Assembly: GCA_026390435.1 (NCBI GenBank)
Contig: JAPLFY010000138.1
Span: 1 to 46,830, forward strand
Length of the DNA stretch: 46,830 nucleotides
Reading direction: 5' to 3'
Source of the DNA: Pseudomonadota bacterium
GTDB lineage: Bacteria; Bdellovibrionota_B; Oligoflexia; Oligoflexales; CAIYRB01
The notes beneath the pieces were generated by a model. The model had not been told where the DNA came from. It saw only the letters and a list, made by a program, of their open reading frames with translations, and did no database searches. The position numbers and the translations under genes were made by a program. Shown here piece after piece: positions 1-46,830 of this stretch (position 1 is the stretch's first letter; each line of letters starts with the position of its first letter).

Positions 1-344
1 CCTCCCAGATCATCATCAAGATTTCGCTGCCGCGCGGCAGCGCGCTCGGCCTTGCGCAAAGGATCTCGTTTGGTGAGCAGGTCGCCCACGGCTTTCATAA
101 AGATTTCCGCATCGGTTGGTACGGAGCCAGCAGCAGCTAACACTTCACGCGCCCTTTCGAGCAAGGCGAATTGCGACTTGGTCAGCGTGAGCTTTAACTC
201 ACAGATCTCTTCCGCAGGTAGCAGCTCACCATCCGGCGTGACGCGAGACATAAAAAGCTTAGCCTCCCTGAGGCTCTTACCCCTGATATTTTCTAGTACA
301 ACCTTGCGATTAGCCCGCGTGATCTTGGCCGAGATCAGTGCCAA
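1..344 (-). pseudogene. HNH-endonuclease-family protein fragment, 5'-truncated and frameshifted
   Basis: The minus frame from about 344 down to a TGA at 16-18 encodes a helical stretch (NRKVVLENIRGKSLREAK, then LKLTLTKSQFALLERARE and KAVGDLLTKRDPLRKG) that resembles the central region of the DUF222/HNH endonuclease proteins common in Bdellovibrio-like bacteria. After DPLRK the frame becomes a Cys/Arg-rich tail and stops. Dropping one A of the AAA in GCGCAAAGG (about 58-60) instead gives KAERAAARQRNLDDDLG, which is family-like and stays open to the window edge. The N-terminal half is also missing: an in-frame TAA lies near 388 and no Met start is present. I read it as a decaying gene whose HNH motif would lie beyond position 1. 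The family call is from memory of sequence style, not a search. Confidence 0.55.
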
Positions 345-767
345 ATGAGACAGGCGGGATAAAAAAATTGGTCGACTATGGTTTTAGCGCAATAAATGCT
401 CAATTTGAGGTCCACTAACATGCGTCAAGCAAAATGAACAGTAACTTGCAGATGTCGGCAAAAGACCTGACGAGATCGATTATGTCTAACATCATGCCGC
501 ACCGCAGCGAGGTTGGCATGGTGAGTGTGGTGCCTAGGGTGAGGTCGAGGACTTAAACTTATTTGCAGAAGAAGGCCCGACTTCAGTTCGGTGCCACCAC
601 CCCACTCCTCAGCAAACACCCAACCACCCGTATAGACCAGGAAAATAATAATTCTTTAAAGTTTTCCCCCAATCCATCCGAATCCCCCGAAGAGTAATTA
701 TGGCTGCGCGCATGCAGTCACAAACTCAGATGATTCGAGACTAGTGGTGCAATTGGAGGAACGAATA
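345..767. other. Intergenic region holding a dispersed repeat; no gene supported
   Basis: No convincing coding frame was found on either strand. The stretch contains the left copy of the dispersed repeat (about 493-582). It also has a weak sigma-54-like match (TGGCTG-N5-ATGCA, 701-716) upstream of the following CxxCH protein. The junction of the truncated HNH fragment with this region (about 345-390) may mark an old rearrangement point. Confidence 0.4.
493..582 (+). repeat. Dispersed repeat, copy 1
   Basis: The 24-mer at 552-575 (CTTAAACTTATTTGCAGAAG plus AAGG) is identical to 28213-28236. Similarity extends upstream through a degenerate stretch: CGCAGCGAGGTTGGCAT here against GGCAGCGAGGCTGGCAT there. 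In both copies one frame ends in a related short peptide (RSEVGMVSVVPRVRSRT here, GSEAGIISKSPTLRSWA there) followed by TAA. The copies could be relics of the 3' end of a mobile gene or a non-coding repeat family. Confidence 0.6.
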
Positions 768-1580
768 GTGGCTAAATCTCAGCAGTTGAGCTTATTCGGA
801 GTACTCGCCGCGGCATTTACCATTGCCCACTGCGGTGGACCACTCACGGCTGCGCTCAAAACTCCGGCGGAGCCAGCACTGCCAACGTTCGACAAATTTA
901 ACACGTCTAGCGACTGCAATGCGGCGTCGACGTCCGATACTGCGTTAGATTTAAAAAGCACTGTAACCTACAAGGACTCAATCAGCAGATTTTTGAAAGA
1001 TAATTGCACGAGCTGTCATAAAGCCGGTGGCGACCTACCCAACCTCTCTACCTATAAGAACGCTCGCACGGCGGCAAAATTTGCACTAAAAAGCCTCGAC
1101 GACGACACCATGCCACCGAAAGAATCAGTAGCCGCAAAAGACAAAGCTAACTTTGCCGCATGGGTGGCCGATGGTATGCCGGAATCATCAGCGAAGTCAC
1201 TCAACGGCACTGCCTGCACGGCGCCAAAGAAACCTGCTAAAAAATCGACTTCTAAACCAAAAATTAACGCAGGTACCGATACATCAACAGATGCATCAAA
1301 GGATGCATCTACAAACGGAGCGGGAACAGCACAAGGCGCCGGGCCATCTACCACCTCTGCAACCATCACTTACAAAAGCACCATCAAGCCATACTTAGAC
1401 GCTAAGTGTGGTGCCTGCCATGGCAGAGCACCTGTCTTAACTAGTTATACAAGTGCAAAAGCAGCAGCCGCCGCTAGCGTGGCATCGATGCGCGGCGGCA
1501 ACATGCCTCCTGGAGGCAAGGCAGCCGCCACCGATATTAGTAACCTGCAGGGCTGGATTGATGCCGGCTACCCTGAGTGA
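768..1580 (+). CDS. Exported protein with two CxxCH haem-binding-type motifs
   Basis: GGAGGA at 755-760 places the start at the GTG at 768 rather than the upstream in-frame GTGs. The N-terminus (SLFGVLAAAFTIAHCGG) is a signal peptide with a Cys near the cleavage point, so it may be a lipoprotein, although IAHC is a poor lipobox. Two similar modules follow, each with CxxCH and a later MPP: NCTSCH (Cys about residue 80) with TMPPK, and KCGACH (about 214) with NMPPGG. A Lys/Ser/Thr/Asp-rich linker separates them. The arrangement suggests a tandem cytochrome c-like protein of the cell envelope, with Met as possible distal ligand. No specific family is recognised. It begins the energy and signalling cluster but has no strong sigma-54 promoter. 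Confidence 0.75.
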   Translation: MAKSQQLSLFGVLAAAFTIAHCGGPLTAALKTPAEPALPTFDKFNTSSDCNAASTSDTALDLKSTVTYKDSISRFLKDNCTSCHKAGGDLPNLSTYKNARTAAKFALKSLDDDTMPPKESVAAKDKANFAAWVADGMPESSAKSLNGTACTAPKKPAKKSTSKPKINAGTDTSTDASKDASTNGAGTAQGAGPSTTSATITYKSTIKPYLDAKCGACHGRAPVLTSYTSAKAAAAASVASMRGGNMPPGGKAAATDISNLQGWIDAGYPE

Positions 1581-1613
1581 TCAGTGCTGAGTGATCAATC
1601 CCGCAACTGAGGA

Positions 1614-2066
1614 CTAGGGCGAGTCACGAACCAAAGTAGCCCTCATACCCGGACGCACCGACTGATGAATTTCAAACCGAAATGGGATCGGATGAGTCAA
1701 GGCACGACGCTCGCGGTCCACGACAAATTGCAAAAAATCTGAGGAAGTAATCAGGCCTGCAAGCTCACCATCGCTGTCCACCACGGGGATGGAATCGATT
1801 TTTTCGTCGAGCATGATCTCGGCGACCTCAACCAAGCTAGTGGTAGTCCTACAAACAATTGGTTTTCTCGTCATACAATCTTCCACCAGACCATCGGCCT
1901 CAACCCTGATAAGGTCTCGGTCCGACAGAATGCCGACCAACTCCTCGTCGTCGACCACGGGCAGGTGCCTGATACACCACTCCTGCATCAGCTCCAGCGC
2001 ATCAGCTACCGTATCGTCAGGCCTTACGCAGACAATATTTCTCGTCATGGCATATTCGGCTTTCAT
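1614..2066 (-). CDS. Paired CBS-domain protein (CBS1)
   Basis: This is a 150-residue protein made almost wholly of two CBS domains. Each has the typical pattern: MTRNIVCVRPDDTVADAL, then LPVVDDEELVGILSDRDLI; and MTRKPIVCRTTTSLVEVAEIM, then IPVVDSDGELAGLITSSDFL. Such stand-alone pairs usually bind adenine nucleotides and act as energy sensors. The start is the ATG at 2066 because AGGAGGTG lies just upstream of it (2071-2078); the longer in-frame extension lacks a ribosome site. A -24/-12 element at 2100-2116 is placed to drive it, divergently from the CoA-transferase gene. A second CBS-pair protein lies at 10973-11425 in the same putative regulon. The target is unknown. Confidence 0.88.
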   Translation of the reverse strand: MKAEYAMTRNIVCVRPDDTVADALELMQEWCIRHLPVVDDEELVGILSDRDLIRVEADGLVEDCMTRKPIVCRTTTSLVEVAEIMLDEKIDSIPVVDSDGELAGLITSSDFLQFVVDRERRALTHPIPFRFEIHQSVRPGMRATLVRDSP

Positions 2067-2099
2067 TGCGCACCTCCTATTGCTTAGTGCACAGACCAA

Positions 2100-2116
2100 T
2101 GCGAGTTCTATGCCAG
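2100..2116 (-). promoter_or_regulatory. Sigma-54 (-24/-12) promoter for CBS1
   Basis: On the minus strand CTGGCAT-AGAAC-TCGCA has GG and GC separated by exactly 10 nt, as required for RpoN promoters. It departs from TGGCAC-N5-TTGCW at two positions. The predicted transcript start (about 2090) lies 10-20 nt before the ribosome site at 2071-2078, which is an apt position. Confidence 0.6.
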
Positions 2117-2178
2117 CATCGGATGCCACGCATCTTGCGCCATTTGACTCAATTTATTCCTTACAGGATCTCTCATAA

Positions 2179-2195
2179 TTGGCACTGAAGTTGCT
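2179..2195 (+). promoter_or_regulatory. Sigma-54 (-24/-12) promoter for the CoA-transferase gene
   Basis: TTGGCAC-TGAAG-TTGCT matches the RpoN consensus at all key positions, with 10 nt between GG and GC. It lies about 50 nt upstream of the ATG at 2245 and only 63 bp from the divergent element at 2100-2116. A palindromic GATGC-CAC-GCATC (2122-2134) between them is a candidate activator site. Confidence 0.78.
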
Positions 2196-2244
2196 AGATT
2201 AAGAGTATGATGACAGGGTGAATCGTTGAACACGGAGCATAAAA

Positions 2245-3537
2245 ATGTCCGATTTGTATTTAGGTAAACTCACCTCTATAGACAGGGCTCTAAGGGAAAT
2301 ACGCAGCGGTTACCACGTCGTAGCGTCAATGGCCGCAGCCGAACCGCAAGCATTACTGCAGAGTCTGGGCGACCACTGTCGCAACCTTAGCAATGTCACG
2401 CTGTCCTGCGCCAATCCATCGCGCGATTATTCCTGCTTTAGTGCCCCTGACCTACAGGAACGGCTTGAGATTCAAGTCATGTTTCTGACGCCCAAAGTAC
2501 GTAAATTGCAGGGCCAAGGCCGCGTGCATTATGTGCCGCAGCATCTCTCGCAGTGGTCACGCAACCTGACGCGCGACCGCGCTGTCGACCTATACTGGGG
2601 CACCTGCAGTCCTCCTGATGCTCACGGCTTTGTTAGCCTGGGGACTGGTGGCTGCTACGAACCAGAAATCATTAGGTCTGCTAAATGCGTGGTGCTAGAG
2701 GTCAATAAGAACGTACCGGTGAGTCACGGTGCCACCAGGATCCCAATGGAATGGGTAAACCATTTCATCTTACACGACGCCGAACTACCGTGTGTTGGGC
2801 GACCAGACCCAAGCCCTGAAGAGCATAAAATCGCAGCCTACGTGGCTGAACTGATTCCACACGGTGCGACGTTGCAGTTTGGTATCGGCGGAATTCCCAA
2901 CGCTTTAGGCACGGCGTTAGCTAAACATAAAGACCTAGGCGTTCACACGGAAATGATCAATGACACACTCATGGATCTCTATCACCAAGGTGCTATTACC
3001 GGTCGGATGAAGACGCTTTGGCCAGGTAAGATCGTCGGCTCCTTTGTCTACGGAACCCCGGAACTTTATCGTTTTATCGACCACAATCCAGCGGTTGAAT
3101 TGCAGCCGTCTTCCATTGTGAACGACCCGGCAGTGATTGGACAAAACCACCTTATGTTTTCCGTAAATACGGCAGTGGAATTAGATCTAACCGGGCAAGT
3201 CTGCTCTGAATCGGTCGGTCACATCGAATTAAGCGGCGTCGGCGGCGCGCACGAAACTCACATCGGCGCGCAACGCTCGCCGGGTGGCCGCGGTATTATT
3301 GCTATTCGCTCATCTTGTGAAGGACCTAATGCCAGTTCAAAGATTGTTTTTGAACTAAAACCAGGCGCAAAAGTTAGTGTCAGTCGCAACGATATCGATA
3401 CGGTTGTGACCGAGTACGGAGTGGCCCGACTGGCGGGACTGTCCGTCAGCCGACGCGTGAAGGCATTGATCGGCATCGCCCATCCGCAATTTCGCGACGA
3501 ACTGCTTAAGCAGGCCGTAAAAAACAATTATATCTGA
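2245..3537 (+). CDS. Acetyl-CoA hydrolase/4-hydroxybutyrate CoA-transferase family protein
   Basis: The 430-residue protein matches the Cat1/4-hydroxybutyrate CoA-transferase family (class I CoA-transferases) along its length. The motif GVHTEMIND contains the expected catalytic Glu (E236), which forms the glutamyl-CoA thioester. Other family features are FGIGGIPNAL, the SGVGGAHE loop, and the C-terminal TEYGVARLAGLSVSRR segment. It probably moves CoA between short-chain acyl groups such as acetate or 4-hydroxybutyrate in the cytoplasm; the exact acids cannot be told from sequence. The start at 2245 follows a weak ribosome site. Its upstream sigma-54 promoter is one of the best in the window, which suggests conditional acyl-CoA/acetate metabolism under the NtrC-type regulator. 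Confidence 0.85.
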   Translation: MSDLYLGKLTSIDRALREIRSGYHVVASMAAAEPQALLQSLGDHCRNLSNVTLSCANPSRDYSCFSAPDLQERLEIQVMFLTPKVRKLQGQGRVHYVPQHLSQWSRNLTRDRAVDLYWGTCSPPDAHGFVSLGTGGCYEPEIIRSAKCVVLEVNKNVPVSHGATRIPMEWVNHFILHDAELPCVGRPDPSPEEHKIAAYVAELIPHGATLQFGIGGIPNALGTALAKHKDLGVHTEMINDTLMDLYHQGAITGRMKTLWPGKIVGSFVYGTPELYRFIDHNPAVELQPSSIVNDPAVIGQNHLMFSVNTAVELDLTGQVCSESVGHIELSGVGGAHETHIGAQRSPGGRGIIAIRSSCEGPNASSKIVFELKPGAKVSVSRNDIDTVVTEYGVARLAGLSVSRRVKALIGIAHPQFRDELLKQAVKNNYI

Positions 3538-3665
3538 GATATCTGGGAGACTTAGACATCTAATTTAGTGGCACTTGCAAAACTCTCATGAGCACGTAGA
3601 ATCGCTCTTGTTCACGGTACCCAAACCCGACCGGTGTGAGTCCTAAAACGCGATGGGCATGCGGC

Positions 3666-4844
3666 ATGAATGACCTGCCAAAGAATCACGAAGCGAACGA
3701 ACGCCAAGTTCTCATTGTCGATGATAATGAGGCGCTGCTCAAACTGCTCGGCACCCTCTTTCAAGAAGAGGGCATGACGGTTCGGCTAGCGCAAAGTGCG
3801 AAGGCCGCGCGCGAGATCATCGAAGCGGCACAAGGCCAATTTGACCTCGTTCTTTCCGATATTTTAATGCCCGGTGAGAGTGGTTTTGACCTACTGAAAT
3901 GGATCAAACGCCCAGAGTCTCCTTACGCAGAGTTACCCGTGCTGCTGATGACCGCCCAACTGCCCGAGGCAGAAAACCGCCTCAAGGGCTTAGCTATGGG
4001 CGCAGTCGACTATGTGGTGCGCCCCGTCGAGATGCGAGAATTGGTACTGCGCGCGGTTAATGCCATAAATCATTTTCAAAGGGTAAAATACCTAGAGACG
4101 ATGCTGCAGGACGCCGGGCACCTTGCCACCGTTGGGCGTGTGCTTGCTGCGTCTAGTCATGAGATCAAGAATCTTGCCACATTGGTAAATCTGGCATCGG
4201 AAAGACTGACGCGCCTGCTTGCAAGTACTTCGGTCGACACCCGCGTCACCAAACTACTGCGTACATTAACGGAGGCTTCCTCGCTGCTGACCGATGTCGC
4301 TCGCAACACTACTACTTTACTCGATCCCGCAAGCGACAAGACAAAGCCCATCGACGTTGCCGCTCTGATATCAAGCATAGTATCGATGATGCAACCACGA
4401 GTGCAGCCCAATCTCATCAGCGTCGAGACCATGCCACTTTGGGCCCTGGGGCACGCCAATCGCATCAAGCAAGTGCTCATTAACCTGATTCTAAATGCCT
4501 CCGAGGCCATCAGCGAAATGGGTCCGCCAGAGGGCGGAAACATCAGCATACGAGTCAGCAGCGATGACCAGCGAGTCATCATCACGGTCATCGATAATGG
4601 TATTGGCCTCAGCACTCCCGGTGAACGCACGGAATTCCAGGCCTTTGACACCACCAAAAAACTGCGTGGCGGCCAGGGCCTAGGCCTGTGGTTGTGCGCC
4701 CGCCTGTTAGAGGCCATGGGCGGGCATCTCAGCCTTAAGTCTAATGGAGTCGGTCAAGGCGCATGTGCCACGATCACGCTTCCTATGACAAAGCCAGTAC
4801 CGAAAGAAGATGCCCTGGACCTCAGCCAATATCTAGTCGATTGA
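3666..4844 (+). CDS. Hybrid protein: receiver domain followed by histidine kinase core
   Basis: A receiver domain comes first (VLIVDDNEAL near the N-terminus, phospho-acceptor D65 in SDILMPGESG). The conserved receiver Lys is replaced by Arg in DYVVRPVEM. A coiled segment leads to an H-box with SSHEIKN (H165). An ATPase domain follows with NLILNASEA (N-box), DNGIGL (G1) and GGQGLGLWLC (G2). There is no transmembrane segment, so the protein is cytosolic. The receiver-first order suggests a kinase whose output is gated by phosphorylation from another kinase. I chose the ATG at 3666; a GTG at 3636 in the same frame is possible. It converges on the receiver gene at 4863-5309. TGGCACTTGC upstream lacks the spacing of a sigma-54 promoter. 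Confidence 0.85.
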   Translation: MNDLPKNHEANERQVLIVDDNEALLKLLGTLFQEEGMTVRLAQSAKAAREIIEAAQGQFDLVLSDILMPGESGFDLLKWIKRPESPYAELPVLLMTAQLPEAENRLKGLAMGAVDYVVRPVEMRELVLRAVNAINHFQRVKYLETMLQDAGHLATVGRVLAASSHEIKNLATLVNLASERLTRLLASTSVDTRVTKLLRTLTEASSLLTDVARNTTTLLDPASDKTKPIDVAALISSIVSMMQPRVQPNLISVETMPLWALGHANRIKQVLINLILNASEAISEMGPPEGGNISIRVSSDDQRVIITVIDNGIGLSTPGERTEFQAFDTTKKLRGGQGLGLWLCARLLEAMGGHLSLKSNGVGQGACATITLPMTKPVPKEDALDLSQYLVD

Positions 4845-4862
4845 AGCGCCCCAATAAGTAAC

Positions 4863-5309
4863 TTAGGTTGCGGGCAGCTGTACGATGTTGAACCAAAAGT
4901 TTTCAATCGCCCGCACGACCTCAATGAAGCGCTCCATGTCCACAGGCTTGGTAATGTAGCAGTTAACGTGCAGATCATAGCTGCGCAGAATATCTTCCTC
5001 TGCAGATGACGTAGTCAGCACCACCACCGGAATACGCCTTAAAGTTTGATCTACTTTGATCGTCTGCAGTACTTCACGCCCATCTTTGCGCGGTAAATTT
5101 AAATCAAGCAAGATGATATCCGGCCGAACGGCTTGATTATGGATCCCTCGGCGAAAGAGAATATCAAGTGCTTCCACTCCGTCTCGAGCTACGGATAACT
5201 TATGCCTGACCGTTCCCTCTTTGAAGGCCTCAACCGTCAATCGCACATCGGCCGGATTATCCTCGACCAAAAGGATTTCCACTGCCCTTCGAAGCTTGCC
5301 TGACTTCAT
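4863..5309 (-). CDS. Single-domain response regulator (Rcp1-like)
   Basis: The 148-residue protein is a lone receiver domain: acidic pocket in ILLVEDNPAD, phospho-acceptor D69 in LLDLNLPRKDG, Thr in VVVLTTSS and Lys in CYITKPVDM. The NPADVRLTVEAFKE and LNLPRKDGREVL wording is typical of Rcp1-type receivers that pair with PAS or phytochrome kinases. Its start overlaps the kinase stop by 4 bp (ATGA type), so kinase and receiver are translationally coupled and probably cognate. With no output domain, it likely acts by protein contact or as a phosphorelay intermediate. One candidate partner is the REC-kinase hybrid encoded convergently next door. Confidence 0.9.
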   Translation of the reverse strand: MKSGKLRRAVEILLVEDNPADVRLTVEAFKEGTVRHKLSVARDGVEALDILFRRGIHNQAVRPDIILLDLNLPRKDGREVLQTIKVDQTLRRIPVVVLTTSSAEEDILRSYDLHVNCYITKPVDMERFIEVVRAIENFWFNIVQLPAT

Positions 5310-6418
5310 GGTTCATCCGCGTTAATAGGCAGGGTGAAATGGAAGCTTGTCCCCTCACCTAGAGTCGATTCAAACCAAATGCGACCCTGGTGACGCTCGA
5401 CCACCTTCTTACAAATCGCGAGCCCGATGCCATTACCCGGGTATTGATCGCGAGTGTGAAGTCTCTGAAACACTTCAAAAATACGGCTGGAATATTGCGG
5501 GTCAATACCGATGCCGTTATCACTCACCGTAAACCGCCAGTAGTCACCATCTCTGTTGGCAGTGAGTGTGATCACTAAAGGAACAGCAGGACGACGAAAC
5601 TTAAGCGCATTGCTGAGCAGATTTTGAAACACTTGCACAACCTGCGACGCGTCTACCCGAAGATTCGGCAGCTCGCCAACTGTCATAGTTGCGCCAGCCT
5701 CGTCAACTTGAGCGGCTAAGTTAGCCAGAACTTGCCGGAGCAGAAAGTTTAGATCGGTGGGCTGAAACCCACGACCGTGTGTACTAAGCCGAGCGAAGGC
5801 CAACAGATCGTGAATCAGCGTCTGCATCCGTTTTACACCGTCGACGGCATAATCAATGTACTCGTTGGCCTCGGCATCTAATTGAGCGACATACCGACGT
5901 TTTAGAAGCTGCGTATACCCACTAACCACGCGCAGTGGCTCCTGTAGATCATGACTGGCGATGTAAGCAAATTGCTCCAATTCTCCATTCGAACGCTTTA
6001 ACTGTTCAATCAACCTAGTCAAGTCACTTTCAAGGCGCCGGCGGTCACTGACATCGCGCACCACGGCTATGACGCAGGCCTCACCATCGACCACGCAGCC
6101 ACTTAGACTGATTTCCACCGGCACCTGTGAGCCATCCTTTCGCCGCCCATGAAGCTCTAAGCCGCTCCCCATTGGACGCCGTCGCGGCATCTCCTGATAG
6201 CGCTGCCTTAACCCAATATGCTTCGCTTTCAGCGCATCGGGCACCAACAATTCAATGGGCTGGCCAACGAGCTCAGTAAGTGGATAGCCAAATAAGGCCT
6301 CACACTGGTCGCTAGCGATAGTGATCACACCTCGACTATCACAAACCATGACTCCGTCAGGGGCAGCTTGAAGCAGACTCTTAAAAATAGAGTCTTTGGA
6401 TGTACTGGATAAATTCAT
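5306..6418 (-). CDS. PAS-domain sensor histidine kinase
   Basis: A PAS domain spans about residues 10-125 (LLQAAPDGVMVCDSRGVIT through VIAVVRDVSDRR). A short coiled linker follows, then a HisKA domain with AYIASHDLQEPLR (H156) and an ATPase domain with NLLSNALKFR, DNGIGID and GNGIGLAICKKVV. There are no membrane spans, so it is a cytosolic sensor. The signal is unknown; no haem or flavin motif is obvious. The start is set at the ATG at 6418 preceded by TAGGG; a TTG at 6448 would add ten residues. It is coupled to the Rcp1-like receiver gene by a 4-bp overlap. Confidence 0.9.
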   Translation of the reverse strand: MNLSSTSKDSIFKSLLQAAPDGVMVCDSRGVITIASDQCEALFGYPLTELVGQPIELLVPDALKAKHIGLRQRYQEMPRRRPMGSGLELHGRRKDGSQVPVEISLSGCVVDGEACVIAVVRDVSDRRRLESDLTRLIEQLKRSNGELEQFAYIASHDLQEPLRVVSGYTQLLKRRYVAQLDAEANEYIDYAVDGVKRMQTLIHDLLAFARLSTHGRGFQPTDLNFLLRQVLANLAAQVDEAGATMTVGELPNLRVDASQVVQVFQNLLSNALKFRRPAVPLVITLTANRDGDYWRFTVSDNGIGIDPQYSSRIFEVFQRLHTRDQYPGNGIGLAICKKVVERHQGRIWFESTLGEGTSFHFTLPINADEP

Positions 6419-6431
6419 AGTTTTTAACCCT

Positions 6432-6448
6432 AGCAAATTTGGGGCCAA
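6432..6448 (-). promoter_or_regulatory. Possible sigma-54 promoter for the PAS kinase operon (weak)
   Basis: TTGGCCC-CAAAT-TTGCT on the minus strand keeps GG/GC at the required 10-nt spacing, with C for A in the -24 box. The predicted start would fall only a few bases before the ATG at 6418, so a functional promoter here would give a nearly leaderless mRNA. It may be chance. Confidence 0.35.
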
Positions 6449-6577
6449 CGCTAAAGATAGCTAAAAATAGTGGAATGGATCAATTTGCGCGATATAACAC
6501 AGTTGGTTTTGGATGGCATCCGGTCAAAGAAAGGCCGATTAAATTACAAGTCACTGTATTTATTCGGTAATACAAAA

Positions 6578-6594
6578 CTGGCACCGATGTTGCT
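6578..6594 (+). promoter_or_regulatory. Sigma-54 (-24/-12) promoter for the kinase/NtrC operon
   Basis: CTGGCAC-CGATG-TTGCT is a full-consensus RpoN element with 10 nt between GG and GC, 42 bp before the ATG at 6636. A palindrome GGATGGCATCC (6511-6521) sits about 60-70 bp upstream and could be an activator site. Because the operon encodes a sigma-54 activator, positive autoregulation is likely. Confidence 0.78.
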
Positions 6595-6635
6595 CAGGAT
6601 GGTAGTTGCCGATGTTTGAGTGAGGCTCGAATCAA

Positions 6636-7409
6636 ATGACACAACCTAATCCAACTCGTGATGCCGCACTTTTAGCCATGGCCAAGTGGGTGTCGACCAT
6701 CGCCGACAACATCCGCAACCCCATCAGCGGCATCGGCGCAGCGCTCAACATCCTCGAACAGGAACTGACGATTCATAAGACCGCAGCATCGACCGCGTCC
6801 CCCCTCATTGATGACGCGCTGCTCCGGATTCGCGGCCGCCTAACCAGCCTCGGAGAGTATGTATCCGAGTTGATCGACTTCGCTAAACCAGCAGTCATTT
6901 ACCCGGAAAGCGTGCAACTAGCGCCATTGTTCCAACGACTTAAATTATCTGCCAACACAGCATTACCCACCGTTCACATCGAGATTGCCGTCGCCCCCGA
7001 TGCAGGGACGATCGGCGCAGATAATGAGCGCCTGCGAGTCATGCTCAAGGGACTACTGCGAAACGCGACCGAAGCTGCTCTAAATTCACCGACCAAAAAG
7101 GCTCCAAGGGTCATCATCAGTGCAGTGCGTGACATACAAGCAGGCAACAACGGCGTGCGTTTAGAAATTGCCGATAACGGCCCCGGCTTCTCCGAGCTCG
7201 CTGAAAGCCAGGCTTTTGAACCATTCTTTTCAACTAAGGAGGCAGGCACAGGACTAGGCCTTGCAACGGCGAGCAAGGTCGCAATTGCACACGGCGGATT
7301 AATCAGAATTAGCCGGTCCACTAAACTTGGCGGTGCCCTTGTTTCGTTGTTTTTGCCAGATCGCGAAAGCAACCTCAAATCAAATGAATTACGTTTAGCT
7401 AGAGGATAA
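6636..7409 (+). CDS. Histidine-kinase-like protein lacking the phospho-acceptor His
   Basis: The protein has 257 residues, no membrane span and no sensor domain. The dimerisation helix reads WVSTIADNIRNPISGIGAAL. In active kinases this region reads AHEIRNPL, so His is replaced by Asp (D24) and the next Glu by Asn. The ATPase domain looks complete: LLRNATEAA (N-box), IADNGPGF (G1), FEPFFSTKEAGTGLGL (F and G2 boxes). It therefore probably cannot autophosphorylate on His, but could bind ATP and act as an allosteric partner or phosphatase for the NtrC-type regulator encoded 3 bp downstream. The two genes form one operon behind a strong sigma-54 element. Asp as acceptor is conceivable but unproven. 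Confidence 0.85.
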   Translation: MTQPNPTRDAALLAMAKWVSTIADNIRNPISGIGAALNILEQELTIHKTAASTASPLIDDALLRIRGRLTSLGEYVSELIDFAKPAVIYPESVQLAPLFQRLKLSANTALPTVHIEIAVAPDAGTIGADNERLRVMLKGLLRNATEAALNSPTKKAPRVIISAVRDIQAGNNGVRLEIADNGPGFSELAESQAFEPFFSTKEAGTGLGLATASKVAIAHGGLIRISRSTKLGGALVSLFLPDRESNLKSNELRLARG

Positions 7410-7412
7410 ATC

Positions 7413-9161
7413 ATGACTATAAGTGTCGTTACCAACAAGTCCACGTCACAGTCTGCCTCGATCAGCCTCAGAGATACTCGGGTTTTAATCATCGACGATG
7501 AAGATATCTTAGCTTGGAGCATTGACACCGAACTTCGCAGCCTCGGAGCGGAAACTATGCGAGCCGGTAGCGTGCGCGAGGCTCTCGAGCGATTCCCTAC
7601 CTTTGGTCCAGATCTTGCCATCACCGATCTCCGCCTACCTGACGGCAATGGCCTAGAATTACTGAAAAAATGGCGCCTCGATGCGCCTGAGATGCCGGTT
7701 ATTTTGGTTACCGCCCACGGCGCTATCGATTCTGCAATCACGGCACTACGCCTCGGCGCCTGCGATTATCTGCAAAAACCTTTTGATATGAAAGATTTGA
7801 TCGCAGCAGTTGGACGCGCTGCTGAGATCGCCAAGCTAAGGCAAAAAGTTAGTCGCCTACAAGGACGCGAGGCTGCCGCCACAGAAGTGAATATGATCGG
7901 CAACACCCCCGCCATGCGACAACTTCAAGACGAGTTGAGGCGGATCGCTAAGAGCAAAGCTAGTACAGCTTTAATCCTTGGCGACAGCGGCACCGGGAAA
8001 GAATTGGCGGCTCGCGCTATTCATGAGTGGAGCGAGCGCAGCAGTCAGCCCTTTGTCGAGATAAACTGTGCCTCGATCCCGGAGACCTTGCTCGAGAGCG
8101 AACTATTCGGCTACGAAAAAGGCGCCTTTACGGATGCCCGCGAGCGCAAGTTCGGGCTTTTTGAAATCGCTCGCAGCGGCAGTATTTTTCTCGACGAAAT
8201 TGGCGACATGCCACTTAAGTTACAAGCCAAGCTTCTGCGCGCCATCGAATACCGGAGGTTTAAACGCTTAGGTAGTACCAAAGATATCGAGTTTACCGGT
8301 CGCATCATAGCCGCCACCAATCGCAACCTACTAGAAGAGGCGGCCGAAAAGCGCTTTCGCGCCGATTTATACTACCGCCTCAGTGCCTTGCCCGTGCGCG
8401 TTCCGGCGCTGCGTGAGCGCTTAGCTGATCTACCAAGTCTCGTAGAGTTTTTTCTCGACAAACTGAGTCACGATCTGAACTTGCCTCGGCCGCGCTTAAG
8501 TGCTGCAGCGACCTCACGACTAATGGAACATAGCTGGCCAGGCAACGTGCGAGAGCTCAAAAACGTGCTCGAAAGGGCACTGATCTTCTATGAGCCGGAG
8601 TTACTACAACCCCAACATCTACGCATTGATCATGTTCCGGAATCATGGCAAGCAGCGATGCCTCCGATTCTAGATTTCGTGCCCCATACTTTTGCAGCGT
8701 CGTCGCAGCCGCCGACTACCACGAGCCCGACTTTGACTCCTGCGAATGGGATGACAACTGGGAGCGCGACCAGCTCCGATGTGGCGCCACTCACGACATT
8801 AGCCCCCGATCTTGCGAGTACCCACACCGCAACGCCTGAGCCTAGCAGCAGAACGCCAGAAGAATACAAATCTACCAGCATTCTAAATCACGGCGCGCAA
8901 TCTACAGCGGAGAGTGCCCCAGCACACTCCGCTAGCCAACCCGCAGCGAGTGAGGTGATCCACACTCTGACTAATGATTTCCGCCTACCAAATACGGGGA
9001 TCAAACTCGAGGACCTTGAAAGAAGTCTTTTGAACCAGGCGCTAGATCAAGCTCGACACAATCAAACGCGGGCGGCACAATTACTAGGTATCACCCGTCA
9101 TACGCTTCGCTACCGGATGGAAAAGCACGGCTTATTAGTGTCGAATAGCGCACTATCCTGA
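7413..9161 (+). CDS. NtrC-family sigma-54-dependent response regulator
   Basis: Domains in order: receiver (IIDDED pocket, D72 in ITDLRLPDGNG, Lys in LQKPFDM); AAA+ domain with Walker A GDSGTGKE (about residue 190), sigma-54 contact loop GAFTDA (about 237, a variant of GAFTGA), Walker B IFLDEIGD and RADLYYRLS; a long Pro/Thr/Ser-rich linker of roughly 100 residues; and a Fis-type helix-turn-helix at the C-terminus (NQTRAAQLLGITRHTLRYRM). It should hydrolyse ATP to open RpoN promoters. Several such promoters (2100, 2179, 6578, 9182 and 10917) surround the gene, so it is the natural regulator of this cluster. The unusually long disordered linker separates activation and DNA-binding domains. Confidence 0.93.
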   Translation: MTISVVTNKSTSQSASISLRDTRVLIIDDEDILAWSIDTELRSLGAETMRAGSVREALERFPTFGPDLAITDLRLPDGNGLELLKKWRLDAPEMPVILVTAHGAIDSAITALRLGACDYLQKPFDMKDLIAAVGRAAEIAKLRQKVSRLQGREAAATEVNMIGNTPAMRQLQDELRRIAKSKASTALILGDSGTGKELAARAIHEWSERSSQPFVEINCASIPETLLESELFGYEKGAFTDARERKFGLFEIARSGSIFLDEIGDMPLKLQAKLLRAIEYRRFKRLGSTKDIEFTGRIIAATNRNLLEEAAEKRFRADLYYRLSALPVRVPALRERLADLPSLVEFFLDKLSHDLNLPRPRLSAAATSRLMEHSWPGNVRELKNVLERALIFYEPELLQPQHLRIDHVPESWQAAMPPILDFVPHTFAASSQPPTTTSPTLTPANGMTTGSATSSDVAPLTTLAPDLASTHTATPEPSSRTPEEYKSTSILNHGAQSTAESAPAHSASQPAASEVIHTLTNDFRLPNTGIKLEDLERSLLNQALDQARHNQTRAAQLLGITRHTLRYRMEKHGLLVSNSALS

Positions 9162-9181
9162 GGCAAATAGCGCAGGTATGA

Positions 9182-9198
9182 CTGGCATAAGTCTTGCT
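9182..9198 (+). promoter_or_regulatory. Sigma-54 (-24/-12) promoter for the cytochrome-like operon
   Basis: CTGGCAT-AAGTC-TTGCT has correct 10-nt GG/GC spacing, with a single T for C in the -24 box. The predicted start near 9210 lies next to the ribosome site at 9211-9217. A GGATGG at 9115-9120 lies at the same 69-bp distance from GG as in the element at 6578. Confidence 0.68.
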
Positions 9199-9223
9199 GG
9201 AAATGACCATAGGAGGGTCCCTC

Positions 9224-10417
9224 ATGCCCAGTTGTGCCGCTTTCTCGCCAGTTCGGCTCGCCTTGTTCTCCTCACTGATGATGACTGCCCTGCCTGCCGC
9301 GGCGACGTCGGCAGGAAAAGCCCCGCAAGACCCTCCTACACAGTCGCTTATGCAACAAATCTTCACCCCACTGTCGCGGGTGTTGCCGTTAAGTTTTGAT
9401 CAAACGGCTTTTGAGTCCGCGAAAAATCACGACGCCATTAGTAAAGATCTCAAGACGTTGATGGAGAACTCCGCCAACCTTGAAGCACATGCTCGCAAAA
9501 AAGATCGCGCTTTCGATTACATTGCAAAATCTTTGCGCTCGGACTCGACACATGCCTATCGCCGCTTTCAGCGCGGCGACTATGAAGAGTCACGATTTGC
9601 CCTACATAACCTCACGGAAAACTGCGTCGCCTGCCACGAAAGTCTACCAGAAACACATAAAGTCCTACCGGCAGATGGACTCTTTGCTGCATTAAAAGTG
9701 GACCAGCTGCATCCTTTAGAGAAGGCGCACTACTATGTCATCAGTCGCCAATTTGACGATGCACTGAAGACATACGAAGACTACTTCTCCAGCGGCAGCG
9801 TCCCCATCGGCAGCCTGGGAATGTTAGGCTCGTTTACGGACTACTTAAAGATCGCCGCGAATGCCAAGGCCGACCTTCAAAGGCCAAAGCAGCTGATCGA
9901 CCGCATCCTAGCCAGACCCGACTTACCGACTCACGTACGCAGTCAGATGCAGAGTTGGAAACAGTCACTTGCGGAGATAGAAGCTGAAGGTGCCGTGAGT
10001 AAAAGCGATCTCGCGACCGCACGCAAAGTGCTGAATCAAGGCCGCGAGCGCATGGAATTTCCTCGCGACCGCAATGGCACCATTCACTACGTCACGGCCG
10101 GATCCATTCTAAATCGCTTCATACACAATAACCCCCGGGCAAACTTGGATGTGGCGGAAGCATACTACTTACTTGGGATCACTGAATCACTGCTAGCTCA
10201 CTCCTACTGGATTTCGAAGGAAGAGTTCGATTTCGAGACCGCTATCCGTTTAGCACCTGGATCGTCTTTTGCGCCAAAGGCTTACTCTCTCCTAGAAGAG
10301 AGCTATACCGTTGGCTTCAGTGGCTCAAGCGGAACCCATATTCCCGCTGACGTAAAAGTCTTGCTAGCCGATCTGCGCAAGCTCATTGATGACGCCCAGA
10401 AAACCCCAAAGAGCTAA
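9224..10417 (+). CDS. Periplasmic single-CxxCH cytochrome-like protein
   Basis: AGGAGGG at 9211-9217 fixes the ATG at 9224; an upstream in-frame codon lies inside the promoter. The N-terminus is a signal peptide (SLMMTALPAAATSA). One haem-binding-type motif, NCVACH, sits near residues 134-138, preceded by a helical stretch. About 250 residues of helix-rich sequence follow, with repeat-like helical pairs reminiscent of TPR proteins (AHYYVISRQFDDALKTYEDY, NLDVAEAYYLLGITESLL). It probably carries one covalent haem in the periplasm and docks a partner. It forms an operon with the small CxxCH protein that follows 10 bp later and is expected to be sigma-54 dependent. No named family is recognised. 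Confidence 0.75.
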   Translation: MPSCAAFSPVRLALFSSLMMTALPAAATSAGKAPQDPPTQSLMQQIFTPLSRVLPLSFDQTAFESAKNHDAISKDLKTLMENSANLEAHARKKDRAFDYIAKSLRSDSTHAYRRFQRGDYEESRFALHNLTENCVACHESLPETHKVLPADGLFAALKVDQLHPLEKAHYYVISRQFDDALKTYEDYFSSGSVPIGSLGMLGSFTDYLKIAANAKADLQRPKQLIDRILARPDLPTHVRSQMQSWKQSLAEIEAEGAVSKSDLATARKVLNQGRERMEFPRDRNGTIHYVTAGSILNRFIHNNPRANLDVAEAYYLLGITESLLAHSYWISKEEFDFETAIRLAPGSSFAPKAYSLLEESYTVGFSGSSGTHIPADVKVLLADLRKLIDDAQKTPKS

Positions 10418-10427
10418 GGGATCTTTT

Positions 10428-10820
10428 ATGAAGCTATTATCTTTGCTGATGGCTGCAACTGTCGGGTTATCCGCGGCTCAGGCACAGGCTGCGCCGACCG
10501 TCGACACCAACGTAAAGGCCTTGATGCGTGACAAGCTCACAGCCGCTCATGGGCTTCTGGATGCACTGGCACTAGAAGACTATAAAAAAATGGAGCACTT
10601 CGCGAGCATGCTGCATGACCTCGGCAAGGCTACTACTTGGAGTAAGCCCGACTCGCCAGACTTTCAGTTTTATTCTAAGAGTTTTCAAAATGCCGCGGCC
10701 TACGTCGTCGAGCAGGCAAAAGCTCACAATCTTGAGGGTGTCACTGTAGGCTACGTCCGTGTGTCGCTCGAATGCGTCCAGTGCCACAAGTTTGTCCGTA
10801 GCCAGGCGAGCAAACACTAA
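10428..10820 (+). CDS. Small periplasmic cytochrome c'/c556-like protein
   Basis: The 130-residue protein has a clear signal peptide (LLSLLMAATVGLSAAQAQA). The mature part is alpha-helical, with a C-terminal haem motif ECVQCHKFVR (first Cys about residue 116). A C-terminal CxxCH on a helical bundle is the pattern of cytochrome c' and c556 proteins, which bind diatomic gases or carry electrons. The start is the ATG at 10428 after AAGGGA. It follows the larger CxxCH gene by 10 bp and is probably cotranscribed from the 9182 promoter. A strong hairpin with a T-rich tail follows at 10857-10888. Confidence 0.78.
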   Translation: MKLLSLLMAATVGLSAAQAQAAPTVDTNVKALMRDKLTAAHGLLDALALEDYKKMEHFASMLHDLGKATTWSKPDSPDFQFYSKSFQNAAAYVVEQAKAHNLEGVTVGYVRVSLECVQCHKFVRSQASKH

Positions 10821-10828
10821 GGCAATCC

Positions 10829-10920
10829 CCACAGTCGGTCATATCTTGATATATTTTGAGCCCGACAGTCGGGCTCAATTTTATTTTTGGTTAAGTGGGA
10901 TTTCCCACAACCGACTGTGG
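10829..10920. other. Nested inverted repeats forming a possible structured element
   Basis: An outer perfect 11-bp inverted repeat (CCACAGTCGGT at 10829-10839, ACCGACTGTGG at 10910-10920) encloses two hairpins: TGAGCCCGAC-A-GTCGGGCTCA (10857-10877) and GTGGGA-TT-TCCCAC (10895-10908). The layout is a closed multi-branched junction. The 3' outer arm abuts and overlaps the sigma-54 element that follows. It could be a compound terminator, a structured RNA or an operator. Confidence 0.5.
10857..10888 (+). terminator. Rho-independent terminator after the cytochrome-like operon
   Basis: A perfect 10-bp stem around a single A (10857-10877), GC-rich in its inner part, is followed by ATTTTATTTTT. It lies 36 bp past the stop codon at 10820. 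Confidence 0.8.
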
Positions 10921-10933
10921 CACCGGTTTTGCT
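10917..10933 (+). promoter_or_regulatory. Sigma-54 (-24/-12) promoter for CBS2
   Basis: GTGGCAC-CGGTT-TTGCT has full -24 and -12 boxes with 10 nt between GG and GC. The predicted start near 10945 is suitable for the gene at 10973. The -24 box overlaps the 3' arm of an 11-bp inverted repeat (10910-10920), which could allow a second protein or structure to compete. Confidence 0.72.
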
Positions 10934-10972
10934 TAACTGTGTCTAGGGGAGCACTCTGCAAGGGAGGCATTT

Positions 10973-11425
10973 ATGACGACTAGGGAGCAAGTTTCGCAGG
11001 AAATGACGCTACTAGCGGTTACGATCGGACCGGAGGAAAGCCTTCATCATGCCTATCAGGTGATGCGCAGGGCTGGGGTGCGGCACCTGCCGGTACTCAA
11101 TGACTCGGGGGCGGTCGTTGGCATTCTTTCGGACCGCGACATATTACGCCAGGGATGTTTACTCCGGAACTCCGAGGAGTACCTGAACAGCAGCCAGGTG
11201 AGCGAGGCGATGAGTGCAGGGGTCCACACTTGCCGCGCTGGCGACCGGCTCGGTGATATAGCAGATGCGATGATCCATCACGAAATAGACGGCTTACCCG
11301 TCGTCGATCAAGATGATCGGCTCGTTGGCATCATCACCTCAACAGATCTACTGCGTTACTTAAGGCGAACCGAGGGGGTCATAGACGAGGGCGCCAAGTT
11401 GGAGCCAAGATATTCAGCCGGCTGA
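10973..11425 (+). CDS. Paired CBS-domain protein (CBS2)
   Basis: This 150-residue protein consists of two CBS domains (VTIGPEESLHHAYQVM with HLPVLNDSGAVVGILSDRDI; HTCRAGDRLGDIADAM with LPVVDQDDRLVGIITSTDLL). It resembles the CBS1 protein at 1614-2066 in size and layout. GGGAGG lies 7 nt before the ATG. Like CBS1 it sits behind a sigma-54 element, so both are probably made under the same condition and may sense adenylate charge. It may act on an unlinked partner; no effector domain is fused. Confidence 0.9.
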   Translation: MTTREQVSQEMTLLAVTIGPEESLHHAYQVMRRAGVRHLPVLNDSGAVVGILSDRDILRQGCLLRNSEEYLNSSQVSEAMSAGVHTCRAGDRLGDIADAMIHHEIDGLPVVDQDDRLVGIITSTDLLRYLRRTEGVIDEGAKLEPRYSAG

Positions 11426-11443
11426 TCACTACACCTTCTGAAA

Positions 11444-11947
11444 TTACTGCAAATAAACATAATGATCACGATTCTTAAAAAGCGACCAAGCTTTGGCATC
11501 CTGGTCGTAGGCAAACCATTCTATATTTTCCGATCCCACCTCAGAGAAAGCTTCACCGGCTAATCTCCTGGCGCGGCTGATCAGCTTTATCGCTCTCATA
11601 CGCGCCGAGCGACGGTATCTCGGCGACTGTTGAATGCTCAGCGACACTCCATAAACATGTTTTAGAATATCAATCAGAGTGCAATGATAATTCCTTGACG
11701 ATGAAAATAACTGAAAAAGCTTCAAGGTTAACTGGCAGTTGGTGAGATCTAAACCCACCCCGCGAAAGTACATGTGATAGGAATAAAACTGAACTTGCTC
11801 GATCGGCTCGCCAAATGCTCGGCGTGAGTTAAAGTCAAAACGACTGACATTTAGATCGTCATACAGCTCGAAACCGTAAGCCTGATTTAACATCCGCAAA
11901 GACAACTGTTCACTTGGGCTAGCGACCACAGGGCACTGCTGACTCAT
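11444..11947 (-). CDS. Hypothetical protein with possible C-terminal winged-helix domain
   Basis: The protein has 167 residues and no signal peptide or membrane span. The second half (LTNCQLTLKLFQLFSSS, then DILKHVYGVSLS, then RMRAIKLISRARRL and WFAYDQDAKAWSLF) has the order of elements seen in OmpR-type winged helices: a helix after a DLT-like entry, a recognition helix rich in Arg, and a final beta-hairpin. No receiver domain is present. The N-terminal half is unrecognised. GGAGAG precedes the ATG by about 6 nt, supporting a real gene. I infer a small DNA-binding regulator with low certainty. Confidence 0.6.
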   Translation of the reverse strand: MSQQCPVVASPSEQLSLRMLNQAYGFELYDDLNVSRFDFNSRRAFGEPIEQVQFYSYHMYFRGVGLDLTNCQLTLKLFQLFSSSRNYHCTLIDILKHVYGVSLSIQQSPRYRRSARMRAIKLISRARRLAGEAFSEVGSENIEWFAYDQDAKAWSLFKNRDHYVYLQ

Positions 11948-12446
11948 TCACTCTCTCCAACTCTCTACTGACTATTCTTCAAAATTCGACCGGTGTGTAA
12001 AAAACACATACAGAGCAATCATGTCAATCCCCGCAAAAAAGGCGCGCGCGATGTCACTCCAACTTGCCTCAAAGCACCAAGTCACTAAGTCAGATTGACC
12101 GGACTAGAAGTTCGTTTGAATGAGATAGGCAAAAAATTCCCCATTGAACTCAGCGTCATAAGAGGGCGCGATGGCATTAAAAAAACTAGGCTGGTGAGAA
12201 TAATTAGAAAGAGATTTTACTGGCGCAAAACCACGAACATCTGGATGTTTATCACACCCATTATCACAATGCCAAAACACCCCACCCAGCACATCGCTCA
12301 AGTATTGCCAGCGGAATGACGAACTGTCCAATTGAGAGCTTAGGTTTAATACGGTGTGTCTGGAATGGCATTGCGGCCAGACACAGCATTGGGGTTAGCG
12401 AAGTTAAATATCAGCAAGTAGCAATCGACACTGGAGTCTTGTGAGA
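11948..12446. other. Intergenic region with no supported gene
   Basis: Short overlapping frames exist on both strands (about 75 codons each, 12095-12331) but lack ribosome sites and recognisable content. The only clear structure is the inverted repeat at 12355-12385. Promoters for both flanking genes must lie here. Confidence 0.4.
12355..12385. repeat. Inverted repeat upstream of a small membrane protein gene
   Basis: TGTGTCTGG (12355-12363) and CCAGACACA (12377-12385) are perfect 9-bp arms separated by 13 nt, about 60 bp before the next gene. No T-run follows, so an operator is as likely as a terminator. Confidence 0.45.
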
Positions 12447-12794
12447 ATGGGAGTGCGCTTTACAACATGGCAAAAAGCCACGCTGGCAGTACTAAGCTGC
12501 GCGCTCCCTCTATCTTTGGCTTTACGCAACGTTTTAAATTCAAGACCGAGTCACAAATTTGGGCAAGTGGTGTTGTTTGAAGAGTTAATGCGCAACAAAA
12601 TGGAAGAACTTTCTGACAACGACATCCACATTACGACAGTTCGCAGTGAACTACTCCGGTTTGACGAGCAACGAAAAGTCATCTTGGGTGAACTGACGGC
12701 CATGCGTGACCAGCTGTCTCAACTTGTTGAGGCAGAAGGCAACGACCTTAGTGCGATGCCAGAAGAAGACGAAGAGGATACGTTAAGTAGATAG
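12447..12794 (+). CDS. Small membrane-anchored coiled-coil protein, unknown function
   Basis: The 115-residue protein has a hydrophobic N-terminal segment (ATLAVLSCALPLSLALRNVL), probably a single membrane anchor or uncleaved signal. A charged helical region follows (FEELMRNKMEELSDNDIHIT, FDEQRKVILGELTAMRDQL) with coiled-coil character, and an acidic tail (MPEEDEEDTLSR). The start is uncertain between a GTG at 12441 and the ATG at 12447; GGAG at about 12433 suits either. No family is recognised. It lies 180 bp before another single-span protein and may work with it. Confidence 0.6.
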   Translation: MGVRFTTWQKATLAVLSCALPLSLALRNVLNSRPSHKFGQVVLFEELMRNKMEELSDNDIHITTVRSELLRFDEQRKVILGELTAMRDQLSQLVEAEGNDLSAMPEEDEEDTLSR

Positions 12795-12891
12795 TGATGA
12801 TTCGCAGAGACTTTTCTCTAGTTTTTAGTGCTAAACCAAGTCCCATGTACCCTTTGACCGTGACGGTAAGTTTTTTGAGCCACGTGATACA

Positions 12892-12914
12892 CTAAAAGAA
12901 TCAAAATCTTTTAG
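12892..12914. repeat. Inverted repeat upstream of a membrane protein gene
   Basis: CTAAAAGA (12892-12899) and TCTTTTAG (12907-12914) are perfect 8-bp arms around a 7-nt loop, 63 bp before the ATG at 12978. It may be an operator or a weak terminator of the preceding gene. Confidence 0.4.
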
Positions 12915-12977
12915 GAGCCGCACTGGCACTCAACTAGACAACATCGGCCTAGGGCGGAAGACGCAGGAGAAGTGACC

Positions 12978-14045
12978 ATGGAGCATCTACAGAAAGAAGC
13001 AGTAGCCGCGATTCTGGCAACAGACGACGATCGGCTTGCTGCTTACGCGGCTGCTACATCGGCAACTAATGTGGCAGTACTGCTCTCAGTCATGCCGATT
13101 AAGAGAGCGAATCAGATTTTTGCCACCCTTCCGCCTAGTAAATTAGCGGCTGCACTTGGTCACAGCAAATCTGTTGCGCCTAATGGCGTAGTGATCGTAG
13201 CCAGGGAAATTGAACAAATCAGCAAAGGGTTCGGTACCAGCGAACGCCCACGTGAGCAGCAAAAAACCGCGAATTATCGCAAGACCGCCATTTCAGCTGC
13301 GCCATTTATTCTACTTGCTAGCGTCGGCTGGGCTGTTTATTTCGTGACTGTGCCGCGCCATAAGATGGTACTACCGGCAATCACACTTCAAGATCGCCGG
13401 GCTGCTTACTCAGCCGCAGCTGCAAAAACCCAGGTGCGAAATGCTAGCGTTGTCACTGCATCCGAGACTACAGGTGCCGCAGCAACACTCACAGTTAAGC
13501 CTCTAGCAGCCGTTGAAAAACTAAGCGACATGGTCAATGTCCTTGGTCAAAAAGAAGAAGTCGGCCCACCATCCCACCCGCTTCCAGTCGTAGGCAACAG
13601 CCAGAAGCCGGTAAACATGCTACCCAGTAGCACCAAACCGACAAACACCGCCGCCACGACAGCAGACGTGCAAGAGAAAAAAATCGACACCGAGGCAATT
13701 GAGGAAGATGACGAAGGTGCTGGTTTAAAGCTGACAGAGTTCAAGTATAGCTTGCATCGTCAACAAGGCATGCGAATCTCATTCCGTCTACGTAACGAAC
13801 GAGCTATCCCAGCACTTGGCAGCATTCACGCAACCGCTCGCTACCTGCACCGCGATGGCCGCGTCGAAATTCTCGACTCTCATCCACACGCAGAAAAATT
13901 CAAAGTAAGAAGCCTTGGTGTGCCTAAAGTCCTTGAATTCAAGCCATCAAGAACAGACGGCTCATTTGTCGATCTGATCATTGACGTCAGGAACTTGAAG
14001 GGGCTAAGCCTGCTACACCGCCAATTTGAAGTGACCGGAACTTAA
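12978..14045 (+). CDS. Single-span membrane protein with MgtE/FliG-like N-domain and C-terminal beta domain
   Basis: AGGAG at 12964-12968 favours the ATG at 12978 over a GTG six bases earlier. The cytosolic N-domain has the repeated short-helix wording (AVLLSVMPIKRANQIFATLP, SKLAAALG) seen in MgtE N-terminal and FliG-type domains. A single membrane span follows (ISAAPFILLASVGWAVYFVT), then an Ala/Thr/Pro-rich linker of about 120 residues. The last 100 residues (KLTEFKYSLHRQQGMRISF through LLHRQFEVTGT) are predicted beta strands, probably in the periplasm. The layout suggests a bridge between cytosolic and periplasmic partners. The function is unknown. Its stop overlaps the convergent MlaE gene by 4 bp. 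Confidence 0.65.
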   Translation: MEHLQKEAVAAILATDDDRLAAYAAATSATNVAVLLSVMPIKRANQIFATLPPSKLAAALGHSKSVAPNGVVIVAREIEQISKGFGTSERPREQQKTANYRKTAISAAPFILLASVGWAVYFVTVPRHKMVLPAITLQDRRAAYSAAAAKTQVRNASVVTASETTGAAATLTVKPLAAVEKLSDMVNVLGQKEEVGPPSHPLPVVGNSQKPVNMLPSSTKPTNTAATTADVQEKKIDTEAIEEDDEGAGLKLTEFKYSLHRQQGMRISFRLRNERAIPALGSIHATARYLHRDGRVEILDSHPHAEKFKVRSLGVPKVLEFKPSRTDGSFVDLIIDVRNLKGLSLLHRQFEVTGT

Positions 14046-14830
14046 AAGACCTTATCGAACTGCAGATAGCTTATAAAATAGTCCGAGATCAAAATAGCCA
14101 CGAGTGAGGTGACCACCGCCTCCGTCGTGGCTTTTCCTACACCCTTCGCGCCGCCACCGGCAAAGAATCCCTTAAAGCAGCCAACCGAGGCCAAGATTAC
14201 GCCAAAAACCGCGGCTTTTTCCATCCCTTGGAACACATAACGCATCTTCACCATCCAGCGCATTTTCTCAAGAAACGTGCCGATATCCACGTCATAAAAT
14301 ATAACGCCAGTGAAGAATGCAGCTCCTACGCCGATCAAAATAAAAACGCCAGCCAGTAGTGGCATGACAAGTAAAGCAGCCACTATACGCGGCGCAACCA
14401 GATAACTATAGGGATTGACGGCCATGACCCGCATGGCATCGATCTGCTCGTTTACCCGCATGGTCGCAATCTCTGCCGCCATTGCCGAACCAGCGCGCGC
14501 AGTCACCAAAAAACCACACATGATCGGCGCCATTTCTTTAGTCAAAGCGATACCAGCGGCCGCTCCGAGCATGGACTCCGCGCCAAATTTTCGAAAAATA
14601 TTGCCGAGGATTAAGCCAAATATCGCCCCGATCATGACGGCCGAAATCGAGACAATACCGAGGCTACGATTACCAACAAACTCCATCTGCCGCAGTAACA
14701 AGCGAAAGCTCACCGGTGGCAAGACGCAGCGACCAACAGCATGCCCCATGAAGGTCGTATAGCGCCCGATCCCACTTATGGGGCTAATGACGAATTCCTG
14801 GACAAAGCTGTTGAACGTTGAAACTACCAC
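14042..14830 (-). CDS. mlaE: MlaE/YrbE-family ABC transporter permease
   Basis: This 262-residue integral membrane protein fits the MlaE permease family in length and motifs. It has GAIFGLILGNIFRKFGAE, TKEMAPIMCGFLVTARAGSA, the conserved MRVNEQIDAMRVMAVNP loop, and a closing KGFFAGGGAKGVGKATTEAV segment. Such permeases move phospholipids between the inner and outer membranes together with an MlaF ATPase and an MlaD MCE protein. Neither partner lies beside it here, so they must be elsewhere. The start is the GTG at 14830, with AAGGAG 9 nt upstream. It diverges from the dus gene. Confidence 0.88.
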   Translation of the reverse strand: MVVSTFNSFVQEFVISPISGIGRYTTFMGHAVGRCVLPPVSFRLLLRQMEFVGNRSLGIVSISAVMIGAIFGLILGNIFRKFGAESMLGAAAGIALTKEMAPIMCGFLVTARAGSAMAAEIATMRVNEQIDAMRVMAVNPYSYLVAPRIVAALLVMPLLAGVFILIGVGAAFFTGVIFYDVDIGTFLEKMRWMVKMRYVFQGMEKAAVFGVILASVGCFKGFFAGGGAKGVGKATTEAVVTSLVAILISDYFISYLQFDKVF

Positions 14831-14952
14831 CTTAGTTCGCTCCTTAAGCGCAGACGACGTACAAGTAGTTTAAGCTGAAGAACTTAAATCCTGCTAGAAC
14901 ACTCCCGGAACGCGCCCAGGATAGGCCGAAATAAACCAATAATTACAGTGTG

Positions 14953-14970
14953 TTATTTGGTGTCAAATAA
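14953..14970. repeat. Short inverted repeat in the mlaE-dus intergenic region
   Basis: TTATTTG-GTGT-CAAATAA is a perfect 7-bp inverted repeat 45 bp before the dus ATG. It may be an operator. Confidence 0.35.
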
Positions 14971-15014
14971 TTTCCAGTCGGCGCAGATCGCCTGCTTGTG
15001 ATAGGAGCTGTGCC

Positions 15015-16256
15015 ATGCGCGATGTGGCACCTTTAACTTCCATTGAAAACAATGCTGCCCCCACTCCAGGACTAGCCGTCTTAGGCCTAGCACCGATGGA
15101 GGGAGTGACCGTGTTGCCAATGCGACTGTGGATGCACCTTGCATCAGCTCCTAAATCCCTTGCGACGCCATTCCTTCGCGTAACCGCAACTTATCCTAAT
15201 CATGAGCTGCCGCGCACCTTTGCCCCTGAACTAACAGAACTCCGGGACGCCGTTCCTTACCAATTGGTGCCGCAAATTATGGCGGCAGACCAAGCTGACT
15301 TTGTCAGAATCGCACCACTTTTTCTGCGGCACGCGCCATTTGTCGAGCTAAACTGCGGGTGCCCTTCTCCAACCTGTGTCGGCAGCGGAGCTGGCAGTAG
15401 CCTTTTGCGCGATGCCGACGCATTCCGCTCCGTCATTCAGGCCATCACGAGCGAACTCGGCGCAGAGCGATTCGCCGTCAAGATGCGCACTGGGTTCAAA
15501 GATGACGAGGAATTTACGACGCTATTATCAGCTCTGTCTGAGCACAACTTAGCCAGGCTGACGGTTCACGGACGCACCCGCCCGGACCGCTATAAAGGCT
15601 ATGCCCGCTGGGATTTGATCGAACTGGCAGCAAACATGGCGCAGGCACCAGTGATCGCTTCCGGCGACGTCGTGGACATCGCATCGTTAGCCCACCGCGC
15701 AAAGATCGCACCGAGTGTCAAAGGCACGATCATCGGCCGAGGAGCCTTGCGCAACCCATGGATCTTCGCCGAGCTGCGCAGCGGAGTGCCAGTAAACCTA
15801 AAGTTCTCGACTTTAAAACTCGCGCTGCTCACTCATGCGCTGCTGCATGAGTTGGCCAACACCGATATGGAAGGCCTCTTTGAACTAGCAAAAACTGGCT
15901 TATTTCATCGAGAATGCGGCACGGATGAAGATCGCTGGCAGCACGTTCACGACCAATTAAGTCACCGACTTTGGCCTGGTGCAACAGCATCCTTGACGGC
16001 TCATGAGTCGGTGGATGTGTCTCGCGTCACTCTTGGCCGTTTGAAAATGCTTTGGAACTATCTGCGCAGTAGCTTACCGGCACCATTTTTTGAGCCCGCG
16101 CCACTCCGAGCTGGCAGTTTGCCGGGTTTCCTCACCGGCCTCTCGGCAGCTTACGAAGCAAGCGGGAAACCAGTCAATTTGCAACTCCGGCATGCAGCGG
16201 AATGGGACTGGTTATACAGCGGCGGCAAACAACAGGCTGAGACCTGCCCAACCTAA
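15015..16256 (+). CDS. dus: tRNA-dihydrouridine synthase family protein
   Basis: The protein has the FMN-binding TIM-barrel of the Dus family. GLAPMEGVTVLPMR is the N-terminal signature; ELNCGCPSPTCVGSGAGSSL holds the catalytic Cys (C after SPT); KMRTGFKD and LTVHGRTRPDRYKG follow; VIASGDVVD and IIGRGALRNPWIF bind the phosphate. It reduces uridines in the tRNA D-loop using NADPH. It most resembles the DusC branch in wording, but the subtype is not certain. At 413 residues it is longer than typical (about 310-330), with a C-terminal helical extension of about 100 residues. AGGAG lies 8 nt before the ATG. Confidence 0.9.
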   Translation: MRDVAPLTSIENNAAPTPGLAVLGLAPMEGVTVLPMRLWMHLASAPKSLATPFLRVTATYPNHELPRTFAPELTELRDAVPYQLVPQIMAADQADFVRIAPLFLRHAPFVELNCGCPSPTCVGSGAGSSLLRDADAFRSVIQAITSELGAERFAVKMRTGFKDDEEFTTLLSALSEHNLARLTVHGRTRPDRYKGYARWDLIELAANMAQAPVIASGDVVDIASLAHRAKIAPSVKGTIIGRGALRNPWIFAELRSGVPVNLKFSTLKLALLTHALLHELANTDMEGLFELAKTGLFHRECGTDEDRWQHVHDQLSHRLWPGATASLTAHESVDVSRVTLGRLKMLWNYLRSSLPAPFFEPAPLRAGSLPGFLTGLSAAYEASGKPVNLQLRHAAEWDWLYSGGKQQAETCPT

Positions 16257-16354
16257 ATTCAACTAGATCCAACTGAATCCCGGAAATCACTAGAGTGAAA
16301 AGCTAGCTTTAGCTATGTTCAAGGCAGTCTGTCCTTAAATATAGGATGTCGATT

Positions 16355-17296
16355 ATGTCGATCACGCTTAAATCTGGCCCGGTTAGCAAAGCCGTATTAA
16401 TGCCTGAACGTGGTGGTTTGCTAGCTTCTTTGAAGTTAGACGCTGGAAACGGGACTGAAACCTCGCTGCTCTGGCTACCAGATCAGTTCAATAGCCAGGA
16501 GAGCGGCTGGCCAGGTGGCGGTATGCCACTGCTTTTCCCATTTGCAGGTAGAGTGTTTCATGGTGCGCAGCCGCTACAGTACGCTCTTGGCGAACAGATT
16601 TGGCGGATGCCGATTCATGGCTTTGCCTACGGGCAACCTTGGCAGATACTGGCTAGTACAGCCGACAGCGCTGAGTTAGGCCTACTTTCCGGCCCGCGCA
16701 CCCGCGACTTATTCCCCTTCGAATTCGACCTGCGCGTTAAGTACCAACTTGCGGCCAGCAAGTTGGTGACGGAAGTCACCGTGACTAATCTTGGCGGAAT
16801 ATTGCCGGAAGTACCGCGGATGCCAGTGGCTTTAGGTTGGCATCCCTATTTTCGCCTACCGCTGCGCAATGCGGAGCAAGCAGGGGACCATGCAGGGGAG
16901 CGTGCGGGCAAGTTACGGTTGGAAACCACCGCAACCTCGCAAGTTAGGGTGACACCGGCAGGTAGTGCAGGTAAGACGGCAGCATTCCCTGATACCGGTG
17001 ACGGCGATGTTACGGACCTAAACAATAAACTGCTACATAATCTCATCCTCGGCGATCATACCGATGCTAATGCTACGATCATCGATGAACCCAACAACTT
17101 AGCCATCGATCTCGCCTGGTCGGACTACAGCCGCTATCTAGTGCTTTGGACACAGCCCGAGCAGGGCTTTCACTGTGTGGAACCGTGGATGGGGCTACCC
17201 GATGCGCTGAATAACGGGGAGGGCTTAGCCTGGCTAGACCAAGGCGCCTCCCTGAATTATCGCTTTAGCATCGGACTACGCCAACCATCACTTTAA
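16355..17296 (+). CDS. Aldose 1-epimerase-like protein
   Basis: The protein has the galactose-mutarotase-like fold signature: MPERGGLLASL at the N-terminus, PLLFPFAGRV, PIHGFAYGQPW (likely catalytic His) and GWHPYFRLP (second His). Near the C-terminus, VLWTQPEQGFHCVEPWMGLP carries the general-base Glu position. It probably interconverts alpha and beta hexose anomers or acts on a hexose phosphate, in the cytoplasm. AGGA at 16343-16346 fits the ATG at 16355 better than the one at 16346. The internal Gly/Ala/Glu-rich segment (QAGDHAGERAGK) is a loop insertion. It overlaps the convergent pepA-like gene by 9 bp. Confidence 0.82.
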   Translation: MSITLKSGPVSKAVLMPERGGLLASLKLDAGNGTETSLLWLPDQFNSQESGWPGGGMPLLFPFAGRVFHGAQPLQYALGEQIWRMPIHGFAYGQPWQILASTADSAELGLLSGPRTRDLFPFEFDLRVKYQLAASKLVTEVTVTNLGGILPEVPRMPVALGWHPYFRLPLRNAEQAGDHAGERAGKLRLETTATSQVRVTPAGSAGKTAAFPDTGDGDVTDLNNKLLHNLILGDHTDANATIIDEPNNLAIDLAWSDYSRYLVLWTQPEQGFHCVEPWMGLPDALNNGEGLAWLDQGASLNYRFSIGLRQPSL

Positions 17297-18853
17297 CGTG
17301 CGAGCGCGAAGGAAATCAGCCAATAACTGAACGCATTGGCCTGTGCCACCAGCCTCGATGCAGCCACCGGTATTGCCGTCGCTCCAAGCATACATATCGA
17401 AATGTGCCCAGGGAATATCGCCGACAAAACGTTGCAGGAATAAGGCCGCAACAATGGCACCACCAAAGCGGCTAGGACCGGAGTTAGCCATATCAGCCAC
17501 CGATGATCTAAGCGAACTCAAGTAGTCACTGTAGAGCGGCATGCGCCAGCTTGGCTCACTCGTGCGCTGCGCGGCTGCAAGTAGCGTTTCCGCGAGAGAG
17601 TCATCATTGGCAAAGAGTCCGGCCACACGCGTACCAAGCGCCACTCGCATCGCTCCCGTGAGTGTTGCCAAATCAATCAATGCTTCCGGTGCATCAGCAC
17701 CTTTAGTTTTGACGGCGACATCAATAGCATCTGCGAGAACCAAGCGGCCCTCCGCATCTGTATTGTCGATCTCAACGGTAGTTCCCGATCTAGCCGTGAG
17801 GATATCGCCGGGCCTGTATGAGTGCTTATCTACGGCATTTTCAGCAAGCGCCAAATAGAAGTCACACGGCACGGCCAACTGACTTTGTTCGAGCCAATAG
17901 GCTAGACCGCACAGCGAGGCTGATCCGCCCATATCCTTTTTCATCAGCCGCATACCGGAGTTAATTTTGATATCTAGCCCACCGGTATCAAAGGTCACAC
18001 CCTTACCAACAAATGCAAGTGGACGCTGGCCGCGCTTGCTTCCCTTGGGACGGTACTTTAGATGCACAAGCGCTGGGCCGTTGGCAGCACCCTGGCCCAC
18101 GCCAATGAGAAGGCCCATTTGTTCGCTGACTAGCTTCTTGCCATGCCAAACATCGACAGTCATAGACGAAGACGATTCAAACATCTCTACTATGGCATCA
18201 GCATAGGTCTTTGGGTTTAGCTCCGCAGCCGGCAGATTGACTAGATGACGAGCCATATTGGTCGATACACCGAGCAGCCGGGCTTCTTCAAGCGTGGTCT
18301 CGCTCACCCCCTCTAGACGCAAGCGGGGGAGCGCTTGATTCGCGCGTGGCTGGCGAATCTGCCGGTACCGGTAGCCGCCTAGTTCCAGGCCAACCAGGGC
18401 GCCTAGTTGCTCGTGCTCAGTGGCGGCAACAAAATGAACTTGAAGTTCCCTTAGCGCGTGATCCGCCAATGATGGGATTATCTGCGCCACCAAATCGCGT
18501 GCCACACCATAGGGGCTCACTGCAAAAAGACCGCCGTGAGCAGCCGCTGAGCTTTTCGAGTCCAATTGTACTAGCCACAGAGGCCCATCGTCAGTCGCAG
18601 CATATAGCAGCTCGCCACGCTTCTTCTTGGCCCGCTCAAGGAGCCACTGGGGCACGTCTAGGTGCAAGGACTCAAACGCTTGGGCGGCATCACTTTGCTT
18701 GCCCACGACGACAAGTCGCCCGAGATCGCTCGCGCCATGTTTAGCGGCACCTTTAGCTGTCCCTCCGGCGTGCCCAAGCCAGCCCCGCAAATCAAGATCG
18801 AACAAGCTGAAATTACTAGACTTTTCTTTAGCTCGCCCAGTGCGCTGCGCCAT
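17288..18853 (-). CDS. pepA: Leucyl aminopeptidase (M17 family)
   Basis: The C-terminal catalytic domain carries all M17 landmarks: GKGVTFDTGGLDIK, MKKDMGGSA with metal-binding Lys and Asp, and the family signature NTDAEGRLVLADAI. LIDLATLTGAM and WAHFDMYAW follow. The N-terminal domain (about 200 residues) is a macrodomain-like region of weaker conservation. The enzyme removes N-terminal residues, preferably Leu, with two divalent metals and normally forms hexamers in the cytoplasm. At 521 residues it is of normal length. GGGAG precedes the ATG. Confidence 0.92.
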   Translation of the reverse strand: MAQRTGRAKEKSSNFSLFDLDLRGWLGHAGGTAKGAAKHGASDLGRLVVVGKQSDAAQAFESLHLDVPQWLLERAKKKRGELLYAATDDGPLWLVQLDSKSSAAAHGGLFAVSPYGVARDLVAQIIPSLADHALRELQVHFVAATEHEQLGALVGLELGGYRYRQIRQPRANQALPRLRLEGVSETTLEEARLLGVSTNMARHLVNLPAAELNPKTYADAIVEMFESSSSMTVDVWHGKKLVSEQMGLLIGVGQGAANGPALVHLKYRPKGSKRGQRPLAFVGKGVTFDTGGLDIKINSGMRLMKKDMGGSASLCGLAYWLEQSQLAVPCDFYLALAENAVDKHSYRPGDILTARSGTTVEIDNTDAEGRLVLADAIDVAVKTKGADAPEALIDLATLTGAMRVALGTRVAGLFANDDSLAETLLAAAQRTSEPSWRMPLYSDYLSSLRSSVADMANSGPSRFGGAIVAALFLQRFVGDIPWAHFDMYAWSDGNTGGCIEAGGTGQCVQLLADFLRARTLK

Positions 18854-19046
18854 GGTTCTTCAGCTCCCTACAACTATGGATTTAGCTTCGCGTGATTATT
18901 CATGATTTTCACACCGCCGGGAGAAAAACAAGCCGCATTGCGTAGCCAAGGCGACTTGACCGTAAGTCGTACCCAAGGTACAACCGACTGTTGTAACGAT
19001 AGCTCGCCCAGCCCCATGTTTTGTCCATAAGAGGACCACCTTAAGC

Positions 19047-19328
19047 ATGCCTAAAGTAACGATCAAGACAGACAACAAAACTATCGAAGTGGCCCAGGGC
19101 TACGCCATGATTGACTTGTGCGAAGACCACGACACGTCGATCTTATTCGGCTGCCGCGACGGCGCTTGCGGTGCGTGCATGATCCGCGTCCTTGAGGGTG
19201 TAGAAAACCTCAGCCCGATCCGGGACGACGAGCGCGACTTCCTTGAAACCATGGCGGCAGAACCCAATGAGCGTCTCGCGTGTCAGTGCAAAGTCCTCGG
19301 CGACGTTAAGATCGAAGTCTCAGAATAA
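19047..19328 (+). CDS. 2Fe-2S ferredoxin
   Basis: The 93-residue protein has the plant-type ferredoxin motif GCRDGACGACMIRV (C-x4-C-x2-C) and the distal Cys in LACQCKV, which together bind a 2Fe-2S cluster. It would carry single electrons for an unidentified reductase or oxygenase. The start at 19047 is preceded by GAGG 12 nt away. The downstream endonuclease III frame overlaps its 3' end by about 60 bp if the longer start is used, so the two may be cotranscribed. Confidence 0.92.
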   Translation: MPKVTIKTDNKTIEVAQGYAMIDLCEDHDTSILFGCRDGACGACMIRVLEGVENLSPIRDDERDFLETMAAEPNERLACQCKVLGDVKIEVSE

Positions 19329-20007
19329 GTCCAAAAGTAAAGTCGCCGCAGCAGGCAATAAACGCGCGAAGATCCCTCTCGACGAGATGTTTGCGCGTTT
19401 TGCCGAACACAATCCGAATCCGCGCTGCGAGCTTTATTACACGACTGATTTCCAGCTCCTCTTATCAGTCATGCTATCGGCGCAGACCACAGATAAGTCG
19501 GTGAATGCCGCTATGACCGCCGCTTATGACGCTGGGCTCGACCCCAAGGGCGTCATTAAACTGGGCGCTGAAGGAATGCTAAAGCTGATACGGCGGATCG
19601 GTCTGGCCCCCACCAAGGCCAAGCGCGCTGTCGCCATCGCCCAGCAACTCTTAGAAAACTACGACGGCAAGGTGCCGAGTCAACGAGAAGCCCTGGAGGC
19701 ACTACCCGGGGTCGGTCGCAAGACGGCCAATGTAGTCTTGGCCGAGATATTCGGTGAGCCCACGCTAGCGGTCGACACCCACGTATTCCGAGTGACTCAG
19801 AGACTCGGCCTTCATAACGAGAAGACGCCAGACGCTTGCGAGCAACGCCTCATGGCTCAAATAGACAAGAAGTACCTCCCGCGGGCGCATCACTGGTTTA
19901 TTCTGCTCGGACGCTACACCTGTAAAGCCATCAAGCCACTTTGCGACCAATGTTTTCTTGTCGACTTCTGCCCGAGCGCTAATTTACCAAAGTCCAAGGC
20001 CCCTTAG
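19267..20007 (+). CDS. nth: Endonuclease III (DNA glycosylase/AP lyase)
   Basis: Base-excision repair enzyme for oxidised pyrimidines. LLSVMLSAQTTDKSVN opens the family domain. The helix-hairpin-helix LPGVGRKTANVVL supplies the catalytic Lys, and AVDTHVFRV supplies the catalytic Asp. The C-terminus has a 4Fe-4S motif C-x6-C-x2-C-x5-C (CKAIKPLCDQCFLVDFC). The start is uncertain. The ATG at 19267 lies inside the ferredoxin gene and gives a basic Lys/Ser-rich extension of about 40 residues. The ATG at 19387 gives a minimal enzyme slightly shorter than usual. Neither has a clear ribosome site, so translational coupling to the ferredoxin gene is plausible. The 3' end overlaps the convergent maf-like gene by 29 bp. 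Confidence 0.93.
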   Translation: MSVSRVSAKSSATLRSKSQNKSKSKVAAAGNKRAKIPLDEMFARFAEHNPNPRCELYYTTDFQLLLSVMLSAQTTDKSVNAAMTAAYDAGLDPKGVIKLGAEGMLKLIRRIGLAPTKAKRAVAIAQQLLENYDGKVPSQREALEALPGVGRKTANVVLAEIFGEPTLAVDTHVFRVTQRLGLHNEKTPDACEQRLMAQIDKKYLPRAHHWFILLGRYTCKAIKPLCDQCFLVDFCPSANLPKSKAP

Positions 20008-20608
20008 GTTTTACCAAGGGGTTGACGCCAATGCTGCGCAGGTGCTCCATCAGCTGCAGAAGGGGCAGCCCGATGATCGACGAATGGTCTCCATCAACGC
20101 TGCTAAGCAAATGCACGCCGCGGTTTTCGTATTGGTAGCAGCCGACACTGCCGCGCCACTCCCCTGTGGCTACGTAAGCCTCGATTTCCTCTGGAGATAA
20201 CGCGCGCATGGTCATAGCGACATTGACCAGGCCGGTGCGGATGATCTTCGCGACCCCTGCGCTTTCGGCAAAGGCCAAGGCAAACGCCGAGTGCAGGACA
20301 TGGGTACGACCAGCGAGAGCCTGCAGGCGCAAACGTGCCGTGGGCTCGTCATTAGCCTTATCAAACGTTAAGTCCTGAAAACTTAGGACCTGGTCCGCCC
20401 CGATCACTAAGGCATCGGGGTGTATCTCTGCCACCGCGAGAGCCTTCGCCTCGGCCCTTCGACTTGCCAAGACGCCAGGATGATCGGCCTTTATCGCATA
20501 TTCATCGATCGGGGCTACTTCGACACTAAAGTCGAGACCGGCCGCCTGGAGCAGCGTCCGCCGAAAGGGAGACTGAGACGCCAAAATAAGCTTTTTAACA
20601 CTTGCCAT
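19979..20608 (-). CDS. maf: Maf-family nucleoside triphosphate pyrophosphatase
   Basis: The 209-residue protein starts with the Maf signature KLILASQSPFRRTLLQAAGL. ALVIGADQVLSF holds the catalytic Asp region. It ends with YQYENRGVHLLSSVDGDHSSIIGLP-type wording typical of the YceF/7-methyl-GTP pyrophosphatase branch. The enzyme cleaves modified nucleotides to monophosphate and pyrophosphate. I chose the ATG at 20608; upstream codons in frame run into the divergent gene. The two divergent starts are only about 50 bp apart. Its 3' end overlaps nth by 29 bp. Confidence 0.87.
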   Translation of the reverse strand: MASVKKLILASQSPFRRTLLQAAGLDFSVEVAPIDEYAIKADHPGVLASRRAEAKALAVAEIHPDALVIGADQVLSFQDLTFDKANDEPTARLRLQALAGRTHVLHSAFALAFAESAGVAKIIRTGLVNVAMTMRALSPEEIEAYVATGEWRGSVGCYQYENRGVHLLSSVDGDHSSIIGLPLLQLMEHLRSIGVNPLVKPKGPWTLVN

Positions 20609-20659
20609 GCGGATGCCTCTTTTGAGACTAAGGCCGGGCGCTATTGCCGCGGAGGAACA

Positions 20660-21892
20660 GTGAACGTCACCAGAGATACCCCAGTCAGGACCGCCTGTCA
20701 GCCAGAAGAGCCAACGCAAACCACACCAGAGGCTGAGTTTTTCCCGGAAGAGTTTCGCCGTTTTTGCGACGATCCACAGTCTTTGACCGTGCGCTCGGCG
20801 AAGCAGTTTGGCGTTAGCCCCGAGACCGTCGTTAATTGGCGCTGGCACATGCGCCGCCAAGTAGGAGACGCCGCGACGGCCGAGAAGGCGCTGGCACTTG
20901 CCCCGCAGGAACGCGACGGCTTCCGTCTACTTGCCGATGCCTTTGTGGCTGGCATCACGCCGTATTACATGTCGTTGATGAATCCAGATCCGGCCGTGTC
21001 TTGTCCCATAAGACTGCAGGCATTACCGCGCAGCGAAGAACTAAATGTTCGAGTTGGCGTCATGGACCCACTCGACGAAGTGCCGCACTCCCCAGTGAAA
21101 GAGGTCGTCCAAGTCTATCCCGACCGTGTCGCCTTTTGCGTCGCTCAACTATGTCCTGTTTACTGCCGCTACTGCTTTCGCAAACGCCGCGATGAAGAAG
21201 ACGGACTGCATTTTAATCGCCGCATCATCGATAACGGCATCAATTACATCGCCAGCAATCCGGCGATTCGCGATGTCCTGATTACCGGTGGCGATCCATT
21301 TATCGCCAGTGATAGTGCAATTGAAAATTTGTTAGAGCGTCTTAGCGCCATACCACACGTTGATATCATTCGATTCGGCACACGTACTCCGGTCACCCTC
21401 CCCTACCGAGTCACGGCAAAACTCGCAAAAATGATCGCACGCTTTCACCCCGTTTGGCTCAACACTCATTTTAATTGCGCTGAAGAGCTAACACCGGAAG
21501 CAATCCAAGCCGTCGCCAATTTGGTGGATGCCGGTATTCCGGTCGGCAACCAAGCCGTGCTTTTAAAGGGAATCAACGATACGCCTGAGCGTCTTATGGC
21601 GCTCTGCCGTGCACTACTCAAGGCGCGCGTTCGTCCGTACTATTTATTCCACCCGCATTTAGTGGAAGGAACTGAGCACCTCAGAGTGCCAATCGAGGAT
21701 GGGCTGAAACTGATTCGTTCGCTACGCGGAAATATTACCGGCATGGGCATCCCGACTTACATAGTCGACACCCCGTCCGGAAAAATTCCGATGATGCCCA
21801 ATCATGTACTCGGCACCGACGGCGAGGATTTGCTGCTAGAAGACGTACGTGGGCAAATATGGCGGGAAAAGGCGGCAATGCGGCCTGTGTAG
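20660..21892 (+). CDS. KamA-family radical SAM lysine 2,3-aminomutase
   Basis: Radical SAM motif CPVYCRYCFRKR (C165, C169, C172) in the KamA context, followed by VLITGGDPF, THFNCAEELTPEA, VGNQAVLLKGIND and YYLFHPHLVEGTEHLR. PSGKIPMMPN contains K375, at the PLP-binding position. It should move the alpha-amino group of lysine to the beta carbon using AdoMet, PLP and 4Fe-4S. At 410 residues it is closer to full-length KamA than to the shorter EF-P enzyme EpmB, but sequence alone does not exclude EF-P modification. GGAGGA at 20651-20656 fixes the GTG at 20660; earlier in-frame codons lie antisense to maf. Confidence 0.88.
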   Translation: MNVTRDTPVRTACQPEEPTQTTPEAEFFPEEFRRFCDDPQSLTVRSAKQFGVSPETVVNWRWHMRRQVGDAATAEKALALAPQERDGFRLLADAFVAGITPYYMSLMNPDPAVSCPIRLQALPRSEELNVRVGVMDPLDEVPHSPVKEVVQVYPDRVAFCVAQLCPVYCRYCFRKRRDEEDGLHFNRRIIDNGINYIASNPAIRDVLITGGDPFIASDSAIENLLERLSAIPHVDIIRFGTRTPVTLPYRVTAKLAKMIARFHPVWLNTHFNCAEELTPEAIQAVANLVDAGIPVGNQAVLLKGINDTPERLMALCRALLKARVRPYYLFHPHLVEGTEHLRVPIEDGLKLIRSLRGNITGMGIPTYIVDTPSGKIPMMPNHVLGTDGEDLLLEDVRGQIWREKAAMRPV

Positions 21893-21945
21893 GCGCAACT
21901 CGGGAGCACCCACCAGAAATCATAGCAAAATTGAGATTTTGTCTC

Positions 21946-21969
21946 CTTTAAAGCCAAGGCGCTTTAAAG
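21946..21969. repeat. Hairpin after the KamA-family gene
   Basis: CTTTAAAGC-CAAGGC-GCTTTAAAG is a perfect 9-bp stem with a 6-nt loop, 54 bp past the stop at 21892. It lacks a T-tail, so it is an uncertain terminator. Confidence 0.4.
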
Positions 21970-22176
21970 TGGATTCCAATCCGTCGATTGCGCCAGTGAT
22001 TAGATAAAATCGCGCACACCTATCCACCTGAATTAAAAACATTTCTTAACCATCATTCGCGGCACACCAACTCTCTCAAGTCTCTCTGATTAAAGATGCC
22101 TAGCTGAACAACCGAATCTAAGGGGCCTTAAACGGAGGCTGGGCTATTACGATTCACCGCAAAAGGAGCTTTGCGA

Positions 22177-23799
22177 ATGAGAGTTTGTGCATTAATCGGG
22201 GTGTTTGCTTTATTGGGTGCCTGCGGCAAAAAGAGCAGTTCTGGTTCTGACAGTTCAAGCAGCACCGTCAGTGAAACGGCAGCAAAAGTGCAAGAATTAC
22301 TATCCCAGGCCTATCCGGGGTCCCTGGCAATTTCTGTCTTCCCAACTGATACCACAAGCGCCAAACTCGCCGTTGGCGATGCCGATGCACCGGCTCCCGA
22401 AAGCCTGAAGGCGAAGGCTGCTGAAGCTCAAGAATACCTCGCTGGCAAAGCGAACAGCTGTTTACCAGCAGTCTTCCTTCGCCCAACAAAAGATCTAGAA
22501 GAAGGATGTTACGAATTCGATCAAGATATGATCGACGGCACCAAGGACGGCCACAAGCACGGAACGGCAAACGGCAAGTCAACGATCACTGGCAGCAGCG
22601 AAGCTTGTCTGGTTTCATTTGCACGCTCAAAAATCAAAGAAATCTCAGGCATCATCGATCAGGGACTTGGCCTACAACAAGGTATGATCTGCCAAGCTGT
22701 AAAAGACCAAGTCGACGTTGCAGCTGCTCAAACTGAGGCTGGCATCGACCTGAAAAACACGCTAGGCACAGCAGCAGGCAACAATACCGATTCCCGCAGG
22801 CCAACTTTTGAAGTGAGCGAGGCGACGATCGCTAAAGACGCAGACGGCGTGTACCGCGTCACGATCTCAGTCACCATGACCAAAGACGGCAAATCGACAT
22901 CGCAAACCTACAAACTCAACCACGTGCCAGACAGCACCGACAACAGCACCTACCACGGCGTTATGTCGATCACTCGCAACGACCCACAAAATCCAGGCAA
23001 TACGACGGTAGGTAAGCGCTACATCAGCGTTTCCTATACTCGCAGCATCGTCGATTCTGTCAGTCACCTGAAAACAGAATTACGCTCGGCCCGGATGGAC
23101 ACCAAGCTCGACTCTCTCGCCTTCAATGCAGACGGAACCTTGAATTTCAATGCGGGCACAGCAGATGACGGGAGCTACACGGGTTTCAGCCAGGCCAACG
23201 ACGCCGTCTCCGGGATGCTCTTTGTCGGCTTCGACCTCAACGCCGACAACGACACCGGCACCTTTGAGTACTGGCAAAATCCAGGTGGAAATTACGACGA
23301 GGCCGCACGCGGCATGGTATTTAAACTAGAGCAAAACGCTACAACAGGACGCCTGGAAGGCTGCGGCATGAGTGGCGCCGCTATGGGCGCAACCATGGAT
23401 CAGTCGCTAAGTATCCGCAAGTCGATCAAGGCGGGATCGAGCCTAGGCGTGACAGGGTCCTACCATCCGTTCTTTAATACTGCGACGGATCAAAACGGAT
23501 CTGGTAGCTGCCCCAGCAGTGGTGGCTGCACGCGAACCGGTAATCCCTCAGCATCATGGAACCTCCCAGCCTTTAGCGTCGCCGCAAATGTCACGGCTGC
23601 TGCTGTCTGGGCGAAGGATCAACATTCCAACTATGTAAGCCGTCAATGCGTCGGCCAATCCGCTGCTGGCGTATACGAAATCGACCCAGCTAAGATCACT
23701 GACACAGCAGGATACGAGCTCTTCAAACCAACGGACCGTAGCGACCTAGTCATCGCTAAACCTGATCGTCCTGCTGGTCCGCCACCAGCACGTAAGTAA
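22177..23799 (+). CDS. Large lipoprotein of unknown function
   Basis: AGGAG at 22163-22167 points to the ATG at 22177. The signal peptide ends in a good lipobox (ALLGAC), followed by a Lys/Ser/Gly linker (GKKSSSGSDSSSS), so the 540-residue protein is lipid-anchored. It contains a few Cys residues that could pair, including the SCPSSGGCTR segment. The central part (VYRVTISVTMTKDGK, KRYISVSYTRSIVD) reads as beta strands. It ends in a Pro-rich tail (KPDRPAGPPPARK). No domain is recognised; it may be a surface or periplasmic protein. A hairpin follows at 23819-23834. Confidence 0.8.
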   Translation: MRVCALIGVFALLGACGKKSSSGSDSSSSTVSETAAKVQELLSQAYPGSLAISVFPTDTTSAKLAVGDADAPAPESLKAKAAEAQEYLAGKANSCLPAVFLRPTKDLEEGCYEFDQDMIDGTKDGHKHGTANGKSTITGSSEACLVSFARSKIKEISGIIDQGLGLQQGMICQAVKDQVDVAAAQTEAGIDLKNTLGTAAGNNTDSRRPTFEVSEATIAKDADGVYRVTISVTMTKDGKSTSQTYKLNHVPDSTDNSTYHGVMSITRNDPQNPGNTTVGKRYISVSYTRSIVDSVSHLKTELRSARMDTKLDSLAFNADGTLNFNAGTADDGSYTGFSQANDAVSGMLFVGFDLNADNDTGTFEYWQNPGGNYDEAARGMVFKLEQNATTGRLEGCGMSGAAMGATMDQSLSIRKSIKAGSSLGVTGSYHPFFNTATDQNGSGSCPSSGGCTRTGNPSASWNLPAFSVAANVTAAAVWAKDQHSNYVSRQCVGQSAAGVYEIDPAKITDTAGYELFKPTDRSDLVIAKPDRPAGPPPARK

Positions 23800-23818
23800 G
23801 TGAAGCGTCACCAGACGT

Positions 23819-23834
23819 CACCATCCAGATGGTG
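23819..23834 (+). terminator. Possible terminator after the lipoprotein gene
   Basis: CACCATC-CA-GATGGTG is a perfect 7-bp stem 20 bp past the stop codon, between convergent genes. The downstream tract GTTTTAATTTC is only moderately T-rich and lies some distance away. Confidence 0.45.
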
Positions 23835-23883
23835 AGCCCTAAGTTTTAATTTCAAAAGGGTGCGTCGTGCTCAGGCGGCAGTA

Positions 23884-25167
23884 TCAACTGAGGTCCACGA
23901 CGCGCCCGCCCTTCACCAACTGGCGAAGGGGTGCGTAGCCAATAAAATAAGCTAAGCTGCTTGGGTGCTTAAAGTCCCATACCGCCAAGTCCGCTTGCTT
24001 ACCCGTAGCCAGAGTGCCGCGCTCCTGCGCCATGCCAAGAGCTTGGGCTGCATGCTTAGTCACGCCGGCGAAAGCCTCTTCGGGCGTCAGTCCAAATAAA
24101 GTACATCCCATATTCATCGCGAGCGGCAGCGACACCATAGGTGAAGTACCTGGGTTGCAGTCCGTGGCTATAGCCACTGGGATCTTGTGCGCTCTCAAAC
24201 TTGCAATCGGCGGTAACTTCTTTTCGCGCAGATAATAAAAACTACCGGGGAGCAGCACTGCGACGGTGCCACTTCTCGCCATATATTTTATCGCAGGCTC
24301 CGCTAGATATTCGAGGTGATCCACCGATAAGGCTTCATATCGCGCTGCGAGTGCTGCTGCCCCTGAGTCAGAGAGTTGTTCTGCGTGGCACTTGATCGCC
24401 AGCCCATGTGCCTGGGCCATAGCGAATATTTTTTCAGTTTGAGCGAGAGAAAATGCAATATTTTCGCAGAAAACGTCGACCGCATCAGCAAGGCCAAGCT
24501 GGGCCACTTTAGGAATCATCTCACGGCAGACGAACTCAACGTAGTCGTCGGAACGGCCTTGAAATTCGACTGGAACGCTGTGAGCTCCGAGATAAGTCCG
24601 CCGTACCGTCAGCGGCAACTCCTCACCGAGGCGCTTGGCCACGCGCAACATTTTTAACTCAGCATCGGTGTCCAGACCGTATCCTGATTTGATTTCGACA
24701 GTGCTCGTGCCGGACGCCATCATCGCGCGGACACGCCGGCGACTGGCGACGAACAGCTCGTCCTCACTGGCCGACCGCGTCGCGCGCACGGTGGAGCGTA
24801 TCCCTCCCCCAGCATGCGCGATCTCTTCGTAGGTCGAGCCTTTAAGACGTAACTCAAATTCTGCCGCACGGTCACTGGCAAAGACGACGTGAGTGTGACA
24901 GTCGATAAGACCAGGCGTGATGCAGGCTCCCTGGACGTCATAGACTTGTGCGGCGGCCTTCTCCGGATCCGCAGGCAAATCCTTCATGGCCCCTAACCAC
25001 GCGATGCGACCGTCTTTAACAGCGATCGCAGCGTCCGTGATCAGCCCATATCCATGACCAGATCCAGATCCAGATCCAGATCCAGCCTCGGCCGTGGCTA
25101 AGGTCGCTTTAATCCAAATAGCATCCCAGGATTTTTTGGCCATCATGCCCATCCCATCAGATTTCAT
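23884..25167 (-). CDS. hutI: Imidazolonepropionase
   Basis: Third enzyme of histidine degradation: hydrolyses imidazolone-5-propionate to N-formimino-glutamate. The amidohydrolase metal motif DCHTHVVFASDRAAEFE is present, as are AGGGIRSTVRATR, EIKSGYGLD, KCHAEQLS and ATDCNPGTSP. Length is normal. Near the N-terminus a run of alternating Gly and Ser (residues about 28-36) is encoded by a hexanucleotide repeat at 25061-25084, an unusual insertion in this region. The start is uncertain between 25167 and nearby internal ATGs. It diverges from hutG across about 100 bp, which should hold promoters for both. Confidence 0.93.
   Translation of the reverse strand: MKSDGMGMMAKKSWDAIWIKATLATAEAGSGSGSGSGHGYGLITDAAIAVKDGRIAWLGAMKDLPADPEKAAAQVYDVQGACITPGLIDCHTHVVFASDRAAEFELRLKGSTYEEIAHAGGGIRSTVRATRSASEDELFVASRRRVRAMMASGTSTVEIKSGYGLDTDAELKMLRVAKRLGEELPLTVRRTYLGAHSVPVEFQGRSDDYVEFVCREMIPKVAQLGLADAVDVFCENIAFSLAQTEKIFAMAQAHGLAIKCHAEQLSDSGAAALAARYEALSVDHLEYLAEPAIKYMARSGTVAVLLPGSFYYLREKKLPPIASLRAHKIPVAIATDCNPGTSPMVSLPLAMNMGCTLFGLTPEEAFAGVTKHAAQALGMAQERGTLATGKQADLAVWDFKHPSSLAYFIGYAPLRQLVKGGRVVDLS
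25061..25084. repeat. Hexanucleotide tandem repeat inside hutI
   Basis: GATCCA is repeated four times without change. It encodes alternating Gly-Ser in HutI on the minus strand. Changes in copy number would keep the frame. Confidence 0.85.
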
Positions 25168-25266
25168 TAGTAAAGGCTAAATTTAGGGCTAAAGTCTTGC
25201 CATTATGAAGCACCTAGACCAGAATACAAGCTCCAAACCCGGCCAACTCTGTGCGCAAAGGCGAGT

Positions 25267-26268
25267 ATGTCGCAAGTGACCTGGACCACGCGTTACAAGG
25301 CACCCAACCAAAGTGTGTGGCGAGGGCGCAGTGACTCACCGCCGCGGTCCGCTTTGTTTCAGATCGTCGAGGCCTTAGATCTCAGGCAAAAGCCTGCCGT
25401 CATAGACACGCCCGCGTTCGCAGTCCTCGGCTTTTGCTGTGACGAGGGAGTCCGGCGAAATTTGGGGCGTCCAGGTGCAGCGCAGGGCCCTTTAGCCATC
25501 CGCGAGGCATTGGCCAAGCTCCCCCTACACCGGGCAGACATCAGACTATTCGACGCCGGCGACATTGCCTGTGAAGACGGCGATCTCGAGAGTGCACAGG
25601 TTGCGCTTGGTGAAGCCGTAGCCATACTGCACGGGGCCAACATCACGCCGCTGGTGCTCGGTGGCGGACATGAAGTGGCTTATGGACACTATTTAGGTCT
25701 GGATTCAAGCTTTCCCGGGCACGACATCGGCATCGTAAATATCGACGCTCATCTGGATATGCGTCCCTTACTACCTGGTCAAAAAGGCAGCTCAGGAACG
25801 CCGTTTTTACAAATCGCGAACCACCTTAGCACTCAAGGCAAACACCTGCATTATAGCTGCCTGGGTGCGCAGATGACCGGCAACACGGCGCCTGTATTTG
25901 CCGCTGCTCAGCATCACAACGTAAACATTGTCACCGCTGATGAACTGGTACTTGGAATCAACCCACACCTGCAGCAAAAGTTAGAACATCTCCTCCAGGA
26001 TCACAGCGTCAACTATTTGACGCTGTGTCTTGATGCATTTGCCGGTGCCCATGCTCCAGGTGTAAGTGCACCGCAGGCCTTCGGATTAAACCCTTGGACG
26101 ATGATCCCACTGCTGCGCCATTGGGCGACATCTGGGCGCGTGCGTAGTTACGACATAGCCGAACTTTGTCCGCCGCTAGATCACGATCACCGCACGGCTA
26201 AGCTGGCAGCGCAGTGGCTTTTTGAAATTATTCACCATCATCAGCATCATGACCATCCGCCAGAATAA
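25267..26268 (+). CDS. hutG: Formimidoylglutamase (arginase/ureohydrolase family)
   Basis: Hydrolyses formiminoglutamate to glutamate and formamide, the last step of one Hut branch. Metal-site motifs are VLGGGHEVAYG, NIDAHLDMRP and LCLDAFAGAHAPGVSAP. In the third motif, enzymes such as Vibrio HutG have Asp-x-Asp (TIDLDVF), but here the first Asp is Cys (TLCLDAF). That may be a clade variant or alter metal binding. The protein has 333 residues, normal for the family, with a His-rich C-terminus (HHHQHHDHPPE). It is followed 37 bp later by hutU, so the two probably form one operon, divergent from hutI. Confidence 0.9.
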   Translation: MSQVTWTTRYKAPNQSVWRGRSDSPPRSALFQIVEALDLRQKPAVIDTPAFAVLGFCCDEGVRRNLGRPGAAQGPLAIREALAKLPLHRADIRLFDAGDIACEDGDLESAQVALGEAVAILHGANITPLVLGGGHEVAYGHYLGLDSSFPGHDIGIVNIDAHLDMRPLLPGQKGSSGTPFLQIANHLSTQGKHLHYSCLGAQMTGNTAPVFAAAQHHNVNIVTADELVLGINPHLQQKLEHLLQDHSVNYLTLCLDAFAGAHAPGVSAPQAFGLNPWTMIPLLRHWATSGRVRSYDIAELCPPLDHDHRTAKLAAQWLFEIIHHHQHHDHPPE

Positions 26269-26305
26269 CCATAAGACCAGATAAATAGGAACTAGAGGAA
26301 ATCAC

Positions 26306-27979
26306 ATGAGTCACTCAACACGCCACGATCCGGCGCGTAAAATTAAAGCTGCACACGGCACAAAACTGTCGGCAAAATCATGGCTGACAGAGGCGGCCCT
26401 GCGCATGTTGATGAACAACCTCGATCCTGACGTTGGCGAAATCCCGAGCGATCTAGTAGTTTACGGTGGTATCGGTCGTGCCGCTCGCGACTGGCCGTCC
26501 TACGATAAAATTGTTGAGACGCTAACTAGTTTGGAAGCGGACGAAACACTATTGGTCCAGTCAGGTAAACCAGTTGGAGTGTTTAAGACACATTCCGACG
26601 CTCCACGTGTTTTAATAGCCAACTCAAATATCGTGCCGCATTGGGCTACGTGGGAACACTTCCATGAGCTCGATAAAAAAGGCCTGATGATGTACGGGCA
26701 GATGACGGCGGGATCTTGGATCTACATCGGCTCTCAGGGCATCGTACAAGGCACCTACGAAACCTTTGTCGAAGCAGGCCGCCAACATTTTGGCGGCAAC
26801 TTAAAGGGCAGGTGGATTCTCACCGGCGGCCTTGGTGGTATGGGCGGAGCGCAGCCACTGGCTGCCACGATGGCAGGAGCATCAATGCTCGCCGTGGAGT
26901 GCGACCCAACTCGTATCAAACGCCGCCTAGAGACCCGCTACCTTGATCTCGAGGCCAAAACTCTCGACGAAGCCGTCGCTATGATTCAGGAGCATCATAA
27001 AAAAGGTCGCGCCGTTTCGGTTGGCCTCTTAGGGAACGCGGCTGATGTTTATCCAGAAATGGTCCGCCGCGGCATCAAACCCGACATGGTGACTGACCAA
27101 ACCAGTGCCCATGATCCTTTGAATGGTTATCTGCCCCAGGGCTACTCACTGGCTCAAGCTGAAACCGTGCGTCAAAGTGATCCAGCAAAATTGGTGCGCG
27201 ATGCCAAAGCATCCATGGCGATGCAGGTTCAAGCCATGCTCGACTTCCAGGCGATGGGCATTCCCGTATTTGACTACGGTAACAACATTCGTCAGATGGC
27301 TCTTGATGTCGGTCTCAAAGAGGCATTCAACTTCCCTGGTTTTGTTCCTACATATATCCGTCCACTTTTCTGTCGCGGCATCGGCCCTTTCCGGTGGGCC
27401 GCTCTATCCGGGGACCCGGAAGACATTTACCGCACCGACCGGAAAATCAAAGAGCTGATCCCAAATCATCCTGAGCTGCATCGCTGGTTGGATATGGCTA
27501 AGGAGCGCATCCAATTCCAAGGTCTGCCGGCGCGCATCTGCTGGGTTGGGCTCGGTGATCGGGCACGCCTCGGACTCGCATTTAACGAGATGGTTCGCAC
27601 AGGAGAGTTGAAAGCCCCGATTGTCATCGGTCGCGACCACCTAGATTCCGGATCCGTAGCCAGTCCAAATCGCGAAACCGAGAGCATGCTCGATGGATCA
27701 GACGCAGTGTCCGATTGGCCGCTGCTCAATGCCCTGCTTAACACTGCTAGTGGTGCGACCTGGGTAAGCTTACATCACGGCGGCGGCGTCGGTATGGGCT
27801 ATTCGCAGCACTCGGGCATGGTTATTGTCGCCGACGGAACTGCTGATGCTGCGCGTCGCCTGGAGCGAGTCTTGACCAATGATCCAGCGACAGGTGTTAT
27901 GCGGCATGCCGATGCAGGTTACGACATCGCGATTGAATGCGCCAAGGAGCAGGGACTCAATCTACCGATGTTAAAGTGA
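26306..27979 (+). CDS. hutU: Urocanate hydratase
   Basis: Second Hut enzyme: adds water to urocanate using tightly bound NAD+. The family is very conserved, and the 557-residue protein has [18 protein letters not shown] (NAD-binding glycine loop), VDQT-like [27 protein letters not shown] and [20 protein letters not shown] (active-site Cys region). AGAGGAAATCAC precedes the ATG. It is cotranscribed with hutG. The hut genes to the right are displaced: hutH is 3.7 kb further on and on the other strand, with accessory DNA in between. Confidence 0.97.
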
Positions 27980-28153
27980 ACCTTCGGACCTGGCTTTGAG
28001 CGTTGCTCACCAGCTGCTACCTGCGGTGTTTTGGCGCTGCCGTGCGGCAGCGATAGTTCGATCCCCCGCGGGTGGCGGCACTGCAGCCGTCATTGTTCTC
28101 GACGGCGTTCTCAAGGGTGTTAGTTCGGCTCCCAGCATCACTACCCTTAGGTC

Positions 28154-28244
28154 CATGCTTCGCGGCAGCGAGGCTGGCATAATCAGTAAATCACCTACGT
28201 TGAGATCGTGGGCTTAAACTTATTTGCAGAAGAAGGGAGATTTC
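28154..28244 (+). repeat. Dispersed repeat, copy 2
   Basis: It shares the 24-mer at 28213-28236 with 552-575 exactly, plus a diverged upstream part (GGCAGCGAGGCTGGCAT). It lies between hutU and the ATPase gene, at the edge of the accessory stretch. Confidence 0.6.
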
Positions 28245-28440
28245 AGGGCCCCAAACTCGATTACAATAATTAAGTGTTTTTTGAAGGACCGGCCCCTTAA
28301 GTTGCCCCTTTCGAAAGTACTACAAGCTTAAAGCCGCCGCCCAAAAACTGGGAGGCCGGGAAGGCTGTAGGGCAGGATTTATGCAACAAAGCCCATAATC
28401 ATGGTAACCATTTAATATATATACTTATATACTAACCGCA

Positions 28441-28530
28441 GTTTTGGCCGCCTATAGTATTTATAAGAGGCCAGATCTATCTATTTGACCAGACTTTTGG
28501 CCCCTTATACGATGTATAGGCGGCCAAAAC
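28441..28530. repeat. Long inverted repeat upstream of the ATPase gene
   Basis: Perfect 16-bp outer arms GTTTTGGCCGCCTATA (28441-28456) and TATAGGCGGCCAAAAC (28515-28530). Inside them is a second, one-mismatch pair, TATAAGAGGCC and GGCCCCTTATA. The whole 90-bp palindrome ends about 40 bp before the ATPase start. It could be an operator, a recombination site or a cruciform-forming element. Confidence 0.75.
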
Positions 28531-28568
28531 CTCTGAATACATGTAACACACAGTATTCTTTAATATAT

Positions 28569-30119
28569 ATGAGCTCCCCAATGACGACAACCACATCGGA
28601 GACTACCCCGACCGTAACACTTACGCCCGCGCGGATTGTCGGCCGCAGGCCAGAAATTGCGACTTTAAACCGTCTACTGGCATCAAATCGGGCTGAATTC
28701 CTGGCGATATACGGACGCCGCCGCGTCGGCAAGACCTTCCTAATCCGCCGGTTCTTCGAGGATATCAGCGTCAAGCGATTCATGGTCACCGGCAAGAGCA
28801 GGGGCCAGATGCGCGAGCAGCTCCGCATCTTCCAAAAGGCCGTCGAAGACGCATTCTACGGCGGTCAACGTCTGCCTGACGTAAAGACGTGGGACGACGC
28901 CTTCGCGCTCCTAGTCGCTGGCGTACGCCAAATAGTAGCCAACGACCCGAAGGTGAAGTGCCTACTCTTCCTAGACGAACTGCCATGGCTACACACGCGC
29001 CGCTCTGGCTTGCTCGACGCTCTTGATCACGCATGGAACACAGAGCTAAGCCAAATCCAGCAGGTCAAACTCGTCGTCTGCGGCAGCGCCGCATCGTGGA
29101 TGATCAAAAACATCGTGCAAGCTAAAGGCGGTCTACATAACCGCCTAACCGAGACGATACAGCTGCGGCCATTCACGCTCGGCGAGACGCGCGATATGCT
29201 GCACGAGCGTGGCATCGAATACGCGCCCGCGCAGGTCATCGAACTCTTCCTTGCGCTTGGCGGTGTTCCCTTCTACCTGGATCTCGTTCGCCGCGGTGAA
29301 TCGCCATCGCAGGCTGTTTCACGCCTTTGTTTCGCCGGTGGCTCGCTGCACGGAGAGTTCGACAAGCTGTTCAAAGCGCTCTTTGAGGAAGGCGATCACC
29401 ACGAACGAGTTGTTCGTGCACTTGCGACGAAACGTCGGGGATTAACTCGCAACGAGCTTCTTAAGGCTACGAAGATCAAAACCGGTGGCCGCGTGGCGCA
29501 ATGGTTAAAGGAACTCGAGGAAGCCGGCTTCATCGCCCCTATTGCAGTCACCGAGGGGCGACGCTCTACGGCATGCTACCGGGTGATTGACGAGTTCACC
29601 CTATTTTACCTGCGATGGATCGAGGGCGCCGGTAAAGGCCCGCTCGGTCCGACGCCCGGTCAGGACCATTTCGTAATGCAAAGGCAAACTCAGGAATACG
29701 AGAGCTGGTCTGGCTATGCCTTCGAGGCCGTGTGCCTAAAGCACATAGAGCAAATCAATGCCGCGCTTGGCATCAGTCGCGTACTGGTGAAGCCGTCGGT
29801 CTGGCAAAAGACGACAAAAACAACTGGGCCGAGCAAGGGAGGCATCTCAGGAGCGCGAGGCGCCCAAATCGACCTGGTGCTTGATCGGGCTGACGGTATG
29901 ACGACACTCTGCGAAATAAAGTACTACGACGAACAGTTCGAGATCACCAAGTCATACGCTGACAATCTTCGCTACAAGCTCAATACCTACAAGGCGGAGA
30001 CCAAAACGAAAAACAGCGTGATGTTGGTGTTCATCTCACCGAGCGGTCTTGTTGACAACGAATATGCACGACAGTTAGTCACGCACACGGTAACGGCGTC
30101 AGATCTGCTGGAATCGTGA
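28569..30119 (+). CDS. AAA ATPase with C-terminal PD-(D/E)xK nuclease-like domain (DUF234 type)
   Basis: An N-terminal P-loop ATPase has IYGRRRVGKTFLIRRFF (Walker A) and CLLFLDELPWL (Walker B). A middle winged-helix region follows (RGLTRNELLKATKI, QWLKELEEAGFI). The C-terminal GAQIDLVLD and LCEIKYYD give the D...ExK pattern of PD-(D/E)xK nucleases. This layout is that of the archaeal-type ATPase/DUF234 family, which is sporadic in bacteria and often horizontally spread. Its role is unknown; DNA processing or defence is possible. I chose the ATG at 28569. The start is poorly supported, with ATGs at 28581 and 28512 as alternatives. It has no operon partner, and its upstream region is a long palindrome. 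Confidence 0.85.
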   Translation: MSSPMTTTTSETTPTVTLTPARIVGRRPEIATLNRLLASNRAEFLAIYGRRRVGKTFLIRRFFEDISVKRFMVTGKSRGQMREQLRIFQKAVEDAFYGGQRLPDVKTWDDAFALLVAGVRQIVANDPKVKCLLFLDELPWLHTRRSGLLDALDHAWNTELSQIQQVKLVVCGSAASWMIKNIVQAKGGLHNRLTETIQLRPFTLGETRDMLHERGIEYAPAQVIELFLALGGVPFYLDLVRRGESPSQAVSRLCFAGGSLHGEFDKLFKALFEEGDHHERVVRALATKRRGLTRNELLKATKIKTGGRVAQWLKELEEAGFIAPIAVTEGRRSTACYRVIDEFTLFYLRWIEGAGKGPLGPTPGQDHFVMQRQTQEYESWSGYAFEAVCLKHIEQINAALGISRVLVKPSVWQKTTKTTGPSKGGISGARGAQIDLVLDRADGMTTLCEIKYYDEQFEITKSYADNLRYKLNTYKAETKTKNSVMLVFISPSGLVDNEYARQLVTHTVTASDLLES

Positions 30120-30332
30120 GCTTCCCTGCTGCAGCCCACTTCTTTGCGGCGGGTTCACTTGGCTGCGGGAGCGTCCCATGCGCCAGGCTCGCCCGTTCGA
30201 GCGGACGTCCAAACTACCTAGGCCCGGCCACCGCACCCCTTGAACTGCCTACTATCCAGTCCCTTAGCGCACGATGAAGGAATCCAAGACAAATCCATAT
30301 GAATAATTTTTAAACTCATCCATTTAGTTACT

Positions 30333-30366
30333 GATGCTTGTGCAGAAAATAGTCTGCACAAGCATC
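30333..30366. repeat. Strong 14-bp hairpin downstream of the Cys-rich protein gene
   Basis: GATGCTTGTGCAGA (30333-30346) pairs perfectly with TCTGCACAAGCATC (30353-30366) around AAATAG. It lies just past the stop of the minus-strand gene ending at 30384. No T-run follows on either strand, so it may be an mRNA-stabilising or factor-dependent element. The 260-bp stretch 30120-30383 holds nothing else I can support. Confidence 0.6.
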
Positions 30367-30383
30367 TCAGAAACTAAAACTTT

Positions 30384-30686
<303 letters not shown>

Positions 30687-31032
30687 AGACACTCCTTCAC
30701 GAATTTGTTTACTGCGGCATTCGTGTTTAGCCGCGAGTTGGGCGGGATATGCCACAACTAATTGAAAAATGACAATATAGAAGATCGCTACCAATAAATA
30801 TCAATTCAAATTAAATCGTATATTTATGTTTATATTAATATTTTTATTATTGTTAATTTCGATTAAAGAAAGAAAATCATCAGCGGGTGTTGATGAACGA
30901 TCATTAGCTACTCATCAAATTTTACTGGATTAAAAAGGTAGAGAGGGGAGAGAAGGCGCAGCTGAATGAATCGATACAGATAAAAAAACAGGCAGGACTC
31001 CCTGTCCTGCCCGCTTTAAGGTACCGGAAAAA
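30687..31032. other. AT-rich intergenic region
   Basis: No gene is seen. An AT-rich stretch (30790-30870) probably holds the promoter of the Cys-rich gene. The right end holds the terminator of the Tyr/Gly-rich lipoprotein gene. Confidence 0.5.
30981..31011 (-). terminator. Rho-independent terminator of the Tyr/Gly-rich lipoprotein gene
   Basis: GGCAGGAC (30991-30998) and GTCCTGCC (31004-31011) form an 8-bp GC-rich stem with a 5-nt loop. On the minus strand it is followed by TGTTTTTTTA. It lies 22 bp past the stop codon. Confidence 0.88.
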
Positions 31033-31470
31033 TTAGTAGTAACGTGGGTAGTAGTAGTAGTTGTAGCCGCGGCCGTAGTAGCTGTAACCGTAGCCGTAGT
31101 TGTAGTAGGAATTGCCGTAGTAGTAGGACGGGTAGTAGCTATAGCCGTAACCGTAGCCGTAGCCATAACCGCGGCCGCACCATGCTTGGCTCGAAGTGCC
31201 TTTATCAAGCTCTTCAGCGCTTTTGACTACAGCTGGAGCTGCTTTGTCAAAGGCATTAGATAGTTGCGCCTTGTCGTTAGCGTCAACTGCTTCATTTTGA
31301 CCGCGCAGTTCAGCTTTGGTCAGGTCTTCTTTGCCGTCGGTACCGACAGGAACGCGCACGATAGCTGCTGCTGGCACGTTAGCAGATACTTCTTGGCTCT
31401 TTTGAGCGCTGCTGCCGCATGCGGTAGCGAGCATCGCGCCCAACAAAATCGTCATAACTTGTTTTTTCAT
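31033..31470 (-). CDS. Lipoprotein with Tyr/Gly-rich C-terminal tail
   Basis: GGAGGG lies 6 nt before the ATG at 31470. The signal peptide (TILLGAMLATACGSS) ends in a lipobox. The middle is an ordinary acidic/Ala-rich helical region. The last 45 or so residues are mostly Tyr and Gly, with a few Ser, Asn, Pro and Arg (GRGYGYGYGYGYSYY, then NYGYGYSYYGRGYNYYYYP). Such tails can self-assemble, stick to surfaces or form dityrosine links; that role is inference. A single Cys (AWCGRG) precedes the tail. A clean terminator follows. No homologous family is recognised. Confidence 0.8.
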   Translation of the reverse strand: MKKQVMTILLGAMLATACGSSAQKSQEVSANVPAAAIVRVPVGTDGKEDLTKAELRGQNEAVDANDKAQLSNAFDKAAPAVVKSAEELDKGTSSQAWCGRGYGYGYGYGYSYYPSYYYGNSYYNYGYGYSYYGRGYNYYYYPRYY

Positions 31471-31656
31471 GGGAAACCCTCCAATTGTTCAGAGACGTGC
31501 GATAGCGCAATTCCCAGAGGGTTTTCAATAGAATTCTAACAAGTAAACATAAAATCTTTTTAACTACGACAAATTGGCGGTCTGGAAGCTGCGCCAATTT
31601 GGCTCGAGTTAATTGATAAAAAATTCAACCTAATGAAATTTATAAACAAAAAACCA

Positions 31657-33204
31657 TCAGGTGAAAGTCACCTGGCCCTCGGCCAAAGCACGGGTTGGAC
31701 CATCCCCGTGAATCCACGCCGAGACCGCTTTAATCTCTTTATGGAGAGACCTGTCGGTCTCCATAACAGGGGCGAAACGACGGACCTCGTCGACCACTAA
31801 AGCCAGGGTGCTCGATGGCTGAAGGGGTGCAAGAAGATCAAGACCTTGCGTCGCAGCCAGGAACTCAATCGCCAGAATATTCCTGACATTTGCTAACACG
31901 CTGCGAGCCTTGCGCGCGGCAATAGGACCCATGCTGACGTGATCCTCTTTATCGGCAGAGGTTGGGATGCTGTCGACACTGGCTGGATGACAAAGCACTT
32001 TACTTTCAGACACTAAAGCAGCGGCGACTACGTGCGGGATCATAAACCCAGAGTTAAGTCCGCTATTGCGTGTGGCAAAGGCCGGCAGTCCGCTTTGATG
32101 CGGGTTGGTAATTTTTTCTATCCGTCGCTCGGAGATACTGCCCAGCTCAGCGACTGCAATCGCCAGAAAATCCATCGCCAGCGCTATCGGTTGGCCGTGG
32201 AAGTTACCGCCGCTGATAATATCGCCGTCAGCAAAAACCAGGGGATTATCGGTGACACTGGTAAGCTCGATATCGACAATTTTAGATGCGTATTCAATAG
32301 CATCCCGACTAGCCCCGTGCACCTGCGGGACACAACGAAAACTGTAGGGATCTTGGACTTTACCGCAGTTTACATGACTATGCATGATTGGGTCATCGGC
32401 TTGAAATAACTTCCGCATGTTACTAGCCACTAAGCTTTGGCCCACCTGTGGTCTTACTGCATGAATTCTTGGATCATACGCCCTGAGCGTACCGCGGACT
32501 GCGTCCAAGCTTAGGCCTGCTGCTATGTCCGCTGACCGAGCGGCCGACTTTGCCTCCTCGACGGCGAAGGCAGCAATCGTAGTCATAAACTGCGTGCCAT
32601 TAATCAGCGACAGGCCTTCTTTAGGGGCCAGTTTTAGTGGTGCCATGCCCAGCTTTGCCAGCACGTCTGCTGCGGGCCAAATAGCACCCTGCCAGCGCAC
32701 ATCGCCCTCGCCTAAAAGCCCTAGAGCCAAGTGAGCTAGTGGAGCTAGATCGCCGGAGGCACCAACGCTCCCCTGACATGGGACCACGGGCAAAATATCG
32801 TGCTCTAAGAACTGCAGAATTTGCAGCACAACCTCTTTTCGAACGCCGCTGTGACCTAACAAAAAGGAGTGCGCGCGGATGATCAGTAAGCCACGGACCA
32901 ACTCATCACTGGCCGGCTCGCCTACCCCACAGGCATGGGACCGCACTAAGTTCAGCTGTAATTGGGCCAAATCTTCTAATTTGATCGCCACATCAGACAG
33001 AAAGCCAAAGCCCGTATTGATACCGTAGACGGTACGTTGGCTATTTAGGACTTCGTCCACGCTCTGCCTGAAGCCCTGCAGCCGCTGCCATGCCTCGGCG
33101 GACACGCTAAGTTGCGGCCCCGGACTTTGCGCCAACTGCACTAGGCGCGCGGAGGTCAGCGTATCTTCCCCTAAATGAAAGGACTGTGGCTTCTGGCTCG
33201 TCAT
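31657..33204 (-). CDS. hutH: Histidine ammonia-lyase
   Basis: First Hut enzyme: removes ammonia from histidine to give urocanate. The Ala-Ser-Gly triplet that forms the MIO cofactor is in CQGSVGASGDLAPLAHLALG. VYGINTGFGFLSDV is the N-terminal signature. NPLVFADGDIISGGNFHG and the HPASVDSIPTSADKEDHVSMG segment are both present. Length (515) is normal. AGGAG precedes the ATG at 33204. It is separated from hutU by accessory genes and faces the opposite way, so it is transcribed alone. No hut regulator (HutC or HutP type) is seen. Confidence 0.97.
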   Translation of the reverse strand: MTSQKPQSFHLGEDTLTSARLVQLAQSPGPQLSVSAEAWQRLQGFRQSVDEVLNSQRTVYGINTGFGFLSDVAIKLEDLAQLQLNLVRSHACGVGEPASDELVRGLLIIRAHSFLLGHSGVRKEVVLQILQFLEHDILPVVPCQGSVGASGDLAPLAHLALGLLGEGDVRWQGAIWPAADVLAKLGMAPLKLAPKEGLSLINGTQFMTTIAAFAVEEAKSAARSADIAAGLSLDAVRGTLRAYDPRIHAVRPQVGQSLVASNMRKLFQADDPIMHSHVNCGKVQDPYSFRCVPQVHGASRDAIEYASKIVDIELTSVTDNPLVFADGDIISGGNFHGQPIALAMDFLAIAVAELGSISERRIEKITNPHQSGLPAFATRNSGLNSGFMIPHVVAAALVSESKVLCHPASVDSIPTSADKEDHVSMGPIAARKARSVLANVRNILAIEFLAATQGLDLLAPLQPSSTLALVVDEVRRFAPVMETDRSLHKEIKAVSAWIHGDGPTRALAEGQVTFT

Positions 33205-33400
33205 GACTTAGCTCCTAGGCGCCACCCAATAATAGTGGTGGAAAGCTGCCCCAAATCAGCGGGGCGACTCAAACGATCTGGTAACGTCTGAATTTGTCTA
33301 CTTATGCCATGCTACATCGTAGCAATGAAGATAAAAATAATTCATAATGACTTTCGTTGTTTACGGCCTTAATTAGAGTCCGCAAGTCCTCGGAGACCCC

Positions 33401-34513
33401 ATGACAGAGAAACTATCGCAGCTCCGCGACCAAGTCCGCGCTGTCGACGAAGAACTCTTTCAGCTCGTTGCTAAGAGGCTGGATCTCGCGCGACAGATCG
33501 GCGCTCTCAAATTTGAGGCGCACTTACCAATCAAAGACTATCAGGTCGAAAAAGCTGTGCTTGAGCGCAGTCGACAACGGGCCGAAGAGCTCGGCATCTA
33601 CCCCAGCTTGGCTGAGGACTTAGCGCGGTTGATGATTCGTTATGCGGTGATCACCCAAGACGCAAATCGGCAGCAACGCGAACGCCAGCTTGCAGGACCC
33701 GCGCAGAATGTAGTGATCGTGGGCGGCCGCGGCCGCATGGGCGGCTGGTTGTCTGAGTTTTTTGAAGCCTTCGGGCACAATGTAAGCCATGTCGATAGCG
33801 CCGCCTCTGATAGCTCATCGCCCTACCCGCTGCTCCCGGATCTCCGTGCTGCGCGCGACGCCAATATCATAGTCTTGTCGACCCCAATCGCCCAAACTGC
33901 AGCCGTGATTGACCAGCTGGTAGATTTAAAAACTACAGCTCTAGTCTTCGATATCTGCTCACTCAAAACGCCGCTTCTACCCTCAATAGGCCGTGCCCGC
34001 AGACACGGCATCAAAATCAGCTCAGTGCATCCCATGTTTGGGCCGGACGCCGATATTTTGGTAGGTCGCAACATCATGATCTGTCACATTGATGACCCAG
34101 CGATTACGGCTGCTGCTCGCGCTCTCTTCGAACCGACCACGGCAAATATTACCGAAGTGCCATTAGCCCGCCATGATCAGTTGATGAGCTACGTACTTGG
34201 TTTGTCACATCTAAGTAACCTAGTATTCGCCGAGGTGCTGGCCTCAAGTGGCGCCCCTTACCGTGATTTACTCAATGCAGCCTCGACTACATTTAATTCA
34301 CAAATCAGGGTGACTACTCCCGTGACACGGGAAAATCAGGATCTGTATTTCGAGATTCAAGCAGAAAACAGCTACACGCCAGAGTTGATTGCGGCTTTAG
34401 AAAAGGCACTCTCTGCCTACCGCCAAACTATCAGCCAACACGATAGAGAGCAGTTTCGCGCGTTGATGTCTCGGGCGCGCGATTATCTTGGCGATACCGA
34501 AGCAGCTCCCTAA
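33401..34513 (+). CDS. tyrA: Bifunctional chorismate mutase/prephenate dehydrogenase (T-protein)
   Basis: The N-terminal ~90 residues are an AroQ-type chorismate mutase (LRDQVRAVDEELFQLVAKR, ALKFEAHLPIKDYQVE). The rest is an NAD-dependent prephenate dehydrogenase with VVIVGGRGRMGGWL and SSVHPMFGPD. The fused form makes 4-hydroxyphenylpyruvate for tyrosine and has the layout of enterobacterial TyrA (370 residues). GGAG precedes the ATG. The gene lies between hutH and the convergent his operon and has no evident operon partner. Confidence 0.93.
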   Translation: MTEKLSQLRDQVRAVDEELFQLVAKRLDLARQIGALKFEAHLPIKDYQVEKAVLERSRQRAEELGIYPSLAEDLARLMIRYAVITQDANRQQRERQLAGPAQNVVIVGGRGRMGGWLSEFFEAFGHNVSHVDSAASDSSSPYPLLPDLRAARDANIIVLSTPIAQTAAVIDQLVDLKTTALVFDICSLKTPLLPSIGRARRHGIKISSVHPMFGPDADILVGRNIMICHIDDPAITAAARALFEPTTANITEVPLARHDQLMSYVLGLSHLSNLVFAEVLASSGAPYRDLLNAASTTFNSQIRVTTPVTRENQDLYFEIQAENSYTPELIAALEKALSAYRQTISQHDREQFRALMSRARDYLGDTEAAP

Positions 34514-34556
34514 ACCGCAGACTGTCAGTGACTACGGAGCAATAGGTGCTTAGTAT

Positions 34557-35222
34557 TCACCCTTGATGACGCTGCTCCAAGACTTCGCAGACGGCAGTAA
34601 AACTCAAACCACGCCCCTTAAGCAGCACCATCAAGTGATAAATTAAATCGGCTGCTTCGCCGAGCAAGGCTTGGTCGTCTTGAGCGACTGCGGCTAGAGC
34701 CACCTCTACGCCTTCCTCACCCACTTTTTGCGCCTGCCGCCTGACGCCTGAGGCTAGTAACTTTTGCGTGTAGGAGGACTCACCCTGTTTGTCTGCGGCA
34801 CGCAGCTCAATGGTGCGCCAAAGTTCCGCGAGAAAACTGATGCCATTCGCCCTAGGATCTGCAAGCCTGACTATTGGCATGGACGACACCTTGCCAAGGT
34901 CAAAACAACTCACAGTACCCAGGTGACAAGTAGGTCCCCTGGGCAAAGCAAATACAAGTAGCGTGTCCTTATCGCAGTCGAGCGACACACTTTTCGCTTC
35001 AAGAGTATGTCCGCTAGTCTCACCCTTACGCCACAGCTTCTGCCGGGCACGGCTAAAAAACGTCACATCGCCGCATGCTATAGTCGCCGCCAAGCTTTCC
35101 TGGTTCATGTAGCCTAGCATCAGCACTTGCTTAGATTCCGCATCCTGAATCACGCAAGGCACTAAGCCACCACTTTTAGCCCAATCAATTTCTTCAATTT
35201 TAAAATCTAGGGCTATACTCAT
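34557..35222 (-). CDS. hisIE: Bifunctional phosphoribosyl-AMP cyclohydrolase/phosphoribosyl-ATP pyrophosphatase
   Basis: HisI domain first: VTFFSRARQKLWRKGETSGH and the Zn/Mg site DCDKDTLLVF with PTCHLGTVSCF. The HisE domain follows (VGEEGVEVALAAVAQD and AADLIYHLMVLL). It carries out steps 2 and 3 of histidine biosynthesis. It is the last gene of the operon; its ATG overlaps the hisF stop by 4 bp. Length (221) is normal for the fused enzyme. Confidence 0.96.
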   Translation of the reverse strand: MSIALDFKIEEIDWAKSGGLVPCVIQDAESKQVLMLGYMNQESLAATIACGDVTFFSRARQKLWRKGETSGHTLEAKSVSLDCDKDTLLVFALPRGPTCHLGTVSCFDLGKVSSMPIVRLADPRANGISFLAELWRTIELRAADKQGESSYTQKLLASGVRRQAQKVGEEGVEVALAAVAQDDQALLGEAADLIYHLMVLLKGRGLSFTAVCEVLEQRHQG

Positions 35223-35995
35223 GAGCGCACCTCAATACCGCAATCATTCAGATACTTCTTTACCGCACCGACCGTGAGTTCGCCGGAATGAAAGGCGCCG
35301 GCGGCTAGGGCTCCGTCGACATCAGCCTCAGTAAAAACTGCAGCAAAATGCTGCGCAGATCCGGCACCACCAGAAGCAATGAGTGGAATCTGCACCGCGG
35401 CGCGCACGGCTTTTAGCTGAGGGATATCGTAGCCGGTCCGAACACCGTCGTGATCCATGCAGTTCAGAACGATTTCACCAGCGCCTCTGGACTGCGCCTC
35501 TCGCACCCAATCAAGAGTACGCCGACCGGAATTACGAATGGTTGCGCTGCTGCCAGTAAATTGAAATACAAACCAATCTTGTGGATTTGGACCGACGTGC
35601 CGCGAGTCGACCCCAACAACTACACTTTGGGATCCCACACTGGCGGCCAGTTCGTCGATCAATTCAGGGCGCGCCAGGGCCCGTGAATTTACCGATATCT
35701 TATCTGCGCCAGATCCCAACACGGCTCTTGCACTTGCGACATCATGAATACCACCGGCCACACAAAAGGGAATGTCGATCAGAGCGGCAATGCGCTCGAC
35801 CCACGAGCGAGCCACCGTGTCGCCGACTGTACTTGCTTTAATGTCGTAGAAAACCAGCTCATCAGCGCCCGCATCGCGGTAGCGTTGCGCCAGCTCTACG
35901 ATATCACCCATGATCACATGATCAGCGAAGCGCACCCCTTTCACAACTTGACCATCCCTGACATCGAGGCAGGGTATTAAGCGTTTGCGCAACAT
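35219..35995 (-). CDS. hisF: Imidazole glycerol phosphate synthase, cyclase subunit
   Basis: This (beta/alpha)8 barrel has IPCLDVRDGQVVKG with the catalytic Asp near residue 11, and the expected second Asp in VVVGVDSRH. Phosphate-binding loops are AGGIHDVASA and ASGGAGSAQHF. With HisH it converts PRFAR and ammonia to imidazole glycerol phosphate and AICAR. It overlaps hisA by 19 bp and hisIE by 4 bp. Confidence 0.97.
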   Translation of the reverse strand: MLRKRLIPCLDVRDGQVVKGVRFADHVIMGDIVELAQRYRDAGADELVFYDIKASTVGDTVARSWVERIAALIDIPFCVAGGIHDVASARAVLGSGADKISVNSRALARPELIDELAASVGSQSVVVGVDSRHVGPNPQDWFVFQFTGSSATIRNSGRRTLDWVREAQSRGAGEIVLNCMDHDGVRTGYDIPQLKAVRAAVQIPLIASGGAGSAQHFAAVFTEADVDGALAAGAFHSGELTVGAVKKYLNDCGIEVRS

Positions 35996-36714
35996 TCCAG
36001 TGCCTCCGCCAGCGTGAAGCGACCCGCATAGAGAGCTTTACCAACTATGGCCCCGCTTGCCCCCAACGACCGGAGAGCGCTTAAATCGCTGAGACCTGCC
36101 ACTCCTCCTGATGCCAGTAATTTTACTGCTGCGTAACGCTCCATAAGCTCACGATACAGATCTAAATTAGGGCCGCTTAGTTCGCCGTCACGACTGATAT
36201 CTGTGCACAGTACGTGCTGCACACCGAGGCTCAAAAACCGCTCAAGTAACGACCATGGGCTAACCTTAGCTGTCTCGGTCCAGCCCTGAACTGCTAAAAC
36301 ATAATCGTCGAGGTAGCGACGCACATCGATTGCTAGGGTAATGCGGTCAGCCCCGAGGGTTCGGACCATGTCCTCGACGATCAATGGTGAGCGTACGGCC
36401 AAACTGCCGATCACTACGCGCTGCACACCTGCCTCGACATAGGCGGCGGCAGTCTCGATGCTGCGGATACCGCCACCGACCTGCACTGCGAGCTTACTTG
36501 AGCGAATAATTTGCCGCACTAAGTCGGCCTGACTAGCCGTGCCGTCTCTACTGCCGTCGAGATCGACCACATGTAGATGTGTGGCACCGGACGACTGAAA
36601 CGACGCGGCCATGGCCACTGGATCTTCCCCATACACGGTCACCTGATCAAAGCGACCTTGACTGAGACGCACACAACGCCCACCTAACAAATCAATAGCT
36701 GGATAAAGATTCAT
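35977..36714 (-). CDS. hisA: Phosphoribosylformimino-AICAR-phosphate isomerase
   Basis: Barrel paralogue of HisF: YPAIDLLGGRCVRLSQG with catalytic Asp near residue 8, QVGGGIRS, and CTDISRDGELSGPN with the second catalytic Asp. It isomerises ProFAR to PRFAR. Length (245) is normal. Its ATG overlaps the hisH stop by 4 bp and its 3' end overlaps hisF by 19 bp, so the operon is tightly coupled. Confidence 0.96.
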   Translation of the reverse strand: MNLYPAIDLLGGRCVRLSQGRFDQVTVYGEDPVAMAASFQSSGATHLHVVDLDGSRDGTASQADLVRQIIRSSKLAVQVGGGIRSIETAAAYVEAGVQRVVIGSLAVRSPLIVEDMVRTLGADRITLAIDVRRYLDDYVLAVQGWTETAKVSPWSLLERFLSLGVQHVLCTDISRDGELSGPNLDLYRELMERYAAVKLLASGGVAGLSDLSALRSLGASGAIVGKALYAGRFTLAEALECCANA

Positions 36715-37301
36715 AATTCTAAAAAGCTCCTTAGCAGACGAGCACCGCTATCTTGGCTTTTTTCCGGGTGAAACTGAACGCCCCAAACATTACCTTGGGA
36801 CACAACGGCGGGAACTAAACCGCCGTGATCACACCAACCCTTCACCCATGGACCTTCGGTAGCCCTGTAACTATGAACAAAATAGAAGCAGTCTTTATCG
36901 TCGATATTCGCAAGCAACGGTTCGTTCTCGATTCGCTTCGCTAGATGGTTCCAGCCCATGTGTGGCACTCGCACGCCTGGTCCAGCCGTCAGCCGTACGA
37001 CGCGGCCTGGAATCATGCCGAGGCAATCCACATCGCCTTCTTCAGAACTAGCGAAGAGCAGCTGCATCCCTAAACAAATGCCAAGTACAGGCTGCTTCAG
37101 ACTCTTAATCACTGAAATCAAATTAGCTGCCTCGAGCCGTCTCATCGACTCTGCAGCTGCCCCCACCCCTGGAAGCACCACGCGATCAGCCGACGCGATC
37201 AATCCTGGATCATCCGTAAGCCTACACTCTGCGCCGAGGCGGCTAAGAGCATTGGTTACAGAGCGTAGGTTAGCACCTCCCGTATTAACGACGGCGATCA
37301 C
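36711..37301 (-). CDS. hisH: Imidazole glycerol phosphate synthase, glutamine amidotransferase subunit
   Basis: Class I glutamine amidotransferase: LGICLGMQLLF holds the nucleophile Cys; GVQFHPEKSQ holds His and Glu of the triad; PHMGWNHL and YFVHSYRA are HisH-specific. The true start is the GTG at 37301, giving VIAVVNTGGANLRSV and a 4-bp GTGA overlap with the hisB stop. An in-frame upstream codon at 37364 would extend it into hisB with unrelated residues. It supplies ammonia to HisF. Confidence 0.95.
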   Translation of the reverse strand: MIAVVNTGGANLRSVTNALSRLGAECRLTDDPGLIASADRVVLPGVGAAAESMRRLEAANLISVIKSLKQPVLGICLGMQLLFASSEEGDVDCLGMIPGRVVRLTAGPGVRVPHMGWNHLAKRIENEPLLANIDDKDCFYFVHSYRATEGPWVKGWCDHGGLVPAVVSQGNVWGVQFHPEKSQDSGARLLRSFLEL

Positions 37302-38290
37302 AAGACCCCCTTCGTCGATGGCACTCCGCCGTCGCTCGTTTGGCGCACAGCTAGACGCAGACAACGCGCAACAGCTTTGAAAGTTCCCTCGACCATGTGA
37401 TGAGCATTGTCACCGCGCACTTCGACGTGGAGAGTGGCCCCTAAGGACTCACAGAGCGAGCGAAAAAAATGTTGCACCAACTCGGTTGGTAGTCCGCCAA
37501 CTTCAGCCCGAGGGAAGTTAGCAACCCACTGGAGATGGGGCCGGCCACTTAAATCCAAGGCCACCGTCACCAAGGACTCATCCATCGGCAAAACAAAAGC
37601 GTACCGTTCAATACCGAATCGGTCACCCAAGGCCGTCCGCAAGGCCTGTCCCAGAGCAAGTGCCGTGTCTTCAACTGTATGGTGTTCATCGATATGCAAA
37701 TCACCCTTGACGCTGATCTGCATCTGAATGCCGCCGTGACGAGCGAGTTGAGCCAGCATGTGATCAAAAAAACCGATACCAGTGCTAATAGCGCTGTCTG
37801 CTGAGTCCGCATCAAGATTGACACTCACCGCAATATCGGTTTCGCTAGTCTTGCGGCGGACCATAGCTGAGCGTGGCTGCTTAACCAGCTCAGTTGCCAG
37901 ACTTAGCCAAGCGTCGGGGCTATCGTCCAGCGAGCGCAAAGGGATGCCTAAATTTGCGGCGAACGCGGCATCAACATCACCACTGCCGATCACTGCTGAA
38001 CGCTGGAGGTCGAGCGAATCCCCCCCGAGTAGGTCACGGTAAGCAGCTATATTCGGACGCTGCTGAAGGGCACTCGCAGGATGCAGCGATAAAAAGTTGA
38101 GCCCTTGATCCTTCAGTAAGCTGAGTACAGAGTTTACTACCTCAGATACTGGATGAGCTGATTCAACCACTAGATTAAAACCAGCTGATTTAAGCTGCAG
38201 CAGAGCCGGAATCACTAAAGGCCTCAGGGCACTACCCTGGTGCAAATCAGCATCTTTGATAAATACAACTCTTCTTAAAGACTGACTCAT
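37298..38290 (-). CDS. hisB: Imidazoleglycerol-phosphate dehydratase with degenerate N-terminal phosphatase domain
   Basis: The layout is that of enterobacterial two-domain HisB. The C-terminal dehydratase is intact: GFFDHMLAQLARHG, DEHHTVEDTALALG, and DNAHHMVEGTFKA supply the metal-binding His/Glu set. The N-terminal HAD-type histidinol-phosphatase domain is recognisable (VIPALLQLKSAGFNLVV) but its motifs are damaged. FIDRDGTL becomes FIKDADLH, and the CRKPK motif becomes QQRPN (Lys lost). The four Zn ligands around CPHLPADECDC are absent. VIGDRATD becomes VIGSGDVD. Step 7 is therefore probably intact, while phosphatase activity (step 9) is doubtful. Comparison is to E. coli HisB from memory. 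Confidence 0.93.
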   Translation of the reverse strand: MSQSLRRVVFIKDADLHQGSALRPLVIPALLQLKSAGFNLVVESAHPVSEVVNSVLSLLKDQGLNFLSLHPASALQQRPNIAAYRDLLGGDSLDLQRSAVIGSGDVDAAFAANLGIPLRSLDDSPDAWLSLATELVKQPRSAMVRRKTSETDIAVSVNLDADSADSAISTGIGFFDHMLAQLARHGGIQMQISVKGDLHIDEHHTVEDTALALGQALRTALGDRFGIERYAFVLPMDESLVTVALDLSGRPHLQWVANFPRAEVGGLPTELVQHFFRSLCESLGATLHVEVRGDNAHHMVEGTFKAVARCLRLAVRQTSDGGVPSTKGVL

Positions 38291-39354
38291 GGATTCTCCC
38301 CAGCAGACAAAGCTGCGATCAATGCCGCGTTTTCTGCCTCAGTACCAACGCTGATACGGACGCAATCAGCGAGACCCAGTTCCTTACTGCGGTCCCGCAC
38401 GATGATACCGGCACCCGCGCAGCCTCTCATCACCGAAGCGGCGTTCGAGGTGCGAATTAAAATGAAGTTCGACTCACTCGGATAGACGTGTCTCACGCAC
38501 CTTAATTCTAGTAGTTGCGTCATAAGTTTTTGCCGTGCACTTGTGACTGCGGCTACCCTTTTTGCTAGAACATCCGGAGTTAGAGTCTGTAATTCAGCCA
38601 TGGCTGCGGTAACTGCAGGCCGCGCAATCGGATAGGGCGCCCGCACCTTATGCATGAGAGAAATCACCTCGGGATCAGCAACTGCTGCACCGAGACGCAC
38701 CCCAGCCAATCCCCAGGCTTTCGAAAGCGTCCGCAGCACGACTAAGTTACCCGGGCGCGCGGCGGCCGACGCTAAGCTTGGGCGATTTGTAAACTCGATG
38801 TAGGCCTCATCAACAACCAGCAAGGCTCGCCGCCCAATCTCGGATGCTAATTTAAGCAGTCGCTCATGACCGTAAGCATTACCGGTCGGATTATTCGGAT
38901 TACATACAAATACCAGTTTCGTATTGGCTGTGAGAGAACGGAGTATAGCTGCTTCATCTAGATCGAAGGTTTCTGCCTTAAGAGGCGCATTTGCGACCTC
39001 CGCTCCTTGAATAGCCGCAGCAACTTTATAGTAACCATAAGTCGGAGGAGTCACGACGATGCTGTCCTGACGGGCCTCGCAGAATACCCGCAAAAGAGCA
39101 TCGATAGCGTCATCGACACCGGCACCGAGAAATAAATTATCTGCGGGAACCCCTAGTCGCGCCGTCAAGAATTCCTGAAGCTCTGCCGGCTGGGGGTCAG
39201 GATAGCGAGCGAGCTCTGGTGGGCTGCCCTCAGCGAGTTCATTCGCATCTAAGTAAATCCGCCCCGTTGCCGAAGTAGTCTGACTGCGCGCCGACTGATA
39301 AGCCTGCATATTAACGATAGCTGGACGAGCTAAACTCAAGGCACTGAAGCTCAT
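38287..39354 (-). CDS. hisC: Histidinol-phosphate aminotransferase
   Basis: PLP fold-type I aminotransferase of 355 residues. The PLP Lys lies in LRTLSKAWGLAGVRLG. VVTPPTYGYYKVAA, FVCNPNNPTGNAYG and LLVVDEAYIEF are the HisC motifs. It transaminates imidazole acetol phosphate to histidinol phosphate. Its ATG overlaps the hisD stop by one base (TGATG) and its stop overlaps hisB by 4 bp. Confidence 0.96.
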   Translation of the reverse strand: MSFSALSLARPAIVNMQAYQSARSQTTSATGRIYLDANELAEGSPPELARYPDPQPAELQEFLTARLGVPADNLFLGAGVDDAIDALLRVFCEARQDSIVVTPPTYGYYKVAAAIQGAEVANAPLKAETFDLDEAAILRSLTANTKLVFVCNPNNPTGNAYGHERLLKLASEIGRRALLVVDEAYIEFTNRPSLASAAARPGNLVVLRTLSKAWGLAGVRLGAAVADPEVISLMHKVRAPYPIARPAVTAAMAELQTLTPDVLAKRVAAVTSARQKLMTQLLELRCVRHVYPSESNFILIRTSNAASVMRGCAGAGIIVRDRSKELGLADCVRISVGTEAENAALIAALSAGENP

Positions 39355-40721
39355 CAGACGGTCTCCTCTGTTACCTGTTCCTCGGCTCCGGCAGCCAGTG
39401 CGGCTAAGCGCACACGCACGGCCCGAGCATGGGCCTCTAAGCCTTCCATCACCGCGAGCGTATCGACAACAGGCCCAATGTCGCGCAATCCCTGAGGGCT
39501 GAGTTCTTGCACCGTCATGGATTTCATAAAAGATTCCATACTCAATCCACCATGCCCTCGCGCGAGCCCATAAGTCGGCAAAACATGATTGGTGCCACTG
39601 GCATAATCACCCACAGCTTCCGGTGACCAAGGGCCTATAAAAACAGATCCTGCGTGTTGGATTAGATCTACATAGTTGGCTGCGTTTGTGAGCTGGAGAA
39701 GCAAGTGCTCAGGCGCATATTGGTTGGCTATCTGCAGTGCCTCATCAGTATTGGCAGCAACAATAAATGCAGATTTAGATAGCGCTGCCAGGGCAATATC
39801 GCGCCGAGGAAGCGATTCCAGTTGCCTGTCCACCTCAGCGATGGTCGCTCGTAGCTGAGTCTCGCTCAGAGCGACCAGCACGACGTGAGAATCACTGCCA
39901 TGCTCTGCTTGCGAAAGCAAATCCGCGGCAGCAAACACTGGATTTGCCGACTCATCCATCACCACTAATACTTCGGAAGGCCCCGCAGGCAAATCACTAG
40001 CAGCGCCAGACGGGTCTTGCGCAACAATCGCCTTGGCTTGGGTGACATAAGCATTTCCAGGACCGAAAATCTTGTCAACCTGTGGCACCGATTCCGTGCC
40101 GTAAGCCAGAGCTGCAATAGCCTGAGCACCACCTACTTTATAAATATCGGTGATTCCAGAGATCCGTGCCGCCGCAAGAATGCCGGGATGAACATTACCA
40201 TTGCGAGCTGCTGGAGTGCAGACGACTCGCTCCCTGCAACCCGCCAATTGAGCCGGCACTGCCAACATCAATACAGTCGACGGCAGCGGTGCCGTCCCCG
40301 CCGGAACATAAAGCCCCACGCGAGTGAGAGGTCGCCAAACGCGCTGACATACAACTCCGGGAGACACCTCAAGCCGCATAGGCTCTGGCATTTCAGCGGC
40401 GTGAAACCGCTTAATCTGATCAGCAGCCCTAATTAGGGCCAGCCGCTGGCTCTCTCCTAGCTCGTTTAGACCGGCTTCCCACTCGGCCTCACTAACGCGA
40501 AAGGACGCCGGTGTATAGCCATCAAAACGCTGCGTATAATCACGCAGAGCTGCATCACCGCGGGCGCGAACATCCGCAACGATCGCCGCAGTCCGTTCCT
40601 TTACTTCCGACTGATCCGACATCGCTGAGCGCTGAAGTATACTAACTTGCTCGGCTTTGCTTAAGTCGCGCCAAGTCGCTATACGAGCTGACCAATATCT
40701 GAAATTTTGATTATAAACCAT
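39354..40721 (-). CDS. hisD: Histidinol dehydrogenase
   Basis: Zn-dependent four-electron oxidation of histidinol to histidine. Motifs: YVPAGTAPLPSTVLM, GGAQAIAALAYGTESVP, KIFGPGNAYVTQAK, LSQAEHGSDSHVVL (Zn-binding), YAPEHLLLQ with the catalytic Glu-His, and HGGLSMESFMKSMTVQELS. Length (455) is slightly above normal because of a 20-residue N-terminal extension. A 58-bp gap separates it from hisG, the only sizeable gap in the operon. Confidence 0.96.
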   Translation of the reverse strand: MVYNQNFRYWSARIATWRDLSKAEQVSILQRSAMSDQSEVKERTAAIVADVRARGDAALRDYTQRFDGYTPASFRVSEAEWEAGLNELGESQRLALIRAADQIKRFHAAEMPEPMRLEVSPGVVCQRVWRPLTRVGLYVPAGTAPLPSTVLMLAVPAQLAGCRERVVCTPAARNGNVHPGILAAARISGITDIYKVGGAQAIAALAYGTESVPQVDKIFGPGNAYVTQAKAIVAQDPSGAASDLPAGPSEVLVVMDESANPVFAAADLLSQAEHGSDSHVVLVALSETQLRATIAEVDRQLESLPRRDIALAALSKSAFIVAANTDEALQIANQYAPEHLLLQLTNAANYVDLIQHAGSVFIGPWSPEAVGDYASGTNHVLPTYGLARGHGGLSMESFMKSMTVQELSPQGLRDIGPVVDTLAVMEGLEAHARAVRVRLAALAAGAEEQVTEETV

Positions 40722-40779
40722 AGTCGTTAAACCTTAAGTCGCACACTATGTCGCATGGTGTACTGCTGCTTAGAGCGCA

Positions 40780-41664
40780 TCACTCAATAATTTTCTCTAT
40801 GGGTACCACTAAAATGGAGGTAGCCCCAGCTTGCTTGAGTCCTTCCATCGTTTCCCAAAAAATCGGTTCAGGCGCCACAGCGTGAATCGCGACGCGCTGT
40901 TTATCGCCGTAAAGTGGGATCACTGTTGGTTCCTCTAGCCCAGGTATGACTCGCCGAATCGCATCAACAGCTGATGCGGGAGCGTTCATCATAATATATT
41001 TGACCTGCTCTGCCCGAACGACCCCTGAGAGGCGTGCCGTTAGCCTTTCGATACCGGTGAGAATCTCGTCGTCTAGCGGCTTTGCCGTCCGCACCAATAC
41101 CGCTTCGCTACTATAGACCACTGCTATTTCGACCAAATGGTTAGCCGACAGCGTGGCACCAGAGGACACTAAGTCACAGATAGCATCGGCCACACCCATG
41201 GTCGGCGCCACCTCCACCGACCCACTGATCTCCACGATGTCTGCACTGACTTTCTGCGCCAGTAAATATTGCCTGAGGCTATCCGGATACGACGTAGCGA
41301 TTCTTTTACCCGCTAGTGCGCTGATGTCTTTAATTCCCGCGCCACTAGGCACAGCTATACTCAAACGGCAGCGACCGAATTCAAGCGTGCGCAAAGTCAC
41401 TACTTTACCTGCCTGACCCCGAGCATCCAGCCGCTCTGCAATCATGTTGCTACCGACGATACCCAGATCACAGATACCATCCGCAACGTACTGCGGAATG
41501 TCGTCATCGCGAACTAACATCACATCGAGTGGAAACGCGGCCGCGCGGCAATGCAACTGACCAGAGCGCCATTCAATTCCAATCCCAGCACGCGCGAGCA
41601 GATCTCGGCTACGGTCGCTCAAACGGCCGGATTTTTGCATAGCCAGGCGCAGTCGCTTACTCAT
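40780..41664 (-). CDS. hisG: ATP phosphoribosyltransferase, long form
   Basis: First committed enzyme of the pathway. LRLAMQKSGRLSDRSRDLL and RDDDIPQYVADGICDLGIVG are the catalytic-domain motifs, and SGATLSANHLVEIAVV contains the PRPP-binding part. The last 80 or so residues (MMNAPASAVDAIRRVIPGLE, ATSILVVPIEKII) form the regulatory ACT-like domain. So it is the histidine-inhibited long form and does not need HisZ. It overlaps the upstream TrpR-like gene by 4 bp. Confidence 0.96.
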   Translation of the reverse strand: MSKRLRLAMQKSGRLSDRSRDLLARAGIGIEWRSGQLHCRAAAFPLDVMLVRDDDIPQYVADGICDLGIVGSNMIAERLDARGQAGKVVTLRTLEFGRCRLSIAVPSGAGIKDISALAGKRIATSYPDSLRQYLLAQKVSADIVEISGSVEVAPTMGVADAICDLVSSGATLSANHLVEIAVVYSSEAVLVRTAKPLDDEILTGIERLTARLSGVVRAEQVKYIMMNAPASAVDAIRRVIPGLEEPTVIPLYGDKQRVAIHAVAPEPIFWETMEGLKQAGATSILVVPIEKIIE

Positions 41665-41981
41665 GAGTTACTCTCCATGTCAGCTTCAGATTTATTGATT
41701 TTCGCGAGGACGCCGCGGTATCCGCCTTCGCCATACGCAACAGCACGAGCGACGCGAGTCACCGTTGCTGTGCTTACTCCCGTTTTTTCGTAGATACGCC
41801 TGTAAGGTATCCCTACCGCGATCATCTGAGCCACCTGCCACCGATCAGCCAAAGCCGTCAGTTCCCCCGGGGTGCACAAGTCGACCAGAAACTTGCGACA
41901 CTCCTCAGCAGACTCCATCGCAACCAGGGCCTGGCACAGATGGCGCAGCTGCTGTGACTGAGTTTTGCTGGACTGACGCAT
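41661..41981 (-). CDS. TrpR/YerC-like transcriptional repressor at the head of the his operon
   Basis: The 106-residue protein matches the YerC/YecD branch of the TrpR family: helices AEECRKFLVDLCTPGEL and TALADRWQVAQMIAVGIPYR precede the helix-turn-helix YEKTGVSTATVTRVARAVAY. In TrpR the equivalent surface binds tryptophan; here histidine is a likely corepressor because the gene overlaps hisG by 4 bp. I chose the ATG at 41981; a TTG at 42002 would add seven residues. A near-perfect 20-bp palindrome lies at 42003-42022, about 20 bp upstream. Thus this is probably an autoregulated repressor of the whole operon. No His-rich leader peptide is seen. Confidence 0.85.
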   Translation of the reverse strand: MRQSSKTQSQQLRHLCQALVAMESAEECRKFLVDLCTPGELTALADRWQVAQMIAVGIPYRRIYEKTGVSTATVTRVARAVAYGEGGYRGVLAKINKSEADMESNS

Positions 41982-42002
41982 AGTTACACCCGTCTGTATC
42001 AA

Positions 42003-42022
42003 TGTGATAACATGCTATCACA
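42003..42022. promoter_or_regulatory. Palindromic operator candidate for the his operon
   Basis: TGTGATAACATGCTATCACA is symmetric except for one pair (A/C flanking the central CATG). Its length and position, about 20 bp before the repressor ATG, fit a TrpR-type operator. Confidence 0.7.
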
Positions 42023-42220
42023 CTAGCACGGATTGGTAACACGCAGCTATCCCGTCTGCAAGTAAAACCAGCCTAGTCCCCACCGGCTCCGGACTCCCTC
42101 TTCGCAATAGGAGAGATCCTACTCAGTCGAATGTGGGCGCTGTGTTTTTTTTGCTTTAAAGTAAGCTACACTGGGAGCATGATTCCCAGCATAATACCAA
42201 GCTCTCCGAAGGAGTTGCCC

Positions 42221-43165
42221 GTGGCCAAGAAAAGCAAATCCGGTAAGAAAAAGACGGTCGCCAAGAAGAAGAAAACGACGGCCACTAAAGCGAAAAAGAC
42301 CGCTAAAAAGGTGACCAAAGCTAAGGCAAAAAGCACCAAAAAAACCGCAAAAAAAGTAGCAAAAAAGACCGCAAAAAAAGCTACTAAGAAAGTTACGAAA
42401 AAAGCTGGATCCGCAGCAAAAAAGACCGCAAAAAAAGTAGCCAACAAGCCGAGCAAAAAAACCGTAACCAAAGCGAAGGCCGCACCCGCGAAAGCCAAAG
42501 CGAAGGCCGCACCCGCGAAAGCCAAAGCGAAGGCCGCGCCCGCGAAAGCCAAAGCGAAGGCCGCGCCCGCGAAAGCCAAAGCGAAGGCCGCACCCGTGCA
42601 AGCCAAAGCCAAAACCGTGACCAAAGCTAAAAAGCCAGCTGCCCCGAAGAAGGCAGCCCCCACCACTGCGGCTACAGTAACTCCGTCTGAGGCGGCCCAT
42701 TTGCCACAAGTGGGTGACCACGCCCCAGAGTTCACGCTCGCTACCGACCAGGGCACTACCGTGAGTCTGCACGATTACCTTGGTAAAAAGAACGTCGTGC
42801 TCTACTTCTACCCGAAAGACGACACCCCTGGCTGCACCAAGGAAGCCTGCACCTTCCAAGAACACTTGGATCATTTCACGGCTACAGACACCATCATCGT
42901 TGGCGTCAGCCCAGATGACACCGCATCGCATGGTAAATTTCGCCAGAAATACAGCCTCAGCTTCCCCCTCGGCGCTGATGTCGATAGTAGCGTCGCTACC
43001 AGATACGGCGTCTGGGGCGAAAAAAGCATGTACGGCCGCACCTACATGGGTGTGAGCCGAGCCACATTCCTGATCAACAAACACGGCAAAATCGCTGCTG
43101 TCTGGCCAAAAGTTAAGGTCGATGGGCATAGCGAAGAAGTGCAGGCAGCTATAGCCGCCCTTTAG
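42221..43165 (+). CDS. Peroxiredoxin (Bcp/PrxQ type) fused to a histone-H1-like Lys/Ala-rich arm
   Basis: AAGGAG at 42209-42214 fixes the GTG at 42221. Residues 1 to about 155 are almost only Lys, Ala, Thr, Val and Pro (AKKSKSGKKKTVAKKKK; KKTAKKVAKKTAKKATKK; repeated AAPAKAKAK), like bacterial histone-H1-type proteins. From about residue 161 (LPQVGDHAPEFTLATDQG) a complete peroxiredoxin follows, with peroxidatic C205 and resolving C210 in TPGCTKEACTF. The C-terminus ends AAVWPKVKVDGHSEEVQAAI. The basic arm should bind DNA or other polyanions and bring a thiol peroxidase to the nucleoid. No signal peptide is present. Confidence 0.9.
   Translation: MAKKSKSGKKKTVAKKKKTTATKAKKTAKKVTKAKAKSTKKTAKKVAKKTAKKATKKVTKKAGSAAKKTAKKVANKPSKKTVTKAKAAPAKAKAKAAPAKAKAKAAPAKAKAKAAPAKAKAKAAPVQAKAKTVTKAKKPAAPKKAAPTTAATVTPSEAAHLPQVGDHAPEFTLATDQGTTVSLHDYLGKKNVVLYFYPKDDTPGCTKEACTFQEHLDHFTATDTIIVGVSPDDTASHGKFRQKYSLSFPLGADVDSSVATRYGVWGEKSMYGRTYMGVSRATFLINKHGKIAAVWPKVKVDGHSEEVQAAIAAL
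42470..42604 (+). repeat. 27-bp tandem repeat coding for AKAAPAKAK units
   Basis: Five 27-bp units, the first four nearly identical and the fifth diverged at its end, encode the Lys/Ala/Pro repeat in the basic arm. The length keeps frame, so copy number may vary between strains. Confidence 0.9.
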
Positions 43166-43305
43166 GCGAGTGAAGTTAGCTCTGATTTGATCTAATATCG
43201 CGAGCTCCCGACTTAGGGGGTTCGCGTGCTAGCCGCCTGCCCCACTCCTAAAGCCGTCCCCCAAATTTGCCGATGATAACCAACAGATATTGTGGGAGCC
43301 GGCAG

Positions 43306-44211
43306 ATGCTCAATTTGATTTTTTCCAAAAGTCACTTAATAAGCTGCGCAGCCTTTCTGGTTAGCGTTTTGTTTAGTGCGTGCAAGACAACCAGAAGTTC
43401 GCGGGTGGCAAACACCAGCGCTGTGCCCTACTGCAAGCCCTCGGTGCTTGATACCAATCATTCGGGTATAGGCACAGAAAACGAAAAACCCTGCCGCATC
43501 GCCTCCTACTGCCCTCGCGACATGGAAGACAACGATGGGGATGGCTGGGGTTGGAGCAACAATCAAAGTTGCAGGATTGCGCCGATTTGCAGCAACCCGG
43601 CCAACACCGGTGATGGCTGGGGCTGGGAGAATCAGCAAAGCTGCCGAGTTAAAGCCGACCAGACAAACAACTATTCAGACCAGCAGTTAAAAAACAAAGG
43701 TTCACGGGACCTGATCAAATTCGAAACAACTTACTATCCCTTTGGCCTTGAGAGTTACTTTACTACTGCCTGCGGTGACGCACAGGCCTACGGTGGCATG
43801 TATGTCGCCGTCACCGAAAAATCGCCACTGTGGCCAGAAGAATGCGAGCTCGACAGCTGGGCATCTTGTGCGGACAGCGACTGCATGGGCAAATGGGACA
43901 GAATACCTGGAGATGCCAAGCGGGAAATCTACGGCAAACGTGAGGTGCGCGAGCCGCGCTGCAACGTTCCGTGTGGCAAAAAAATAACTATTTATAACGA
44001 AGCCAAATCGCTATCAACCACCGCAGTAATTTATGATGCTTGTCCATCACAACATTGGAATAACAGGTTCAAAGAGGTCAGCGAAGGTAAGAATCCCTGT
44101 GCCAAAGGTCTCATGCACCTCGATTTGCGTAAGCCACTTTATCAGTACCTAAACGGCGGCATGGTTAGCGACAATATCAAGGTTTGGGTGGATGCGACAT
44201 CGGGGCCATGA
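43306..44211 (+). CDS. Lipoprotein with two CBM10-like motifs and an expansin/GH45-like domain
   Basis: GGGAG lies upstream of the ATG at 43306. The signal peptide ends in SVLFSAC, a lipobox. Two short motifs DGDGWGWSNNQSCR and GDGWGWENQQSCR match the Gly-Trp-Gly-Trp-Glu-x-x-x-Ser-Cys core of carbohydrate-binding module 10. The C-terminal half has double-psi-barrel wording: TACGDAQAYGGMYVAV, CNVPCGKKITIYNEA, TTAVIYDACPSQHWNN and MHLDLRKPLYQYL, as in RlpA/expansin and GH45-like proteins. It probably binds and loosens plant or microbial cell-wall polysaccharides at the outer membrane. Whether it has hydrolase activity cannot be decided. Confidence 0.82.
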   Translation: MLNLIFSKSHLISCAAFLVSVLFSACKTTRSSRVANTSAVPYCKPSVLDTNHSGIGTENEKPCRIASYCPRDMEDNDGDGWGWSNNQSCRIAPICSNPANTGDGWGWENQQSCRVKADQTNNYSDQQLKNKGSRDLIKFETTYYPFGLESYFTTACGDAQAYGGMYVAVTEKSPLWPEECELDSWASCADSDCMGKWDRIPGDAKREIYGKREVREPRCNVPCGKKITIYNEAKSLSTTAVIYDACPSQHWNNRFKEVSEGKNPCAKGLMHLDLRKPLYQYLNGGMVSDNIKVWVDATSGP

Positions 44212-44535
44212 GCAAGGCTCGTTATCACAGTGCTTTTGGGCAGAAACAGTGCAACCAACGACCAAGAAAAAAATTCGCTCTTATTCCTGGCAAGTTGCAT
44301 CTCGGCCGTGTGCGTTTGCCTCTTCGTCGCAGCCAGCTCACTCACATTGTAGCTTAGCTGGTTCCAAAAATAATGGAACTGGATATGTTGCAGTCCTAGA
44401 TTAGTTTGCGCCATCCATCTGGCACGATGCCGCAGAAGCCAACAAAGCGCCCCATGCCGTATAAATCAACTAGGAAGTGAGTCACTAACTCCACGACGCG
44501 GAGCTATTGGTCATCGATCATGGGACTCATACACA
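44212..44535. other. Intergenic region, no gene supported
   Basis: Lies between converging genes. The only structure I see is an imperfect hairpin around GGTTCCAAAAATAATGGAAC (44360-44379). No coding frame with a ribosome site is evident. Confidence 0.4.
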
Positions 44536-46320
44536 TTACTCGAGTATGACGGGACTCGATCCATTGATCTTGCAGCCACTGTCGGCCTCACTCAAGGTGT
44601 TTACGGCTGGTGCCTCCATACCAAATTGCATTTGTTTGCCTGCATCTAGCTGAGCGAGCGTCTGACCGGGATGCTCGAAGCGCAATTTGTAATGTAGATC
44701 CGATCCCAGTTGCGACTTAAAAGTCCGGTGATCCTCGGATGTGAGCGTAAAGTCAAAAGGGCAACTGAGCTCCCAGCTATAAAGACCAACGGGAGAATTA
44801 TTGGCTAAGGTCAACGTGTGGCGTCCACTCGCCAATGTGATAAGGGACGCATCGACCTGAGGCTGATCCGGAAGTTTGGTGAGTTCCACCCATTGCTCGT
44901 TCGCCCATCGACCCAGCTTCAACTTCAAGGTCAAAAGCGTCCGGTCGGCGCTGCTATAAAGGCTGATTTCCGTCCCGCCAGATCCACAGGTTTCCAGCGT
45001 GTCGGTCAGTCCGTTGGCGCCTTTGGTTGAAAATGCCCCCTTGTAAACGCCCTGGTCCGTGCCGACGTAAAAACCCTGATCCGCCGTCGTATATTGGACG
45101 GTATAAATAGCCGGTGGACCCTGGATTGGGCATTTTTCAAAGGCGTAGCGTGCATCATTTCCGATGTCAAATAAGTAAGCCCCAGTATCCGCGCGTTTGA
45201 GTAAAAGCTGCTGGTTTATCTTGGATGAAAGCATAGGTTTTGACATCACCACGTCGACTGCCAGTTTGATTCCGCCAAAGGTTTCAAACTGACACCATGG
45301 TTTGACGTCCTCGTCACGCCGCGATGCCAAAAACTCAGCGGCATCGGTGATCGGTTTGTAACTGGCGCTAGGTTTGGCAAGGCGCTGAATCGTGACGGTG
45401 CCAATGGTCGACACCGACTGATTGATCAGTGGCTCCTGCATGTAGCAGTATTTTTTGATCATGCTACCAAGAATAGCGGCCGGCTCGCCTCCACTCAAAA
45501 CTGCCGGCTCAGCCTTGTCTGCAGCAATCGTGTCATCGATCCATTTGGAAAACGCCGCAACGCGCGCATAAACTCCCGGTTTCAGCCGCTGGCCACAGCC
45601 ATCACCAAAGCTGATGATACCAACCAATACAGCCTTGCCCCCGCGCTTGGCGATGAGCGGACCACCAGAGTCTCCGTTACAGGTATCTTGGCCGTCGGTG
45701 GTTCCCGCCGCACACATCTGGCGTTCTGAGAGGGCCTTGTAGAAGGCCGATTTACTCCGGCAGTCGTTGAGCGCCACTGGCTGAAGATCTGTTTGCCTCA
45801 GATCTCCCGGCATGACGACACCGATCGAACTAATGGTGCCAAAGCCGATGGCCGTTAAGGTTTCGCCGCTGCCTAAAACGCCCACGCGATCTAGCTCGAT
45901 ACCCGGGACAGATGGGAGGCCGGTAGCCGCTTTATCGAGAAACAGCAGGGCTACGTCACCGTCGCGGTCACCGACATGCCCCCAATCCGGATGCACGACC
46001 ACACCCACCACCTTGGCGAAGGGAGCCTTTTGAGCGGCATCAGCACTGGCCACACCGATCGAGGCATAAACCTGCCCACTGAGATTGGCCACACAGTGAG
46101 CCGCCGTGAGAACGACGTTGCCGCCAAGGTAGGTGCCCCCGCAAAAGAAGCTGCCCTTGCTCGCCTCTTCCGAGAGGCCGACGATATAAGGTTGCGCCGC
46201 CACCACGCGACTACCACCAATCACTTTGAGATCAGCACCGCTGCGCCCAGTGCTCTTGCAGGCTAAGAGACCACTGCCGATCGCAATTAAAATCAGACCG
46301 CAACGGACTAGCTGATTCAT
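44536..46320 (-). CDS. Lipoprotein trypsin-like serine protease with C-terminal extension
   Basis: The signal peptide ends in GLLAC (lipobox, Cys21). The S1 domain starts near VIGG (residue 33), preceded by a Lys, so it is probably activated by tryptic cleavage. Catalytic residues are H75 (LTAAHC), D122 (DGDVALLFL) and S218 (CNGDSGGPL). D212, six before the Ser, predicts cleavage after Arg/Lys. About 320 residues follow the protease domain (from about 275), mostly beta-rich with no recognised fold. GGAG precedes the ATG. The lipid anchor places it at the envelope surface or periplasm. Such proteases are common in predatory and lytic bacteria; that role here is inference. Confidence 0.9.
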   Translation of the reverse strand: MNQLVRCGLILIAIGSGLLACKSTGRSGADLKVIGGSRVVAAQPYIVGLSEEASKGSFFCGGTYLGGNVVLTAAHCVANLSGQVYASIGVASADAAQKAPFAKVVGVVVHPDWGHVGDRDGDVALLFLDKAATGLPSVPGIELDRVGVLGSGETLTAIGFGTISSIGVVMPGDLRQTDLQPVALNDCRSKSAFYKALSERQMCAAGTTDGQDTCNGDSGGPLIAKRGGKAVLVGIISFGDGCGQRLKPGVYARVAAFSKWIDDTIAADKAEPAVLSGGEPAAILGSMIKKYCYMQEPLINQSVSTIGTVTIQRLAKPSASYKPITDAAEFLASRRDEDVKPWCQFETFGGIKLAVDVVMSKPMLSSKINQQLLLKRADTGAYLFDIGNDARYAFEKCPIQGPPAIYTVQYTTADQGFYVGTDQGVYKGAFSTKGANGLTDTLETCGSGGTEISLYSSADRTLLTLKLKLGRWANEQWVELTKLPDQPQVDASLITLASGRHTLTLANNSPVGLYSWELSCPFDFTLTSEDHRTFKSQLGSDLHYKLRFEHPGQTLAQLDAGKQMQFGMEAPAVNTLSEADSGCKINGSSPVILE

Positions 46321-46830
46321 AGCCGACTCCGACTAGTTAGATTGACCTGAGATGCTGATGCTGATGCTGTTCAGATTATGTCTGAATTTGTGACGTGGGC
46401 CTAGTGCGGAGACGCAGATAGTCGCCACGTCCCATTTAGTTTACGAGTCGATCTTGCCGCACAGCTAGCGCTGAGACAGCGCCGTCACCCAAGAATACAA
46501 GAGAGCCATAGGAGTTTTTCACAATGATTGCGGTGGCATGAATGTGGGTCACCACGCCTCCTTAGCACCCATACTTTTCTAAAAGATTCGTCAATATCAG
46601 CGGATACTTATCCTGTACCCGAATCAGCTGGCGTGCACTATGGCAGCTAACCCTCCATATTCATTGACTTTTGGGCTCAATGCGCAGCCGGATCTTCTGC
46701 AAAAAAGTTTAAGCCATGAACTTAACGCTCGTCACTTGGTAAAAAACTGTTTTTACTGCATATAAAACAAATATTTATTAGTATTCAAAAACTGCCGCGC
46801 TGCTTGGCTGTTCCGGCAGGGCTCTATGAA
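46321..46830. other. Right-edge intergenic region, no gene supported
   Basis: Contains a triple GATGCT repeat (46351-46368) upstream of the protease gene and an AT-rich hairpin GTAAAAA-ACTG-TTTTTAC (46739-46756). The last 90 bases are AT-rich and could be the promoter region of a gene beyond the window. No open frame with a start is supported. Confidence 0.45.

Follow-up and report, generated by a model that had tools for sequence, protein, structure and literature searches.

Known peroxiredoxins and polycationic tails with reported or proposed links to DNA

Peroxiredoxins of the PrxQ family are thioredoxin-type, usually monomeric, atypical 2-Cys enzymes (see PMC6590489). The closest solved relatives of the protein analyzed here are the PrxQ/Bcp (Bcp, bacterioferritin comigratory protein) enzymes from Burkholderia (5enu) and Xanthomonas (PrxQ, 5iiz/5ima), which share with it the fold (TM 0.93 to 5enu), the PxxxTxxC motif and the active-site Arg, and show approximately 40-45% identity in the structural alignment to the top chains. 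Unlike this protein, the matched solved bacterial chains comprise about 150-180 residues, too few to accommodate a long basic arm. Association of Bcp with DNA is already a published idea. Both DNA binding and DNA protection in vitro have been reported for BCPs, with the physiological relevance left open (PMC8945050; PMC4416765); the work cited in these two papers includes that of Hicks et al. (2010, J Bacteriol 192:2077), on a DNA-binding Bcp from Coxiella burnetii, and that of Lee et al. (2016), on the protection of DNA by BCP. Compared through the citing papers, the Coxiella protein resembles the present one in being a PrxQ/Bcp that is proposed to act on DNA. In yeast, the nuclear thiol peroxidase Dot5 (nTPx) contributes in a minor way to genome stability (PMC2688748) and belongs to the same fold group (Foldseek hit 2a4v, TM 0.83 by target length, a comparison that covers the truncated solved chain); however, Dot5 is eukaryotic and is sent to a membrane-bound compartment.

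The second relevant group consists of proteins with long, disordered Lys/Ala(/Pro) repeat tracts joined to another domain, namely AlgP and PhaF of Pseudomonas, whose tails are believed to connect their cargo with the nucleoid; the KPAA C-terminal domain of AlgP yields DNA-binding peptides and is required for granule positioning (PMC9239181). In these proteins, in contrast to the one described below, the tail is C-terminal and attached to a helical or phasin domain, and it carries a granule (polyphosphate or PHA) instead of an enzyme. More generally, Lys-rich low-complexity tracts are enriched among DNA-binding bacterial proteins (PMC6821194). Thus, each half of the architecture is known separately, but no description of an H1-like/peroxiredoxin fusion was found in the literature searched, mostly outside subscription journals, and an H1-like arm on PrxQ appears to be undescribed as a recurrent architecture.

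A PrxQ/Bcp peroxiredoxin with a lysine-rich N-terminal arm

The window, by which we mean the whole stretch of 46,830 nucleotides that was analyzed, contains a gene in which both elements are joined (hereinafter, PrxQ proteins with such an N-terminal tract are denoted armed PrxQ). Its features are as follows.

42209..42214, forward strand: Shine-Dalgarno sequence AAGGAG, spaced 6 nt from the GTG start
42221..43165, forward strand: coding sequence of the armed PrxQ/Bcp peroxiredoxin, 314 aa, GTG start, TAG stop
42221..42691, forward strand: Lys/Ala-rich N-terminal arm, residues 1-157, net charge about +57, predicted disordered, without a Pfam family
42468..42609, forward strand: 27-bp tandem repeat, 5.3 copies, 96% match, in-frame unit KAKAAPAKA
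42707..43162, forward strand: PrxQ/Bcp peroxiredoxin domain, residues 163-314, identified by Pfam, NCBIfam, PDB sequence, AlphaFold and Foldseek
42833..42835, forward strand: codon of the peroxidatic Cys205 (PxxxTxxC motif), invariant in 23 armed homologues
42848..42850, forward strand: codon of the resolving Cys210 (CxxxxC, atypical 2-Cys), kept in most, not all, armed homologues
43058..43060, forward strand: codon of the conserved active-site Arg280, invariant in 23 armed homologues

A preliminary description of this DNA had proposed, at the same coordinates, a Lys/Ala-rich arm derived in part from a 27-bp tandem repeat and fused to a complete Bcp-type peroxiredoxin with both Cys, and our analysis bears this out: the repeat is in frame, as is the whole arm with the domain that follows it. 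The AhpC/TSA domain is complete at residues 163-308 (Pfam PF00578, 3.9e-39), with Cys205 and Cys210 within PKDDTPGCTKEAC and the motif residues P198, T202 and C205 accompanied by R280; the resolving Cys210 lies five residues past the peroxidatic Cys205, the arrangement characteristic of 2-Cys PrxQ. The score against the NCBIfam model PRK09437 (thioredoxin-dependent thiol peroxidase) exceeds the cut-off (141.5 bits vs 140), and that against the narrower PrxQDein model falls below it (161.9 vs 260). The nearest PDB sequences are the Bcp/PrxQ enzymes from Burkholderia and Xanthomonas; the AlphaFold model, for which the input included 23 armed homologues, adopts the PrxQ fold with pLDDT of 92-98 from residue ~160 to 314, and Bcp/PrxQ structures rank first in the Foldseek search (TM 0.93 by target length). 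The domain is therefore a PrxQ/Bcp peroxiredoxin with the fold and catalytic residues intact, and the armed protein can be predicted to possess thioredoxin-dependent peroxidase activity. Neither the peroxidatic Cys nor its Thr nor the active-site Arg varies across the 23 armed homologues compared, which indicates that catalysis is under strong constraint. The resolving Cys is missing in some armed PrxQ (L099, L148, L149 and L080, with CTVEARDF or CTTESKDF at the active site), so that armed proteins would include 1-Cys forms alongside the 2-Cys ones.

The arm, counted over residues 1-158 with V for the GTG start, contains 58 Lys (37%) and 49 Ala (31%), carries a net charge of +57 and is devoid of C, D, F, H, I, L, M, R, W and Y. 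AlphaFold assigns pLDDT of ~46-57 to residues 1-160 and no secondary structure to the arm, which is thus predicted to be a long, disordered, polycationic N-terminal extension. Disordered, K/A/P-rich, strongly basic and repeated, it conforms to the type of the histone H1 tail and of the AlgP/PhaF tracts. The term 'histone-H1-like' that was originally applied to it is accordingly apt for the composition of the tail but does not extend to family membership: there is no Pfam match to the globular winged-helix domain of linker histones and no fold in the AlphaFold model of the arm, and a Pfam search with the arm alone returned nothing at E<=1, the Hc1/Hc2 families included, although low-complexity filters may hide weak matches. 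On the strength of these profile searches, true histone H1 or bacterial Hc1/Hc2 membership was rejected. Export, which would have contradicted a role on the chromosome, was rejected as well, given that the arm lacks a hydrophobic segment (the longest hydrophobic run is 2 residues); the armed protein is thus predicted to remain in the cytoplasm.

Evidence that the arm is kept as protein in congeneric genomes

Positional orthologues of the gene were identified in four genomes of the same genus (G001, G003, G004 and G005), beside trpR-like, hisG and hisD genes. In the window, the gene is flanked on one side by the trpR-like gene and the his operon and on the other side by a gene for a CBM_10-domain protein. 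At 40780-42002 on the reverse strand, the Trp-repressor-family gene overlaps hisG by 4 bases and heads the his cluster; the trpR-like/hisG/hisD cluster is divergent from the peroxiredoxin gene and its order is kept in the four congeners. Immediately 3' of the peroxiredoxin gene, at 43267-44211 on the forward strand, lies a gene for a Cys-rich, secreted-looking protein with two CBM_10 motifs; this gene adjoins the peroxiredoxin in G004 and G005 and is unmatched in the compared stretches of G001 and G003. We considered the neighborhood as a possible functional clue and rejected it as such: the conserved trpR-like/hisG/hisD order demonstrates orthology and implies no functional link. There is no PrxQ match in the congener G002 or in G006, the other sampled member of the family, so the gene is either dispensable or missing from those assemblies.

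In every congener orthologue, the start codon (GTG or ATG) coincides with the beginning of the Lys-rich arm and lies behind a ribosome-binding site, and in G004 and G005 AAGGAG precedes the GTG start with spacing identical to that in the window. These start signals bear on the possibility, raised together with the original proposal, that translation starts at the peroxiredoxin domain only, in which case the true protein would be a plain PrxQ beginning at about residue 158, with an untranslated frame upstream. Internal TTG and GTG codons with weak SD-like sites do occur upstream of the domain, and the antisense strand is open across the arm as well (42119-43129 and 42166-42756, both on the reverse strand; these ORFs look like composition shadows of the arm and not like genes). 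Nevertheless, with a strong SD and a GTG or ATG at the first residue of the arm in the window gene and all four congeners, and with the pattern of indels and substitutions described next, we regard a misannotated start as extremely improbable.

Within the genus, the arm varies in length from 103 to 193 aa and in net charge from +39 to +57. The arms of G001 and G003 differ by four indels, all of them multiples of 3, and by substitutions distributed over codon positions 1/2/3 as 9/10/22, with Lys retained at 52 of the 54 aligned Lys positions. G004 and G005 have diverged at 43 of 101 residues in the arm and at 10 of 158 in the peroxiredoxin domain, yet each arm has stayed K-rich (+39 and +43); over a larger distance, Lys is less well kept, 17 of 46 aligned Lys positions having changed between G000 and G005. 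The retention of the arm by the orthologues, the restriction to in-frame indels and the third-position excess argue that the arm is more than a chance feature, and maintenance of charge while sequence and length drift is the pattern expected for a tract that is selected for charge. Judged from these alignments, neither an untranslated leader nor a neutral expansion would be expected to show this pattern.

Distribution and phylogeny of armed PrxQ

The armed architecture is not unique to the window but recurs across several phyla. Among distinct PrxQ/Bcp frames from genome collections, a Lys-rich upstream tract was detected on 30 of 186, in a sample picked by similarity, so that this fraction is no estimate of frequency. 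All 13 members of the clade that consists of the family of the window organism and a second family of its order have the arm; this clade is found in both trees described below, with modest support (89 and 58). Outside the two-family clade, PrxQ arms are uncommon: in approximately 58 best-matching loci drawn from two larger groups, only four carry an armed PrxQ (L207, L212, L221 and L242). Elsewhere, armed PrxQ with arms of 21-131 residues were identified in an uncultured planctomycete (L015), a Kryptonia-like genome (L021), a Bdellovibrionales bin (L074) and several Pseudomonadota (L018, L063, L080 and others), and a further armed branch (L099, L148 and L149), with sister sequences that lack the arm, lies inside the class of the window organism. 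The shortest arms consist of 21-25 residues with a net charge of +8 to +9.

The arm state has to change 11 times on the tree of the enzyme domain only (165 rows) and 12 times on the mixture-model tree (78 rows). Forcing all armed rows into one clade was rejected (AU p = 1.8e-5), which rules out a single ancestral origin of all armed PrxQ as one clade. Because many internal branches are poorly supported, several rows come from metagenome bins that may be misnamed, and gains are indistinguishable from losses, the safe wording for this history is more than one origin or many losses. Judging from the trees, the arm probably arose independently several times.

The distribution also weighs on two alternative views of the arm. 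Under the first, it is a functionless low-complexity expansion that arose by repeat slippage and is tolerated at a free N-terminus, as the near-perfect 27-bp repeat and the variable arm length within the genus might suggest. However, the Lys codons mix AAA and AAG and all four Ala codons are used, unlike what one slipped unit would produce; Lys is almost completely preserved in the close pair G001/G003; and the arm is present throughout the two-family clade and appears to have been regained independently, always basic and always N-terminal, next to sister peroxiredoxins that have none. Hence this view seems very unlikely. Under the second, the arm itself is the protective element, coating or condensing DNA in a Dps-like manner, with the peroxidase domain secondary or serving as a releasing redox switch. 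With up to 193 aa and a net charge of up to +57, the arms reach the size of stand-alone H1-like proteins, and in vitro DNA protection by BCP has been reported (PMC8945050), but DNA condensation is hardly to be expected from arms of 21-25 residues, and the invariant catalytic residues speak against a secondary enzyme; we consider this possibility improbable, though less so than slippage.

The arm is specific to PrxQ in the genomes compared

Of 20 further peroxiredoxins taken from armed genomes or their relatives (Prx1/AhpC-type proteins and PrxQ with signal peptides), none carries a Lys-rich arm. Three f8 genomes (G020, G026 and G032) encode, in addition to the armed PrxQ, a second PrxQ with a signal-peptide-like N-terminus; these paralogues (L256, L257 and L258, respectively) as well as L259-L263 have a TPGCTKQACAFRD-type active site and are, from their N-termini, probably periplasmic. 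When the genome of the window organism was searched with three Lys-rich codon patterns, the matches were mainly the armed PrxQ gene itself, and these patterns together with a scan of the loci obtained yielded only two other long Lys-rich frames. One of these, L136 (contig C32, near 36600), is a 162-residue frame with a very basic opening stretch, VAKKTKRKKLAKKKTAAKWKTLVRKKVKRKPPRKKVKRR; the other, L289 (contig C82, near 18000, reverse strand), is a stand-alone Lys/Ala-rich ORF of ~72 residues with a TTG start after GAGGAG and a hairpin and T-run downstream, and is likely, from its sequence features, to be an H1-like nucleoid protein of the source organism. With only these two additional ORFs, the arm is not commonplace in its own genome, and K-rich tails as a general habit of this genome can be dismissed. 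Taken together, the absence of arms from the other 20 peroxiredoxins and the paucity of Lys-rich frames indicate that the arm is specific to the PrxQ enzyme. The N-terminus of PrxQ therefore looks like an address label, which would specify export for one PrxQ and, in the form of a polycation, a different destination for the other.

A proposed model of peroxidase tethering to DNA

The model proposed here builds on the architecture itself, the start site of the arm in the congeners, its conserved charge and predicted disorder, the intact catalytic domain, and the restriction to PrxQ. The recurrence of an arm joined to a peroxidase in bacteria suggests an enzyme that is stationed on DNA or another negatively charged polymer. 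By analogy with AlgP and PhaF, we favor, with moderate confidence, the interpretation that the arm anchors a cytoplasmic PrxQ to a polyanion, most likely chromosomal DNA, so that peroxides are reduced near DNA. The arm would contact the polyanion by charge, without sequence specificity, as is thought for the KPAA tails, and an otherwise freely diffusing, normally monomeric enzyme would be held on the main polyanion of the cell. Peroxides would then be reduced beside DNA, ahead of iron-driven hydroxyl radical formation, and the DNA might additionally be shielded by the arm. The identity of DNA as the ligand, the location in the cell, the peroxidase activity and the protective benefit are what we infer from sequence.

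The strongest rival interpretation is that the arm tethers the peroxidase not to the chromosome but to a different polyanion, for instance in polyphosphate granules, ribosomes or RNA condensates, because AlgP itself, an H1-like protein, marks polyphosphate granules and requires its KPAA domain for granule spacing (PMC9239181). Lys-rich tracts are found also in ribosomal and RNA-binding proteins (PMC6821194), and polycations in principle bind RNA and polyphosphate as well as DNA. Neither the sequence nor the neighborhood (trpR-like gene, his operon, CBM_10), however, contains any hint of polyphosphate or ribosomes, and we deem such a ligand unlikely, if clearly less so than the other alternatives. 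Anchoring to chromosomal DNA thus remains the preferred interpretation.

Implications

Beyond the individual protein, we tentatively suggest, as a serious possibility that we stop short of favoring, that a nucleoid-addressed peroxidase evolved repeatedly, with peroxide defense split among an exported PrxQ, free cytosolic AhpC-type enzymes and a chromosome-bound PrxQ. If true, this split defense would be a bacterial counterpart, in cells that lack a nucleus, of the nuclear thiol peroxidases. If the arm does anchor the enzyme to DNA, local peroxide damage would be met by a scavenger positioned at the target, not by a higher bulk level of the enzyme. The recurrence of the arm on one enzyme family provides natural replicates for asking whether the position of a peroxidase affects mutation and survival, a question that is difficult to address as long as the enzyme diffuses freely. 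Finally, the Lys/Ala-rich N-terminal arm, short or long, is a simple candidate module for sending an enzyme to the nucleoid.
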